Below are positions 1 to 53,448 of a stretch of 53,448 nucleotides of DNA, in pieces; the stretch's first letter is position 1; every line of letters begins with the position of its first letter. Source of the stretch: Methanobacteriota archaeon (GTDB lineage Archaea > Thermoplasmatota > Poseidoniia > Poseidoniales > Thalassarchaeaceae); the NCBI GenBank assembly GCA_004195615.1, contig PSPW01000014.1:1-53448 (forward strand), written 5' to 3'. Under the pieces are notes generated by a model. The model did no database searches and was not told the origin of the DNA. It saw only the letters and a list, made by a program, of their open reading frames with translations. The position numbers and the translations under genes are program-made.

Positions 1-248
1 TATACGGGCACCTCGATGCAGCCTCGATTGAAGGGAAGACCGTCGGCCAGAAAGTGAGTGCGGGCGAAGTAATCTGTTGGATGGGAGACAATCATGAGAA
101 CGGCGGCTGGGAGCCACATCTGCACTTCCAGCTCTCTCTGGTCGAGCCTGAGACTCATGATCTCCCTGGAGTGGTCGCGCCCGAAGACAGGCAGCAGGCG
201 CTGTTGGACTACCCCGATCCAAGGCTTGTTTTGGGGCCGATCTATTGA
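1..248 (+). CDS. M23-type (LytM/peptidase family) domain protein, C-terminal end only
   Basis: Only the last 81 codons are in the window; the reading frame is already open at base 3. The visible part contains YGHLD, then WMGDN and, about 30 residues later, GGWEPHLHFQL. Y-x-H-L followed by H-L-H-F is the metal-binding signature of peptidase family M23 (zinc endopeptidases that cut peptidoglycan crosslinks). The ending PDPRLVLGPIY resembles the linker that follows M23 domains in proteins where M23 sits beside a class III aminotransferase domain, but that domain would lie outside the window. Since archaea of this kind lack murein, the substrate is unknown. The gene is convergent with the isomerase gene and overlaps its 3' end by 7 bases. 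Confidence 0.6.
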   Translation, partial: YGHLDAASIEGKTVGQKVSAGEVICWMGDNHENGGWEPHLHFQLSLVEPETHDLPGVVAPEDRQQALLDYPDPRLVLGPIY

Positions 249-1285
249 ACAGAGGCCAAGTGGGACTTCAAGGATTCAATTGCTGGCATGTCAGAAGGAT
301 CTTCTCTAGTAAGAACAGCTAGTCCGATTGATATCCAGTCAGAAACATGGGCTGCAAACAGGAGCCTTTCCAACAAGGATTCGCCTTCGCACTCGATGAC
401 CCACGTTGGTGTCGCCTCCACCTCATCTAGCATCCACTCGATTCTAGAATAGGTCCGCGGGTGAAGCCCTTCACATGATAGCAATAGCAGAGCACTATTC
501 TCAGAGGCACTGCCAGTCCAGGCTACGATCTCATTGTGATTCATCTCGGGCACCTCCGTTGCTCTAGCGAACTTGGCTGAGTTCTCATTGAGTTGGCACG
601 AAAAACGGTAAGCTGCAGGTCCTAAGCAGGTTGGTGAGACGATGCCCAACTCCTTTCCCACTAGGGAACGAGAAAGCGTGGCCGCCATGCCAGAGTTTCC
701 CGACAAATCAGCATCGGAAGACACTATAGAGAGACGCTGGAGCATTTCTGTGATTTCTTCCTCACTGGGTTCAGGGAGGAGGCCAAGGGACCAGCAGGCA
801 GAGAGTTGCTTACCGAAAATATGTCCGAAGGCGGAACGGGGCATTTGCCCCGATGGAACATTCAGACACACTGATTCTTCGCTTTCGGCCAAAACCTCCT
901 CCAACTCCCCCCCTGAGCAGATTCCGACGATTGTTCCTCCTCCGGATATTGCCTCTTTGACGGCATCTAGGGTCTCCTCGGTCCCACCCGAGTAGGAAGT
1001 GGCCAATACTAGCCATTCTGGTCCCCACCAACTGGGTAAGCCGTAGTCCCTCCATACGACAAAAGGAAGGCCCCCCGAATCATCGGATAGTGCCTTCAGG
1101 AACAGGCCGCCTGCGGCTGAACCACCCATCCCGAGGCATATCACCCCGCTCCAATCGCAATCTTCGCTCATTTCCATCTCAGCGGAAATGGCCGCTCCTA
1201 GGTCGTCTACGAACTTCCTAGTGAAACCGACCATGTCCCTGCGATCGTACTTCAAAAGAAGTTGATTGAAGTCGGGCTCGCTCAT
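242..1285 (-). CDS. Bifunctional phosphoglucose/phosphomannose isomerase (SIS-domain)
   Basis: The 347-residue protein has the double SIS-domain layout of archaeal PGI/PMI enzymes, which interconvert glucose-6-P or mannose-6-P with fructose-6-P. Visible motifs are GMGGSAAGG (about 52-60), the sugar-phosphate loop SYSGGTEETL (about 97-106) and SGQMPRSAFGH (about 145-155), which is characteristic of this branch. LNENSAKF and MNHNE place a Glu (about 234) and a His (about 250) sixteen residues apart, the spacing of the catalytic pair in crenarchaeal PGI/PMI. Its ATG overlaps the stop of the upstream NMD3 gene (ATGA), so the two are probably co-transcribed. Length is normal for the family (about 300-350). 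The specificity for mannose is inferred from the family only. Confidence 0.9.
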   Translation of the reverse strand: MSEPDFNQLLLKYDRRDMVGFTRKFVDDLGAAISAEMEMSEDCDWSGVICLGMGGSAAGGLFLKALSDDSGGLPFVVWRDYGLPSWWGPEWLVLATSYSGGTEETLDAVKEAISGGGTIVGICSGGELEEVLAESEESVCLNVPSGQMPRSAFGHIFGKQLSACWSLGLLPEPSEEEITEMLQRLSIVSSDADLSGNSGMAATLSRSLVGKELGIVSPTCLGPAAYRFSCQLNENSAKFARATEVPEMNHNEIVAWTGSASENSALLLLSCEGLHPRTYSRIEWMLDEVEATPTWVIECEGESLLERLLFAAHVSDWISIGLAVLTREDPSDMPAIESLKSHLASVQ

Positions 1286-2340
1286 TTTCTACCTCCTTTG
1301 CCGGATAATGGCAGTGCTAGCCACATTCCATCTATGAAGCCGATGCGTAATTCCTCAGACAGACCATCATCATCGTATGGAAGGGCAACGGTGGAGACTT
1401 TGTAGTCAGAGGGGTCCATGAATTCGGCAGCAGAGCTGTCCCGATTGAGGACTTGTACAATCCTCTGTTCTGATCGAGCGCAAACTACGCTGGAAGCCTC
1501 CATATCTCGCCATGTGGCTCCGGTCCTCTCGAATCTGTCCACCTTCCTTAGAATTGGGCCGTTCTTCTGCCAGCTATCAACAATCCAGAGTGATTTCTTG
1601 AACCTGACTGCATCTCCGATGGAGTAAGCTGGCTTTCTGTAACTGAGTGTCAGTCTTGTGACTTCGACTCCCTCGTTGACCCCAATCACTGTTGGACTCT
1701 CCTTGACCGAACCTCCGAATGATTTGGTTAGTTTTCTCCCCCAAGTCCTTGCGAGGCTTTTGGAGCCCATTTGGAGATCCCAACCACCCGTTACTGGCCC
1801 TTCTTTTGAGATGAAGAACATGGGATTTGGCTCCATCGACTGTAGCAACTCGTCCAAGGTGGACCTGAGGCTGGAAAGCTCTTTTTCGTTCAGTTTCCTC
1901 CCTGCGGATCTCAGTTGGACTATTGCCTCGAAGTAATCGCCATCCTTTCTTGCGCAGGGGGTGCATACTGCATTGCTAGTCTGCAGTAGAGGTGAGTGCG
2001 AATCACGGAATTTGTAACCGTCAATGGTTCCGGACACATCGACATGCAACCTGTTTGTTCGCGGGTCTATTTCCTGGACTGAGAAGTCTACTGTCACCTT
2101 CTTGGCCCGCTCATCCAGTACTAGATTATCCCTAATCCTCATATCTGCTATTGCATCTCGGTCCATGGAGGACCACCCGCCTCTGATTTCGAAAGAGTCG
2201 CACTTAGCGCAGCGCATCTGCTGAATTGTGTCAGGCATCTTCGAGAGGATCGTTCGCTTCCTGAGACAGGCCTCACATAGCCTGCCTGTGGATAACGGAG
2301 GATCGGCTCCACAAGTGATACAAAAGGCCCCTCCAGACAT
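1282..2340 (-). CDS. nmd3: NMD3 family ribosome-associated protein
   Basis: The 352-residue protein begins with four paired cysteines: CITC (7-10), CEAC (22-25), CAKC (44-47) and CTPC (126-129). This is the zinc-binding N-terminal region of NMD3, followed by the eIF5A-like and L22-like beta-rich region. In eukaryotes NMD3 is the adaptor for nuclear export of the 60S subunit. Archaeal homologues lack the nuclear export signal and are thought to act in large-subunit maturation or quality control. The frame is open upstream to 2508, but the extra 56 codons are low-complexity and unlike NMD3, so the ATG at 2340 just before the first zinc pair is preferred. It ends in a 4-base overlap with the isomerase gene. 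The 195 bases between this start and the CcmC stop show nothing recognisable. Confidence 0.85.
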   Translation of the reverse strand: MSGGAFCITCGADPPLSTGRLCEACLRKRTILSKMPDTIQQMRCAKCDSFEIRGGWSSMDRDAIADMRIRDNLVLDERAKKVTVDFSVQEIDPRTNRLHVDVSGTIDGYKFRDSHSPLLQTSNAVCTPCARKDGDYFEAIVQLRSAGRKLNEKELSSLRSTLDELLQSMEPNPMFFISKEGPVTGGWDLQMGSKSLARTWGRKLTKSFGGSVKESPTVIGVNEGVEVTRLTLSYRKPAYSIGDAVRFKKSLWIVDSWQKNGPILRKVDRFERTGATWRDMEASSVVCARSEQRIVQVLNRDSSAAEFMDPSDYKVSTVALPYDDDGLSEELRIGFIDGMWLALPLSGKGGRK

Positions 2341-2535
2341 GCGATTACCAGTGCTCCGCTCAGACGCCCCGTTAGAAGGCTTCCTAGAGCGTTTGGAGTC
2401 ATTCCTCGTAATCAGAGACTGGCTTCCTGTTGATCTGCCTTTTGAGATCAATGAGGATAGAAATCCTACTGAAGGAATAGTATCCAAGCATAAGTGACAG
2501 CAGGGCATAAGTCACCATGGCTGCAATTTCTCCAG

Positions 2536-3321
2536 TCAATCCATCCCCTCCCTGTCAATCTCCCTGTTCAGTACCTCTAATTCGCCTCGCAGGGTGTAGA
2601 TTGAGTAGTTTAGCAAGACCAAACCGATGAATAGAATCATGAATGAAACGGCTCCGAAGCCCATGACTTGCAATATTTCCGGATCAAACCCTGTCTCTTC
2701 CGACTCCCTAAGAATCACTTCGGGATGTCGATTTGTCCAGATGGTGGTGGCAGCCGCGGTAATAGGCACCAGAACGAAACCGAACAACCCTACGGCAGCA
2801 AGGGTGTCTCTGGTTTCTTCCCCATCGGGTTGACTCCTTAGTGACATTACGAGAAACAATGCCACAGAAGTCAGCAGAGCGTATGTGTTTAGTCTCACAT
2901 CCCCCCAGTCCCAAGGTACACCCCACTCGGCAGACCCCCAAATGGGGCCAGATATTACCACTCCCATGCCAAAGAGCAACCCAAGTTCCGAGCCAATGAC
3001 GACCATGCTCCAACCTCTCTCAGAGCGCTTGACATACCATGAAACAGAACCAAGGAAGAGTAGACAAAAGGATAGGAATGAAGACCATGCGAAAGGGACA
3101 TGCCAGTAGAGAATCCGGTATGCTCCGGGAGCGTTCCAAGAGTCGGAATCGACCAAGGGGGCTTGGAAGAAGCCGAGGAAAGCCGTGATTGCCGCGCATG
3201 CCATCCCTAAAACCGTAATAGTGACTGCGGAGTCTCTGTAATCGCTCACATGACTGCGAAAAACAACACAGTCATGAATGCTGTTGGTCAGTAATCTGGA
3301 ATCATCACGGCTGCTAACCAT
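2536..3321 (-). CDS. ccmC: Heme exporter / cytochrome c biogenesis protein CcmC
   Basis: This is a polytopic membrane protein of up to 261 residues with about six hydrophobic segments. It carries the tryptophan-rich heme-handling motif PWDWGDVRLNTYALL, flanked by two conserved histidines in YWHVPFAW and TNRHPEVI. That arrangement is diagnostic of CcmC, which presents heme at the outer face of the membrane for transfer to the chaperone CcmE in system I cytochrome c maturation. The first codons overlap the end of the upstream CcmAB fusion by 34 bases, so the true start may lie slightly downstream of 3321. It is translated in the same direction as the fusion, consistent with one heme-export unit. 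CcmE, CcmF and CcmH are not in the window. Confidence 0.88.
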   Translation of the reverse strand: MVSSRDDSRLLTNSIHDCVVFRSHVSDYRDSAVTITVLGMACAAITAFLGFFQAPLVDSDSWNAPGAYRILYWHVPFAWSSFLSFCLLFLGSVSWYVKRSERGWSMVVIGSELGLLFGMGVVISGPIWGSAEWGVPWDWGDVRLNTYALLTSVALFLVMSLRSQPDGEETRDTLAAVGLFGFVLVPITAAATTIWTNRHPEVILRESEETGFDPEILQVMGFGAVSFMILFIGLVLLNYSIYTLRGELEVLNREIDREGMD

Positions 3322-4721
3322 ACTAGGGCAGAGATAAGGCTAGCCACTATGCAATTTACCAGTGGTTCATGAATAGATAATCCCCATGTCATCCCCTCAT
3401 CAATTATGGAAGAAAGGGCATCAGTCAGTTCAAGGAATGGCCAGACCAGGACGACTAGTAGCAGCGGCACTGGAGCGGCAGAAGACCTCGAAAGGTCAGC
3501 AACCAAGAGGTGTAGAGCTGTGGCTGCTATCGCTAGGTCCATCATGGCGAGAGCTGGGATCCACAACCACAATATGACTTCAGAGGAAACTTGATCGTCG
3601 ACTGAACCAGAGAGGACAAACCAAGACAAGTATGTGACTGGTATTGGCAATAGTATCGATGCACCGGTAATGGAGAACGCTGGTCTCGACATCGGTCCGG
3701 CTACAGCATTCCACCAGCGACCGCAGTCGGACTCGGAGAGTCTGGACACTAGTGCTGGGGATGAGATCGAAGCAATGAATGCCGGAGCGAGTATCAATGC
3801 TGCTTGAAGACGGCTGTCAATATCCTGAAGGTCGTGATCCATTATCAAAGCATATGAGAGAAGAATTGCAACGATAGCAGGTGTTGCTCTGCCTACTGTT
3901 TCTATCGGGTTACGTAGCTCCATCCTCATCGACCATCGAACTAGGGATGAAATTGGGCTTTGATCACTGGTTTGACCGATTCCGGGCAATTTCGAGGGTT
4001 CGCCGGATGAATCTCCGGGGACTTCGCTCAGGGACTTGTCCTCAATGACTAGGACCCTATCGGCGCAGGATGAGAGTTCTTTGTCGTGAGTTGCCATCAG
4101 AATTGCATGATTCATAGAAGATAGTGCCCTAACCCAGCCTCTCAATGTCACCTTCGCAGATTCGTCCAAACCCTCGGATGGCTCATCCAAAAGGACCACT
4201 CTAGGAGACTGACTAAGCGCTGCAGGGGCCAACCCACACAAAATAGCTAGTCGGCGTCTTAAGCCCCCAGATAGATGGGCGACTCGGTCGTTCGACCTAT
4301 GTCGGAGCCCCCAGTGGTCCAAAAGCTCCAAGATCTGCTCAACGTCCGAAGAAATGCCTGCAACTGAGAGAGAAACTACCATTCTCTCGAATACTGTCTC
4401 GTCGCCACATATCCCTCCTTTCTGAAGTGTCAATCCCATTGGAGGAGGTGGATTTCTCCTACCCTCTGAATCTCGAACCACAGTCAATTCATCCCCCTCG
4501 TGCCAGATTACCTCTCCTGACCTCAATGGCAAGATTCCTGCAAACGCCTCGATCAAGGTCGTCTTTCCAGCGCCATTCTCTCCCATCACGGCAACGATCT
4601 CTCCCTCCTCAAGTGTGACCGAAGCCCCTTCCAGGACCTTGAATGGACCTCTGTGTACATCGATCTCCTTTACTTGAGCCAGAGGTGATGAAAGCATATT
4701 GTATCGGCAGGGGACTTTCAT
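3288..4721 (-). CDS. Heme ABC exporter, CcmA ATPase fused to CcmB-like permease
   Basis: The 477-residue chain joins two proteins that are usually separate. Residues about 10-235 form an ABC ATPase: Walker A GENGAGKTT, signature LSGGLRRRL, Walker B VVLLDEPSEGLDE and the H-loop ATHD. After a polar linker, residues about 265-477 hold roughly six hydrophobic segments ending in VWLAAVMIPDY, like the CcmB permease in size and position. Lying directly upstream of CcmC, the protein is best read as a CcmAB half of the CcmABC(D) complex that releases heme-loaded CcmE. CcmB identity rests on context and topology, not a clear motif. An internal ATG at 4697 is an alternative start. The gene is divergent from the rhomboid gene, with under 80 bases for both promoters. 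Confidence 0.8.
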   Translation of the reverse strand: MKVPCRYNMLSSPLAQVKEIDVHRGPFKVLEGASVTLEEGEIVAVMGENGAGKTTLIEAFAGILPLRSGEVIWHEGDELTVVRDSEGRRNPPPPMGLTLQKGGICGDETVFERMVVSLSVAGISSDVEQILELLDHWGLRHRSNDRVAHLSGGLRRRLAILCGLAPAALSQSPRVVLLDEPSEGLDESAKVTLRGWVRALSSMNHAILMATHDKELSSCADRVLVIEDKSLSEVPGDSSGEPSKLPGIGQTSDQSPISSLVRWSMRMELRNPIETVGRATPAIVAILLSYALIMDHDLQDIDSRLQAALILAPAFIASISSPALVSRLSESDCGRWWNAVAGPMSRPAFSITGASILLPIPVTYLSWFVLSGSVDDQVSSEVILWLWIPALAMMDLAIAATALHLLVADLSRSSAAPVPLLLVVLVWPFLELTDALSSIIDEGMTWGLSIHEPLVNCIVASLISALVWLAAVMIPDY

Positions 4722-4777
4722 ATTGAGTGTTCCATTACTACGAATCCCTCTTTAGAGCAATCATCTGGGCCCAAATA

Positions 4778-5821
4778 ATGGCCAGGGACTTCGACTTTCT
4801 CTGGAGCCAGGTAGAGACGATCGACTTTCTCTGGATCGCGATTCTATTCGTGGTTGCAGTTGGACCCTTGGCCTTCGCTGCTAGGAAAGGGGATAGTTTG
4901 GCGCTTGCAATGGTGCTTTCACTTCTTCTTGTACACTTCGTCCAGTACTTCTTGTCGATTTTCGAACACAGTCTATTCAATTTCTATCCCATCGATATTT
5001 TCAGCGTAATCCCTGGTTTGATTAAAGAGCCGGCACACCTCCATAGGTTGATCACATCGGCATGGCTGCATGCCGACTTTGTGCATGTTCTTGGGAACGT
5101 CCTCGTAATTGCAATGGCAGGAGTCCCACTGGAGCAACGATTAGGCCCAAGAAGGTGGATCGCAGTGTACTTCATAGGCTTCCTAGGGGGAAACATTGCG
5201 TGGATCTTGTCACATCCAAATTCATATGTCCCAGCGATTGGGGCTAGCGGGGCTGCATTCGGACTTCTGGGAGCATACATGGCTTGCTGGCCGGATGATA
5301 AGATCGAATTCCCGCTAATTTTTCTCATCAGGGCATGGCCTGTGTGGCTGATCGCTTTCGTTCGACTTGGCCTAGAGATTTTCCAGATGTACTCGATTCA
5401 GAGTGGAACTGCTGGAGAATCGAACATAGCCCATATGGCGCATATTGGTGGATTCTTCCTGGCTTACATACTTGCGAGACCCATAGCAAGGGGGGCTCCA
5501 AGCCCGGTAGGCGAGATAGGTATGCCTAGTGGGGTTTCTTCGTTGTCGAACGAGATTAGAAAGCAGGCCACTGCTAGAATGGGGGACTTGAGAGAGGATC
5601 CTTGGGAATCTGCAGGAAAACATTTGGAGGGTAGAGCTGCTAGGATACTATCCAGATTGAGGGATGAGGGTGACGAGCTCGAGACGAGAAGGGCTTGGCT
5701 AGAAGAGTTGGCTGAGCACACAATTTGCCCTGTTTGTGATGGCGAAGTAATCGCTATCGACGATAGGGGCGTATACAAGTTAAATTGTTCCCGGTCCCCG
5801 AATCACATTAAGTGGCCATAA
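4778..5821 (+). CDS. Rhomboid family intramembrane serine protease with C-terminal Cys motif
   Basis: The 347-residue membrane protein has the rhomboid core: HADFVHVLGN (His about 103 and Asn about 107 of the oxyanion region), the nucleophile loop GASGAAFG (Ser about 157) and the general base in AHIGG (His about 222). Rhomboids cut transmembrane helices of other proteins within the lipid bilayer. After the last helix comes a soluble tail of about 100 charged residues ending in CPVCDGE and, about 15 residues later, CSRSPNH, which looks like a small zinc ribbon. The frame is open to a GTG at 4727, but that lies only 5 bases from the divergent fusion gene, so the ATG at 4778 before MARDFDFLW is preferred. 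Substrates are unknown. Confidence 0.88.
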   Translation: MARDFDFLWSQVETIDFLWIAILFVVAVGPLAFAARKGDSLALAMVLSLLLVHFVQYFLSIFEHSLFNFYPIDIFSVIPGLIKEPAHLHRLITSAWLHADFVHVLGNVLVIAMAGVPLEQRLGPRRWIAVYFIGFLGGNIAWILSHPNSYVPAIGASGAAFGLLGAYMACWPDDKIEFPLIFLIRAWPVWLIAFVRLGLEIFQMYSIQSGTAGESNIAHMAHIGGFFLAYILARPIARGAPSPVGEIGMPSGVSSLSNEIRKQATARMGDLREDPWESAGKHLEGRAARILSRLRDEGDELETRRAWLEELAEHTICPVCDGEVIAIDDRGVYKLNCSRSPNHIKWP

Positions 5822-5853
5822 GTGAGAATCTAATGGGCACTTACAGGTTGGAG

Positions 5854-5860
5854 TTATACA
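5854..5860 (+). promoter_or_regulatory. Probable TATA box of the subtilisin gene
   Basis: TTATACA lies 30-36 bases before the ATG at 5890. An archaeal TATA box is normally centred about 26 bases before the transcription start, which would put initiation near 5883, inside the palindrome described separately. The call rests on sequence match and spacing only. Confidence 0.4.
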
Positions 5861-5871
5861 GGTCTTGACAT

Positions 5872-5890
5872 TGGCTCTCTTAGAGAGCCA
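5872..5890. promoter_or_regulatory. Perfect 19-bp palindrome ending on the subtilisin start codon
   Basis: TGGCTCTCTTAGAGAGCCA is a perfect inverted repeat with 9-base arms and one central base. Its last A is the A of the start codon ATG at 5890. It lies just downstream of a TATA-like box, the position expected for a repressor operator overlapping the transcription start. As RNA it could also fold into a hairpin hiding the start codon. No binding protein can be named. Confidence 0.55.
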
Positions 5891-8800
5891 TGGCCAGAAG
5901 TCCAAGAAAGTTGTTCCCGCTTGCCATCGCGATTTTGTTTTTCTTGCTGGATGTGCCCATCGGGGCTGCGCATGTCCCCGATGGAGAAAATACCAATTCG
6001 GCAGTGGTTATTGAGGAGGTATCTCCATCCATTCCAGCATTCCTCTGCGGAGTAGAAGAGTGCCTGAAGGACCGGGATCTCGACTACACCTCTCTCGATT
6101 CCAGCCCTCCTGCGATGGAATTCGGCTGGTGGCATGGTTTCTGGTCTGACTCGGACTCCAATGGTTTCGACGACAGGCTTCAACTAATCGTGGCCGGAGA
6201 AAGGGAGTCCGTCTCTGTGACCTCAATCATAGGTGATGACGGTAGAGGCACAGTTGCGATAATTGTACACTATGCGTGGCACCCGGGTGACTCTGACATC
6301 GATTCCTTGAGGAAAATCATCGGGCAACATGGCTGGGAAGAAGAAGAATCTTGGTTCATGGTAATGGATCATCTAGATGCCATTGTCCTAGATCACGTCC
6401 CAGTAAGTTCACTGGTCGATATCTGGAGTCTCGAGGGAGTCGTCCTCGTCGAGGAACAGAATGTAATTGTGCCATATCTGGACAAAGCGACGAAGGGTTC
6501 CAAGGTGAGGGAATCTGGAATATATGACGAAACATTGAGAGGACTTGGTTACCATGGTTCGGGCAAAGTTATCGCAATTCTTGACACTGGGGTCGACAAT
6601 GAGCACTTCTCCCTGGATGATTTCTCGGACAACAATAAGGACAACACAAAGGATCCGGATGACATAGAGGATCCTAAGTGGGTCGGAGGTTGCGATGCAA
6701 CCGGCATTGGTCAATCGGGATGCAATGATGAGGATCCCGATGATGGAGATGGTCACGGGACGCATGTTGCGGGAATAGCACTCGGCACCGGTGACTCGAG
6801 TCGCGTGAATCAGGGATACTCCCCTGGTTCTTATCTGGTTGACGTAAAGGTCATGGAGGACTATGGCGGAGGGAATTCGCAATCAATACTAGCTGGCATC
6901 CAATGGGCTATCAACAACAGAGACACCGATTGGGGCAATAACGTATCTAGTAGAGGGATTCACGTCTTATCCATGTCCTTCGGCCGAGCTAGCTCTGCGG
7001 TTGGAGACAACAACGAAGATGGTTCATCCGCCGAGGGGAGTCTTGTCAATCAGGCCTCAGAGAGTGGTTTGGTCTGCGTGGCCGCAATTGGGAACGATGG
7101 GGCGAATAACGTAAATTCAGTTGGGGCGGCGGACACTTCAATCACCGTTGGGTGGCTAGATGACAAGAATACCATCGAACGTAGTGATGACTTGATTAGT
7201 TCAAACTCCAACTATGGACCGAGAACAGATGATGAAGATGGGGACTCATGGGATGAGATGAAACCATGGGTTGTGGCGCCGGGTTCGAACATCAACTCTG
7301 CACAGCACGCTGAATCATCTGGCATAATTCCTGGTTCGGAAGTCAACAGAGCCAGTGACGACTACACACAGTTGTCCGGGTCAAGCATGTCAACTCCTGC
7401 AGTAGCTGGACTTGTGGCAATAATGCTGGAAATTGGTGAGATGCGTAAAATGCCATTCATGGAGGAGGATGAGCCCGGAATAGAGAGGTACGAGGCAATC
7501 AGGAGCTTCCTCGCAAGTGGCTCTGAGTTCAGGAATGAATGGGGTGTAGACGAGACATGGGAGGACAATAGCTGGAACACTAAGTATGGATTCGGCATCA
7601 TTGATGGTGGCGGAATTGCCAGCCAAATGTTCGGTAGCGGGGGTGTAACCAACGATACGGGGGGACCGCAATCACCTCAAGAGGGACACTGGGTAGACAT
7701 CGAGAGTCCTGCGGCTTACTCGTGGCTTGTCGAAGGGGAGTCATACAACCTGCGTGGCCACATTAACGAGCACGGTGAGAACAATGGGACAATAGAAGAG
7801 GTTGTTGCGAAAGTAGAAATGAAGTTCAAGAAATCCCCCAATACGCCCAAAGAGAAGTTGATTCTAGTCAACTGGACCAGAACGATAGGAATCACAAACT
7901 GGACCATCCCTTTCTCCGTTCCAGATCTGCCGGATGAATATTCCGAGGTCTCAATCACAGGCATGGTTGCCGTTAGAAACGACATCGGCAGATGGAGCAA
8001 CACGACGAATTTCTTTTTCCCTGTAGGAATTGTCAATATTACTCTAGAGGTACCAAGCGGACTTGCCAATCTTGAAGGTTCAGTCGAGGTCTTCGGCGAG
8101 TTCCAGTCTATTGGAAACGCAACAATCCAGTGGAGGATCGATTACGAAGACTGGCAGGATGCCACCCATTATCATGATGGTCGGTGGTCAGAAGATGATA
8201 GGGGGGGTCTGAAGCACTCGTTCTCGAATAGGAAGGGCGATGGTAGCAATGACCCAGATTTTCAGGGACACGCATACTGCGCCCATATGTTCAGGGAATC
8301 AAAAAGTACACACTCACAGGATGAATGGGTCGTGAGCTGCGAAGATGACGATCGTGGATGGACTAGTTGGAGCTTCGACTGGGACACAACCCAATACAAG
8401 GATGACGAATACAGGCTCTCAGTTCGAATAGTCAGTGCCGTGGGAGTCTTCTCAGAGGAATTGCGAAGAGTCGTACAAATCGACAATGTAGAACCTATGC
8501 CTGACTTGCTTTTCGTTAGCAAGTCGGTTTCAGTGCAGGAATTCGGCATTCCAATGCAAGAGTCATACGTCAACACATTCTTGGAAGTCAGAGCCACGAT
8601 TAGGAATACGGGAGACCGGGCTGCCACCAATGTTGGGGTTATTCTGGAAGAATGGGGAGAGAGACGGGACGAATACGTGATTGCAAACATAGATTCCGGG
8701 CAATTTGTTGAAGTTGTCCTTTACTGGAATCCCATGAACGCAGGGGATTCACGGCTATCCATCTCAATTGATCCACTGAATTCAATCCAAGAGCTGGACG

Positions 8801-10854
8801 ACAACAACAACGACCTCTCGGGAACTTTCTCGGTTACTCCGAGACCCCCTGGAATCGATCTTGCGATTAGGGCAGGATCGATTTCAGCTGTAACCGTCTC
8901 TAGCCCGATACCTAGACCGGACGAATCAGCTGTTGTCCAAGCGAGAATAGACAATCTGGGATCACAAGACGCTGTCGGCGTCTCAGGGACCCTAGAGATG
9001 ATGACGGAAAGGGGATGGGAGATGATTGAGAACTCAACTACTCCATTAGTTCTGGGTGGATCGCATTCAATGATTTCTTTCCCCTTTACCCCTAACATTT
9101 CCGGACCCATAGAAGTGAGGGTGAGTGTCTTGCTGGAGAGTGGAGGGGACAATGACTGGTCGAACAATGTCCGAGTCAAGACTCTACTAGTTGACAGTAC
9201 AACTCTATCTGGGCCAAGGGAAGCTGATCTCAATCCTGGAGAATCCCCTGTTGCAATAGTCAGCCTAGACAGCGAGGAGGGGGACGACTTACTAATTGGA
9301 GAGAAGGATGGCACCCTATTGATGTACAAATTGACCGAAAGCAGGTCCCTAATAGAATGCAATAACGTGATCGAGGAGCGATGGTCTGGAGATATTGCCA
9401 TTATCGGTACCGATGAGGGCTTCGCACATATTGTTTGGACAAGGCGTTACATGGGTCCAAACTGGTTCCTGATGCAGACCCTAAGTTACTCCACCATCGA
9501 CTCAAGTTGTAGAATCGCCCCGGTTCAGGACTTGCTCCCCGGAATACCCCTTTCCGATGGCAAGTACTGGGGAGTAGACATGGATGTAAGAGACTCAGAG
9601 ATTCTTGTTTCGGGCTACCACAGAGACGTTTTCAGTGAGGGTAGTCTCGAAGATGAGACGAGTATTTTCCTCCTTCACTCAGAGAGCCCGCTTTCCTCTG
9701 ATGATTGGACCCTGCAATCCGGCATTATCAGGGACATTAATGCCGACCCGGCACAGAGAGACCCGTTATCGGTCGAATTCGGACATGAACAGACCCATAT
9801 CCTGTACCAGACCATCAGAAACGACACCACTGGAAGGGACCGACTTGGGGTTTGGTACTCGCATGGCCAGATTGGTCAGGAGAACTGGGCATTTCGAAAA
9901 GCAGTGGGAGACGAGACGTCACTCCCGATACTGACCGTGATCGAAGATGATGATGGTGATACTTTGGTTTCACTATGGGGAGAGGGTGATCCTCAGGACT
10001 CGGAACTGGTCGTATTTGTGACCGATTCAAATTTCAGGACCAAAGAGGGGATGGAAACTAGAATTCCAGCCAGAGGAATGGCAGGAATCGGCGTAGTTGA
10101 GTCCGATAGGGGAATCCAAGTGCTTTTCGATAGAGTTGGGGCCAGCGGTCCGCAGGTCGAGTACGGACTTATTGATGTCGAAGAAGGCTGGATAGGCCTC
10201 TCAGATACTCTGGTCCGGGGCCAATACAAATCGATAGATAGATCTAAAGATTCTGGAGAGACAATGATGATTATCTCTTCATCGAATGGTTGGCAAATCA
10301 GGACCCTGATAGATGATGGGTCATCTAGAGACGGAGGAAGCCTGTCTGACCAACTTAGATCATCCCTCGGTTTGGATCAAGAGAGTTTCGAGATTCTTGT
10401 AATTGGTGTAGCATTGGCTGTTCTAATTCTTGGAATGGTAACCCTAGTCGGACTTTCCGCGCAAGGAGTCAGATGGGTTGGAAGGAAGGGCTCCATCGAC
10501 AAAGAGGCTAGCGTGGTGATGGAGGATGACGTAGTCGATCTGATAGATGAATCCGATTTCTCGATTGGATCTGACGATGTTGAGATAGTTGACGAAGACC
10601 CCGGAGGAATTGAGGAAAGTGGTCGCAAGAGCAGGAGGGCTAGGAGAGATAGGAGGAATTCCGCCGATGCGTTAGTTTCAGATTCTACAGGCCCAGTAAC
10701 TAATGCTGAATTGGAAACTCCTACTCCCAATACTCTGATAGCAAATCCTGTTGGTGGCCAAGTTCCGTGCTTCGGATGTGGGAGCAGGTTCGCTACCGAA
10801 CCAGGAGTCATGTCAATGAAATGTCCCGTCTGTGGATCAATAATAGAACTCTGA
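5890..10854 (+). CDS. Giant membrane-anchored subtilisin-like serine protease (S8) with cytoplasmic zinc ribbon
   Basis: The 1654-residue protein starts with a signal peptide (about 1-27, RKLFPLAIAILFFLLDVPIGA) and has a propeptide-like region to about 215. The S8 catalytic triad is complete: Asp 232 in AILDTGVD, His 289 in GHGTHVAG and Ser 499 in GSSMSTPAVAG, with oxyanion Asn about 402 in AAIGNDG. Beyond about 620 come beta-rich extracellular repeats, including CARDB-like segments (RATIRNTGDRAATNVGV near 900), then a region of about 350 residues of unclear fold. One membrane helix lies at about 1501-1525. A charged cytoplasmic tail of about 125 residues ends in a zinc ribbon with Cys 1627, 1630, 1645 and 1648. 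The exterior part probably degrades proteins at the cell surface. Maf follows after 8 bases. Confidence 0.9.
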   Translation: MARSPRKLFPLAIAILFFLLDVPIGAAHVPDGENTNSAVVIEEVSPSIPAFLCGVEECLKDRDLDYTSLDSSPPAMEFGWWHGFWSDSDSNGFDDRLQLIVAGERESVSVTSIIGDDGRGTVAIIVHYAWHPGDSDIDSLRKIIGQHGWEEEESWFMVMDHLDAIVLDHVPVSSLVDIWSLEGVVLVEEQNVIVPYLDKATKGSKVRESGIYDETLRGLGYHGSGKVIAILDTGVDNEHFSLDDFSDNNKDNTKDPDDIEDPKWVGGCDATGIGQSGCNDEDPDDGDGHGTHVAGIALGTGDSSRVNQGYSPGSYLVDVKVMEDYGGGNSQSILAGIQWAINNRDTDWGNNVSSRGIHVLSMSFGRASSAVGDNNEDGSSAEGSLVNQASESGLVCVAAIGNDGANNVNSVGAADTSITVGWLDDKNTIERSDDLISSNSNYGPRTDDEDGDSWDEMKPWVVAPGSNINSAQHAESSGIIPGSEVNRASDDYTQLSGSSMSTPAVAGLVAIMLEIGEMRKMPFMEEDEPGIERYEAIRSFLASGSEFRNEWGVDETWEDNSWNTKYGFGIIDGGGIASQMFGSGGVTNDTGGPQSPQEGHWVDIESPAAYSWLVEGESYNLRGHINEHGENNGTIEEVVAKVEMKFKKSPNTPKEKLILVNWTRTIGITNWTIPFSVPDLPDEYSEVSITGMVAVRNDIGRWSNTTNFFFPVGIVNITLEVPSGLANLEGSVEVFGEFQSIGNATIQWRIDYEDWQDATHYHDGRWSEDDRGGLKHSFSNRKGDGSNDPDFQGHAYCAHMFRESKSTHSQDEWVVSCEDDDRGWTSWSFDWDTTQYKDDEYRLSVRIVSAVGVFSEELRRVVQIDNVEPMPDLLFVSKSVSVQEFGIPMQESYVNTFLEVRATIRNTGDRAATNVGVILEEWGERRDEYVIANIDSGQFVEVVLYWNPMNAGDSRLSISIDPLNSIQELDDNNNDLSGTFSVTPRPPGIDLAIRAGSISAVTVSSPIPRPDESAVVQARIDNLGSQDAVGVSGTLEMMTERGWEMIENSTTPLVLGGSHSMISFPFTPNISGPIEVRVSVLLESGGDNDWSNNVRVKTLLVDSTTLSGPREADLNPGESPVAIVSLDSEEGDDLLIGEKDGTLLMYKLTESRSLIECNNVIEERWSGDIAIIGTDEGFAHIVWTRRYMGPNWFLMQTLSYSTIDSSCRIAPVQDLLPGIPLSDGKYWGVDMDVRDSEILVSGYHRDVFSEGSLEDETSIFLLHSESPLSSDDWTLQSGIIRDINADPAQRDPLSVEFGHEQTHILYQTIRNDTTGRDRLGVWYSHGQIGQENWAFRKAVGDETSLPILTVIEDDDGDTLVSLWGEGDPQDSELVVFVTDSNFRTKEGMETRIPARGMAGIGVVESDRGIQVLFDRVGASGPQVEYGLIDVEEGWIGLSDTLVRGQYKSIDRSKDSGETMMIISSSNGWQIRTLIDDGSSRDGGSLSDQLRSSLGLDQESFEILVIGVALAVLILGMVTLVGLSAQGVRWVGRKGSIDKEASVVMEDDVVDLIDESDFSIGSDDVEIVDEDPGGIEESGRKSRRARRDRRNSADALVSDSTGPVTNAELETPTPNTLIANPVGGQVPCFGCGSRFATEPGVMSMKCPVCGSIIEL

Positions 10855-10862
10855 GGTGAATA

Positions 10863-11492
10863 ATGCCTCTAGTTCTGCTCGCTTCGGCTTCTGAAAGAAG
10901 GCGTGCGCTGATGTCAGAATTTTTTGGAATCGATGGGATTGAGTTAATTTTCTCCACTCTGGAAGAGGCTGAACCAGAGCCTTCGGCGAGGCTCGAAGTT
11001 TGTTTGCAAACCGAAGCTTCTTGCCTGCAAAAGGCAAGAGCGGCCGCCTCGGAACAGGGCACTAGAGACAATCCCTCTCTCGAACTGATAGTGGTTTCCG
11101 ACACTCTGGTGGAGGATCCCGACGATAGTCGTGTCGCCTTGGGCAAACCGAAGGACAAGATGGGCGCCGCTTCTACTCTGATTAGGCTCTCGGGAAGAAG
11201 GCACAAAGTTTGGTCATCTACTGCAATCATGACCAGAAATGGAACAGGGGTAGAAGTTGGTTTTGGTTGGCAGGCGAAGATCTGGACTGATTTCTCGATT
11301 GTTGAATTTGACGAAATTGGCGGACAAATAATGGAGGATCTGATTGGAAGTGATTCGTGGATTGGGAAGGCTGGAGGATATGACTTAGCCGGAAAGGCTG
11401 AGTCGTTTTCAAGGACAATAGAAGGCGAGGACGTGACCGTTCTCGGATTCTCCACCAGTGCAATCGAGGAACTCAGAAACATGCTAGTTTAG
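10863..11492 (+). CDS. maf: Maf-like nucleotide pyrophosphatase
   Basis: The 209-residue protein has the order of motifs of the Maf/HAM1-like house-cleaning enzymes, which hydrolyse non-canonical or modified nucleoside triphosphates to the monophosphate. LLASASERRRALM at the start is the P-loop-like substrate site. VVSDTLV carries the catalytic Asp, LGKPKD follows, and SGRRHKVWSSTAI and KAGGYDLAG complete the signature. Family length is about 190-210. It begins 8 bases after the subtilisin stop and overlaps the convergent NifU-domain gene by 4 bases. Whether it prefers dTTP/UTP (YhdE type) or m7GTP (YceF type) cannot be told by eye. Confidence 0.87.
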   Translation: MPLVLLASASERRRALMSEFFGIDGIELIFSTLEEAEPEPSARLEVCLQTEASCLQKARAAASEQGTRDNPSLELIVVSDTLVEDPDDSRVALGKPKDKMGAASTLIRLSGRRHKVWSSTAIMTRNGTGVEVGFGWQAKIWTDFSIVEFDEIGGQIMEDLIGSDSWIGKAGGYDLAGKAESFSRTIEGEDVTVLGFSTSAIEELRNMLV

Positions 11493-11986
11493 ACGAAGGT
11501 TACACCACCAAACCTCAAGACGAAATCGCGCTGAATCTCGTCAAACCAATCAAGCATTGATGAGTCGAAACGGACAACCCCAACCTCATCATCCGCCAAT
11601 AAGTCATCTTGGATGCCTCTGAGAGTGCCCGGGGCTGCCCCACAGGAAACGCAGGCCCCATCAAGGCCGATTACTAGGGACAGGATTCTTTTTTCGTTAT
11701 TTCTAACTTCGATTTCCCCGCTGGTGACAACCAAGGCACCTCCATGCCCCTCCAGTGCGGCTCTGACGGGCCCCAATCTTGCCATCAGTGCAGGCACCAG
11801 AGATTGATTTCCAGACTCAAATAGCTCGAGAAGGGATAACGAGGAAAGTCTAGAAATCTCTGTTGGGTCATTATTTTCTGATATCAGGCGTTCTGCCTCG
11901 GTCTGGATAATCTTGTTAATCTGTGATCTATACCTATCCTCTAGGTTATCTGAGCCCCCTTCTCCATTGTCAACCTCTTGATTCAC
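11489..11986 (-). CDS. NifU C-terminal domain protein (iron-sulfur scaffold/carrier)
   Basis: The 165-residue protein has a helical N-terminal half and a NifU-type C-terminal half (about 75-165). The key segment is GACVSCGAAPGTLRGIQDDL, where the paired cysteines of the CxxC motif would hold or pass an Fe-S cluster. It is divergent from sufCBD, with 84 bases between the two starts, so a shared control region and a role with the Suf scaffold are likely. The usual CGACPSS form is altered to CVSCGAAPGT, still with CxxC. The N-terminal 70 residues match nothing I recognise. It may act as an A-type or NfU-type carrier delivering clusters made by SufBCD. Confidence 0.8.
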   Translation of the reverse strand: MNQEVDNGEGGSDNLEDRYRSQINKIIQTEAERLISENNDPTEISRLSSLSLLELFESGNQSLVPALMARLGPVRAALEGHGGALVVTSGEIEVRNNEKRILSLVIGLDGACVSCGAAPGTLRGIQDDLLADDEVGVVRFDSSMLDWFDEIQRDFVLRFGGVTFV

Positions 11987-12059
11987 ACTAATGCGTATGT
12001 GAGGGTCATTATAGGCTCATCTAAGGAAGGGAGAGATTGTATAGTCGGTTAGTTACGGT

Positions 12060-12067
12060 AAGGGTGA
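12060..12067 (+). promoter_or_regulatory. Shine-Dalgarno site of sufC, with TATA-like box upstream
   Basis: AAGGGTGA lies 3 bases before the sufC ATG at 12071 and matches the GGTGA core complementary to the 3' end of archaeal 16S rRNA. The same GGTGA with 3-4 base spacing is seen before S6e and the DUF357 gene, so this genome uses close-spaced sites. A TATA-like TTGTATAG lies near 12038-12045. Confidence 0.5.
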
Positions 12068-12070
12068 ATT

Positions 12071-12826
12071 ATGTCAGAAAAAATGCCATTACTCGAAATT
12101 AATGACCTGCATGCAGGCATAGACGGGAATGAAATACTGAAGGGAATTAATCTGATAATTGGTCCTGGGGAGATCCATGCAATAATGGGAAGGAACGGAA
12201 GTGGAAAAACAACTACTGCCAATGTGATAATGGGGCATCCTGACTTTGATGTCGAGAAGGGAGATGTAATCCTAGAAGGAGAGAGTCTCCTAGAAATGGA
12301 GGCTTGGGAGAGAGCCCGCAAGGGAGTCTTTCTTTCCTTCCAGTATCCACAAGCGGTCCCGGGCCTTCAGGTTGGCAATTTCCTCAGAAAGTCTGTAGCC
12401 AGCATTAGGGGCGAAGATGAAGCCAAGAGTTCTAACTTCAGGGAGAAGTTAGCAAATGCTATGGAGTCACTCGACATCCCTCGTTCATTCATGGCCAGAT
12501 ATGTCAACGATGGATTCAGTGGTGGCGAGAAGAAGCGTTTTGAGATCCTACAAATGATACTTCTAAGGCCACGACTTGCTATTCTCGATGAGACCGACAG
12601 TGGTCTAGACATAGATGGAATCAGAACTGTCTCAGAGGGAGTGAATGCAGCAATCAGGGACACGGATTCTGGGGCATTGATAATTACACACTACTCCAGA
12701 ATTCTGGAACATGTCCAACCAGATAGGGTGCATGTCCTATTGGATGGAAGAATCGTATTATCCGGAGGTCCGGAACTTGCAACAAAACTTGAAGAGAGAG
12801 GTTACGAGTGGCTGAAAGAAGAGTGA
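12071..12826 (+). CDS. sufC: Fe-S cluster assembly ATPase SufC
   Basis: The 251-residue ABC-type ATPase has Walker A GRNGSGKTT, the Suf-typical signature FSGGEKKRFE, Walker B LAILDETDSGLDIDG and the switch His in ITHYSRIL. The E-T-D-S-G-L-D run is characteristic of SufC and separates it from transport ATPases. SufC binds SufB and SufD, and its ATP cycle drives the conformational change that lets the SufBCD scaffold build a cluster. It is the first gene of sufCBD; sufB begins 9 bases after its stop. Length agrees with the family (about 250). Confidence 0.97.
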   Translation: MSEKMPLLEINDLHAGIDGNEILKGINLIIGPGEIHAIMGRNGSGKTTTANVIMGHPDFDVEKGDVILEGESLLEMEAWERARKGVFLSFQYPQAVPGLQVGNFLRKSVASIRGEDEAKSSNFREKLANAMESLDIPRSFMARYVNDGFSGGEKKRFEILQMILLRPRLAILDETDSGLDIDGIRTVSEGVNAAIRDTDSGALIITHYSRILEHVQPDRVHVLLDGRIVLSGGPELATKLEERGYEWLKEE

Positions 12827-12835
12827 GGGAGTAGA

Positions 12836-14248
12836 ATGGCGAAAAACAATGATGCTCGAGAAGCAGTTGGAGAATACAAAGCTGGATGGCATGATCCTGA
12901 AAACTCAACGATTAGATTCGACTTTGGTCTTTCGGAGGAGGTAGTTAGGGAAATCTCCAACCTAAAGAATGAGCCCGAGTGGATGACTGAAATTCGAGTC
13001 AGGGCCTTCAAACACTTCTTGAGAAGACCGATGCCGACATGGGGAAACATGTCGATGTTGGAGGAAATTGACTTCGACAATATCTGCTACTTTCTGAGAT
13101 CATCTGATTCAACCAAGAATAACTGGGATGACGTGCCAGATGACATCAGAAATACATTCGAAAGGCTTGGAATACCAGAAGCAGAGCAGAAGTGGTTGTC
13201 AGGAGTAACAGCTCAATACGAGTCAGAAACAGTATATCACAGCATCCGTGAGGACTTGGAAAAGCAAGGGGTAATTTTCCTAGACATGGACAGTGGGCTC
13301 AGGGAGCACCCAGAGATGGTGAAAAAGTGGTTCTGCTCGGTTGTGCCATTTGCTGACAACAAATTCTCGGCGCTAAACACTGCAGTCTGGTCGGGAGGTT
13401 CGTTCATTTATGTCCCCGAGGGAGTTCACGTTGAGATGCCAGTTCAGGCATACTTCCGAATCAATGCAAAGAATATGGGTCAATTCGAAAGGACTCTGAT
13501 CATTGCTGACAAGGGGAGCAGAATCCATTACGTCGAGGGGTGCACCGCCCCTTCCTACTCGACTGACTCACTCCACTCAGCAGTAGTAGAATTGATTGCA
13601 CTCCCAGGTTCACACATCCGGTACTCAACAATCCAAAACTGGAGTTCCAATGTTTTCAATCTAGTGACAAAGAGGGGGATAGCCCATGAAAAGTCGAAGA
13701 TTGAGTGGGTTGACGGAAACATAGGAAGTAAACTTACCATGAAGTATCCCTCTGTTATCCTAAAGGGAGAAGGTAGTCATGCAGAAGTAATTTCAGTTGC
13801 ATATTCTGGAGAGGGTCAGCATCAAGATGCTGGGGCCAAGATACATCACCTGGCATCAAACACTACTAGTAAAATTCTCTCGAAAAGCATAAGCAAAAAT
13901 GGTGGCAGGAGTTCTTACAGAGGGATGGTTACAGTTTCGCCCAAAGCGGACAATTGCAAGTTGAATGTCATCTGCGATGCTCTGATTCTAGATGAGGTAA
14001 GCAGGTCTGACACATACCCAACAATGGAAGTAGCGAACTCAACAGCAAGATGTGAACATGAAGCGAGTGTCTCGAAAGTCAGCGATGAGCAGTTATTCTA
14101 TCTTATGAGTCGTGGGCACTCCGAGAATGAGTCCCTAGCAATGATTGTCAACGGTTTCTTCGAACCTTTCACTAGAGAGCTACCAATGGAATACGCAGTG
14201 GAGCTCAATCAACTGATGGCTCTTGAGATGGAAGGAAGCATAGGTTAA
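12836..14248 (+). CDS. sufB: Fe-S cluster scaffold protein SufB
   Basis: The 470-residue protein is a typical SufB: an N-terminal helical part ([23 protein letters not shown]), then a long beta-helix with [47 protein letters not shown] and the C-terminal [19 protein letters not shown]. The Cys in VEGCTAP is a conserved position of the scaffold. SufB receives sulfur and iron and assembles the nascent cluster with SufC and SufD. It lies between sufC (9 bases) and sufD (12 bases), in the compact CBD order common in archaea. SufS, SufE and SufU sulfur donors are not in the window. Confidence 0.97.
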
Positions 14249-14260
14249 GGTCGTCGAATA

Positions 14261-15364
14261 ATGGATTCGGCCTCAAGATACCTCAGTCTGGGGAAGCCAA
14301 ACAGAGCGGATCATCTTTGGAGATATACTTCCTGGAAGAAAGTTCACCCCACTGGTGACATTTCGGAGATGCCGCCCCTAGGACAACCGGAACTAAGTCT
14401 GAGCATGATAGATGGTTCGGAACCACCTTCCGGAATCAAGTTGGAACAAGGGATAGAGGGTAATCCGGATTTCTCAATGGATAATGCACTGACCAATGCC
14501 TTTCTCCATGCTTCGGCAAAATCCTCAGAATGGACATTGGTGGTAGACAAGAGATTCTCTCCGGGAAAACCAGTAATTCTAGAGATTAGGACCGGTGATT
14601 CACCATCAGTTGCGCATATTTCTCTGGATATTGGAGAAATATCGGAGTTTGAGTTGATTACCAAAGTCACTGGTAGAAGCGAGTGGTTCGGACTACTTAG
14701 GACTGGTCAGATTCAAAATGGGGCAATCATGAATGATGTTGTTCTCGGCCTTCAAGAAAAGGGAACTTTTCTGCGTTCAGATGCTATTGCAATTGGTCGA
14801 GATGCACAGGTCAGAGCAGGGACAGTGTCTTCGGGTTCGGAGAGAACAAAATCCGATCTCCGATACATTATGGGGGATCCGGGTGGAAACATCAGAGTAC
14901 TGGGTTCGATCCTGTCTGCAGATTCAATGCACATAGATCACCACATAGAAATCCATCATGAAGCACCGGAAACTTTCAGTCGGTTATCTTGGCACTCTGC
15001 CTGCGGTGGTAGTAGTAGAACGATAGGGACTGGGATGCTAACCATTAGGAAAGGCTCCAGAGGAGCAGATGCTGCACAGATTTTCCACAATCTACTGCTC
15101 TCTGAATCTGCGGAGGCCGATTCAATACCAGAGTTAGAGGTGATGGAAAACGATGTCGTGGGTTGTGGCCATGGCACTGCAAATGGGCCAATAGACGAAG
15201 AGCAGATGTTTTATCTCAACGCTAGAGGTTTCGACAAAGATGGTGCTAAGAGATCATTGATTGCAGCATTCCTCAATTCAACACTCTCAGAGATGGGTGG
15301 AGTCGAACTACACAAGTGGCTCGTAAACGAGTTAAGCCTCAAACTAGAAGCCCTCCACACGTGA
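14261..15364 (+). CDS. sufD: Fe-S cluster assembly protein SufD
   Basis: The 367-residue protein is a divergent SufB paralogue. It starts with a short helical region (RADHLWRYTSWKKV) and continues as a beta-helix. In the C-terminal third it shows HHIEIHHEAPETFSRLSWH, ENDVVGCGHGTANGPIDEEQMFYL and ARGFDKDGAKRSLIAAFL, matching the SufD C-terminus that contacts SufC. SufD pairs with SufB and SufC2 in the scaffold. The order and 12-base spacing after sufB support one operon. The His and Cys of CGHGTANGP fall where SufB/D interface ligands lie. The N-terminal half is less conserved, so the name rests on the C-terminal half and context. Confidence 0.92.
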   Translation: MDSASRYLSLGKPNRADHLWRYTSWKKVHPTGDISEMPPLGQPELSLSMIDGSEPPSGIKLEQGIEGNPDFSMDNALTNAFLHASAKSSEWTLVVDKRFSPGKPVILEIRTGDSPSVAHISLDIGEISEFELITKVTGRSEWFGLLRTGQIQNGAIMNDVVLGLQEKGTFLRSDAIAIGRDAQVRAGTVSSGSERTKSDLRYIMGDPGGNIRVLGSILSADSMHIDHHIEIHHEAPETFSRLSWHSACGGSSRTIGTGMLTIRKGSRGADAAQIFHNLLLSESAEADSIPELEVMENDVVGCGHGTANGPIDEEQMFYLNARGFDKDGAKRSLIAAFLNSTLSEMGGVELHKWLVNELSLKLEALHT

Positions 15365-15383
15365 AGAATTGAACGCTTTAGTC

Positions 15384-15440
15384 ATGGATAGTGACCATTG
15401 CAAGGACAGCTTCTGCCTTTGTGGTTTCAAGGGAGAGTGA
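15384..15440 (+). CDS. Tiny Cys-rich ORF, possible broken zinc-finger reading frame (first part)
   Basis: An 18-codon ORF starting at ATG 15384, 19 bases after sufD, contains HCKDSFCLCGFKG and stops at TGA 15438-15440. The same frame reopens and holds a second Cys-rich ORF at 15447-15524. Read through, the two would give one protein of about 47 residues with a C-x5-C-x-C and a C-x2-C cluster. It could be a decayed small zinc protein or chance. Coding status is doubtful. Confidence 0.2.
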   Translation: MDSDHCKDSFCLCGFKGE

Positions 15441-15446
15441 TTCCCG

Positions 15447-15524
15447 ATGCGTCAGCACATGGAGTGTCCTCGGTGCTACAGAGTAGTGGAAGTATGTTAC
15501 GAAGGGGTTCCCGAGTATTACTAA
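15447..15524 (+). CDS. Small Cys-rich ORF (25 residues), possible micro zinc-finger protein
   Basis: ATG at 15447 opens 25 codons containing CPRCYRVVEVC, a CPxC knuckle similar to those in the very small zinc-finger proteins found in archaea. It lies in the same frame as the 18-codon ORF upstream, from which it is separated by one TGA codon. No Shine-Dalgarno site is obvious. The 89 bases from here to the DUF2085 gene hold a TATA-like CATTATAG near 15588-15595 and otherwise nothing I recognise. Confidence 0.3.
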   Translation: MRQHMECPRCYRVVEVCYEGVPEYY

Positions 15525-15613
15525 ATTTCCAGATGGATTTTGATTATTTAGGAGGGCGATGAATTAGTGACATCTATGAGGGCGGCCATTATAGCAGCAA
15601 ATGAGAGAGAGAA

Positions 15614-16360
15614 ATGCTACAGAAAAACGGTTTGCAAGATAGGAGGCTTGAGAACAAGGTCTCCAGAATTCTGGGCGGAGTCGCATTTGGATATCTGGCA
15701 TTATGCTTCCTCGCTCCCTATTTGCTTCCTTCTGATTCCGTCCCAGAGCTCTCAGGGCGCGCGAATGCTATTGATTACGCATTCGAAAGTAGTTGGGGAA
15801 ACGCCGAACATGGAGAGGGTGTTTCTGTTGGTCATGACCAATCACTGCATGGCGGAGTATTTGCGTGGAGTGATTTGAACCCAATTTGGGCACTAGCATA
15901 CGGATTTGGAGATTTGAATTGCCATCAGAAGCATGAGAGATCGTGGGAAATAAATGGAAATCAGATGCCAGTATGTGCAAGAGATATCGGAATTTTCCTT
16001 GGTTTTACCATTGGTTGCTTGTTCTTCGGACTCAGGGGCTTCAACAGATGGACGGTTAGGGATAGTTTCCTTTCAGTTCTCCCGGACAAATGGCTCCACG
16101 GAATTTACGAAAGGGACAAGAGGATGATAGCGATGCTGTCGATTATGGGACTGGGATTAATTCCAATGGGTGTAGATGGTTTCACTCAATTGCTTCTTAA
16201 TTCATATGAGTCTAACAACATGCTCAGAATAGTTACTGGGGCGGGATCTGGATTCGTTGGAGGGTGGTGGTTCTGTTCGGCTTTCTCCGCCAGACCCAGG
16301 TTCTTTCAAGAGGCTGAGAGCGTCACCCTTCCCGCGAGTTCTAGACTAGTCGTCAAGTGA
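15614..16360 (+). CDS. DUF2085 family membrane protein
   Basis: The 248-residue protein has four or more hydrophobic segments. The core reads NCHQKHERSWEINGNQMPVC-ARDIGIFLGF: a C-H-Q, an R-S-W-x-x-N-G, then a second C-A-R-D-x-G-I-F-L-G, the pattern of DUF2085 (usually CHQ...R...NG...PVCARCTGIYLG). The function of this family is unknown; the paired Cys/His facing the membrane edge suggests metal or redox binding. Here the third Cys of the usual CARC is Asp (CARD). A TATA-like CATTATAG about 20-26 bases before the ATG suggests a leaderless transcript. It is convergent with the thymidylate kinase gene, 3 bases apart. Confidence 0.75.
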   Translation: MLQKNGLQDRRLENKVSRILGGVAFGYLALCFLAPYLLPSDSVPELSGRANAIDYAFESSWGNAEHGEGVSVGHDQSLHGGVFAWSDLNPIWALAYGFGDLNCHQKHERSWEINGNQMPVCARDIGIFLGFTIGCLFFGLRGFNRWTVRDSFLSVLPDKWLHGIYERDKRMIAMLSIMGLGLIPMGVDGFTQLLLNSYESNNMLRIVTGAGSGFVGGWWFCSAFSARPRFFQEAESVTLPASSRLVVK

Positions 16361-16363
16361 TTT

Positions 16364-17707
16364 TCACTTTCCCAGCCACCAATCGACCAAGGATTCGATG
16401 TTCTCCGGTGGTGACTTTTCCTCGGAGCCACTACCCAGAATCGACAAGCGATAGATTGTATCCACTAATGCACGTTCGTGTCGTCCAGATTTGATTATCT
16501 GTCCCATCGAGAAGCGAATGTGAGTCTCGGGATTGAGTGACTGCCATTTCCTGATTGCCTGCCTGAGGGGCCAGATTGCAAGAACAAGTCGTCCAAACGC
16601 GAAGTATTCCTCTCGAAGCTGGGACTTTGGTGCCTCTCGTCCGACTAGATTCTTCCTCCGATATATCCAACCCAATTCTTCGAGGAACTTGATAATTCTC
16701 TGTGTGTGCCTCTTGGATACACACCGAACTGGGCCCATGGCAGCCCTTAGTTCGGAGGTCTCGGCGGAATTAATGAGAGAAAGGGTCCCACAGACAGAAG
16801 ACATTGAATGATTTAAGATATTTTTTGGATTATTCTGACGATTCGGGAGTTCTTCTTCCATTGAGGAGAGAGTCTTCTTGTGATTCTCCTGGGCAGATTT
16901 GAGTATTTTCCACGGTGCTTCCCCATCCAACCACCCCAATTTTGTCTTTGCAGGTGCAATCCCAATGTCGGAAAGTATGCTTTGATTCTGTGATTCGCTG
17001 ACCATAGACCTAATCTGGAATTGGTCGACTTGCTCCATTTCGACATTTATTGGATTTGGCCTACTATTCATGAAAGAGCGAATTGCCTCTTTCAGAGAAT
17101 TACGAAGCTGATTCTGAGACCCCTCGTTTGAAATTGGGCCCAATATTGCCCCCATGTCAAATGGAGTGGGCATTTCCAAATCCCCAGAGAGTAGTTGCCG
17201 ATATCCATCCCTGATCCGAATCTGTAATTCTGACGTTTCAAAGTACTCTTCTTTGCTAGAAAGCCCACGGAGTGTGCCTTTTCTGATTCTCTCCAGAGCT
17301 ATTTTCGGATCGCAATCCACCCAAATACAAAGATCTGGAATTAATGCCGCTGAGTTCATCTGGGCAGTTCTCTCCAGACCAATTCCACCGACTATTCCCT
17401 GGTAAACAAGAGAAGAGTGGATATTCCTGCCACTGACTACGGCCTTCCCTTCTTGTAAGCGTGGTAGAATCCAGCCATGTGAATGGTCCAGCCTATCTGC
17501 TGCGAACAGTCCCGCCTCCTCAGCAGGAGTTAGTTTCTGCCTCCTTACTGATTCTATTGCCAATCTACCTAGTGCATGATCCCTCCGAGGTTCGGCAGTA
17601 GCTTCTACAGAAGTGAAGCAGAACTCTGACTGTAGAACCTCATGCACTATCTGTGTTGCTAGGCCCTTTCCACTGCCATCTCCGCCTTCAATTGAGAACA
17701 GATACAT
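16364..17707 (-). CDS. tmk: Thymidylate kinase with long C-terminal extension
   Basis: Residues about 1-205 are a thymidylate kinase, which phosphorylates dTMP to dTDP. The P-loop is EGGDGSGKG (7-15). LFAADRLDHS and SGRNIHSSLVYQG match the dTMP-site segments (usually DRYxxSSLAYQG; DRY is replaced by GRN). WVDCDPKIALERIRKGTLRG follows. Ordinary kinases of this family end near 200-215, but this chain continues to 447. The extra 240 residues are mostly helical, with VSKRHTQRIIKFLEELGWIY near 335-355 that resembles a winged-helix recognition helix and wing. The protein is therefore a kinase-plus-possible-DNA-binding fusion. The gene leads into the neighbouring minus-strand genes by 16 bases. Confidence 0.8.
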   Translation of the reverse strand: MYLFSIEGGDGSGKGLATQIVHEVLQSEFCFTSVEATAEPRRDHALGRLAIESVRRQKLTPAEEAGLFAADRLDHSHGWILPRLQEGKAVVSGRNIHSSLVYQGIVGGIGLERTAQMNSAALIPDLCIWVDCDPKIALERIRKGTLRGLSSKEEYFETSELQIRIRDGYRQLLSGDLEMPTPFDMGAILGPISNEGSQNQLRNSLKEAIRSFMNSRPNPINVEMEQVDQFQIRSMVSESQNQSILSDIGIAPAKTKLGWLDGEAPWKILKSAQENHKKTLSSMEEELPNRQNNPKNILNHSMSSVCGTLSLINSAETSELRAAMGPVRCVSKRHTQRIIKFLEELGWIYRRKNLVGREAPKSQLREEYFAFGRLVLAIWPLRQAIRKWQSLNPETHIRFSMGQIIKSGRHERALVDTIYRLSILGSGSEEKSPPENIESLVDWWLGK

Positions 17708-17723
17708 GCGACTCTCCCGATGC

Positions 17724-18464
17724 CTAATGGCGACTACCAGAAAACTGTTCCTTAGACAATGTCACTAACCCCATTCCAATCAAAATAAGCAGTGGTCCGA
17801 TGAAAATCATTCCCCTGCTCCAGAGGCCGAGGAAGGAAAGCCACCATGATCTCCTATAGCTATTACTCCGATACGCCTCAACGCCGCCGTAGACTCCCAT
17901 TAGTCCAAGAAGAACGGTAAGTAAGGCAATAGCAGTAGCAATGGAAACGGACTGAGCCTGATGGCTCTCGCCACGCATGTCAATTACATTCTCGCCGTTT
18001 CCTTTGGACATGGTGACAGTGATTTGGGCTTCGTCACCTGGGACGAAATACAACTTGGTTGTATTGTTCCCAGTGTGAGTAAATGATAGCAGAGCAGATT
18101 CTCTGCGGATTTCGGGAATTGAGAATCGTCCATTAGAATCCGTGAATGTCTCCTTGCCCGTAGTTGCACCCTCAACGGAAAGAAGTCTCACCCTTACCCC
18201 TTCGATTGGTTCTCCACCCGAGTCGTTTCCAGATAGTTCAGAGATGACTATGCCGGATACATCAGAATACTCATAGGATGCGTCTAGAGTACTTGAGAGA
18301 ATTTCATCCGGATTTGCTGAGACGAGAAGAATCCCCAACTGCACACCGAGAAGACTTCCGATGATTATCAAAATAGCCCCAGCAACCCTAGTTGATGGCT
18401 CACCCGACATGTCTTCTAGGAAGTACTCGAGGTCGATACCTCCTTCGTCATCTTCATCAGTCAC
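17724..18464 (-). CDS. Membrane protein with carboxypeptidase-regulatory-like (beta-sandwich) domain
   Basis: The 246-residue protein has an acidic cytoplasmic start, one membrane helix (about 28-50, GAILIIIGSLLGVQLGILLV), an external domain of about 110 residues, and two further helices near the C-terminus. The external part holds the pattern of a carboxypeptidase D regulatory-like fold: VSGIVISE, GVRVRLLSVEGATTGKETFT and DSNGRFSIPEIR. Such domains are extracellular binding or spacer modules. It is preceded by the glutaminyl cyclotransferase gene 8 bases away, so the two are probably co-transcribed. No catalytic motif is visible. The exact role is unknown. Confidence 0.65.
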   Translation of the reverse strand: MTDEDDEGGIDLEYFLEDMSGEPSTRVAGAILIIIGSLLGVQLGILLVSANPDEILSSTLDASYEYSDVSGIVISELSGNDSGGEPIEGVRVRLLSVEGATTGKETFTDSNGRFSIPEIRRESALLSFTHTGNNTTKLYFVPGDEAQITVTMSKGNGENVIDMRGESHQAQSVSIATAIALLTVLLGLMGVYGGVEAYRSNSYRRSWWLSFLGLWSRGMIFIGPLLILIGMGLVTLSKEQFSGSRH

Positions 18465-18472
18465 GGCATGCC

Positions 18473-19405
18473 CTAACGATGGGAGTCCTTGAAGTTGGGC
18501 GTTTCTGGTTCTTTCCTCGTGAGGGTTATTCGAAATAGTAAGATTGCCGATACGATAGTGGCTCCCAAGGCCGCAACAGAGATTGGGAATCCTGAGGATT
18601 CATCGGGACTCAATATTACTTTCGAGATTGTGAAATTGACCAAGTACATCTCTGTCCAATTCTTCCCGGTGATCCAGAATCCCTCGGAATTCTGATCAAA
18701 TGCGATTCCATTCAAGACCTCTTCAGAACTGTTTCCCTGTGAAGAAGAGATTGAAATTAGAGAAGCGTAAGACTTCACTGCTCCGGAAGTAGAGGAAATT
18801 TCCAAAATGATGTCCTCCATCCAAACGTTTGCATATATTTTATCATCGACGCACTCCAATTCATTTAGGTTTGAGACTGGATTGCCATCCCACGTGACAA
18901 GGACAGTGAAATTGGTTTCGAAGTTAATGGGGTCTCTGAATGAAAGCTCAGAGGTGCCGTTTGAGGTTACCATGTGCTCACCATTGTAGCACAACCCCCA
19001 ACCTTCTCCTTCGAAACTGAAGTTTCCGATTATGGTGAAATTGGAGATATCGAATTCTAATGCTACGCCTTCTCTCCAAGTCAACATTATGATTGACTGA
19101 TCCTTTACGGTAATCCCTTCTCCAAAGTAAGAGTCATCTATTGATACCTGTCTAATTACCTCTCCATTTTGTGAATCAATCTCACTTAGTCTCGAGTGCC
19201 CGTAAAGGCCTGAGCTCTCGAAAATTGACTTCCCTTGTACTTCCAGGCCTTGTGTGAAAGAAGAAGAGTTGTGAGGCAATGTACGCAAAATCTCGACATC
19301 TCTTTCTTCGGCTAATTGGTAGGTTTCTTCACCCAAAGAATGAGGAGAAAGGAAAAGGAGCAGTAGGGCAACGGGGACGATTGATGGCCCTGGACTCCCT
19401 CCCAT
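18473..19405 (-). CDS. Secreted glutaminyl-peptide cyclotransferase (plant/bacterial-type QC)
   Basis: From ATG 19405 the protein has 310 residues: a signal peptide (GPSIVPVALLLLFLSPHSLG), a five-bladed-propeller QC domain and a C-terminal membrane helix (about 272-293). Motifs typical of the plant/bacterial QC family are SSFTQGLEVQG, ESSGLYGHSRL, SYFGEGITV, EGWGLCYNGEHMVTSNGTSEL, NELECVDDKIYANVW and LNGIAFD. These enzymes turn N-terminal Gln of secreted proteins into pyroglutamate, protecting them from aminopeptidases. The frame is open to 19636, but that part would overlap the divergent PKD gene. A TATA-like run at 19428-19436 sits 27 bases before 19405, fitting a leaderless start there; ATG 19423 is the alternative. 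Confidence 0.8.
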   Translation of the reverse strand: MGGSPGPSIVPVALLLLFLSPHSLGEETYQLAEERDVEILRTLPHNSSSFTQGLEVQGKSIFESSGLYGHSRLSEIDSQNGEVIRQVSIDDSYFGEGITVKDQSIIMLTWREGVALEFDISNFTIIGNFSFEGEGWGLCYNGEHMVTSNGTSELSFRDPINFETNFTVLVTWDGNPVSNLNELECVDDKIYANVWMEDIILEISSTSGAVKSYASLISISSSQGNSSEEVLNGIAFDQNSEGFWITGKNWTEMYLVNFTISKVILSPDESSGFPISVAALGATIVSAILLFRITLTRKEPETPNFKDSHR

Positions 19406-19427
19406 GTACGAACGATGCTCCATCGAT

Positions 19428-19436
19428 GTTAAAATA
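19428..19436. promoter_or_regulatory. AT-rich TATA-like element in the divergent QC / PKD-protein promoter
   Basis: The run GTTAAAATA lies between the two divergent genes. Its centre is about 27 bases before the QC start at 19405 on the minus strand, and about 50 bases before the PKD gene start at 19482. A Shine-Dalgarno-like AAGGTG precedes the PKD gene ATG by 6 bases. Either or both genes could use this element. Confidence 0.35.
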
Positions 19437-19481
19437 CGTCCTCGAACAGTTTTGAGCAGATTGGTGAACAAGGTGCTAGTT

Positions 19482-22400
19482 ATGGGTGGCAGTTCGGAAA
19501 TCAACGTTACTAGGAAGACTGTGTTGACCGTAGTTTCACTACTGGTAGTTTTCCTATCCCCCGAGGCTTTAGGAAGCACGGAGGGACAACCAAGAAGCTG
19601 CCTGAATACTTGGTCGGTGGATGATACCGACAACATGACAACTAGTCACGGCACATTTTCAGTCACTGTAGAGAAAATTTCCTCCAATGCTGCAATTTTC
19701 GTGGAAGACGAGCAGATTGTTTCGTCCACTATCTTGAATGACATTGTGTCAAACTGGGAGTCGATCATATTCCCCTCCACCACAAACTACTTCGGAACCC
19801 CTCCCGATATTGATGACAATTGTCAGATAGAAATAGCCGTCCTATCCATAGACGGTCCTGGAGGGGAAGAAGGGTATTTTGAATCTGGAGTTTCATCGTT
19901 ACGTGAGTCCCTATTCCTAGACATTGATGACCTTTCAGAAAGGAATCGCGTCATGACCCATGAGTTCGGGCAATTGATTCATCACGAGATGGATCCTTTC
20001 GAATACATATGGGTCGATGAGGGCACTGCCGGACTATCTGAATTCCTTAGCTTCGGAGCGTCTCCGGAACTTGAGGAGATATCAAACTCGTGGACATTAA
20101 ACTCCAACACCAGTTTGAGGTGGTGGGATGGGAGAGATTCTGATAGAGGTTCTAGTTTCCTTTTCATGTCTTACTTAGCAGACAAACTAGGCGGTCCGAC
20201 CTCGATTAGACAATTGGTCTCGGATGGCTCCCTAGGGGGCAACGGAATTGAGAACCTAGCTAGGAACCCCGGGCCCGGTTCAACCCCAATAGGGACTTCA
20301 ATGAGCGAGATATTTGCGAACTTCAGTGCTGCAGTCACTCTAGATAGTGCACAAGGCGCATTTGGTTTCTCCGATATTGACTTGGTTGAAGACTGCTCCA
20401 CCGGTGGCTTCTGCAAAGGAACTGTAAGTGTCGAGAACGATCAGTGGTCCGATGCATGGCAATCGTCTGGACACTCAATAGAAGGATGGGGTCTCAAATC
20501 TTTCAGGTTCACACAAGGGGATGGGTATCCATTGAGCATAATGGTTCAACCGGACCGATTTGGTTTCGAGGGTGCCATTCTATCGAAAGAGGACTCTTCC
20601 GGTACTTGGACCATGGAAAGACTGAGGATTGACTCAAACGACGGACGGGGGACTGGTCTAGTTCACGGATTTGGCAACACTACTTCTGACGTATTGCTCC
20701 TTGTCTGGTACAACTCCCTTGTTGATGACTGCGATTTCGACTTTGCAAATTGTGGTGTTCTTTCGGGAGGAAATTATCCCTCCGGATCATTTACCGTAAG
20801 TGCAAGCCAGGTTACAAGCCCTGCAGAAGTCTTGATCGATTCAATCGTGGGTTTCGATCGGGACGGCGACGCTCTGGATGATAGCGTGGAAATTGGGATG
20901 AGTGTAAGTTCAAGTGCATTTTCGGAGTCTTTGTCTGTAGAATTTTCAGCTTTTACCAACAACACACTGTATGATTCTGCAGATTTCATGATCTCTGTAG
21001 GAAACTCTGAGCCGGAAATCCGCTCAGCATGGTTTACTCCACCGTTTACCAGTGATTGGTCGTTCACGGCGAAGGTCAGAGACATTTCTGGGGAGTTGCA
21101 GGATATAGCCCAATCACTTCCTCAGCAGATTTTCAACATGAAACCTGTAGGATCGGGGTCAATTTCATTCAATGAGACTCAGACTTGGACTTCCACATAC
21201 ATCTTTGGAGGGGGTTACGATTCGTGGGGATTCGGTTTCCAAAACGGTTCTTTCGGTCACAATGAAACTCCGCAATCGTACATCTGGGACCTAGGAGATG
21301 GAAACTCTTCCAACTTGAAGAATCCTATTCATTCATTCACAGAAGAAGGAAATTTCATTATTACTCTCCTTGTAATGGATCAAGGGGGTTACTTTTCCGA
21401 ATCAGAGTCATGGACAATCTCAGTGAATGACACCTCTGAACCAATTCCTGAGATTTCCGTTGATGGATTGTCGATTCAGGATGAATTGACTGTACAGACA
21501 AATCAGAGAGTTCAATTTTCTGCATTTGGCACGTCTGACAACGTTCCCGTAGACAAATTATTTTTCTCATGGAACTGGGGAGATGGTTCTACTGACTCTG
21601 GAACTGGACTCTTCGAAGTTGGACACTCTTGGATAGATGGTAACAGCGAGGGGACAGTTTACTTCCTAGAGCTCATGGTTAGTGATGGCCACCAATCATC
21701 ACAGAAGACGCTTCTAGTAACAGTTCTGAATAGAGAACCTTACCAGATCTTCTCAGAAAACTTGGAGGCCTTTGCAGTAACGCCCCTAGCAATGCCCGAA
21801 ATATTCGAGGACGAAGATGGGATTATTGTCGAATACAGGTGGACTTTCGAAGAAGGAGTCAACTTAGACGGACAGGGAGTCACACTTGCATCAGATTTCT
21901 TGGAGACAAGTTCGTTCGAAGCAAACCCAATCGTTAGTTGGAGGGAACCAGGGATAAAGAATGTGACACTGGAGGTCAGTGATGACGACGGAAATACATC
22001 CATTGCATACTTGGAAGTGGAAATCCTGAATCAACGTCCAGTGGCACTTTTCGAACGGCCTCCGGATGGAGAGATTGGAGATGCTTATATTTTCAGTAGT
22101 TCATCATTTGACCCTGATGGTGATACGTCTGCACTATCTCACTACTGGACTTTCTCGGACAGAGAGGATGCCATAGAGAATACAACTTCTGTAAGTAGAA
22201 CTTTTTCTATTCCTGGCCTCTATAGTATCTCTCTGGTCGTCTCCGACGAGAGGAGTCTGAATTCAGCACCGAAGACGTTTCTGCTGTATATCCAAAATCC
22301 CATGCCAGTCCCCATTATTTCATTCAGTTGCCCGAGTGATGGAGATGGGATGTTGTCAGAAATTCCCAATGATGAAAACGGAGAGTTGATTTGGAAGATT

Positions 22401-23420
22401 CCAAGGACGGTGGACGGTGGGGCTTTCGTGGGTCCGGGAGATGTCATCAGATTTGATGGAAGTGACAGTTTCGATGCAGACCCAGAATTTGAAGGAAAGA
22501 CATCCCCGGACATCAAAGACCCAGAGTGGAATGGGATTGTTGAGTGGGTTTGGGACTTCGGGGATGCGAGTCCGCCCTCTTCTGGCCCACAAGTTTGGCA
22601 CAGTTACGAAAGATCTGGCGAATATACAGTTAGGCTAACTGTAGTTGATGGGTTTGGAGGTGGTGACTCAAATACTTCGGAGATTAAGGTAATAGTCTCC
22701 ACCGCTCCAGTAATTACATCTTCAAGGCCAATTTCTTTCGAGTATGTTGTCGTGGGGGACTTAGTTATTTTGAGTGGGAAAGCCTTAGATCTGGACTTAG
22801 AAGAAGGTACTGTGGCTTGGCTGGATGATGATGCACTGTTCGACAGTGACGGAGACGGCGATCCCACCAATGACAGAGACAAGAGTCTTAATGAGTCACT
22901 GAGATTCGATTGGGACATTAATGTCTTCATAGATGAAGATTGCAATACTCTGGAGGGTTGTGATGGCAACTCAAGAAATGACTGGATCACCTCGGATCAG
23001 ACTTGGGAAGAGCCTGGAGAAGTAAGGATTTCACTGACTGTGTGCGATGGATTGAACGTCTGTGAATCAAAGGACTTTGTGATTACGGTCATATCAATAG
23101 AAGATACCAAGCCCCCAAAGACGCTTTCCGACTTGAGAATGGAGGATATTATCCCCGGGAAAGAAAGCGCAGGGCTGCTTTTCCTGGTGACACTGGTAGC
23201 GATCTTGGGTTGGATGGTCCTCAAGGAGAGGGACGAAGATGAGTTGGACGCTCTAGACATGGCCAAAAAATACGACGTTGATGAGGTCGAGGCGGAAGGT
23301 GGGCTGCCGGGCATGGATCAACACCGGCCCCCTCCGCAACCAAGATATCTTACTGCTGATCAGCGCACAAACACGGAGTCGGGATACGTGCGACCAATTA
23401 GAACGAGGCGAAGAAAATGA
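19482..23420 (+). CDS. Large surface protein: degenerate metalloprotease-like domain plus PKD repeats
   Basis: The 1312-residue protein begins with a signal peptide (RKTVLTVVSLLVVFLSPEALG). Residues about 35-330 resemble secreted zinc peptidases, with MTHEFGQLIHHEMD and 18 residues later WVDEGTAGLSEFL, the pattern HEFQH...WxxEG of such families. The second His of HExxH is Gln here (His 160, Glu 161, Gln 164), so activity is doubtful. From about 590 on there are several PKD-type beta-sandwich repeats (SYIWDLGDGNSSN, FFSWNWGDGSTDSG, WVWDFGDASPP). A membrane helix lies at about 1236-1256 (LLFLVTLVAILGWMVL), with a charged tail of about 55 residues ending in RTRRRK. It probably displays adhesion or substrate-binding domains. 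Its stop overlaps the next gene by 4 bases. Confidence 0.75.
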   Translation: MGGSSEINVTRKTVLTVVSLLVVFLSPEALGSTEGQPRSCLNTWSVDDTDNMTTSHGTFSVTVEKISSNAAIFVEDEQIVSSTILNDIVSNWESIIFPSTTNYFGTPPDIDDNCQIEIAVLSIDGPGGEEGYFESGVSSLRESLFLDIDDLSERNRVMTHEFGQLIHHEMDPFEYIWVDEGTAGLSEFLSFGASPELEEISNSWTLNSNTSLRWWDGRDSDRGSSFLFMSYLADKLGGPTSIRQLVSDGSLGGNGIENLARNPGPGSTPIGTSMSEIFANFSAAVTLDSAQGAFGFSDIDLVEDCSTGGFCKGTVSVENDQWSDAWQSSGHSIEGWGLKSFRFTQGDGYPLSIMVQPDRFGFEGAILSKEDSSGTWTMERLRIDSNDGRGTGLVHGFGNTTSDVLLLVWYNSLVDDCDFDFANCGVLSGGNYPSGSFTVSASQVTSPAEVLIDSIVGFDRDGDALDDSVEIGMSVSSSAFSESLSVEFSAFTNNTLYDSADFMISVGNSEPEIRSAWFTPPFTSDWSFTAKVRDISGELQDIAQSLPQQIFNMKPVGSGSISFNETQTWTSTYIFGGGYDSWGFGFQNGSFGHNETPQSYIWDLGDGNSSNLKNPIHSFTEEGNFIITLLVMDQGGYFSESESWTISVNDTSEPIPEISVDGLSIQDELTVQTNQRVQFSAFGTSDNVPVDKLFFSWNWGDGSTDSGTGLFEVGHSWIDGNSEGTVYFLELMVSDGHQSSQKTLLVTVLNREPYQIFSENLEAFAVTPLAMPEIFEDEDGIIVEYRWTFEEGVNLDGQGVTLASDFLETSSFEANPIVSWREPGIKNVTLEVSDDDGNTSIAYLEVEILNQRPVALFERPPDGEIGDAYIFSSSSFDPDGDTSALSHYWTFSDREDAIENTTSVSRTFSIPGLYSISLVVSDERSLNSAPKTFLLYIQNPMPVPIISFSCPSDGDGMLSEIPNDENGELIWKIPRTVDGGAFVGPGDVIRFDGSDSFDADPEFEGKTSPDIKDPEWNGIVEWVWDFGDASPPSSGPQVWHSYERSGEYTVRLTVVDGFGGGDSNTSEIKVIVSTAPVITSSRPISFEYVVVGDLVILSGKALDLDLEEGTVAWLDDDALFDSDGDGDPTNDRDKSLNESLRFDWDINVFIDEDCNTLEGCDGNSRNDWITSDQTWEEPGEVRISLTVCDGLNVCESKDFVITVISIEDTKPPKTLSDLRMEDIIPGKESAGLLFLVTLVAILGWMVLKERDEDELDALDMAKKYDVDEVEAEGGLPGMDQHRPPPQPRYLTADQRTNTESGYVRPIRTRRRK

Positions 23421-24319
23421 GGATAGGCATAGTGGGAGGAATGGGGGTACAGTTCCTATTGGCAGTTCTTCTGAGCTCGATTGTTATTGCCTCGATTCCG
23501 GCAAGTTCCCAATCGACAACCTGCAATGTTTCTCCTAGTAGTGACTGGAACTCAACAGAAGACCCTCGAGATTACCTGTCAGTAGGAGTTCCCGGATACG
23601 GTAATGAAAGATCGTTCGGTTTTGGAGGAGACACGGGACTGAAAGCCCTAGACAAAGACATCAGCACGGAATGGTCCGACGGAGCATGGGACGGTTTTCC
23701 TGGTATTCACGTTGAGAATGAATCTGCAACGACTATCGCAATGATACTGGAACCGGGCATGAGATACACATTCTGCATTGACTTCCATGGTAATTCGAAA
23801 GGGGACGTCTATCTCCTAACTGACTCGAACCTGGACATGTACACCATTGATTTCTACTGTGATGAAGAAGGATGGGATTTGATTTGCGAGGAGGGAGGTT
23901 TAGATTCCGTCCCAGTTGAGTACAGAGACATGTTTACTTGGATCCCATTCAGGGATGCCCATGCTTACGAATCTGTGTCCTACCAAGAGTTCTCAGTAGC
24001 GATCGACTCCTCCGGATCTGCATGGTCATTTGCTGGATTCGGAGTCTCTGACGAACAAGTCTTGCACTTGGTCCTAGATGGGTGGGACAATAGCCGTGAA
24101 GGGGATCACCTAGCTTCTGGAAACATGAGCGTGGAGGTCCTAATCGATGTAGAGGAAAGATTCTCACTGCCGAAGACTGCAGCCTATATCCTAATCGGGA
24201 CACTCCCCCTTTCATGCATAATCGTCCCACTAATCATCCACTGGAAATATCACTCATCTGCTTTGGGTAGAAGAGAGAGCGAAGAAATGATCGAAGTTCC
24301 GTTCCTGAGGGACGGATGA
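23417..24319 (+). CDS. Secreted/membrane-anchored protein of unknown function
   Basis: The 300-residue protein has a signal peptide (VQFLLAVLLSSIVIASIPASS), an extracellular domain of about 220 residues and a C-terminal membrane helix (about 255-277, AAYILIGTLPLSCIIVPLII). The exterior part is rich in Asp, Ser and aromatic residues, and has four or five cysteines that could form disulfides (TFCIDF, FYCDEEGWDLICEE). It starts in an ATGA overlap with the PKD protein, so the two probably act together at the cell surface. The pattern ILEPGMRYTFCID...VYLLTD is faintly like pre-peptidase C-terminal domains, but I do not claim that family. It ends exactly next to the convergent aroD stop. Confidence 0.7.
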   Translation: MRIGIVGGMGVQFLLAVLLSSIVIASIPASSQSTTCNVSPSSDWNSTEDPRDYLSVGVPGYGNERSFGFGGDTGLKALDKDISTEWSDGAWDGFPGIHVENESATTIAMILEPGMRYTFCIDFHGNSKGDVYLLTDSNLDMYTIDFYCDEEGWDLICEEGGLDSVPVEYRDMFTWIPFRDAHAYESVSYQEFSVAIDSSGSAWSFAGFGVSDEQVLHLVLDGWDNSREGDHLASGNMSVEVLIDVEERFSLPKTAAYILIGTLPLSCIIVPLIIHWKYHSSALGRRESEEMIEVPFLRDG

Positions 24320-25111
24320 CTAGGAATACTCCAGAACGTCCCATGCGATTCTCAAATCTGAGGCGTTTATTCTCCCCTGCTGAGCCAAATGCCAACCAGA
24401 CTCAGTTGTTGCAAAGACAAAGTCCTGGCCGAGTACTGGTGCGTGTATTCGTCCCCAGTCACCTCCTGGACCCAGTCCCATCAATGAAAAATTTGCCTCG
24501 GAAGTCTTCAACTGCAATGCGGACTCGAAAATCCTGAGTGCATCCTTTCTATCGTTTGTCTTATAACAGACTTTAACCAAATCTCCCATTTCCTGTGCGT
24601 CCATAACATCCTGAGAAATCTCAGATGCTGAAGGAACTCCATCCAATGAATGCAAGGACGCAAGGACTTTCGTATCTTTTCCCGTAAGTTTGACCAAATC
24701 TTCCCTCTTTGAAGGGTCAATATCAACTTCTAGGTCAATCCAACTGGGTTTACTTGCAATAGCTGCTTCGAGGACCGAAAGCCTCTCTTCCTCACTACCC
24801 GGATAGTATCCACCCTGTCTCTGAGGCCTACAAGTCATCAAAAGTGGTGCTTCCACGGCTGATGAAATTACCTTGATTGCCTCCTGAAAATCTATGGAGT
24901 TCAGTTCCAGCTGGTTCACTATTACCTCTACTTCCTCTTTTTCCCATTTTTCAGACTTCGTGGGTGATTGTATCTTTTCTTCGGTAGTCCATAGGAGATC
25001 TAGTCGTACCTCCACTATATCTGCCCCCATTTTTACTGCCTTTGGGGCATCATTGGTCATTTCTTCTGCGGTCCTTCCCCTCAGTGTGACGCATACCAAG
25101 GGCTTTTGCAT
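24320..25111 (-). CDS. aroD: Type I 3-dehydroquinate dehydratase
   Basis: The 263-residue protein is a class I dehydroquinase, the third step of the shikimate pathway (3-dehydroquinate to 3-dehydroshikimate) through a Lys Schiff base. Visible are VCVTLRG and ADIVEVRLDLLW at the start, LLMTCRPQRQGG and WIDLEVD, VLASLHSLDG (the catalytic His of the usual SYHD segment) and GDLVKVCYKT (the Schiff-base Lys). SLMGLGPGGDWGRI and ATTESGWHLAQQGRINASDL match the C-terminal substrate loop. Length fits (about 220-260). EPSP synthase, a later enzyme of the pathway, lies 6 kb away at 30914. The gene is divergent from gyrB. Confidence 0.88.
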   Translation of the reverse strand: MQKPLVCVTLRGRTAEEMTNDAPKAVKMGADIVEVRLDLLWTTEEKIQSPTKSEKWEKEEVEVIVNQLELNSIDFQEAIKVISSAVEAPLLMTCRPQRQGGYYPGSEEERLSVLEAAIASKPSWIDLEVDIDPSKREDLVKLTGKDTKVLASLHSLDGVPSASEISQDVMDAQEMGDLVKVCYKTNDRKDALRIFESALQLKTSEANFSLMGLGPGGDWGRIHAPVLGQDFVFATTESGWHLAQQGRINASDLRIAWDVLEYS

Positions 25112-25206
25112 GTGAGAGCCCGAATTAAGTGACCTGTTTAATCATGTCGAGAGAAGAGAAAGAAGTGAAAGCATCACTTAGTCGAAATTAACCCCAAATT
25201 ACAGGA

Positions 25207-25223
25207 TATTTGCTCGGCAAATA
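25207..25223. promoter_or_regulatory. Perfect palindrome in the aroD/gyrB intergenic region
   Basis: TATTTGC-TCG-GCAAATA is a perfect inverted repeat with 7-base arms and a 3-base centre, about 84 bases before the gyrB start and 96 bases before the aroD start. Its place between divergent genes suggests an operator. A TTATAG element follows at 25231. Confidence 0.4.
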
Positions 25224-25266
25224 GAGAGTGTTATAGGCCTCGTCTTCCTAAGATTAATGTAATAAT

Positions 25267-25291
25267 TTGAGGGTTCCTATGGAACCCTCAA
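25267..25291. promoter_or_regulatory. Perfect 25-bp palindrome just upstream of gyrB
   Basis: Arms of TTGAGGGTTCC and GGAACCCTCAA flank TAT, giving 11 base pairs without mismatch and ending 15 bases before the gyrB ATG at 25307. An AT-rich TATA-like stretch (TTAATGTAATAATTT) lies immediately upstream, so the repeat covers the likely transcription start. It could be a protein operator or, as RNA, a hairpin in the leader. It is too close to the gyrB start to be simply the end of another transcript. Confidence 0.6.
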
Positions 25292-25294
25292 TAA

Positions 25295-27259
<1,965 letters not shown>

Positions 27260-27268
27260 GGACTAATT

Positions 27269-29872
27269 ATGGCTGAAGATCTACTTAGAAGAGACATCTC
27301 GGAGGAGATGAAAGAGAGCTACATCAACTACGCGATGAGTGTGATCATCGGAAGAGCTCTGCCTGATGCCAGAGACGGATTGAAGCCGGTCCATAGGAGA
27401 ATCCTATGGGGGATGCACCAAGCAGGGCACACACATGAGAAGGGGTATAGCAAATCTGCTAGGTCCGTAGGCGAAGTCATGGGGAAATACCACCCTCACG
27501 GCGATCAAGCACTGTATGACACAATGGTTAGGATGGCACAAGACTTCTCGCTCCGTTACCCTCTAATCGATGGTCAAGGAAACTTCGGTTCAATCGATGG
27601 TGATCCCCCCGCGGCAATGAGGTATACAGAGAGCCGCCTTGACAAGTTGTCTCGCCATATGCTAGATGACATTAACAAGAACACCATCGACATGACGGCA
27701 AACTTCGACGACTCGGAAATCGAGCCGACGGTGCTGCCATCCCGGCTCCCCAACCTGCTACTGAACGGAAGTGACGGAATCGCAGTAGGGATGGCAACAA
27801 AAATCCCCCCGCACAACCTCAACGAAGTTGTAGGGGCGATAAAGCTCCACATTAGCAGAGTAATTGAGCAGGATAGTGATATTGGTTTGGACCACCCTCC
27901 AAAAATAGATGCCCTAGAATACATGGAATTCCTAAAGGGGCCGGATTTCCCAACGGGCGCTACAATCCACGGAATCGACGGAATTGTCGACATGTACAGA
28001 ACGGGGAAGGGCAAATTCCACATAAGATCGGAAGTCGAGGTTATTGACGACGCAAAGGGGAAGAAACTGGTCATTCACTCTATACCATATCAGGTGAAGA
28101 AGGCAAAGATGCTACAGGGAATTGCGGAACTAGTCCAGAAGGAATCGGTGAAGGGAATTCGTGACATTCGAGACGAGTCGAGCAAGGATGGAATCAGAGT
28201 CGTGATAGAAATCAAGCAGAATGCCGACCCCCATGCAGTCCTCAATCAACTCTACAAGTCCAGTAGACTTCAGGAGTCATACTCTTCAAACATGATGGGG
28301 ATTCTTAGAGGAGAGCCGGTACTGCTTGACCTGAGAACCATTCTGCACACATACGTAAGGCATAGGGAGTCAGTAATCGAGCGAAGGACAAAACACGATC
28401 TAGATAGAGCCCAAGCCCGGGCCCATATCCTCGATGGTTTAATTAGAGCACAGGACAGGATGGGAGAGATTATCGAAGTAGGTAGAAACTCGGACTCGAG
28501 AGACCAATTCGAGAAGTTCCTGAGGGGGAAAGAGAAGTACCCGAAAATCAAGAGTTTCGACTTCTCCGAGAAGCAGGCTAAAGCAATCGCAGAGAGGCGA
28601 CTATACCAACTCACTAAGTTGAATGTTAGGGAGGTGTCTGATGAGTTGGAGAAACTGGGTAGGGACATCACAGAATACGAAGGCATACTAGGAAGTAGAA
28701 CAAGGCGACTCGTGATTATCTCAGATGAATTGGAAGAATTAATCGAGAAGCACGGTGACGAGAGGAGAACAAATATCGATCCGGCACCACTCTCAATGGA
28801 CAGAGAAGACCTCGTTGCAGAACAGGCGATTGTCATCTCCCTAACACAGGACAACTACATCCGACACCTTCCTACCGAAGCATTCCGACTTCAGAATAGG
28901 GGTGGGAAGGGTCTCAAGGGAGTATCGACAAAGGAGGAGGATGCCCCATCGAAGATTGTAACCTGCTTCTCTAAAGACAGGCTTCTTATCTTCACCGACA
29001 AGGGCAGAGTATACGGATTACGGGCGTGGGAAACTCCTTCAGCTAGCCGATATGGCAGAGGTAGTCATATTCGAAACCTCTTAGTAGGAATTAGGGAAGA
29101 TGAGAAGGTAGTCTCAATCCTCCCAATGGATAGGGAATTAATCGGAAATCCAGAAGGTCATTTCCTCCTATTTGCTACCAAGAAGGGACTCATAAAGAAA
29201 ACTAGACTCAGAGAATATGTCAGAATCAATAAAAATGGTAAATTTGCTCTTAGATTCAAGATTGAGGGTGATTCTCTGGTCAATGTAAGGAACGGAACAG
29301 AAGAATCGGATATTGTAATGATTTCCAGTACTGGAAAGGCTAGCAGGTTCGCTTGCTCAGAAATTACTGCTACGAGTAGGAATACATCTGGAGTTTGGGG
29401 GATATTCACTGGAGACAGAAAAACTTCCGCCAGAGAGGGAGATGGGGGGCATGTTGTGGGGATGGTAGTTGCAGATAATTATGAAACCCAAATTCTCACA
29501 ATAACAAAAAATGGCATGGGAAAGAGGACTATTATTGGCTCCGGGGAGAGGGATGGATATAGGAGAACTAGTCCCGGTGCTAAGGGAGTGAAGACAATGA
29601 ATCTTTATCCAGGAGATTCGATTGTTGGAGTAAATCAAATTCCTGACGAAAACGATCAGATTTTCATCCTAACACGTTCGGGGATGATGATTCGAATCGG
29701 AGCTTCTCAAACCAAAGAAACAGTGGGAAGGGCATCAAAGGGAACTAGGGTTATGGAATTAAGAGATAGAAAGACTAAGAAAATCACTGATGGCATAATC
29801 TACGTCACAAGGCTTCCTTCTGAATTAAACGACCCGTTGACGTCTGAAGAAGGTGAATTCGAGGAAGAGTAG
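27269..29872 (+). CDS. gyrA: DNA gyrase subunit A
   Basis: The 867-residue protein is the breakage-reunion subunit. The start carries [31 protein letters not shown], the quinolone region [25 protein letters not shown], and the active-site Tyr at about 119 in [10 protein letters not shown]. The C-terminal half (about 520-830) is the beta-pinwheel that wraps DNA. It has a GyrA-box-like [10 protein letters not shown] at about 542, which points to gyrase rather than topoisomerase IV. It forms an operon with gyrB (9 bases apart). The tail ends in an acidic EEGEFEEE run. A tRNA-Ser gene follows 45 bases after the stop; an imperfect hairpin at 29881-29897 lies between. Confidence 0.97.
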
Positions 29873-29917
29873 GGTGACCGTTCTGCTTAAGCCAGAATCT
29901 CTGGTCGAAATTTTGTT

Positions 29918-30004
29918 GCGGCAGTCGCATAGCCTGGCCATTGCGCTGGATTGCTAATCCAGTGGTGTTTCACCTCGGGAGTTCGAATCTCCCCTGCCGC
30001 GCCA
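29918..30004 (+). tRNA. tRNA-Ser (anticodon GCU)
   Basis: The seven-pair acceptor stem is GCGGCAG/CTGCCGC. The anticodon stem-loop CTGGA-TTGCTAA-TCCAG gives anticodon GCT (29953-29955), reading AGC/AGU Ser codons. The long variable arm with stem GGTG-TTT-CACC is the class II feature of serine tRNAs. The T arm is GGGAG-TTCGAAT-CTCCC. The D arm has GCA/TGC pairs around a loop with TAGCCTGG. The discriminator is G at 30001, as in archaeal tRNA-Ser, and CCA (30002-30004) is encoded in the gene. No intron is seen. Confidence 0.95.
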
Positions 30005-30022
30005 CTCCGCCCTCAGAGGCGC

Positions 30023-30898
30023 GTGGTAGACACCTCGAAGCTTCTGGAAATTGGTACTATAGGGCTAATTTCTCTCACTGGTATTGTCCTAGTTTGGCTT
30101 ATCTCCAGACACCTCAGTCTCAGACCCTCAACTGATAGATCGTGGGTGAATGATAATGAAAATTTGGCTACTGCTGATTTCCATGGAGATGAGGTGACAA
30201 TACGCAATGTCAGAGACTTCGAATGGCAGAGTAACAGAGATTTTGATGAAAGATGGATTGATGTTAAGATAAATCTGAATGAGGTATCGAAGATTTGGTT
30301 CGTTCTCGAATACTTTGATCCAGCCCGGAGACAAATGGCGCATACGATAATGAGTTTCGAAATGATGGACGGGACGAGAATATCCTGCTCCATAGAAGTT
30401 AGGAGAGAGAAGGGCGAGAGGTTTCACCCAATCAGGGGACTCTTCAGACAATATGAGCTAATTTACGTCTGGGCGACCGAGAGGGATGTTATTGGCGTTA
30501 GAACAAGATGCAGAAAAAGGTCTGTGACTCATCTTTTCGAAGCTGTAGTCCTTGGACCTGGGAATGAGCGGCGTATGCTCGAATCATATCTCAATAGGAC
30601 TAACAAACTCAGTCGAAGTCCGGAGTGGTACAACACGATAACCAATACCTGCACAACAAACATAGTTAGACATGTCAATGAAGTCTATCCGGGAAGGGTC
30701 CCTAGAGCAGTAGCAGTCTTCCTCCCTGGGCTAAGCCCCAAGCTACTACAGAAGAATAATTTGGTCAAGATTAAAGGGACCATTGAGGAAACGCTGAGGA
30801 ATAGCATAATCGATGAAAGGGCAAAATCGTGGGATGGATTAGTTGATTTCGGGGATTGGATTAGGGAGCAAGGCGGATGGGAGCATTCAACTGAATGA
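30023..30898 (+). CDS. DUF4105-type membrane protein
   Basis: From GTG 30023 the protein has 291 residues. An N-terminal helix (IGLISLTGIVLVWLISRHL) anchors a soluble domain of about 260 residues. The domain begins DNENLATADFHGDEVTIRNVRDFEW and continues DVKINLNEVSKIWFVLEYF and HTIMSFEMMDG, the pattern of DUF4105 (Lnb N-terminal domain-like), a predicted membrane-associated protease-like family that contains a conserved Cys (ITNTCTTN near residue 211). The frame is open through the tRNA to 29951, but a start inside the tRNA is unlikely. GTG 30023 lies 18 bases after the tRNA CCA. The family's substrate is unknown. EPSP synthase follows after 15 bases. Confidence 0.7.
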   Translation: MVDTSKLLEIGTIGLISLTGIVLVWLISRHLSLRPSTDRSWVNDNENLATADFHGDEVTIRNVRDFEWQSNRDFDERWIDVKINLNEVSKIWFVLEYFDPARRQMAHTIMSFEMMDGTRISCSIEVRREKGERFHPIRGLFRQYELIYVWATERDVIGVRTRCRKRSVTHLFEAVVLGPGNERRMLESYLNRTNKLSRSPEWYNTITNTCTTNIVRHVNEVYPGRVPRAVAVFLPGLSPKLLQKNNLVKIKGTIEETLRNSIIDERAKSWDGLVDFGDWIREQGGWEHSTE

Positions 30899-30913
30899 CT
30901 CTGATGTGGTTTT

Positions 30914-32107
30914 GTGCTAAGCATTCAGCCGCTCGAAAATCCAGAAAGGGTCCGGTGGTCCCTACCACCATCAAAAAGCCACATGATTCGATGGATTGCA
31001 CTTTCATCACAATCTGAATCGAGAACTGAGTTGGTATTCCAGGGACTCCCTGGAAGAGACATCGAGTCGATGGCAACATGCATGGAGAAAATGGGGGCTT
31101 CGATTGAAAGAGGGCATCAAAAATGGGTCATTCATGGAGCTAGGGGTGGGCCGTTCTTACCCCCTGGCGTTCTAGATTGCGGAAACTCGGCAACTACAGC
31201 GAATTTCGTTACGTCGATTGTAGCGTGTTTGGATGGTCCGGTAGAAATTGATGGAGACATTTCACTCAGAAGGAGAGATATCTCGCCGCTGACTTCGGCA
31301 CTAAGGGAACTGGGGTGCAAAGTCTCATCTGATCGTCTTCCATACATTGTTTCTGGACCGATTATTCCAGGTAGTATTGACATAGACGAGTCTTTTTCGA
31401 GTCAGACACTTTCAGGGATGATCATATCCTCTCCAGGATTTTCTGGTGAAGTGGAAATTTCACTTCGGGGAGAGGCAGTTAGTCGGCCTTATAGAGACCT
31501 AACCATGGAAACTAGTGGTTTGAGTGGTTGGAATGGATACTACGATAAAACGATGATTCTGGATTCGTGGATGGTTGGAACTCCAAGAAAAGTCGAGATT
31601 CCTAGAGAGGCTAGCCTATTTCCCATCTCCCTGCTGTTCGACAATCTTCACAACACAAATTGCCTAGATTATTGCCAATTGGGAGAATCACCAATTAAAG
31701 ATGCAATCGAAGAGTCGAATTCAGAAGATTCCAGTCAGGTTAGCCTTCAGGATGCTAGTGACATTATCGCACCACTGGCCGCATTAATGTCCATGGGCAA
31801 CGGTGGAGTAATTGTGGGGGCTTCTCATGCTAGAGGGAAGGAGTCGAATCGAATCATGTCGACAATCAGAATGCTATCCTCATTTGGTATCCAAGTCGAA
31901 GAAAACGATGAGGGGTTAACCGTTCCCGGGGGACAAAGTCCAAACCAACCAAAGGATCCTATTGACTGTGAAAATGACCATAGATTAGCGATGACAGCTG
32001 CAGTTCTAGCCACTAAGGTTGGAGGCGAATTATCCGGTCATGAGATATGTGATGTTACTCATCCGGGATTCTTCGAAATGATCCTCTCTCATTACCAAGG
32101 CCGGTGA
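30914..32107 (+). CDS. aroA: 3-phosphoshikimate 1-carboxyvinyltransferase (EPSP synthase)
   Basis: The 397-residue protein (GTG start) catalyses PEP plus shikimate-3-P to EPSP, the sixth shikimate step. Motifs are WSLPPSKSHMIRWIAL (shikimate-P site), DCGNSATTANFVTS, DGDISLRRRDISPL, SSQTLSGMIISSPG, HARGKESNRI (the KExxR region) and ENDHRLAMTAAVL. The PEP-loop, usually GNAGTAMR, reads GNSATTAN here: Ala replaces the Gly whose change lowers glyphosate binding, and the Arg is replaced by Asn. Length is a little under typical (about 420). The downstream transporter starts 4 bases after its stop. Confidence 0.9.
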   Translation: MLSIQPLENPERVRWSLPPSKSHMIRWIALSSQSESRTELVFQGLPGRDIESMATCMEKMGASIERGHQKWVIHGARGGPFLPPGVLDCGNSATTANFVTSIVACLDGPVEIDGDISLRRRDISPLTSALRELGCKVSSDRLPYIVSGPIIPGSIDIDESFSSQTLSGMIISSPGFSGEVEISLRGEAVSRPYRDLTMETSGLSGWNGYYDKTMILDSWMVGTPRKVEIPREASLFPISLLFDNLHNTNCLDYCQLGESPIKDAIEESNSEDSSQVSLQDASDIIAPLAALMSMGNGGVIVGASHARGKESNRIMSTIRMLSSFGIQVEENDEGLTVPGGQSPNQPKDPIDCENDHRLAMTAAVLATKVGGELSGHEICDVTHPGFFEMILSHYQGR

Positions 32108-32111
32108 AATT

Positions 32112-33086
32112 ATGCTGATTAGGTATTGGAAGAAGAACTTGTGGACTCATGTGCTGCTGGTTCTTGTTGCTGTAATCTGGGGCTCCACTTGGGCAGCAGG
32201 AAGATTCCTGAGCTATGGATTGAATGAAGATAGTCCTGCAACACTTAGTCCGGCGACCTCCGCGTGGCTGAGATACGCATTTGCGGTATCAGTATTCTTT
32301 TGTTGGTCGATTGCAAGCAGGGGTGGACGTCCTTTTCGGTTTCTCCCTCCGGATCGAAAATCATGGATTTTCTCTATTTGGTTGGGCTTTCTAGGCACCA
32401 TGGCTTACCAATTACTATTCATGCATGGGATGAGGTGGACGGCTGCAGGAGATGCTTCCCTGATAATCCCCCTGAATCCAGTGTTTACCGTCCTACTGGC
32501 TGTACCGATGCTGGGTCAGAAGATTTCGGCTAGAATGTCTATTGGGCTACTAGTTGGGATTTGTGGGGTCGCAGTGGTTATAGGTTGGAGTCCGAACTCG
32601 GGAATCCCAATAGGACATAGGATTCTGGGAGATTTGATGATACTGTTTGCAGCCCTATCATGGGCAGCGACTAGTAATCTGACGAAGATCATGCTTTCTT
32701 GGGAAAGAGGATACTCTTCACTCGAGATTGTTGTCTGGTATTCTGTTACTGGGTGGGTATTGCTTTCTCCATGGATGCTTGTCGAGAACTGGGGCTCAGC
32801 ACTTCCGGAACCCAGTTCCTCAGAATGGCTCACAATTGCATATCTTGGCATCATTTCCACTGTTCTATCGTACGTACTGTTCGCAAAGGGAATAGAATTG
32901 ATCGGACCCACTGCAGCTTCGTCATACGTCTTCCTAGTTCCAGTTTTTGGAGTCCTTGGCGGGTGGCTACTCCTTGATGAGGAAATTGGTGCCTCAATGA
33001 TTTTGGGATTCTTACTTATTGTGGCGGGAGTAACTGAAGTACAGAGAGAAAGCAAGCGTTTGACGACCAGTTCCAGACATAACTGA
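32112..33086 (+). CDS. EamA/DMT family transporter
   Basis: The 324-residue protein has about ten hydrophobic helices and the internal repeat of the drug/metabolite transporter superfamily. The first EamA half begins VLVAVIWGSTWAAGRF and ends VGICGVAVVIGW. The second begins LGDLMILFAALSWAATSNL and ends PVFGVLGGWLLLDEEIGASMILGFLLIVAGV. Both carry the G-[GW]-x-x-x-x-x-E/D signature near the end. The transported substrate cannot be told. ATG follows the aroA stop by 4 bases, suggesting one transcript, possibly exporting an aromatic amino acid or related metabolite (inference from context only). Confidence 0.87.
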   Translation: MLIRYWKKNLWTHVLLVLVAVIWGSTWAAGRFLSYGLNEDSPATLSPATSAWLRYAFAVSVFFCWSIASRGGRPFRFLPPDRKSWIFSIWLGFLGTMAYQLLFMHGMRWTAAGDASLIIPLNPVFTVLLAVPMLGQKISARMSIGLLVGICGVAVVIGWSPNSGIPIGHRILGDLMILFAALSWAATSNLTKIMLSWERGYSSLEIVVWYSVTGWVLLSPWMLVENWGSALPEPSSSEWLTIAYLGIISTVLSYVLFAKGIELIGPTAASSYVFLVPVFGVLGGWLLLDEEIGASMILGFLLIVAGVTEVQRESKRLTTSSRHN

Positions 33087-33112
33087 CTGCCTCACCGTTA
33101 AATACGGAGGGT

Positions 33113-33128
33113 CGATGGCCGGCCATCG
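33113..33128. promoter_or_regulatory. Perfect 16-bp palindrome upstream of L10e
   Basis: CGATGGCCGGCCATCG is a gapless perfect inverted repeat. It lies between a TATA-like GTTAAATAC (33098-33106) and the start site of the L10e gene, 10 bases before its TTG start. The Shine-Dalgarno site GGGGTGAT (33128-33135) follows directly. A folded leader would hide the ribosome site, so an autogenous control role is possible. Confidence 0.55.
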
Positions 33129-33138
33129 GGGTGATTGA

Positions 33139-33678
33139 TTGGCACGCAAACCCGCAAAGATGTACAGGCAAATCAAAGGGCAATCCTTCACTAGGAGAGA
33201 GTACACTGGAGGCGTGCCGAACAACAGAATCCTTCGCTACCACATGGGCAACAGGAAGAAAGCGGAGACCGGTGGGTTCCCAGTTGCTCTTGAGTTGTAT
33301 GCAGATAATGCATGTCAAATCAGAGATTCAGCTCTAGAAGCTGCAAGGCAGGTAGCAAACTCAACAATAAGAGAAGATTCTGGGGCAATGGGGTATGCGC
33401 TGAGGATGCACACCTACCCTCATCAGATCTTGAGAGAGAACAAGCAAGCTACTGGTGCTGGTGCGGATAGGGTTTCGCAGGGGATGCGCCTATCCTTCGG
33501 CAAGAACGTCGGAACTGCCGCCAGAGTTCAAAGAGGGCAGATAGTGATGTCCATTAAGACCGAGGTAGAAAACTACACTGCTGCAAAGAACGCCTTGAGA
33601 AAGGCCAAATGCAAATTCCCAACTCCCTGTACCGTCAAGGTTGTACAGGGCTTCGAGCATTTGAAGGGCCTAGTGTGA
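33139..33678 (+). CDS. rpl10e: 50S ribosomal protein L10e (uL16)
   Basis: The 179-residue protein (TTG start) is the archaeal/eukaryotic form of uL16, near the peptidyl-transferase and tRNA sites of the large subunit. Recognisable stretches are RREYTGGVPNNRILRYHMGN, VALELYADNACQIRDSALEAARQ, LRMHTYPHQILRENKQATGAGADRVSQGMRLSFGK and GTAARVQRGQIVMSI. The TTG is chosen because it directly follows a strong GGGGTGAT Shine-Dalgarno site; in-frame ATG codons downstream would remove conserved residues. It precedes a phosphoribosyltransferase (12 bases) and dph2 in one direction, forming a probable operon. Confidence 0.96.
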   Translation: MARKPAKMYRQIKGQSFTRREYTGGVPNNRILRYHMGNRKKAETGGFPVALELYADNACQIRDSALEAARQVANSTIREDSGAMGYALRMHTYPHQILRENKQATGAGADRVSQGMRLSFGKNVGTAARVQRGQIVMSIKTEVENYTAAKNALRKAKCKFPTPCTVKVVQGFEHLKGLV

Positions 33679-33690
33679 GGCCAAGGGGAC

Positions 33691-34269
33691 ATGTCTCAAA
33701 CAGACCCTCTTTCCATTTTGCAAGACTCACTGAGAGGAGCACCCATAATCTGGAAGGGCGAGTACCCCTACTTCATCCACCCTATTTCAGATGGGATACC
33801 CAGGATGGAAGCAGAAGTCCTCAGAGCGACCAGAGATTTGATTGTGGGCATGGTTGATTGGTCACAAATAGACCTAGTGGTCAGTATTGAGGCCATGGGT
33901 CTCCCTCTCCTCGCAGCTGTAGGAGAAGCAACTGGAAAGCCAACGGTAGTTATCCGAAAGAGGTCTTATGGGATGGAAGGGGAGGTAGAGGTGGATGTTT
34001 CCACGGGATACTCCAGTTCAACCGCCTACATCAACGATATCTCTCCGGGTGAGAGGATTCTGGTGGTGGATGATGTCATCTCAACTGGCGGCACTCTAGA
34101 GCCACTCCTTGAAGCGCTCGAAGGAATGGGAGCAGTGCTCCATGATGTAATTGTTGCCATAGAGAAGGGAGAGGGCAGAGATAGGTTATCGAAAGAGAGG
34201 CCCGATTGGCCGATCCGAACTCTTGCCAGAATTGACATCGTTGATGGAAATGTAGTGATTGTCCAATAG
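33691..34269 (+). CDS. Adenine/hypoxanthine-type phosphoribosyltransferase
   Basis: The 192-residue protein is a type I PRTase. The PRPP-binding loop is ILVVDDVISTGGT (about 115-127), with the preceding flexible loop around VVIRKRSYGMEGE and VVSIEAMGLPLLA for the ribose-phosphate. The arrangement (VSIEAMG, PTVVIRKRSYG) matches archaeal purine PRTases of the Apt/Hpt family, which salvage adenine or hypoxanthine with PRPP to the nucleotide. Length fits (about 185-190). Base specificity cannot be decided from sequence. It lies between L10e and dph2. Confidence 0.85.
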   Translation: MSQTDPLSILQDSLRGAPIIWKGEYPYFIHPISDGIPRMEAEVLRATRDLIVGMVDWSQIDLVVSIEAMGLPLLAAVGEATGKPTVVIRKRSYGMEGEVEVDVSTGYSSSTAYINDISPGERILVVDDVISTGGTLEPLLEALEGMGAVLHDVIVAIEKGEGRDRLSKERPDWPIRTLARIDIVDGNVVIVQ

Positions 34270-34282
34270 AGATAGTGATTAA

Positions 34283-35392
34283 GTGGACATGAAGAGACAT
34301 GAGTTCGAACTCGATGACTTGATTAAGAGAATCAAGGAGAATGACAATCGGCTTGTCGCCCTCCAAGTTCCAGAGGGCCTGAAGATGCAGGCATTGGAAA
34401 TGATGGATGCAATCGAAGAAGATACCTCTGCTAGGATAATCCTCGCAGCCGATCCTTGTTACGGTGCTTGTGACCTTGTGCATGACAAGATGCAGCGCAT
34501 GGGTGTGGAGCTTGTTGCACATATGGGACACTCGCAAATGAACATTGATTCCGGAATGCCGACTGAATTCATCAATGTCACATACGATGGTGATCCTGCA
34601 ATCGATCCGGTCCTGCCAATACTAGCAATGCATAGAGAAATCGCAGAGAGACGTCTATCAGAAGCATCTAGTAAAGGTGAGATTAGCGAGGAGGAAGCAC
34701 AAGAGAGGTTCATGGATGCAGTGGGTAGAGTATCTCCTCTAAAGGGGGCAAAACTAGGTTTAGTAGGAAGTATCCAGCATCTCCATCTGATTTTCGATTA
34801 CAAGGAACGTCTTGAATCGGCAGGATTTGAGGTTGAGGTGCCAGTTGGCGGAGCCCGACTATCGTTCCCAGGGCAGGTTCTAGGCTGCAATTATTCGGGA
34901 GACAGGGATGATATCGGTCACTACCTTTTCCTTGGTAGTGGCGATTTTCATCCAATAGGCCTAGTCCTACATACAGGAAAGCCATTGGCAATGCTGGACC
35001 CATATACGGGTGGTGCAGAGGAGATGTCATTTGAAAGAATCGAAGGAATATTGAGGCAGAGGTTCGGACTCATTTTGTCCTGTGATGAAGCTAAGACATT
35101 TGGAATTCTAATTGGTGAGAAGCCCGGTCAAATGAGGAGGAATCTGGCACTAAGAATGAAGAAGAAGCTGGAGAAGCACGGCAGGAAGGGTTACCTCATG
35201 GCATTGGAGCACGTCGGTCCTGAGTTGATTGACTTCTATCCAGTAGATGCCTTTGTCAACACTGCATGTCCGAGAATTGCGATTGATGATTCGGTTCGTT
35301 ATGCAAAGCCACTACTTACGCCCTTCGAGCTTGAGGTAGTCCTTGGAGAGAAGAAATGGGAAACTGGTTACAAATTTGATGAAATACCATGA
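34283..35392 (+). CDS. dph2: 2-(3-amino-3-carboxypropyl)histidine synthase Dph2
   Basis: The 369-residue protein catalyses the first step of diphthamide synthesis on elongation factor 2, a radical transfer of the 3-amino-3-carboxypropyl group from SAM to a His. The three cysteines that hold the unusual 4Fe-4S cluster are visible in ADPCYGACD (about 59), VLGCNYSGD (about 203) and NTACPRIAIDD (about 328). QVPEGLKMQA at the start and ALEHVGPELIDFYPVDAF near the end are family landmarks. GTG 34283 or ATG 34289 may start it; both lie just after the PRTase stop. Diphthamide is absent from bacteria, so this gene supports archaeal origin. Confidence 0.93.
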   Translation: MDMKRHEFELDDLIKRIKENDNRLVALQVPEGLKMQALEMMDAIEEDTSARIILAADPCYGACDLVHDKMQRMGVELVAHMGHSQMNIDSGMPTEFINVTYDGDPAIDPVLPILAMHREIAERRLSEASSKGEISEEEAQERFMDAVGRVSPLKGAKLGLVGSIQHLHLIFDYKERLESAGFEVEVPVGGARLSFPGQVLGCNYSGDRDDIGHYLFLGSGDFHPIGLVLHTGKPLAMLDPYTGGAEEMSFERIEGILRQRFGLILSCDEAKTFGILIGEKPGQMRRNLALRMKKKLEKHGRKGYLMALEHVGPELIDFYPVDAFVNTACPRIAIDDSVRYAKPLLTPFELEVVLGEKKWETGYKFDEIP

Positions 35393-35463
35393 GATTCTTC
35401 AATACAGCCTCTCGTCAGGACCATATAATCACGCAATGATTTGGGATTGCGTTGAACGAGTGA

Positions 35464-35751
35464 TTACTCTTCTTCGTCGTCATCGTCGCCTAGGAGGGCT
35501 TCCCAGTCGAGCTCTTCTTCTGCGGACAGGAAGTATAGAGCACCCATTGCTACTGCAGCGAGAAGTCCGACGATGTCCTGAGTGCTGAATCCAGTATCTG
35601 GCCTAAATGCTTCATTGGAAGATATCAAATCAATTATGAATAGTTTATCTCCACCAAATACAATCCCAGTCATATTAATCAAAATGAAGATCAATATTGT
35701 AGCGGCGCCAATCAGTAGTCCCATTCTTTGGTTTTCTTCCAGTTCTACCAT
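35464..35751 (-). CDS. Small two-helix membrane protein of unknown function
   Basis: The 95-residue protein has two hydrophobic helices (GLLIGAATILIFILINMTGIV at about 11-31 and DIVGLLAAVAMGALYFL at about 59-75) and ends in an acidic tail (GDDDDEEE). It matches nothing I know. It is convergent with dph2 and is the last of the minus-strand group from 38298. Upstream lies a palindrome-like element at 35781-35811. The tail would be negatively charged on one face of the membrane. Coding status rests on the clear membrane/acidic composition and good spacing. Confidence 0.6.
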   Translation of the reverse strand: MVELEENQRMGLLIGAATILIFILINMTGIVFGGDKLFIIDLISSNEAFRPDTGFSTQDIVGLLAAVAMGALYFLSAEEELDWEALLGDDDDEEE

Positions 35752-35780
35752 AGTATTACCTAAACTGTCCCAAGGGTTCC

Positions 35781-35811
35781 GAGTTATTAATGTAAATGGT
35801 AGAAATAACTC
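35781..35811. promoter_or_regulatory. Inverted repeat between minus-strand genes
   Basis: GAGTTATT (35781-35788) and AATAACTC (35804-35811) form 8-base arms with a 15-base spacer, 30-60 bases before the start of the small membrane protein gene and about 50 bases beyond the stop of the preceding gene. It could be a terminator-like hairpin or an operator. Confidence 0.3.
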
Positions 35812-35859
35812 ATTTTAGCATAGTATAAGAATATGGAAAATAATCCTATTAATGTGCTA

Positions 35860-36534
35860 TTAGGAGTCTTTTGCATCGGATCCAGCACTGAAATTCAGGA
35901 CGCCATCGTCCATCAAATCAGCGATAATGTCCTCCATCTTTCTACCAGTTTTATCCGCAATTACCTGAGTCTCGATTCTATCTGAGTGATCCCGAGCAGT
36001 TTGTGCCTTTGCCGCATCTCCCTCCAGGTTCCTTTGATCAAGAACAGAGGCAATTCCTCTCCAATTTTCTGGGTTCTCGGCTTCGCTTGCTGTTAGATCC
36101 TTCCAAATCTCAAGAGCGCCGTCAAAGTCCCCCTCGTTAGCAAAGCGATTTGCCCTCTGAACCCTTTGTTCACTACTCTCGGAGCTAGAGGCCTGCTTCA
36201 TCAAAGCCTCAAGTTCATTATCCGCATTTTCTGAAACCAAACCAGTCTGAGGTTCTTCTTCCAATTCACCTGACTCTTCTCCCGGTGCATCTTCAATGGC
36301 GTCAAAGTCATCAAAGTCATCGAGGTCATCAAAGTCATCGTGGTCATCGGAATCGTCTGCTGCTTCCTCGGCATCCTGAACCTTCTTCTCAGCAGTCTTG
36401 GCCTTCTTCTCGGCCTCCTTTACCTTCTTCTCGGCCTCCTTTACCTTCTTCTCGGCCTCCTTAATCTTCTTCTCAGCGGCCTTGGCCTTCTGTGCGAGAC
36501 GGAATGCAATGTGCTCAGGAATCTTCTTTGCCAT
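35860..36534 (-). CDS. Coiled-coil, acidic, TPR-like protein (cluster member 1)
   Basis: The 224-residue protein has three parts. Residues about 10-60 are a strict seven-residue coiled coil built on KKVKEAE, encoded by a 21-bp DNA repeat. Residues about 61-125 are very acidic with DDFDDLDDFDDFD. The C-terminal 100 residues are helical, with FANEGDFDGALEIWKDLT, then NWRGIASVLDQR, a TPR-like helical pair. That module recurs in the genes at 36637 and 37366, which lie in the same direction. No enzyme motif is visible, so a scaffolding or adaptor role is inferred. The codon-start ATG is followed by AKKIPEH. Confidence 0.65.
   Translation of the reverse strand: MAKKIPEHIAFRLAQKAKAAEKKIKEAEKKVKEAEKKVKEAEKKAKTAEKKVQDAEEAADDSDDHDDFDDLDDFDDFDAIEDAPGEESGELEEEPQTGLVSENADNELEALMKQASSSESSEQRVQRANRFANEGDFDGALEIWKDLTASEAENPENWRGIASVLDQRNLEGDAAKAQTARDHSDRIETQVIADKTGRKMEDIIADLMDDGVLNFSAGSDAKDS
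36381..36485 (-). repeat. Five 21-bp tandem repeats encoding coiled-coil heptads
   Basis: Five consecutive 21-base units start at 36381, 36402, 36423, 36444 and 36465. On the plus strand the common form is CCTTCTTCTCGGCCTCCTTT plus A. The middle units are nearly identical. Each encodes one seven-residue turn (AEKKVKE) of the coiled coil in the overlapping gene. The near identity at DNA level suggests recent expansion. Confidence 0.85.
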
Positions 36535-36636
36535 GAAATCTACAATGGCTGGGGAAAGGCAAATTGCATTTAATTGTGGTCCAGACAGTTACAAAGGAGA
36601 TGAATCGGAAAATCGTTAAAATTTGGTTACTAAATC

Positions 36637-37308
36637 CTACGAAAGAGACTCAGCCTTTTCCTCGCAAGCCTTCGCCCTTCCAGAAAATCCGATTGTAGAG
36701 TAATAAGAGGAAAATGCATTCCATGCATCGGAATCTGAAGGATCTTTGGAAATGATGCTCTTGAGGTTGTGCAATGCCGCTTCGGAATCACCGCCAATTA
36801 TCAGTTCCAGAGTTTCTTCAATGCCGGAGGATTCCTGTGGAGATTCGTCAACTTCGGGTGCCCCTTCTTCCTCAGAATCTGCCGCACCGTACTTCTCCTC
36901 GGCCCAAAGAATTAGTTTTGGCCACTTGCCTTCAAACTTATCGAGCCTCTTATCGATACTTCCGATCATCTTGTCTAACTCTTCACCGTCAAGATTGGAC
37001 CTGAAAATGGATTTCATTTTACTGGCTGCTACTTCGCGTGACATCTTGCTTAGATCTTCTTGGGCGGTGTCGACTGCGGTTCCGCCTGGATCCGGGGAGG
37101 GGTCTTCCTGGCTAGCTTGCTCGGAATTTTCTGGCTTTCCGTACTTCTGCTCGGCCCACTTGATCAAGCCGCCCCACTTTCCTTCGAACTTATTCAGCCG
37201 CTTTTCGACACTAGCGAGTGCCTTCTGCAGCTCTTCGCCTTCCAGAGAGGATGAGAAAATAGCTCCTAGCCTTGCTGATACTTCCTCTCTTGTTAGTTCG
37301 TCTGCCAT
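36637..37308 (-). CDS. Tandem-duplicated helical domain protein (cluster member 2)
   Basis: From ATG 37308 (preceded by GGTGAGG) the protein has 223 residues. It holds two copies of a 54-residue domain, at about 5-58 and 89-142. Shared positions include EVxxxLxxIFxSxLxGEEL, KRLxKFEGKW and KLIxWAEQKYG; the second copy reads KRLDKFEGKWPKLILWAEEKYG. The spacing between copies is rich in Pro, Gln and acidic residues. The final 55 residues are a helical TPR-like tail (GGDSEAALHNLKSI, SDAWNAFSSYYSTIGFSG). I do not recognise the 54-residue domain. It is part of the 35860-38298 group and shares the tail with its neighbours. Confidence 0.7.
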   Translation of the reverse strand: MADELTREEVSARLGAIFSSSLEGEELQKALASVEKRLNKFEGKWGGLIKWAEQKYGKPENSEQASQEDPSPDPGGTAVDTAQEDLSKMSREVAASKMKSIFRSNLDGEELDKMIGSIDKRLDKFEGKWPKLILWAEEKYGAADSEEEGAPEVDESPQESSGIEETLELIIGGDSEAALHNLKSIISKDPSDSDAWNAFSSYYSTIGFSGRAKACEEKAESLS

Positions 37309-37365
37309 TTCCTCACCGCAATTATCCCAATACACATCATGGCTTTAACCCGCCGATAGATTTCC

Positions 37366-38298
37366 TCACTCCTCTTCATCGGGGAAACTACCGGCCTGTT
37401 CAAGAGATTCCGACAACCCCTTCCATTCTACGTTCTGCTTGCCCTTCCGGTGAGTAAGATTTTTCCACTTGTTGAAGGCGACCTTCACGTTCCCTTCGTC
37501 CAAAGAAGCTGCGGCTAAGTTCATGGATGCTGCTGCTGCAAGCATATTGACGAGGTTTGTAAATGACTCGTTGGCCTTGATGGCCCCTGCCTCTATATCC
37601 GTCCTCTGTTCCCTCTCGGCCTCCTTAATCCCACCCCAGATTCTCTCGATGAAGTTCCTATTATCTGGAATCGGATTGAGTATCGCCTTGTCGACCTCTA
37701 AGCCCTTCCAGGTGCAATAAAAAGAGAATGAGAAGAGAATGAAGAGTTCCGCAAAATCCAGCAGCCCCCATTCGAAAGCCTCGAATCCCCATGATCCATC
37801 GTGCCTACCGAATGAGCCTGTTGTCTGCTCGCCAGTGATGTTGATTGAGATATCAGCAAATTTTCCCATCTTGTTTGCTGTGGACAATAGTGCAACGAAC
37901 AAAGTAAGAACTCCTATGCGAATCGAGCGGATGGACTTAATTGCAATCAATTTCCTATCCTTCTTTACTCCGAATTGGTTCTCAATTGGCCTGTGAGCCC
38001 ACAGTGCTACTAAGGTGTAAGCCAGAGACGCTACTATTGCGTAATCTAAGATTCCAATTTCCAAATTTCCCCATATCTCGAAGTTTGCCCCGTCTGGGAA
38101 CATTATCTTCTCCTTACCCTCTGGGATGCTGCCCGTGCAAACATCCGGTGAGCTGCAAGCAATACGGCTGGTCAGCCCGGACCTAACTGCGATATTGTCA
38201 GAGAATCCGGAGCTGTTTACTGACTCGAAAATTGCTAGAAACGTGACGCCAACTAGGCTCAAACCTGTTGGCTTCTTGAACACCCTCTTCAGCACCAC
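37366..38298 (-). CDS. Four-helix membrane protein with TPR-like C-terminus (cluster member 3)
   Basis: The 310-residue protein (GTG start) has four membrane helices: near 14-30 (GLSLVGVTFLAIF), 80-100 (GILDYAIVASLAYTLVALWA), 128-145 (IGVLTLFVALLSTA) and 182-199 (FAELFILFSFSFYCTW). Between the first two is an exterior loop with a possible disulfide (CSSPDVC). After the last helix comes a cytoplasmic helical region of about 110 residues, ending with SLDEGNVKVAFNKWKNLT and WKGLSESLEQAG. That tail resembles the module in the gene at 35860. The protein could be the membrane anchor of the cluster. It is divergent from orc1/cdc6, with 102 bases between. Confidence 0.65.
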   Translation of the reverse strand: MVLKRVFKKPTGLSLVGVTFLAIFESVNSSGFSDNIAVRSGLTSRIACSSPDVCTGSIPEGKEKIMFPDGANFEIWGNLEIGILDYAIVASLAYTLVALWAHRPIENQFGVKKDRKLIAIKSIRSIRIGVLTLFVALLSTANKMGKFADISINITGEQTTGSFGRHDGSWGFEAFEWGLLDFAELFILFSFSFYCTWKGLEVDKAILNPIPDNRNFIERIWGGIKEAEREQRTDIEAGAIKANESFTNLVNMLAAAASMNLAAASLDEGNVKVAFNKWKNLTHRKGKQNVEWKGLSESLEQAGSFPDEEE

Positions 38299-38400
38299 GA
38301 CACGGCCTCAAGTAGCGCTGGTACGCACAAGCCTATCAAAACACCGAATCATAGAGGTGCACATGGCAATCATAGGGTTGTTGATGGGTCTGAACCGAAT

Positions 38401-39612
38401 ATGTCTAAGAACGTCGAAATAGGCAAGGAATCAATGGCGGACTACCTCGACAGGATAGGAGCGGGCAAGGTTCTGATTTCCAAGGAGCCTTTGTCCTACG
38501 ATTGGACTCCTTCCGAGCTGGTCGGTAGGAAGGACGAACTAAGCGAATTAGCATCGATGTTCTTTGGAATAGAGAATCACAACGTTAGCTGTAGAGCCGT
38601 GGTTACAGGCAATGTTGGCTCTGGAAAGACGGTTCTCACCCGTCGATTCTGCATGGATATTGCATCAAAACTGGAAGGGAAAAGGAAATTTTCTATCGTT
38701 CATGTAAATTGCAGGAACCATCCTTCGACATCTCAGGTCCTTCAGCAGATTGCATTGTCTTTGGATTCGGGCCATCCTGAACGAGGATTCAGCTCTGGAG
38801 AAGTTATCCAGAGCGTTAGACGTAATCTTCGGACCCACGATAAGCACCTCCTGCTAATCCTAGACGAGGTTGATGTGCTAGTTAGAAGGGACAACTCCGA
38901 CTTGATATACAAGCTCCTCAGAATAGATGAGGATAAGGAAGGAGAGGGTTCCATATCCCTAATCATGGTGAGCCAGGAAGAATCCCTGTTCACCCTCTTC
39001 GAGAAGGCCATCAAGTCTCGTTTAGGGGGGAACAACATCCTCCAAATGAGCCCTTACGTGGCCAGCGATCTCGAAGGAATCGCGAGTCAGCGTTACGAGG
39101 CGTCATGCAGACCCGGTTCAGTGAGCAAAGAGGTTCTGGAGAAGATTGGAACATTCGCAGAAGAGTCGGGCGGGGATGCAAGGATGGCAATCGAGCTTCT
39201 AGAGGGTGCAATCAGAAAGGCCGAAATGGCAGGCAGGGGAGAGGTCATGGAAGCAGATGTTCTTCCAAGTCGTATTCGATCCGCATCAGTAGAGCCGAAT
39301 CAGGTTGATGGCCTGAAACTGCACCAGAAGTTGGTCCTCCTTGGTATTTGCCGGAGATTGAAGAAAACAGAGGAAGTCTCCAGTGGGGATGCCAGAAAGT
39401 TGTACGAACTAGTCTGCGAGGAAAACAGTGAGAGTCCAAGAGGATACACGACATTTTGGAAATACATGAAGTATCTCGAATCCGAGGGATTGATTGTAAG
39501 AAGGTCCTCCAGTTCCAACCAAGGTAGGGGAAGGACTCAGTACATCACCATGCCAAACTCTGTGCCTGCGGCGATCGAGAGCAGGATTGAGAAGGGCCTT
39601 CTCGAGAGGTAG
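38401..39612 (+). CDS. cdc6: Orc1/Cdc6 replication initiator
   Basis: The 403-residue protein is an archaeal origin-binding AAA+ ATPase. It begins SELVGRKDELSEL (about 38-50) and has Walker A GNVGSGKTV (70-78), Walker B LLLILDEVD (about 151-158) and a sensor region around SLIMVSQEES. The C-terminal 110 residues (from VDGLKLHQKLVLLGIC) form a winged helix that reads origin repeats, ending near RTQYIT. It loads the MCM helicase at origins. Such genes often lie near an origin, but the 102-base upstream gap holds no origin-recognition box that I recognise. It is divergent from the TPR-like cluster. Confidence 0.95.
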   Translation: MSKNVEIGKESMADYLDRIGAGKVLISKEPLSYDWTPSELVGRKDELSELASMFFGIENHNVSCRAVVTGNVGSGKTVLTRRFCMDIASKLEGKRKFSIVHVNCRNHPSTSQVLQQIALSLDSGHPERGFSSGEVIQSVRRNLRTHDKHLLLILDEVDVLVRRDNSDLIYKLLRIDEDKEGEGSISLIMVSQEESLFTLFEKAIKSRLGGNNILQMSPYVASDLEGIASQRYEASCRPGSVSKEVLEKIGTFAEESGGDARMAIELLEGAIRKAEMAGRGEVMEADVLPSRIRSASVEPNQVDGLKLHQKLVLLGICRRLKKTEEVSSGDARKLYELVCEENSESPRGYTTFWKYMKYLESEGLIVRRSSSSNQGRGRTQYITMPNSVPAAIESRIEKGLLER

Positions 39613-39678
39613 ACGATTGGTTGACTCCGAACCGCTCTTATAGGGACCTTATGTCGGGATGCCGTCCAAGGTGACTAA

Positions 39679-40170
39679 ATGGCAGGTGAGCAGTCCTTCA
39701 AGGCAGTGGTGAACGACACCAACCCGGTGTCTGGAGGCAGGTCCTTTGCAATGGACATCACAGGAGCAAACTACAACCATTTTCTGGGAAAGAAGATTGG
39801 AGATTCGGTAGATGGGATGTTTGTCGGAGATGGAGAAACTACACTCAGCGGGTACAAACTGGAGATAACAGGGGGATCTGATGTCACAGGCAGACCAATG
39901 AGGCCTGATCTGGACGGCTCTGGCGTCAAATCGATCCTCATCACTGCCGGAGTAGGCTACAAGGGGAAGAAATTCGTCAACAAGAACAGCAAAGAGTACC
40001 GCTACAAGTACGATGGCCTGAGGAGGAGGAGAAATCTCCGGGGCAATGTAATCAGTCAGGACTCACGCCAGATTAATCTGAAGGTAGTCGATTCTGGAAA
40101 GCGCTCACTGGCCGCGATTATCGACGGAGAGGAAGCCGCAGTCGAACAGCCCTCTGGAGAAGAGGAGTGA
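39679..40170 (+). CDS. rps6e: 30S ribosomal protein S6e
   Basis: The 163-residue protein is the archaeal small-subunit protein S6e. Landmarks are FKAVVNDTNPVSGGRSF, GKKIGDSVDG, ITGGSDVTGRPMRPDLDG, and RRRRNLRGNVISQDSRQINLKV. It ends in an acidic tail (EEAAVEQPSGEEE). A TATA-like CTTATAGG near 39644 and a Shine-Dalgarno site AAGGTGA (39669-39675) precede the ATG. It is followed by aIF2-gamma and the PIN gene, an order (rps6e, eif2g, PIN) conserved in many archaea. Confidence 0.96.
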   Translation: MAGEQSFKAVVNDTNPVSGGRSFAMDITGANYNHFLGKKIGDSVDGMFVGDGETTLSGYKLEITGGSDVTGRPMRPDLDGSGVKSILITAGVGYKGKKFVNKNSKEYRYKYDGLRRRRNLRGNVISQDSRQINLKVVDSGKRSLAAIIDGEEAAVEQPSGEEE

Positions 40171-40175
40171 CGACT

Positions 40176-40183
40176 GGGGTGAT
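40176..40183 (+). promoter_or_regulatory. Shine-Dalgarno site deciding a CTG start for aIF2-gamma
   Basis: GGGGTGAT lies 5 bases before CTG 40189-40191. It is identical to the site before L10e. The reading frame has no ATG, GTG or TTG between the upstream in-frame stop and ATG 40231, which would cut off the first conserved strand. Confidence 0.6.
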
Positions 40184-40188
40184 TCAAG

Positions 40189-41424
40189 CTGACCAGAGCA
40201 AAAAGCAAGCAGCCTGAAGTCAATATCGGCATGGTCGGTCACGTTGATCACGGGAAGACCACTCTAACCCAGGCCCTATCTGGAACTTGGACAGATACTC
40301 ATTCGGAAGAACGGAAGAGGGGTATCAGCATCAAGTTGGGATACGCGGACACTTCATTCCATGTGACTTCTGATGGCGAACACTACTCCAAGGGGAAGCA
40401 CCCAGAGGGCGAGAAGGGGAAAGGAAATCTGCTTAGGGTTGTATCCTTCGTCGATGCTCCGGGGCATGAGACTCTGATGGCAGTGATGATTTCTGGGGCT
40501 TCCATCATGGATGGTGCCCTACTATTGGTAGCTGCCACAGAGAATTGCCCTCAGCCACAAACTAGGGAACATCTAGCAGCCCTTGAGATAGCAGGAATTG
40601 AGAACATCGTAGTAGTGCAGAACAAGATCGACATTGTCAGCAAGGAGAGGGCAATGGAGTCATACAATGAGATTCAGGAATTTATCAGCGGGACGATCGC
40701 AGAAGATGCCCCCATCATCCCAGTCTCCGCTCATCACGACGTGAATCTAGACGTCCTAATTGAGGCCATAGAGGAGACCATCCCTACCCCGGACAGGACT
40801 GAAGATGATGGAGGTTTGATGTACATCGCAAGATCCTTTGATGTAAATCGTCCGGGATCGAGGCCGTCTGAAATCAAAGGAGGTGTGATTGGAGGCAGTA
40901 TCGTGGAAGGGTCATTCAACATCGGAGATAACATACTCATTGCACCTGGAAGAAGGATACAGGAAGGAAACAATACACGTTGGGACCCCCTTAGAACCAC
41001 AATTGAGGGAATAAAGGGCGGAGGTACCGACCTAAAGACTGCCTATGCAGGTGGTCTTTGCGGCATTTCCACCCCTCTAGACCCGCTTGTCACCAAGGCA
41101 GACGATCTTTCGGGGCAAGTTATGGCCAGAGAAGAGGAGTTGCCCCCAATCTGGGAAGAATTGGGCCTCGATCTACAACTATTGGACAAGATGATTTCGG
41201 GAAACGAGGATGAGGGTAGTATTAGGCCCCTGCAGCCAAACGAGATGCTGATGGTTAATTCAGCGACAGCAACCAGTGTTGGAACCGTCGCCAGAATCAA
41301 GGGGAAGAAAGTGACCCTGAGTCTCAGACTACCGATTTGCGCTAAGAAGGGAAGCAGAATTACGCTCTCAAGGAGAGTGGGTTCCAGATGGCGACTGATT
41401 GGGCATGGAACCATCTCGGGATGA
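40189..41424 (+). CDS. eif2g: Translation initiation factor 2 subunit gamma (aIF2-gamma)
   Basis: The 411-residue GTPase is the core of aIF2, which brings initiator tRNA to the ribosome. The P-loop is GMVGHVDHGKTTL (about 14-26). G2 is in KRGISIKLGYAD, G3 in VDAPGHETL, G4 VVQNKIDIV and G5 in VSAHH. Domains 2 and 3 follow (RPGSRPSEIKGGVIGGSI, RLPICAKKGSRITLSRRVGSRWRLIGHG). The family begins with QPEVNIGMVGHVDHG, and all of QPEVNIG is encoded upstream of the first ATG (40231). The only plausible start for it is CTG 40189 behind GGGGTGAT. Length then equals the family's (about 410). Confidence 0.95.
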   Translation: MTRAKSKQPEVNIGMVGHVDHGKTTLTQALSGTWTDTHSEERKRGISIKLGYADTSFHVTSDGEHYSKGKHPEGEKGKGNLLRVVSFVDAPGHETLMAVMISGASIMDGALLLVAATENCPQPQTREHLAALEIAGIENIVVVQNKIDIVSKERAMESYNEIQEFISGTIAEDAPIIPVSAHHDVNLDVLIEAIEETIPTPDRTEDDGGLMYIARSFDVNRPGSRPSEIKGGVIGGSIVEGSFNIGDNILIAPGRRIQEGNNTRWDPLRTTIEGIKGGGTDLKTAYAGGLCGISTPLDPLVTKADDLSGQVMAREEELPPIWEELGLDLQLLDKMISGNEDEGSIRPLQPNEMLMVNSATATSVGTVARIKGKKVTLSLRLPICAKKGSRITLSRRVGSRWRLIGHGTISG

Positions 41425-41428
41425 TCCA

Positions 41429-41791
41429 ATGGTTGCGGTTCTGGTTGATGCATGTGGCTGGGTTTCCTTGGTTGATGCAGGCCTGAACCTGGATATTTCG
41501 TTGAACGAAGTGGTAGGAGAAGCGAATCTGAAAATCACCGCAGGAGTCAGGGATGAGCTTGATTCCCTCGCAGAAAGTCGCAGTGGGCTTCTTCTAGACC
41601 TCCTCTATGGGAGATCCGAAGTAATTGATTCAGGAGACGGGCACACAGATGACGCCCTACTAGCCCTATCTCTCCAGAACCGTTGGCCAGTCCTTACTGT
41701 TGACAGAGTATTGAAGAGAAGACTGGTAGAAGGGGGCTGTTCTTACATCGAAGTCACTTCTGGGCGCTCTCTACGAATGGTTGGCCCCTAG
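41429..41791 (+). CDS. PIN-domain ribonuclease-like protein
   Basis: From ATG 41429 the protein has 120 residues with the PIN fold order of acidic residues: VLVDACGW (Asp about 6), VRDELDSL (Glu/Asp about 40), GHTDDALLALSLQN (Asp pair near 76) and VLTVDRVLKRRL (Asp about 92). Those four acidic sites bind the metal in PIN ribonucleases. A stand-alone PIN gene right after aIF2-gamma is common in archaea and resembles the Fcf1/Utp24-like or VapC9-like family linked to rRNA processing. No antitoxin gene is nearby, so a toxin role is unlikely. The ORF is open to 41399, but this start follows the aIF2-gamma stop by 4 bases. Confidence 0.8.
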   Translation: MVAVLVDACGWVSLVDAGLNLDISLNEVVGEANLKITAGVRDELDSLAESRSGLLLDLLYGRSEVIDSGDGHTDDALLALSLQNRWPVLTVDRVLKRRLVEGGCSYIEVTSGRSLRMVGP

Positions 41792-42075
41792 GGCAGTGTG
41801 AACAATCTATCGTCGCCATGACCGTTCATCAGTCCAATCCTGACTGCGGCGTCTAGCCATGCATGGGCATAGTTGATTGCCCCAAAGGAACTGACTAAAT
41901 CTCCTTCGGAAGCAAAATGCCTTGCATCGGCAGCATAATCATCGCACATCCGAAGCATCTCATTGAGCCTCTCTTCGTCCAGTTTGTTTGATGTTGAGGG
42001 AGTTGCCTTTGATCTAGCCTCGGCAGTGAGGGCGAGATATCTCTCGATTCTTTTCAGCGTGATTGTATCGGACAT
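41788..42075 (-). CDS. DUF357 domain protein
   Basis: The 95-residue all-helical protein carries MCDDYAADARHFASEGDLVSSFGAINYAHAWLDAAVRIGL, which matches the archaeal DUF357 family (DYxxDAxxFxxxGDLxxAFGxINYAHGWLDAGxRLGL). The role of this family is unknown; it is nearly confined to archaea. ATG 42075 is preferred over GTG 42081 because GAGGGGTGA lies directly before it and the GTG is part of that Shine-Dalgarno site. It follows the AAA gene, overlapping at its end region, and is convergent with the PIN gene (4-base overlap). Confidence 0.85.
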   Translation of the reverse strand: MSDTITLKRIERYLALTAEARSKATPSTSNKLDEERLNEMLRMCDDYAADARHFASEGDLVSSFGAINYAHAWLDAAVRIGLMNGHGDDRLFTLP

Positions 42076-42077
42076 TT

Positions 42078-43901
42078 TCACCCCTCACTTAGTAAGACAC
42101 CTGCATCTTCACTAAGCTTGAATAGCCTGCTTCTTCCTTCCTTCCTTACTGCGAGGATACCTGATTTGTGTAGCGAATTGTATATCTGAGAAAGGCGAGG
42201 CCTGCCGACCTCAAGACGTGCTTGGATCTCAGCGTCAGAGGGGGAAATCTCACGTGAAGAGGCTACAGAGACTACCAGTCTCTCAGCGTCGCTCATTCTA
42301 TCGAGATGGTCTTGATCGACAATTTCCTTTGACTCCCATTTCGGGCCTTTGACCACTATTGGCCTTTCCAAGTGAGGTATTTTTGGTTGTTCCTCGATAA
42401 TATCGATGGGCTCGGGTTCTTCGAAGACCTCTTCTGGCTCATATTCGGCTTCGTTGGAGAGTTCGGGGAGTGTTTCCTCGAGCTCCGAGTCAACAGTCCA
42501 GAGTTCTCCCTCGGAGAATAATACCTGCTTCTCCTCGATAGATGTCGATTCCGTACTAACCGACTTGCGATTTTCCTCAGTGAACTGTGGTTTACTTTCG
42601 TGGACTGGGCCCTCTCTAGGGAGGTTCTGGAATTCTCTTATTTCTGGCTCCTGTATAGGGGTTGAGCGGTCTGGACCTGTTGGCATCTGGTCATTTGTTA
42701 TGCGTGACCTGCTTACTAGGCCTGAGAATCCCCTTGATTGGCCACTGCTAGAGGGCTCTGTACCCTCTTCCATTGACAGAAGCGTTCCCTCGTCTGCTGT
42801 CCAACCGGTGATCTTTTCGGGATTATCAGCGATAGCTTCGTCGGTTTCTTCCTCCTCGGGGTCCTCGTTCGCAGATTCTGGCTCGATTGTTTCCTCATCT
42901 GGCAACATGTCATCTGGTTCTACATCCCAGTCTTCATCTTCGAGCACCTGCTCCGCAGTTTCCGATTCTATTTCTCCCACCTCGGACCAAGATTCCTCAA
43001 TTTCCTCAATGTCCTCAATTTCCTCAATGTCCTCGACAACATCAATCTCTGATTCATGGATTGGAGCGGTCGAAGGTTCAATCTGGGACTCGTCCGGAGG
43101 ATTCTCTGAGACAGTGGATTTTTTTGGTGTATTCCAGCTTTTTAGTGATGCAAGAGTGTCTTTGGAACCGAGACCTCTCCTTTCGTCTACGAGATCTCTG
43201 AGGATGCCGATAACTGATCTAGCATTACCACCCGTTCTGGACATGATCGCCTCGAGCAAGTCGCTATTGATGTTCCACCTCTCGGGCGACATTCTGCGGA
43301 TTCTGAGGTCGCTAAGCAACTGAATATGCTCCTGAGAGAGGGGCTCAACGGTGGCTATTTCATCGAAAACCTCCCTTGTGTTCTCGTCCAGAGACGTAAA
43401 TTGAGAGTTGGAAACTGAGACTACGACGAGAGCTCTAAGTCGTTGCAATATGGGTAATATCAAAGACAAGAACGAAGATAAATCGACATGTGATGGATAA
43501 TCCAAAGCGACTAGTGGAAGAGGACCTGAAACTGTGTCCAGAGTCTCCACAATCCTCTCTACTTTCTGGTGCATGCTCGGAGGAATATCGTGTCCGCAGA
43601 AGGTTATTGCAAGCTCGTCCAGGGCACAATTAAGGGGATCATCACTATGCCAATAGGTTCCAACGAAACGATCGTTGGTCTGAGAAGAAATTGCATTGAT
43701 TAGAGATGTCCTACCTGAGCCTCTCTCCCCTGAAAGGAGAATCAATCTTGGAGATTGAGAGTGCATATGCTCCTTCCACCTAATCAGAATATCCTCCCTT
43801 CCGACTATCTCACTGGCCCTGTTCCTCTCAATCGGTCTAGAGTCGAATGGATTACCTCGCAGCGTAGGAAGATCTGACGGAGAAAGATCGCTCAACACCA
43901 T
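42078..43901 (-). CDS. AAA-type ATPase with acidic linker and C-terminal winged helix
   Basis: The 607-residue protein has an N-terminal ATPase domain (about 1-250): RASEIVGREDILIRW, Walker A LLSGERGSGRTSLINA (about 55-70, with Arg where Lys is usual) and a Walker-B-like strand PLPLVALDYPS. The usual Glu after the Asp is absent. Residues about 265-510 are a long low-complexity acidic stretch with an EEIEDIEEIEDI repeat. The last 85 residues are a winged helix (VVSVASSREISPSDAEIQARLEVGRPRLSQIYNSLHKSGIL). The layout recalls Orc1/Cdc6-like and STAND-like proteins with a broken nucleotide site. It is divergent from the HMG-CoA reductase gene, with the repeat array between. Confidence 0.7.
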   Translation of the reverse strand: MVLSDLSPSDLPTLRGNPFDSRPIERNRASEIVGREDILIRWKEHMHSQSPRLILLSGERGSGRTSLINAISSQTNDRFVGTYWHSDDPLNCALDELAITFCGHDIPPSMHQKVERIVETLDTVSGPLPLVALDYPSHVDLSSFLSLILPILQRLRALVVVSVSNSQFTSLDENTREVFDEIATVEPLSQEHIQLLSDLRIRRMSPERWNINSDLLEAIMSRTGGNARSVIGILRDLVDERRGLGSKDTLASLKSWNTPKKSTVSENPPDESQIEPSTAPIHESEIDVVEDIEEIEDIEEIEESWSEVGEIESETAEQVLEDEDWDVEPDDMLPDEETIEPESANEDPEEEETDEAIADNPEKITGWTADEGTLLSMEEGTEPSSSGQSRGFSGLVSRSRITNDQMPTGPDRSTPIQEPEIREFQNLPREGPVHESKPQFTEENRKSVSTESTSIEEKQVLFSEGELWTVDSELEETLPELSNEAEYEPEEVFEEPEPIDIIEEQPKIPHLERPIVVKGPKWESKEIVDQDHLDRMSDAERLVVSVASSREISPSDAEIQARLEVGRPRLSQIYNSLHKSGILAVRKEGRSRLFKLSEDAGVLLSEG

Positions 43902-43933
43902 AGGACCTCAGCATCGTCTGGCATTCTTAATGT

Positions 43934-43953
43934 TCACGCATACTCACGCATAT
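43934..43953. repeat. Tandem 10-bp repeat upstream of the AAA gene
   Basis: TCACGCATAC (43934-43943) is followed directly by TCACGCATAT (43944-43953), about one helical turn apart, 33-52 bases before the AAA gene start. This is where an activator or the TATA/BRE region would lie. Confidence 0.45.
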
Positions 43954-43964
43954 CAGAGGGTCAA

Positions 43965-44100
43965 TTAACGAGTAATTCACAAATGCGGGACCTAGAAATT
44001 GGCAATCATTGGTGCAGTGACTATTTCCCCTATTAGCAGCGTTAACGCATTATTAACGGGTTAACGAAGCGTTAACGAAGCGTTAACGGGCAAATTAACG
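43965..44100. repeat. Array of seven TTAACG repeats between the AAA gene and HMG-CoA reductase
   Basis: TTAACG occurs at 43965, 44042, 44053, 44061, 44072, 44083 and 44095. Four copies are within the palindrome GTTAAC (44041-44046, 44060-44065, 44071-44076, 44082-44087). The last six are 11, 8, 11, 11 and 12 bases apart, so most face the same side of the helix. The unit CGAAGCGTTAA is repeated in full at 44065-44086. It is followed by the T-run CATTTTTTG. The 267-base gap between the genes contains little else I recognise. Confidence 0.7.
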
Positions 44101-44168
44101 CATTTTTTGTGTAGATATTAGTGCGAAAAAGGTTAGAAACCCGTTATCATACCTCCAGTTTGAGTACT

Positions 44169-45467
44169 ATGCCAATAGAGAACAGTCGCATCGGAGGGTT
44201 CTACAAACTATCAGTTTCAGAGAGAAGAAAGCTACTCGCTGAAATTGCGGAATTAAGCAATGATCAGGTTGAGGCATGGGCCGACACGGGAGAGTTGGAC
44301 GAAGAGGCAGCAGACAGGATGATTGAGAATGTAGTGGGTACATACTCTCTCCCGATTGGGGTTGCAACCAACTTCGTGATTGATGGATCTCACTATGCGA
44401 TTCCATTCGTTCTCGAAGAGCCTAGCGTAGTTGCTGCGGCAAGCAATATGGCGAAGAGGTGCTTGGCTAACGGGGGTTTCAAATCGGACAACGATGATCC
44501 TGTAATGATTGGTCAGATCCAAGTAGTCAACTGCGATGACCCCGATGGTGCTAGAGATTCGATACTCGCTTCCAAGGACGAGTTAGTTTCGAGCTGCAAT
44601 GAAGTTGACCCCATACTGGTGAAGTTCGGAGGCGGTTGCCGAGATCTTACTGCAAGGGTGATTGAGACTAGATCCGGGTCAATGGTGATTGTCCACATCC
44701 ACGTTGACTGCAGGGATGCAATGGGTGCCAATGCGGTGAACACGATGGCTGAAACAATCGCGCCAAGGGTCGAGGAGATCTCTGGTGGGACGGTGATACT
44801 GAGGATAATCAGCAACCTAGCCGTCCTCCGTCTCGCTAGGGTGAGCGCAATTTTCACCCCCGAGGAGATGTCGGACAGGGGTCAGGATGCGGAGCAGGGC
44901 TCGGAAGTGATAGACGGCGTGATACAGGCATACCACTTCGCTGAGGCAGACCCTTTCAGGGCCACCACTCACAACAAGGGGATAATGAACGCAATCTCCG
45001 CGGTTGCCCTGGCCTGTGGCCAGGATTGGAGGGCCATCGAATCGGGGGCTCACAGCTACGCTTCCCATGAGAGGACTTACGGTTCACTGACCAGGTGGTC
45101 AAAGGACGAGAATGGCAATCTAGTCGGGTCCATTGAGCTGCCGATGGCAGTCGGCCTGGTTGGAGGAGCAGTTAGGGTGCATCCTGCAGCACAAGCGAAT
45201 GTGGCTCTACTAGGGGTGGAGAGTGCGGACGAGCTAGCGAAGGTGATAACAGCATCGGGACTGGCACAGAACCTCGGCGCCCTTCGGGCCCTAGCCACCG
45301 TAGGAATACAGGCTGGGCACATGAAGCTGCATGTCAGGAACATGGCGGTTACCGCTGGAGCAGAGGGCGAAGAGGTCGAAAAGGTGGCATCCATGCTGCG
45401 AGAAAGAGGAGGACGCATCACTCAAGCCTCGGTTAACGAGGCCCTGACGGAATTGCGCGGGAATTAG
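44169..45467 (+). CDS. hmgA: Hydroxymethylglutaryl-CoA reductase, class II
   Basis: The 432-residue protein makes mevalonate (or in some bacteria degrades it) and feeds isoprenoid lipid synthesis. It follows the class II pattern: RIGGFYKLSVSERRKLLAEI, IENVVGTYSLPIGVATNF (catalytic Glu), EEPSVVAAASNMAK, VDCRDAMGANAVNT (catalytic Asp), HNKGIMNAISAVALACGQDWRAIE (catalytic Lys) and LGALRALATVGIQAGHMKLHVRN (catalytic His). Class II is the bacterial-like branch also found in Thermoplasmata and Archaeoglobus. ATG 44169 begins just before the conserved region; the frame is open to 44121 but that part is not conserved. The TTAACG array lies 69 bases before it. Confidence 0.93.
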   Translation: MPIENSRIGGFYKLSVSERRKLLAEIAELSNDQVEAWADTGELDEEAADRMIENVVGTYSLPIGVATNFVIDGSHYAIPFVLEEPSVVAAASNMAKRCLANGGFKSDNDDPVMIGQIQVVNCDDPDGARDSILASKDELVSSCNEVDPILVKFGGGCRDLTARVIETRSGSMVIVHIHVDCRDAMGANAVNTMAETIAPRVEEISGGTVILRIISNLAVLRLARVSAIFTPEEMSDRGQDAEQGSEVIDGVIQAYHFAEADPFRATTHNKGIMNAISAVALACGQDWRAIESGAHSYASHERTYGSLTRWSKDENGNLVGSIELPMAVGLVGGAVRVHPAAQANVALLGVESADELAKVITASGLAQNLGALRALATVGIQAGHMKLHVRNMAVTAGAEGEEVEKVASMLRERGGRITQASVNEALTELRGN

Positions 45468-45471
45468 GGTT

Positions 45472-47316
45472 TCACACAATTCCGCGATTTCTTGCGTCTT
45501 CGGCACGTGCGTCTTTCTTTCCTGCCTCTACGTCGACCCAATTCATCATCAATGCACCAATCAGAATCAGTACTGCTACGCTGAGCACCCCCACCCTGCT
45601 ATCGAATGCAAGAGTCATCGTAGCATAGAGGAAAGGCCCGATCAATGCAGCCACCTTTCCGAAGAATCCGAAGAATCCGAAGAACTCTGCACTCCTAGTC
45701 TCGGGGACCATTTGTCCGAAGAGGCTCCTCGCAAGCCCCTGGGAGCCACCAAGTACCATTCCCATTCCGCATCCAAGGAGAAGGAATTGTAGACCAACAT
45801 CTAGACCAAGCTTTGCCCAGACATTATCCCTTACCCACGTCGTATATCCGTCCAGTGGACCATCTCCTAGATTAGTAGGGTGGTCTATTCCCACCTTTGT
45901 TATCCCATCTAGGCTTCCACCGTAGGCACTGACGCTGAACCTAGTCTCATCCATTGACCCAATTAGGTCTTCAATCATGTCAGACTCGAATCCAGGCACA
46001 GCGAAGTAAAATGGATCGTCTGTTGAATTGCCATATACCCAATCATAAGTCCCGGTCCTATCATCCAACTCAACTGGCAATACCTCTGCATATTGGGAAG
46101 CCCAAGACTGCTCATCGAATTCGCTCGCTGCATAGTTTAGCTTCTGTGCAATCGCATGCGTATCGTAATTGATGTGAACCTCGTACGCTTGAGAATCCTC
46201 ATTCCAGTCATACATTATCTCATGATCATCATGAGAATCGAAAACTAGAGGGGCGAAGGAGACTGCTGCGAAGCAAATGAAGACCCACCCCGCCAATGCG
46301 ACGGATAGGGCTTTCTTGGTCCCAATTCCCTCCTTAATCGTGAATCCTAACCAACGGTACCTGAGGCCAGCACGGCCACCGTTGGATAAGATGGTGAAAA
46401 ACAATGCACTTGGCCATGCTACGAACTGTACTGCCAGGATTGTAATCATCAATTGTGTAGCTGTGAGGCCTAGGACGACTGGGCCGAAGACGCCCCCTAG
46501 TGCGGTTACTGTGTTGATTCCGTCTATGAAGAAGAAATATGCAAGCATATAAATGAACAAAGTTCGGAACTTGTTGGTTTCGCTCAGGGTCTTCTTAATC
46601 TCAGAAAGAGCCAGTCGAGTTGAGTCCATAATTCCCATTGCGTCCATCTCATCCTGGATCGGTGGTTCGGGAACCCACTTGAATGTCAGTAGTGCGAATC
46701 CATACCACCAGACACCTGCAGAAGCGATGCAGAACGGCACCACCCAATCACCCGAAAGTGAGAGTATCATTCCGAAGTGGATTACGAGCAACAGACCCCC
46801 GCCAAGATAGCCGAATGCGAATGCCCTGTTGGAGATGTCATCCATCTCATCATCGGTCCCCATGTGCGGGAGAAGTGCGTTGTAGAACACCCCCGCGCCA
46901 TTCAGGCCGACGTTTGCAACAACAAACATGACTAGAATCCACAACCACTCATAGCCATCGACCAGCAGTGCAAAACCGATGAGGATAGTTCCTCCTGCTC
47001 CAACGTAGGTCAATATCCTGAGCCACCACATCTTGATGGCACGACGATCAGCAATCACACCCAAAGAAGGACTAACAAGAGCCACCATCAATGCGGCACC
47101 GGATACTGAATAAGCCCAAATCGCATCTGAAGTCATCAACTTTCCGAATACGGATGTGGTTAGCCCGTTCGCTTCCAGGAACAAGTATGCGTACCAGACT
47201 GGAAGTATTGCTGTGGTAACGCTAGTCTCGAAGGCTGACTTCCCCCAATCGTAGAATACGTATCCTCTCACTGCTTGTGGGTCTGATGCTCGGTCTATCT
47301 CTACGGTCTCTGACAT
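45472..47316 (-). CDS. MFS transporter (UMF1/Atg22-like) with large soluble insertion
   Basis: The 614-residue membrane protein matches the Atg22-like/UMF1 branch of the major facilitator superfamily: YVFYDWGKSAFETSVTTAILPVWY at the start, VSPSLGVIADRRAIKMWWL after helix 3, and the final FFGFFGKVAALIGPFLYA. Typical family members have about 420-480 residues. Here a hydrophilic insert of about 150 residues lies between helices 8 and 9, with DDHEIMYDWNEDSQAYEVHINYDTH. It would face outward. Substrate is unknown (amino-acid export is known for Atg22). It is convergent with hmgA, 4 bases apart. ATG 47316 is preferred over the open frame to 47481. Confidence 0.85.
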   Translation of the reverse strand: MSETVEIDRASDPQAVRGYVFYDWGKSAFETSVTTAILPVWYAYLFLEANGLTTSVFGKLMTSDAIWAYSVSGAALMVALVSPSLGVIADRRAIKMWWLRILTYVGAGGTILIGFALLVDGYEWLWILVMFVVANVGLNGAGVFYNALLPHMGTDDEMDDISNRAFAFGYLGGGLLLVIHFGMILSLSGDWVVPFCIASAGVWWYGFALLTFKWVPEPPIQDEMDAMGIMDSTRLALSEIKKTLSETNKFRTLFIYMLAYFFFIDGINTVTALGGVFGPVVLGLTATQLMITILAVQFVAWPSALFFTILSNGGRAGLRYRWLGFTIKEGIGTKKALSVALAGWVFICFAAVSFAPLVFDSHDDHEIMYDWNEDSQAYEVHINYDTHAIAQKLNYAASEFDEQSWASQYAEVLPVELDDRTGTYDWVYGNSTDDPFYFAVPGFESDMIEDLIGSMDETRFSVSAYGGSLDGITKVGIDHPTNLGDGPLDGYTTWVRDNVWAKLGLDVGLQFLLLGCGMGMVLGGSQGLARSLFGQMVPETRSAEFFGFFGFFGKVAALIGPFLYATMTLAFDSRVGVLSVAVLILIGALMMNWVDVEAGKKDARAEDARNRGIV

Positions 47317-47455
47317 GTCTATCGTACCTAGGCGTGTGAGGTATAGTATCAGTGTTGTCCCAGATACGGAGTAACTTCTGCCACACTTGTACCGTTCTAT
47401 ATCATGTGAAAGTAGTGCTCCCTTGCATTCTTGGTCTAGTTCTTTCTCGGAAGGA

Positions 47456-48565
47456 ATGATGAGGCACTGGAAGCAACCCAAGGAGAATTCGATTGAAGCT
47501 CTCCGGCATGGAATTCTGTTTGGAGATGGGGTCGAATTTGACCTCAGGGTTGATGGGGACGGGGAGTTGGTGATCGTCCATGACGAGTTCGCTCCCGGGA
47601 AAGAGACGATCAGAGAGAGGTGCGTGGAAAAACTCCCAACTGACTACCTCAAATCAGCAGGCATCCCCACGCTGGACGATCTTCTTGCAAATCGGGAGTT
47701 CTCTGAAGCATGGCAATCAGGAGGCAAGACCGTTGACATCGAGTTCAAGCTCCCTCATCCCTCGACAAAAATAGGGACAATGGAGTACCTGAGTTCGATT
47801 ATGGGGAAATTAGAAGAATCACTGGAGCCTCTTGACCTTCCAGATAGGTCTGCAGTCGTGTCTTGCTTCTCCCCCAAGATAGGAGAGGCATCGAAGACTT
47901 TCGATTTCAGCATCCCGGTGATTCGACTAATGCCCCATATCAGAGCCTGGGGCCGGTTCTGGAGGCTGAAGAGGGTGGTTGCCATTCCTCATTTCGCTAG
48001 GACCACGGTAAAGGGAATCACCAGGAGTCTGCGTAAAGAGGGCATGGAATCAATCGGGATGACCCGGGATTATCTTATAGGATGGCCGCGATACATGCAC
48101 CCGGGCCTCCCCGTTGGCCTTCATGGAGAGGGATTGCAACGCTTCTTCGAGGCTCGGCGAGGCATGGGGGCTTTCGTATGGCCGGCCCCATTGAAGCACG
48201 AGGATGCATTGGTGAAAGCAGGAGTTTCCTTGGTCTCGGACAACATGAACCCAACTGTGTTCGAGAAACCAGATGGAACTCCGAGATGGCCCAGACCTGC
48301 CAGTCAGCCTCTCGATGAAGAATGGTACGAGAAAATCCGCAAGGCTAGTTCATCAGAGAGAGGGGAAATAATGAATGAGGCAGCTTCTTCCTTACCTATG
48401 TGGAATGAGATTGACCATGAGAGGAAGAGCAGGATCATACGAGATCAGGCCACAAGGATGCTCTGGCCGGGCAGTACTGAGAAATGGGTTAGGCTGGCAG
48501 ACGATGGATTGCCGTGGGGAAGTCCGAGGATTATCGGGCACAGAGGTGCTGGAACCACACAGTGA
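47456..48565 (+). CDS. Glycerophosphodiester phosphodiesterase-like protein, apparently circularly permuted
   Basis: The 369-residue protein begins MMRHWKQPKENSIEALRHGI and continues FGDGVEFDLRVDGDGELVIVHDEF. It shows the PENT, E-x-D and HD metal and catalytic sites of the GDPD TIM barrel, which cuts glycerophosphodiesters to glycerol-3-phosphate and an alcohol. The first motif, normally HRGAxxxxPENT at the N-terminus, is missing there. At the C-terminus instead is PRIIGHRGAGTTQ before the stop. Joined end to end, HRGAGTTQ-PKENS has exactly the usual spacing. A GGAAGGA site directly precedes the ATG. The C-terminal strand would complete the barrel. An activity on archaeal lipid headgroups is possible, not shown. 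Confidence 0.75.
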   Translation: MMRHWKQPKENSIEALRHGILFGDGVEFDLRVDGDGELVIVHDEFAPGKETIRERCVEKLPTDYLKSAGIPTLDDLLANREFSEAWQSGGKTVDIEFKLPHPSTKIGTMEYLSSIMGKLEESLEPLDLPDRSAVVSCFSPKIGEASKTFDFSIPVIRLMPHIRAWGRFWRLKRVVAIPHFARTTVKGITRSLRKEGMESIGMTRDYLIGWPRYMHPGLPVGLHGEGLQRFFEARRGMGAFVWPAPLKHEDALVKAGVSLVSDNMNPTVFEKPDGTPRWPRPASQPLDEEWYEKIRKASSSERGEIMNEAASSLPMWNEIDHERKSRIIRDQATRMLWPGSTEKWVRLADDGLPWGSPRIIGHRGAGTTQ

Positions 48566-48569
48566 ATGA

Positions 48570-49739
48570 TTACCCCAGTCTCCGATGAGGTTGTTCCTTG
48601 GCGATGTACTTCGGACGGTATATGGGTACTCCTCGGCCATCACGAGCATTTCTCTCATCTAGAATTTGGGCGCAAATTCCTGCCACCCGAGCCCAACCGA
48701 AGAACGTGGTGTAGTAGTGTGGCTTCCGGAATCCAATCGCATGTAATAGGCTTCCACTGGCCAAATCCACATTCGGGTATGGATTCGTGATCTTCGGATG
48801 CTCCTTCAGGATTGGTGGGACTACCTCTCTGAGAGTCTTCGTCACCTTGTAGTACTCGTCATCTGGGCAGACCTCGGAGCCGAGTTCGATCAGAAGTCGG
48901 GCTCTAGGGTCCTCTGCCCTAAGCACCCCGTGTCCGAAGCCATATATCGGCCTCCTCGCAGCAAGCTCTGACCGGACAAACTTCTCAATTTCATCTGGAT
49001 CTGAGGTACCAATCCTCTGGACGAACTCCAGACAAGCCTGATTTGCCCTGCCATGGAGTGGCCCGGAGAGTGCATTCATTGCGCTTGCAAGAGATGCATA
49101 CACAGAGGCCTTTCCAGACGCAACAGCCTTGCCAGAGAATGTGGAAAGGTTCCCTCCACCGTGATCCATATGGAGAATGAAGAAGAATCGGAGAACCCTA
49201 TTCATTATCTCGGCTTCCTCGTTATCTACTCCTAACATGTGAACAAAGTTCTCGACTAGCCCCAATTCGGTGTTCCTAGGACGTAGCTTCTCGGGATGGC
49301 CGCCACGAAGAAGGAAAATTCTGGCCATCAACTCGGGCATTCTGGCAATGAGATTCATCGAGTCGACTCTGGCGTCACCGGTGGTCTCGGCTGAGCCCAT
49401 CGCCATGATCCCTATAGAAAGCCAATCCATCGGGTGGCCACTGCCGGGAGTAAGGTGCTCTAGTACTCTCAATGCTCCAGTAGGGATTTCCTCGCCTCGA
49501 TGTGCCAATTCCTTTCGAAATGCTGCTGACTGTTTGGAATCTGGGAGTTTCTTGTGCATTAGCAAGTAGATGACGTCCTCCTCCTCCAGGTTTGCTAGAT
49601 CGCCAACGGGATATCCAACGTAATGTACGCCTTCAATCGGGTCTACGTAGGAGGTCTTGCAGGTTCCTACCGGGATTCCCCTCAGTCCCGAATCCAAGTG
49701 CCCTTCTGAAATAGAGAATATTGTTTCTTCATCGCCCAT
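48570..49739 (-). CDS. gltA: Citrate synthase (mitochondrial-like type)
   Basis: The 389-residue protein catalyses acetyl-CoA plus oxaloacetate to citrate. Motifs follow the eukaryotic mitochondrial type, not the usual archaeal/bacterial one: HMDHGGGNLS, SGPLHGRANQACLEF (catalytic His), YGFGHGVLRAEDPRARLL (oxaloacetate His; mitochondrial GYGHAVLRKTDPR), NPYPNVDLASGSLL (catalytic Asp; mitochondrial YPNVDAHSGVLL) and YYTTFFGWARVAGICAQIL. ATG 49739 is used; GTG 49769 is the alternative. It is convergent with the phosphodiesterase gene, 4 bases apart, and just downstream of the Kbl-like gene's end. Confidence 0.93.
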   Translation of the reverse strand: MGDEETIFSISEGHLDSGLRGIPVGTCKTSYVDPIEGVHYVGYPVGDLANLEEEDVIYLLMHKKLPDSKQSAAFRKELAHRGEEIPTGALRVLEHLTPGSGHPMDWLSIGIMAMGSAETTGDARVDSMNLIARMPELMARIFLLRGGHPEKLRPRNTELGLVENFVHMLGVDNEEAEIMNRVLRFFFILHMDHGGGNLSTFSGKAVASGKASVYASLASAMNALSGPLHGRANQACLEFVQRIGTSDPDEIEKFVRSELAARRPIYGFGHGVLRAEDPRARLLIELGSEVCPDDEYYKVTKTLREVVPPILKEHPKITNPYPNVDLASGSLLHAIGFRKPHYYTTFFGWARVAGICAQILDERNARDGRGVPIYRPKYIAKEQPHRRLG

Positions 49740-49811
49740 ATGGTTCCCAGCATAGAGGGTAACTGCCACTCTGTGATAATCCCTCCGACAAATGCCTTTC
49801 AGAATTGCCAG

Positions 49812-50990
49812 TCAAATCAGCCCTAACTTTCGGCCACATCTATCGAATGATTCCAGAACTGAGTCGAGTTCCTCGCGATTAAGTCCAGCAGACATCTGCG
49901 TCCGAACCCTAGCCTTGTCTCGAGCAACCATGGGGAAGACAATCGCACCTACCATCACCCCTTCGTCCCTCATCAATGAGGAGAGTTCTTGCGCCTTCCT
50001 GCTATCTCCGCACATCACGGGAATTATTGGAGTCTCACTCACCCCCGTGTCGAATCCCATTGAGTCGAGTTGTTTCCTGAAGTATGACGTGTTCTGCCAC
50101 AGCCTCTGAACATGCTCTGGCTCGGACATCAGAACCTCGATCGCTGCCTTCTGAGCGGCTGCCACCCCCGGTGGTTGACTCCCTGAGAGTAACCATGATC
50201 TGCTGTGATTAAGGGCATGGGTCCTGACATCATCACTTCCTGCCAGAATCCCCCCCTGAACGCCCAGTGCCTTCGAGAAGGACCCGATTTCGAAGGTCAC
50301 CCTGCCCTGCAAACCGAAGTGAGAGACAATACCTCTGCCCTCACCCAATACTCCCTCGCCGTGGCAATCATCGACGAATGTCATTGCTCCGTGCTCCTCT
50401 GCAAGGTCAGCAATCTCGTCAAGTGGAGCAATGTCCCCATCCATGCTGAAGACCCCGTCCGTGATGATCAGCTTGCGCTCGGAATCCTTGTGGTCCTTCA
50501 GGACCCTCTCAAGAGCCTCCATGTCATTGTGCGAGTATACTGCTCTGGATGCCTTGGTCAGTCGCACGCCATCGATGATTGACCCATGATTGAGTTCGTC
50601 TGAGATAATCACGTCCTCTGAACCGCGGACCAATGTGGGGATCAGTCCAACGTTTGCTGTGTAGCCTGACGAGTAGATGAGGGATGCCTCGACCTCCTTG
50701 AATTCGGCACAGGTTCTCTCGGCATCCAGATGGAGGTCCATCGTCCCAGCTATCGCCCTGACTGAACCTGATCCAGTCCCGTACTTCTTAGTGGCCTCGA
50801 CTGCAGCTTCCACGACTCGTGGATGAGTGGTCAGATTCAGGTAGTTGTTCGCAGAGAGCATGATCATCTCCCTGCCATCTATGGTGCACCTTGGCTCACT
50901 CGCTGTCTCCAAGGTAGGAGGATTCCAGTCCAATCCCTGTGCCTTGAGTTCAGCATACCTGTCTCTCATCCATGACAGGTCGACTGGCAT
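49812..50990 (-). CDS. Alpha-oxoamine synthase, probably glycine C-acetyltransferase (Kbl-like)
   Basis: From ATG 50990 the protein has 392 residues and belongs to the PLP-dependent alpha-oxoamine synthases. SANNYLNLTTHPRVVEAA and YGTGSGSVRAIAGTMDLHLDAE start the fold. SSGYTANVG, DELNHGSIIDGVRL, DDCHGEGVLGEGRG and the PLP Lys in FSKALGVQGG complete it. Members make 2-amino-3-ketobutyrate from glycine and acetyl-CoA (Kbl), 8-amino-7-oxononanoate (BioF) or related compounds. No biotin or threonine dehydrogenase gene is nearby, so Kbl is only the best guess. The open frame to 51272 would overlap the divergent PqqB-like gene and is not conserved. Confidence 0.85.
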   Translation of the reverse strand: MPVDLSWMRDRYAELKAQGLDWNPPTLETASEPRCTIDGREMIMLSANNYLNLTTHPRVVEAAVEATKKYGTGSGSVRAIAGTMDLHLDAERTCAEFKEVEASLIYSSGYTANVGLIPTLVRGSEDVIISDELNHGSIIDGVRLTKASRAVYSHNDMEALERVLKDHKDSERKLIITDGVFSMDGDIAPLDEIADLAEEHGAMTFVDDCHGEGVLGEGRGIVSHFGLQGRVTFEIGSFSKALGVQGGILAGSDDVRTHALNHSRSWLLSGSQPPGVAAAQKAAIEVLMSEPEHVQRLWQNTSYFRKQLDSMGFDTGVSETPIIPVMCGDSRKAQELSSLMRDEGVMVGAIVFPMVARDKARVRTQMSAGLNREELDSVLESFDRCGRKLGLI

Positions 50991-51047
50991 GACTCTCAGA
51001 AGACATCCTAGTTCATTGACTAATCGGAGAGGGATATTGAGAGAGTA

Positions 51048-51953
51048 TTGATGAGAGAGATTCCATCGCAGCACATGGCAACAAGAGACGTGGAGCTGGT
51101 TGTCGTCGGGATTGCCCAGGACGGGGGTGTGCCCCAAGCCGGATGCGTGTGCGAAAGATGCGTTTCTGCGATGAAAGATGCTTCCAAGGGGTTGTATCCA
51201 GTTTCCTGCGTAATCAGAGGATCCGATGGTAGTGTGCATCTTGTCGAGGCAACGAGGAGTCTTTCCCATCAACTTGGGATTGCAGCTTCTGCCCTTGGTG
51301 TGGGAGTCTCACTGATTCCTGATTCGATATCCCTCACTCATGCCCATCTAGGACACATAGACGGTATAGGACAGTTTGGAAAGGAGGTTATGGGCCTGGA
51401 TGGAATTCCCCTCTTCGCGAGTAGTAGTGTTATCCAAGTGCTTGAAGAGAGGCGTCTTTCCGCTCCCTTCCAGGCCAATGCGGTGTTCTCTGGGTCCGCC
51501 TTTTCCCCCTCCGAGGGATGCGGATTTGAATTGGAATTTGTCCGGGTCCCACACAGAGACGAGTTTTCCGATACGCACGCTATCAGAGTCAGTGGGCCGA
51601 ACTATGCACTTCTATTCCTCCCAGACCATGATGACTGGGGTCAGACCCTGGAGATGGTCGGAGAGGGCAGTATTAGGGGGTGGCTGAGATCGATGAAGGT
51701 GGATTTCGCACTGATCGATGGGACATTCTGGAGCGCTGACGAGTTGGGAGGCAGAGACATGGGGCAGGTCCCACACCCAACAATCTCGGAATCGCTAGAA
51801 TTGTTGGGCAAGAAGCGAGAAGGTGATCCTGAGATAGTTTTCATCCATCTGAACCATACCAATCCTGCACTAGATAGGGGCTCTGAGCAATTCAGGGAGT
51901 TGACGGACCTGGGTTGGTCCATCGGAGAGCAAGGATCGACAATACTGCTGTAG
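51048..51953 (+). CDS. PqqB-like metallo-beta-lactamase-fold protein
   Basis: The 301-residue protein resembles PqqB and its homologues of the MBL fold: VVVGIAQDGGVPQAGCVCERC at the start, LTHAHLGHIDGIGQFGKEVM (the HxHxxH metal site), LFLPDHDDW and FIHLNHTNPALD near the end. The paired Cys in CVCERC are typical of PqqB. The other PQQ genes are absent, and the usual DATPDFR is replaced by EATRSLSHQL, so PQQ synthesis is unlikely and the substrate is unknown. ATG 51048 or ATG 51075 may start it. It is divergent from the Kbl-like gene and precedes riboflavin kinase. Confidence 0.8.
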   Translation: MMREIPSQHMATRDVELVVVGIAQDGGVPQAGCVCERCVSAMKDASKGLYPVSCVIRGSDGSVHLVEATRSLSHQLGIAASALGVGVSLIPDSISLTHAHLGHIDGIGQFGKEVMGLDGIPLFASSSVIQVLEERRLSAPFQANAVFSGSAFSPSEGCGFELEFVRVPHRDEFSDTHAIRVSGPNYALLFLPDHDDWGQTLEMVGEGSIRGWLRSMKVDFALIDGTFWSADELGGRDMGQVPHPTISESLELLGKKREGDPEIVFIHLNHTNPALDRGSEQFRELTDLGWSIGEQGSTILL

Positions 51954-51995
51954 ATGCAAGCCGAGTATTATGAATCGCCAGTCTAGTCGAGATTT

Positions 51996-52430
51996 GTGCG
52001 AATCAGCGGGATGGTCAGCAGCGGACTGGGCAGAGCCCATGTTTTCATGGCCCAGAAGCACTACCAGTCTCAGTTCAAGGGAGTTCTGGGGGTCGGTGCA
52101 TGGCCCGGTACGCTCAACGTGGATGTCGGAGGCACCAGCATGGATGAGTTCCGCCAGCTGCGAGTTATTGCCGGTCTGGAAGAGGGAGATGTCACTGAAT
52201 CCTCCATGCCCATCAGAATAGAGGGATTCGAGCGGGACGGCAGGTCATTCGGGGGGGCCACTGCGTTCAGGGCGAGGATCCGTAGAGAGGATAGGGATTG
52301 GGTGGCTTGCGCGATTCTGATCCCGGATCTGACCAGGCACACGAGCACCGCGGAGGTCATCTCAGGAGCATTCCTACGAGAGAGTATTCCCTGCTCTGAT
52401 CGCGACTTGGTATGCATCGAGCTCAATTGA
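51996..52430 (+). CDS. ribK: CTP-dependent archaeal riboflavin kinase (DUF120)
   Basis: The 144-residue protein (GTG start) matches the archaeal riboflavin kinase that uses CTP to make FMN, unrelated to the bacterial RibF. Landmarks are SGMVSSGLGRAHVFMAQKHY (usually GLGxGxxYM), GVGAWPGTLNVDV (PGTLN nucleotide/flavin loop) and later RFxGxTAF-like FGGATAFRARI and LIPDLTRH. The N-terminal helix-turn-helix found in some homologues is absent. It is convergent with TruA (8-base overlap). This family is almost confined to archaea, which supports the organism call. Confidence 0.9.
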   Translation: MRISGMVSSGLGRAHVFMAQKHYQSQFKGVLGVGAWPGTLNVDVGGTSMDEFRQLRVIAGLEEGDVTESSMPIRIEGFERDGRSFGGATAFRARIRREDRDWVACAILIPDLTRHTSTAEVISGAFLRESIPCSDRDLVCIELN

Positions 52431-53295
52431 GTCTGCCTCGCCACTCTCGCTCCAGGAGAGCGCTCATCTCGTATTGCGCCATCGAGAGCCAGCGGCGGTA
52501 CTCCCGAGAGTCCTCTGGGCGCCTTGAGAACGATGCCAGAGGAGGTAGGTCATCCGAGAACGAAGCCCCTAGGTCAGAATGCGAGATTCCCCACAGGACA
52601 AGTCCCTCTGCTGGTGCTCGACCCAAGTCTAGGCTCACCTCAGGACTAGTCAGGGCCGATTCAAGGTCAGAGACTGTGATCCTCCCCGAGGCGATCCCGG
52701 AGAACGAGGATGCCACCTTCCTGACTTGGTTCCAGATGAAGGACTTGGCCTTGATGGAGAATCCGACCAGCCTTCCTCTTTCGGACAGCCATGGAACGCA
52801 CTCGTCTACAGTTCGCACGGGATTAGTGCCTTCCTCCAACCTACAGAGGTTGGAGAAGTTGTTTCTCCCCTCCACCATGGAGCAAGCATCGGAGAGAACA
52901 TCGGGGTCGTTCTCGAATGGCCACTCCTCTATGACCTCGAGACGATACAGGTACCTCCGAGATTGGACGTACCTGACCTTCGAGTCCGCTGGTGCTCTGT
53001 TGACAGATATTGCCATTGCCCCTAGGGGAAGGTTGTCGTTCAGCGCCCTGATGATGGAATCCTCGCTGGTCTTCTCGGAGACCGATGTGGGCAGGTCTAT
53101 CCGCGCTAGGTTCATTCTGACGCTGACTCCGGCATCAGTTCTGCTCGACATCTCGAGGCACCCCTCCGACCACCAAGTCAGTCTACTGAGGGCCTGACGC
53201 AGAGATCCTTCGACAGTCCCGACGTCTGGCTGGATCTGGGATCCGTGGAAGGCATGGCCGTGATAGCCGATAGCGACCAGGAAACGGTCGCTCAG
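52423..53295 (-). CDS. truA: tRNA pseudouridine synthase A (TruA), with apparent CTG start
   Basis: The 290-residue protein makes pseudouridine in the anticodon stem-loop (positions 38-40). The catalytic Asp is in SSRTDAGVSV. The N-terminal strand FLVAIGYHGHAFHGSQIQPDVGTVEG is encoded upstream of the first ATG (53151), so that ATG is internal. FIWNQVRKVASSF is the usual C-terminal RNA-contact segment (FLxxxVRxMxG). In the frame between the upstream stop (TAG at 53310-53308) and this strand there is no ATG, GTG or TTG. CTG 53295, 7 bases after GGGGGG, is the best candidate; ATT 53301 and CTG 53280 are others. Confidence 0.88.
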   Translation of the reverse strand: MSDRFLVAIGYHGHAFHGSQIQPDVGTVEGSLRQALSRLTWWSEGCLEMSSRTDAGVSVRMNLARIDLPTSVSEKTSEDSIIRALNDNLPLGAMAISVNRAPADSKVRYVQSRRYLYRLEVIEEWPFENDPDVLSDACSMVEGRNNFSNLCRLEEGTNPVRTVDECVPWLSERGRLVGFSIKAKSFIWNQVRKVASSFSGIASGRITVSDLESALTSPEVSLDLGRAPAEGLVLWGISHSDLGASFSDDLPPLASFSRRPEDSREYRRWLSMAQYEMSALLEREWRGRLN

Positions 53296-53307
53296 AAGAA
53301 TGCCCCC

Positions 53308-53448
53308 CTACTCGGTCTGGAGGTACTCCAGTGCCTCCTCGGCGGAGGCGAAGCCCATGCCGAGAAGAGCGAACTCGACCGCTATGGGGAGGAACTGCTT
53401 GGCGAATCCCTCGCTCCTGTCGAAGTTCGTCTTGAAGTCGATGTTGTC
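53308..53448 (-). CDS. Unrecognised protein, C-terminal 46 residues only
   Basis: The end of an open frame runs into the window edge. It reads DFKTNFDRSEGFAKQFLP, then IAVEFALLGMGFASAEEALE, ending in YLQTE and TAG (53310-53308). It is a helical tail matching nothing I know. The truA gene follows in the same frame and direction only 12 bases after the stop, so they are probably one transcript. The rest of the gene lies outside. Confidence 0.6.
   Translation of the reverse strand, partial: DNIDFKTNFDRSEGFAKQFLPIAVEFALLGMGFASAEEALEYLQTE

Follow-up and report, generated by a model that had tools for sequence, protein, structure and literature searches.

Sequence evidence for a natural circular permutation of a glycerophosphodiesterase TIM barrel in the archaeal order Poseidoniales

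Glycerophosphodiesterases of the GDPD/GlpQ/UgpQ family (PF03009; 2pz0, 3qvq, 1vd6, 8ghh) share with the protein family described here the HR motif, ExD, the HD insert, ExK, a tryptophan and the beta8 aspartate, but in our family the beta1 strand with HR comes last in the chain, not first. For one member with a solved structure, the Staphylococcus aureus lysophosphatidylglycerol phospholipase D LpgD, His51 is described as acting with the metal to activate the attacking hydroxyl, His93 of the GDPD insert as serving as general acid and then as base, and three acidic residues are proposed as metal holders (PMC10404611). LpgD resembles our family in having two catalytic histidines and a metal, and differs in its predicted N-terminal membrane helix (PMC10404611); its motif order we assumed from its family to be the normal one. 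Circular permutation of TIM barrels has precedents elsewhere. In the GH70 glucansucrases, an enzyme TIM barrel was permuted naturally and family-wide with its catalytic motifs kept; these are glycoside hydrolases whose barrel starts at alpha3, whereas the cut in our family would lie in the beta1-alpha1 catalytic loop (PMC11046441). Transaldolase and class I aldolase are likewise TIM barrels related by circular permutation, but there the shift is of two units, whereas here a single strand appears to have moved, with the chemistry probably kept (PMC2213659).

We analysed a stretch of 53,448 nucleotides (the window; assembly GCA_004195615.1, contig PSPW01000014.1) and focused on the gene at 47456–48565. 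Its features and its two neighbours are listed below, where fractions refer to 55 complete aligned family members (46 clusters at 90% identity).

45472–47316, minus strand: divergent neighbour, Atg22-like MFS transporter (PF11700, 1.1e-50)
47456–48565, plus strand: putative circularly permuted GDPD gene, 369 aa plus stop (ORF; PF03009 match; orthologues order-wide)
47468–47491, plus strand: new N-terminus WKQPKENS, the start of alpha1 (canonical PENT) with no beta1 ahead (W5 51/55, E10 54/55, N11 55/55)
47525–47548, plus strand: beta2 with E27 and D29 (DGVEFDLR), predicted metal ligands (both 55/55)
47579–47584, plus strand: H42-D43 of the GDPD insert, predicted second catalytic histidine (H42 55/55, D43 52/55)
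47738–47749, plus strand: beta3 with E96 and K98 (IEFK; both 55/55)
48176–48244, plus strand: beta7-beta8 region (V-W-P ... V-S-D), former C-terminal end of the barrel (W242 and D262 55/55; aligns to the canonical GDPD end)
48245–48520, plus strand: linker from old C-terminus to old N-terminus, mostly helical in low-confidence models
48524–48562, plus strand: relocated beta1 and catalytic loop PRIIGHRGAG with tail TTQ (R358, G361, H362, R363, G364 and G366 55/55)
48570–49769, minus strand: convergent neighbour, citrate synthase, which marks the orthologous locus (PF00285, 9.5e-90)

The first-pass annotation had described a GDPD that starts at the ENS motif and has HRGA as the last motif before the stop, and the ORF and its PF03009 match bore this out. 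The protein of window ORF 47456–48565 (plus strand) starts MMRHWKQPKENS..., ends ...SPRIIGHRGAGTTQ-stop and closes with PRIIGHRGAGTTQ-stop, its GHRGAG lying three codons short of the stop. Residues 9–151 aligned to positions 9–159 of the 244 in the Pfam GDPD model, with a score of 33.2 bits that is above the curated cut-off of 23.6. The model's first eight positions had no counterpart at the N-terminus of the protein, and its last third was not covered. All NCBIfam GDPD matches to the window protein were sub-threshold; a sub-cut-off hit to TIGR03446 (E 0.098) fell in the linker and was taken as chance.

The C-terminal HRGA, which the first-pass annotation proposed to look for in relatives, recurred as GHRGxG plus a short tail at the end of 57 of the 58 members with a readable 3' end. 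That number comprises the 55 complete aligned members together with L013 (broken by an in-frame stop, with GHRGAGKTHSS at the end of the second piece) and L064 (N-terminus beyond the contig, end with GHRGSGKTS), against L008. Also excluded from the 55, besides L013, L064 and L008 (tail deleted), were L019 (a duplicate of the window, which L020 represents), L021 and L022 (duplicates of L008 and L012), L011 and L058 (contig ends), and L065 and L066 (canonical enzymes). Three further sequences outside the counts (L134, L136, L138) had the same ending. L008, from the same record as G061, had lost its HRG tail through a local deletion of roughly 100 nt immediately ahead of the end; this sole readable member without the tail represents either a real loss or an assembly collapse.

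Within the 55 members, R358, G361, H362, R363, G364 and G366 were invariant and 5–15 residues followed GHRG. This conservation of the tail is far beyond chance. The codons beneath it varied across members, with all six arginine, four glycine and two histidine codons in use; because the residues were fixed while their codons were not, we concluded that the tail is selected at the protein level. No HRG preceded the ENS/ENT motif in the stop-to-stop frames read for members. When all three forward frames were read up to 600 nt upstream, an HRG occurred in 7 of 55 members, and none of these was in a GDPD-like context as judged by eye.

We then compared the order of the barrel elements with that of standard enzymes. 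The family profile (built from 55 sequences, of which hhalign used 46) was aligned to a template profile made from 41 canonical GDPDs in the phylum. In its native order the profile matched in two blocks: columns 6–273 against template 16–222 (score 149.6), and columns 364–375 against template 3–14 (score 32.7, P 9e-4), the second being weak by itself at 12 columns and an hhalign probability of only 22.9%. With the 20-residue tail rotated to the front, a single collinear alignment spanned template 3–222 with a score of 171.9; a control profile with shuffled tails scored 150.6. Sequence by sequence, tail rotation raised the canonical-GDPD score in 55/55 cases (13.8–19.1 bits), and shuffled tails changed it by a mean of −0.9 bits (17/55 above native, largest +6.3). 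We also placed each of 343 20-mers from the window protein in front of its core, and C-terminal ones took the first five places (best 55.1 bits, median 36.6, SD 2.2). Pfam scores responded in the same way while remaining modest even when rotated: 33.2 native, 43.8 rotated and 33.3 with a shuffled tail for the window protein; 49.5, 58.9 and 49.4 for L036; and 32.6 native and 44.9 rotated for L033. The GDPD motif order HR, ExD, HD, ExK is broken in the native chain, with HR last, and rotation restores it. The earlier proposal of a circular permutation therefore stood, as the two-block native alignment became one after rotation and the shuffled control stayed flat. Judged from these alignments, the family is a permuted derivative of GDPD and not a standard member.

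A scan of species genomes returned 17 relatives that were 57–90% identical to the window protein, in records labelled Marine Group II, Poseidoniales, Thalassarchaeaceae, Thalassarchaeum or Euryarchaeota. Among 194 genomes of the phylum, 47 had matches, including 45 of the 48 from the window's order, Poseidoniales; the remaining two (L065, L066), from outside the order, were weak (E about 8e-4) and turned out to be canonical GDPDs. When 145 genomes of the order were searched with the profile, 140 gave a match, covering 21 of 21 genera, and 138 gave a strong one (best E 2.7e-168 to 1.3e-73). The two weak matches among the 140 were in G161 and G273; that in G273 fell on a separate canonical GDPD, and G161 also holds a canonical GDPD. 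The HRG occupies model positions 371–373, as set by the window protein's own match, and in 136 of the 138 genomes the match extended past it to position 377 or later. The two that fell short were G133, at a contig end, and G061, with the tail deletion. Seven genomes had no permuted gene: four of these also lacked a citrate synthase match, and in three the citrate synthase was cut at a contig edge on the gene's side. The seven missing genes fit assembly gaps, presumably so for the four. The rearranged form is fixed in the window's order. Relatives in viral contigs numbered zero among 58 and 90 pattern matches. A full-length GDPD in normal order was present in only one of the 48 order genomes searched (G161), and the permuted form seems to be the full-length GDPD typical of the order.

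The genomic setting was conserved as well. Of 33 loci compared, 31 had citrate synthase next to the permuted gene and 28 had the Atg22-like transporter beside it. The transporter may weakly hint at coupled diester uptake and cleavage. By eye, the two halves of the transporter at 45472–47316 (minus strand) are separated by some 110 residues that are acidic and apparently soluble.

In a midpoint-rooted tree of 71 sequences and 223 columns, the 22 permuted representatives formed one group (local support 0.98), and the permuted family is a divergent branch. Monophyly, a shared locus and a shared linker together point to one event in an ancestor shared by the order's two families. Lineage f3, of the same class, had normal GDPD order in 5/5 genomes, and outside the order the Pfam model matched from position 1 in 39 of the 40 genomes with a match. 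Matches to permuted genes began at model positions 7–10, with position 2 in one (G133). Taken together, the alignments and the tree make it very probable that a GDPD with a TIM barrel was permuted once in the ancestor of the order and has apparently been inherited vertically since. The route may plausibly have been tandem duplication followed by trimming; none of the members read was an intermediate carrying HRG at each end. A glutamine found at both ends of the window protein had been offered as a mark of such duplication, and this point was not upheld. Relatives at 57–90% identity have H at the C-terminal Q position, and the wider family has H, D, S, P, T and others there, with Q also in L056 and L059. 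Because the C-terminal Q is not shared by relatives, the repeat is no duplication scar and would be chance.

Several other GDPD-like genes came to light in these searches. One candidate for a permuted gene outside the order, G096 (PF03009 match 65–240 only), was rejected as a GDPD remnant of 161 aa with no HRG at its end. This shortened canonical GDPD (L133) adjoins an apparent insertion element of two genes, which we take to be an IS200/IS605 TnpA/TnpB transposase-like pair. The window's own genome holds, on contig C31, a second, short GDPD-like protein in normal order (L018:1270–1845, minus strand). Similar proteins of about 190–200 aa (L109–L113, L115, L116, L139) bring its occurrence to nine genomes of the window's family; they carry the motifs GHRLGASGT..ENT, ExD, HDD and VEIK and seem to end before the last barrel strands, possibly as a shortened barrel. 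In genus g8, L088 (G161) and L135 (G273) are full-length canonical GDPDs in normal order with a hydrophobic N-terminal stretch, and are probably exported; the permuted gene is present in another g8 genome, G219.

A further difference from the GDPD/GlpQ/UgpQ enzymes is the stretch of 61–104 residues that separates the beta8 aspartate from GHRG in the 55 members. This linker has conserved positions (R-W, P-L, W-x-E). The linker of the window protein had no Pfam match, and a known domain was rejected in view of a best PDB sequence match of only E 0.4; a PF12918 hit in the L033 linker (E 0.15–0.16) was below cut-off and taken as chance. In a TIM barrel, beta8 and beta1 are neighbours. The chain would open in the beta1-alpha1 loop, run from alpha1 and beta2 through to beta8, return via the linker and end on beta1, with the catalytic His-Arg near the free C-terminus. 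Beta1 would slot between beta8 and beta2 and close the barrel in cis, and the beta1-alpha1 loop, on the catalytic face, should hold both new termini. The best profile matches in the PDB were GDPDs. AlphaFold2 was run with two shallow alignments of 15 sequences each, A1 (window first) and A4 (L014 first), and gave mean pLDDT values of 49.2 and 57.7, with only the first 120–150 residues reasonable. In both low-confidence models the last 19–20 residues had a pLDDT of about 25 and formed no strand there, and Foldseek ranked GDPDs first for both (3no3; 2pz0) at TM-scores under 0.5.

The GDPD hallmarks ExD, HD insert, ExK and HR were all present in 55/55 members, with HR C-terminal, and N11, E27, D29, H42, E96, K98, W242, D262, H362 and R363 were invariant. 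By alignment, the canonical catalytic residue set is complete. Roles were assigned from the alignment and general family knowledge: by position H362 should correspond to LpgD His51 and H42 to LpgD His93, and E27, D29 and E96 should be the metal ligands. In the closed barrel, H362 and R363 would rejoin E27, D29 and E96 at the metal, K98 and H42, and cleavage of a glycerophosphodiester would follow the metal-assisted, two-histidine route that is usual for these enzymes. In 45 of 55 members a methionine lay no more than 25 residues from the ENS/T motif, which leaves little space for a signal peptide; we infer a cytoplasmic enzyme that would act in glycerophosphodiester recycling.

Other explanations of the C-terminal HRG differ in how well they account for these data. 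A normal gene broken up by a frameshift or an assembly error, a possibility raised by the first-pass annotation, might seem natural in a draft genome of 50 contigs, and one relative (L013) is indeed interrupted by an in-frame stop. The arrangement, however, is conserved throughout the order: the same end closes 57 of 58 readable members from many separate records, the same locus recurs in 31/33 cases and the strong match in 138/145 genomes. This reading is refuted, its probability being negligible. It could also be argued that the C-terminal GHRGxG is non-catalytic, for example a phosphate-binding P-loop that resembles HRG. The Walker A pattern is GxxxxGK[ST], and GHRGxGK[ST] fits it in 31 of the 55 members. 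Yet the lysine is present in only 36/55 and 24/55 do not fit, whereas the invariant part is the GDPD set G-H-R-G-x-G, and the barrel would otherwise be left without its HR motif. We rejected a P-loop NTPase reading of GHRGSGKT because GxxxxGK[ST] is not conserved (31/55), and a non-catalytic tail of any such kind seems very improbable.

Two further readings accept the same permutation and differ over its consequences. The C-terminal strand might complete a partner chain, giving a domain-swapped dimer with a shared active site. The long linker (61–104 residues) would permit this, the two chain ends should share an active-site loop, and the sequence holds nothing that separates cis from trans. 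Against it, beta8 and beta1 are adjacent in the barrel and closure in cis needs no reach, and we consider the dimer unlikely. The protein might alternatively be permuted but catalytically dead, and bind a ligand or protein instead. The PF03009 match that stops short of the last third of the model and the divergence of the family in the tree would agree with such a relative; however, H362, R363, E27, D29, H42, E96 and K98 are invariant in 55/55 members, which is unusual for a dead enzyme, and loss of activity appears quite improbable. The data support a circular permutation of the GDPD barrel that arose naturally and once, apparently with the cut inside the beta1-alpha1 catalytic loop.

The first-pass annotation knew of no described natural permuted GDPD, and our search of the open-access literature likewise found no description of one. 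The same literature yielded nothing that paired Marine Group II with glycerophosphodiester, and the main text of two genome papers on Marine Group II/Poseidoniales contained neither 'glycerophosph' nor 'phosphodiesterase'. Natural permutation of a TIM barrel is known; what is apparently new is a GDPD in a stable topology of this kind, with the cut within the catalytic loop. In nature, to our knowledge, circular permutations that displace a catalytic strand, pass to an entire order and stem from one ancestor are uncommon.

As a tentative extension, which we regard as possible but doubtful, the permutation fixed in the ancestor of this marine order may have had functional consequences. The added linker subdomain could act as a lid over, or a channel for, a new substrate, for example ether-lipid head groups, and with His-Arg placed about 5–16 residues from the free C-terminus the active site might be complete only once the last residues are made and docked. 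Permuted GDPDs also expose a blind spot in annotation, since the Pfam match begins past the HR motif and a pipeline that relies on motifs could mark the gene as incomplete. The permuted family of the Poseidoniales would offer a natural test of how far the order of a TIM barrel can change while its chemistry is kept.
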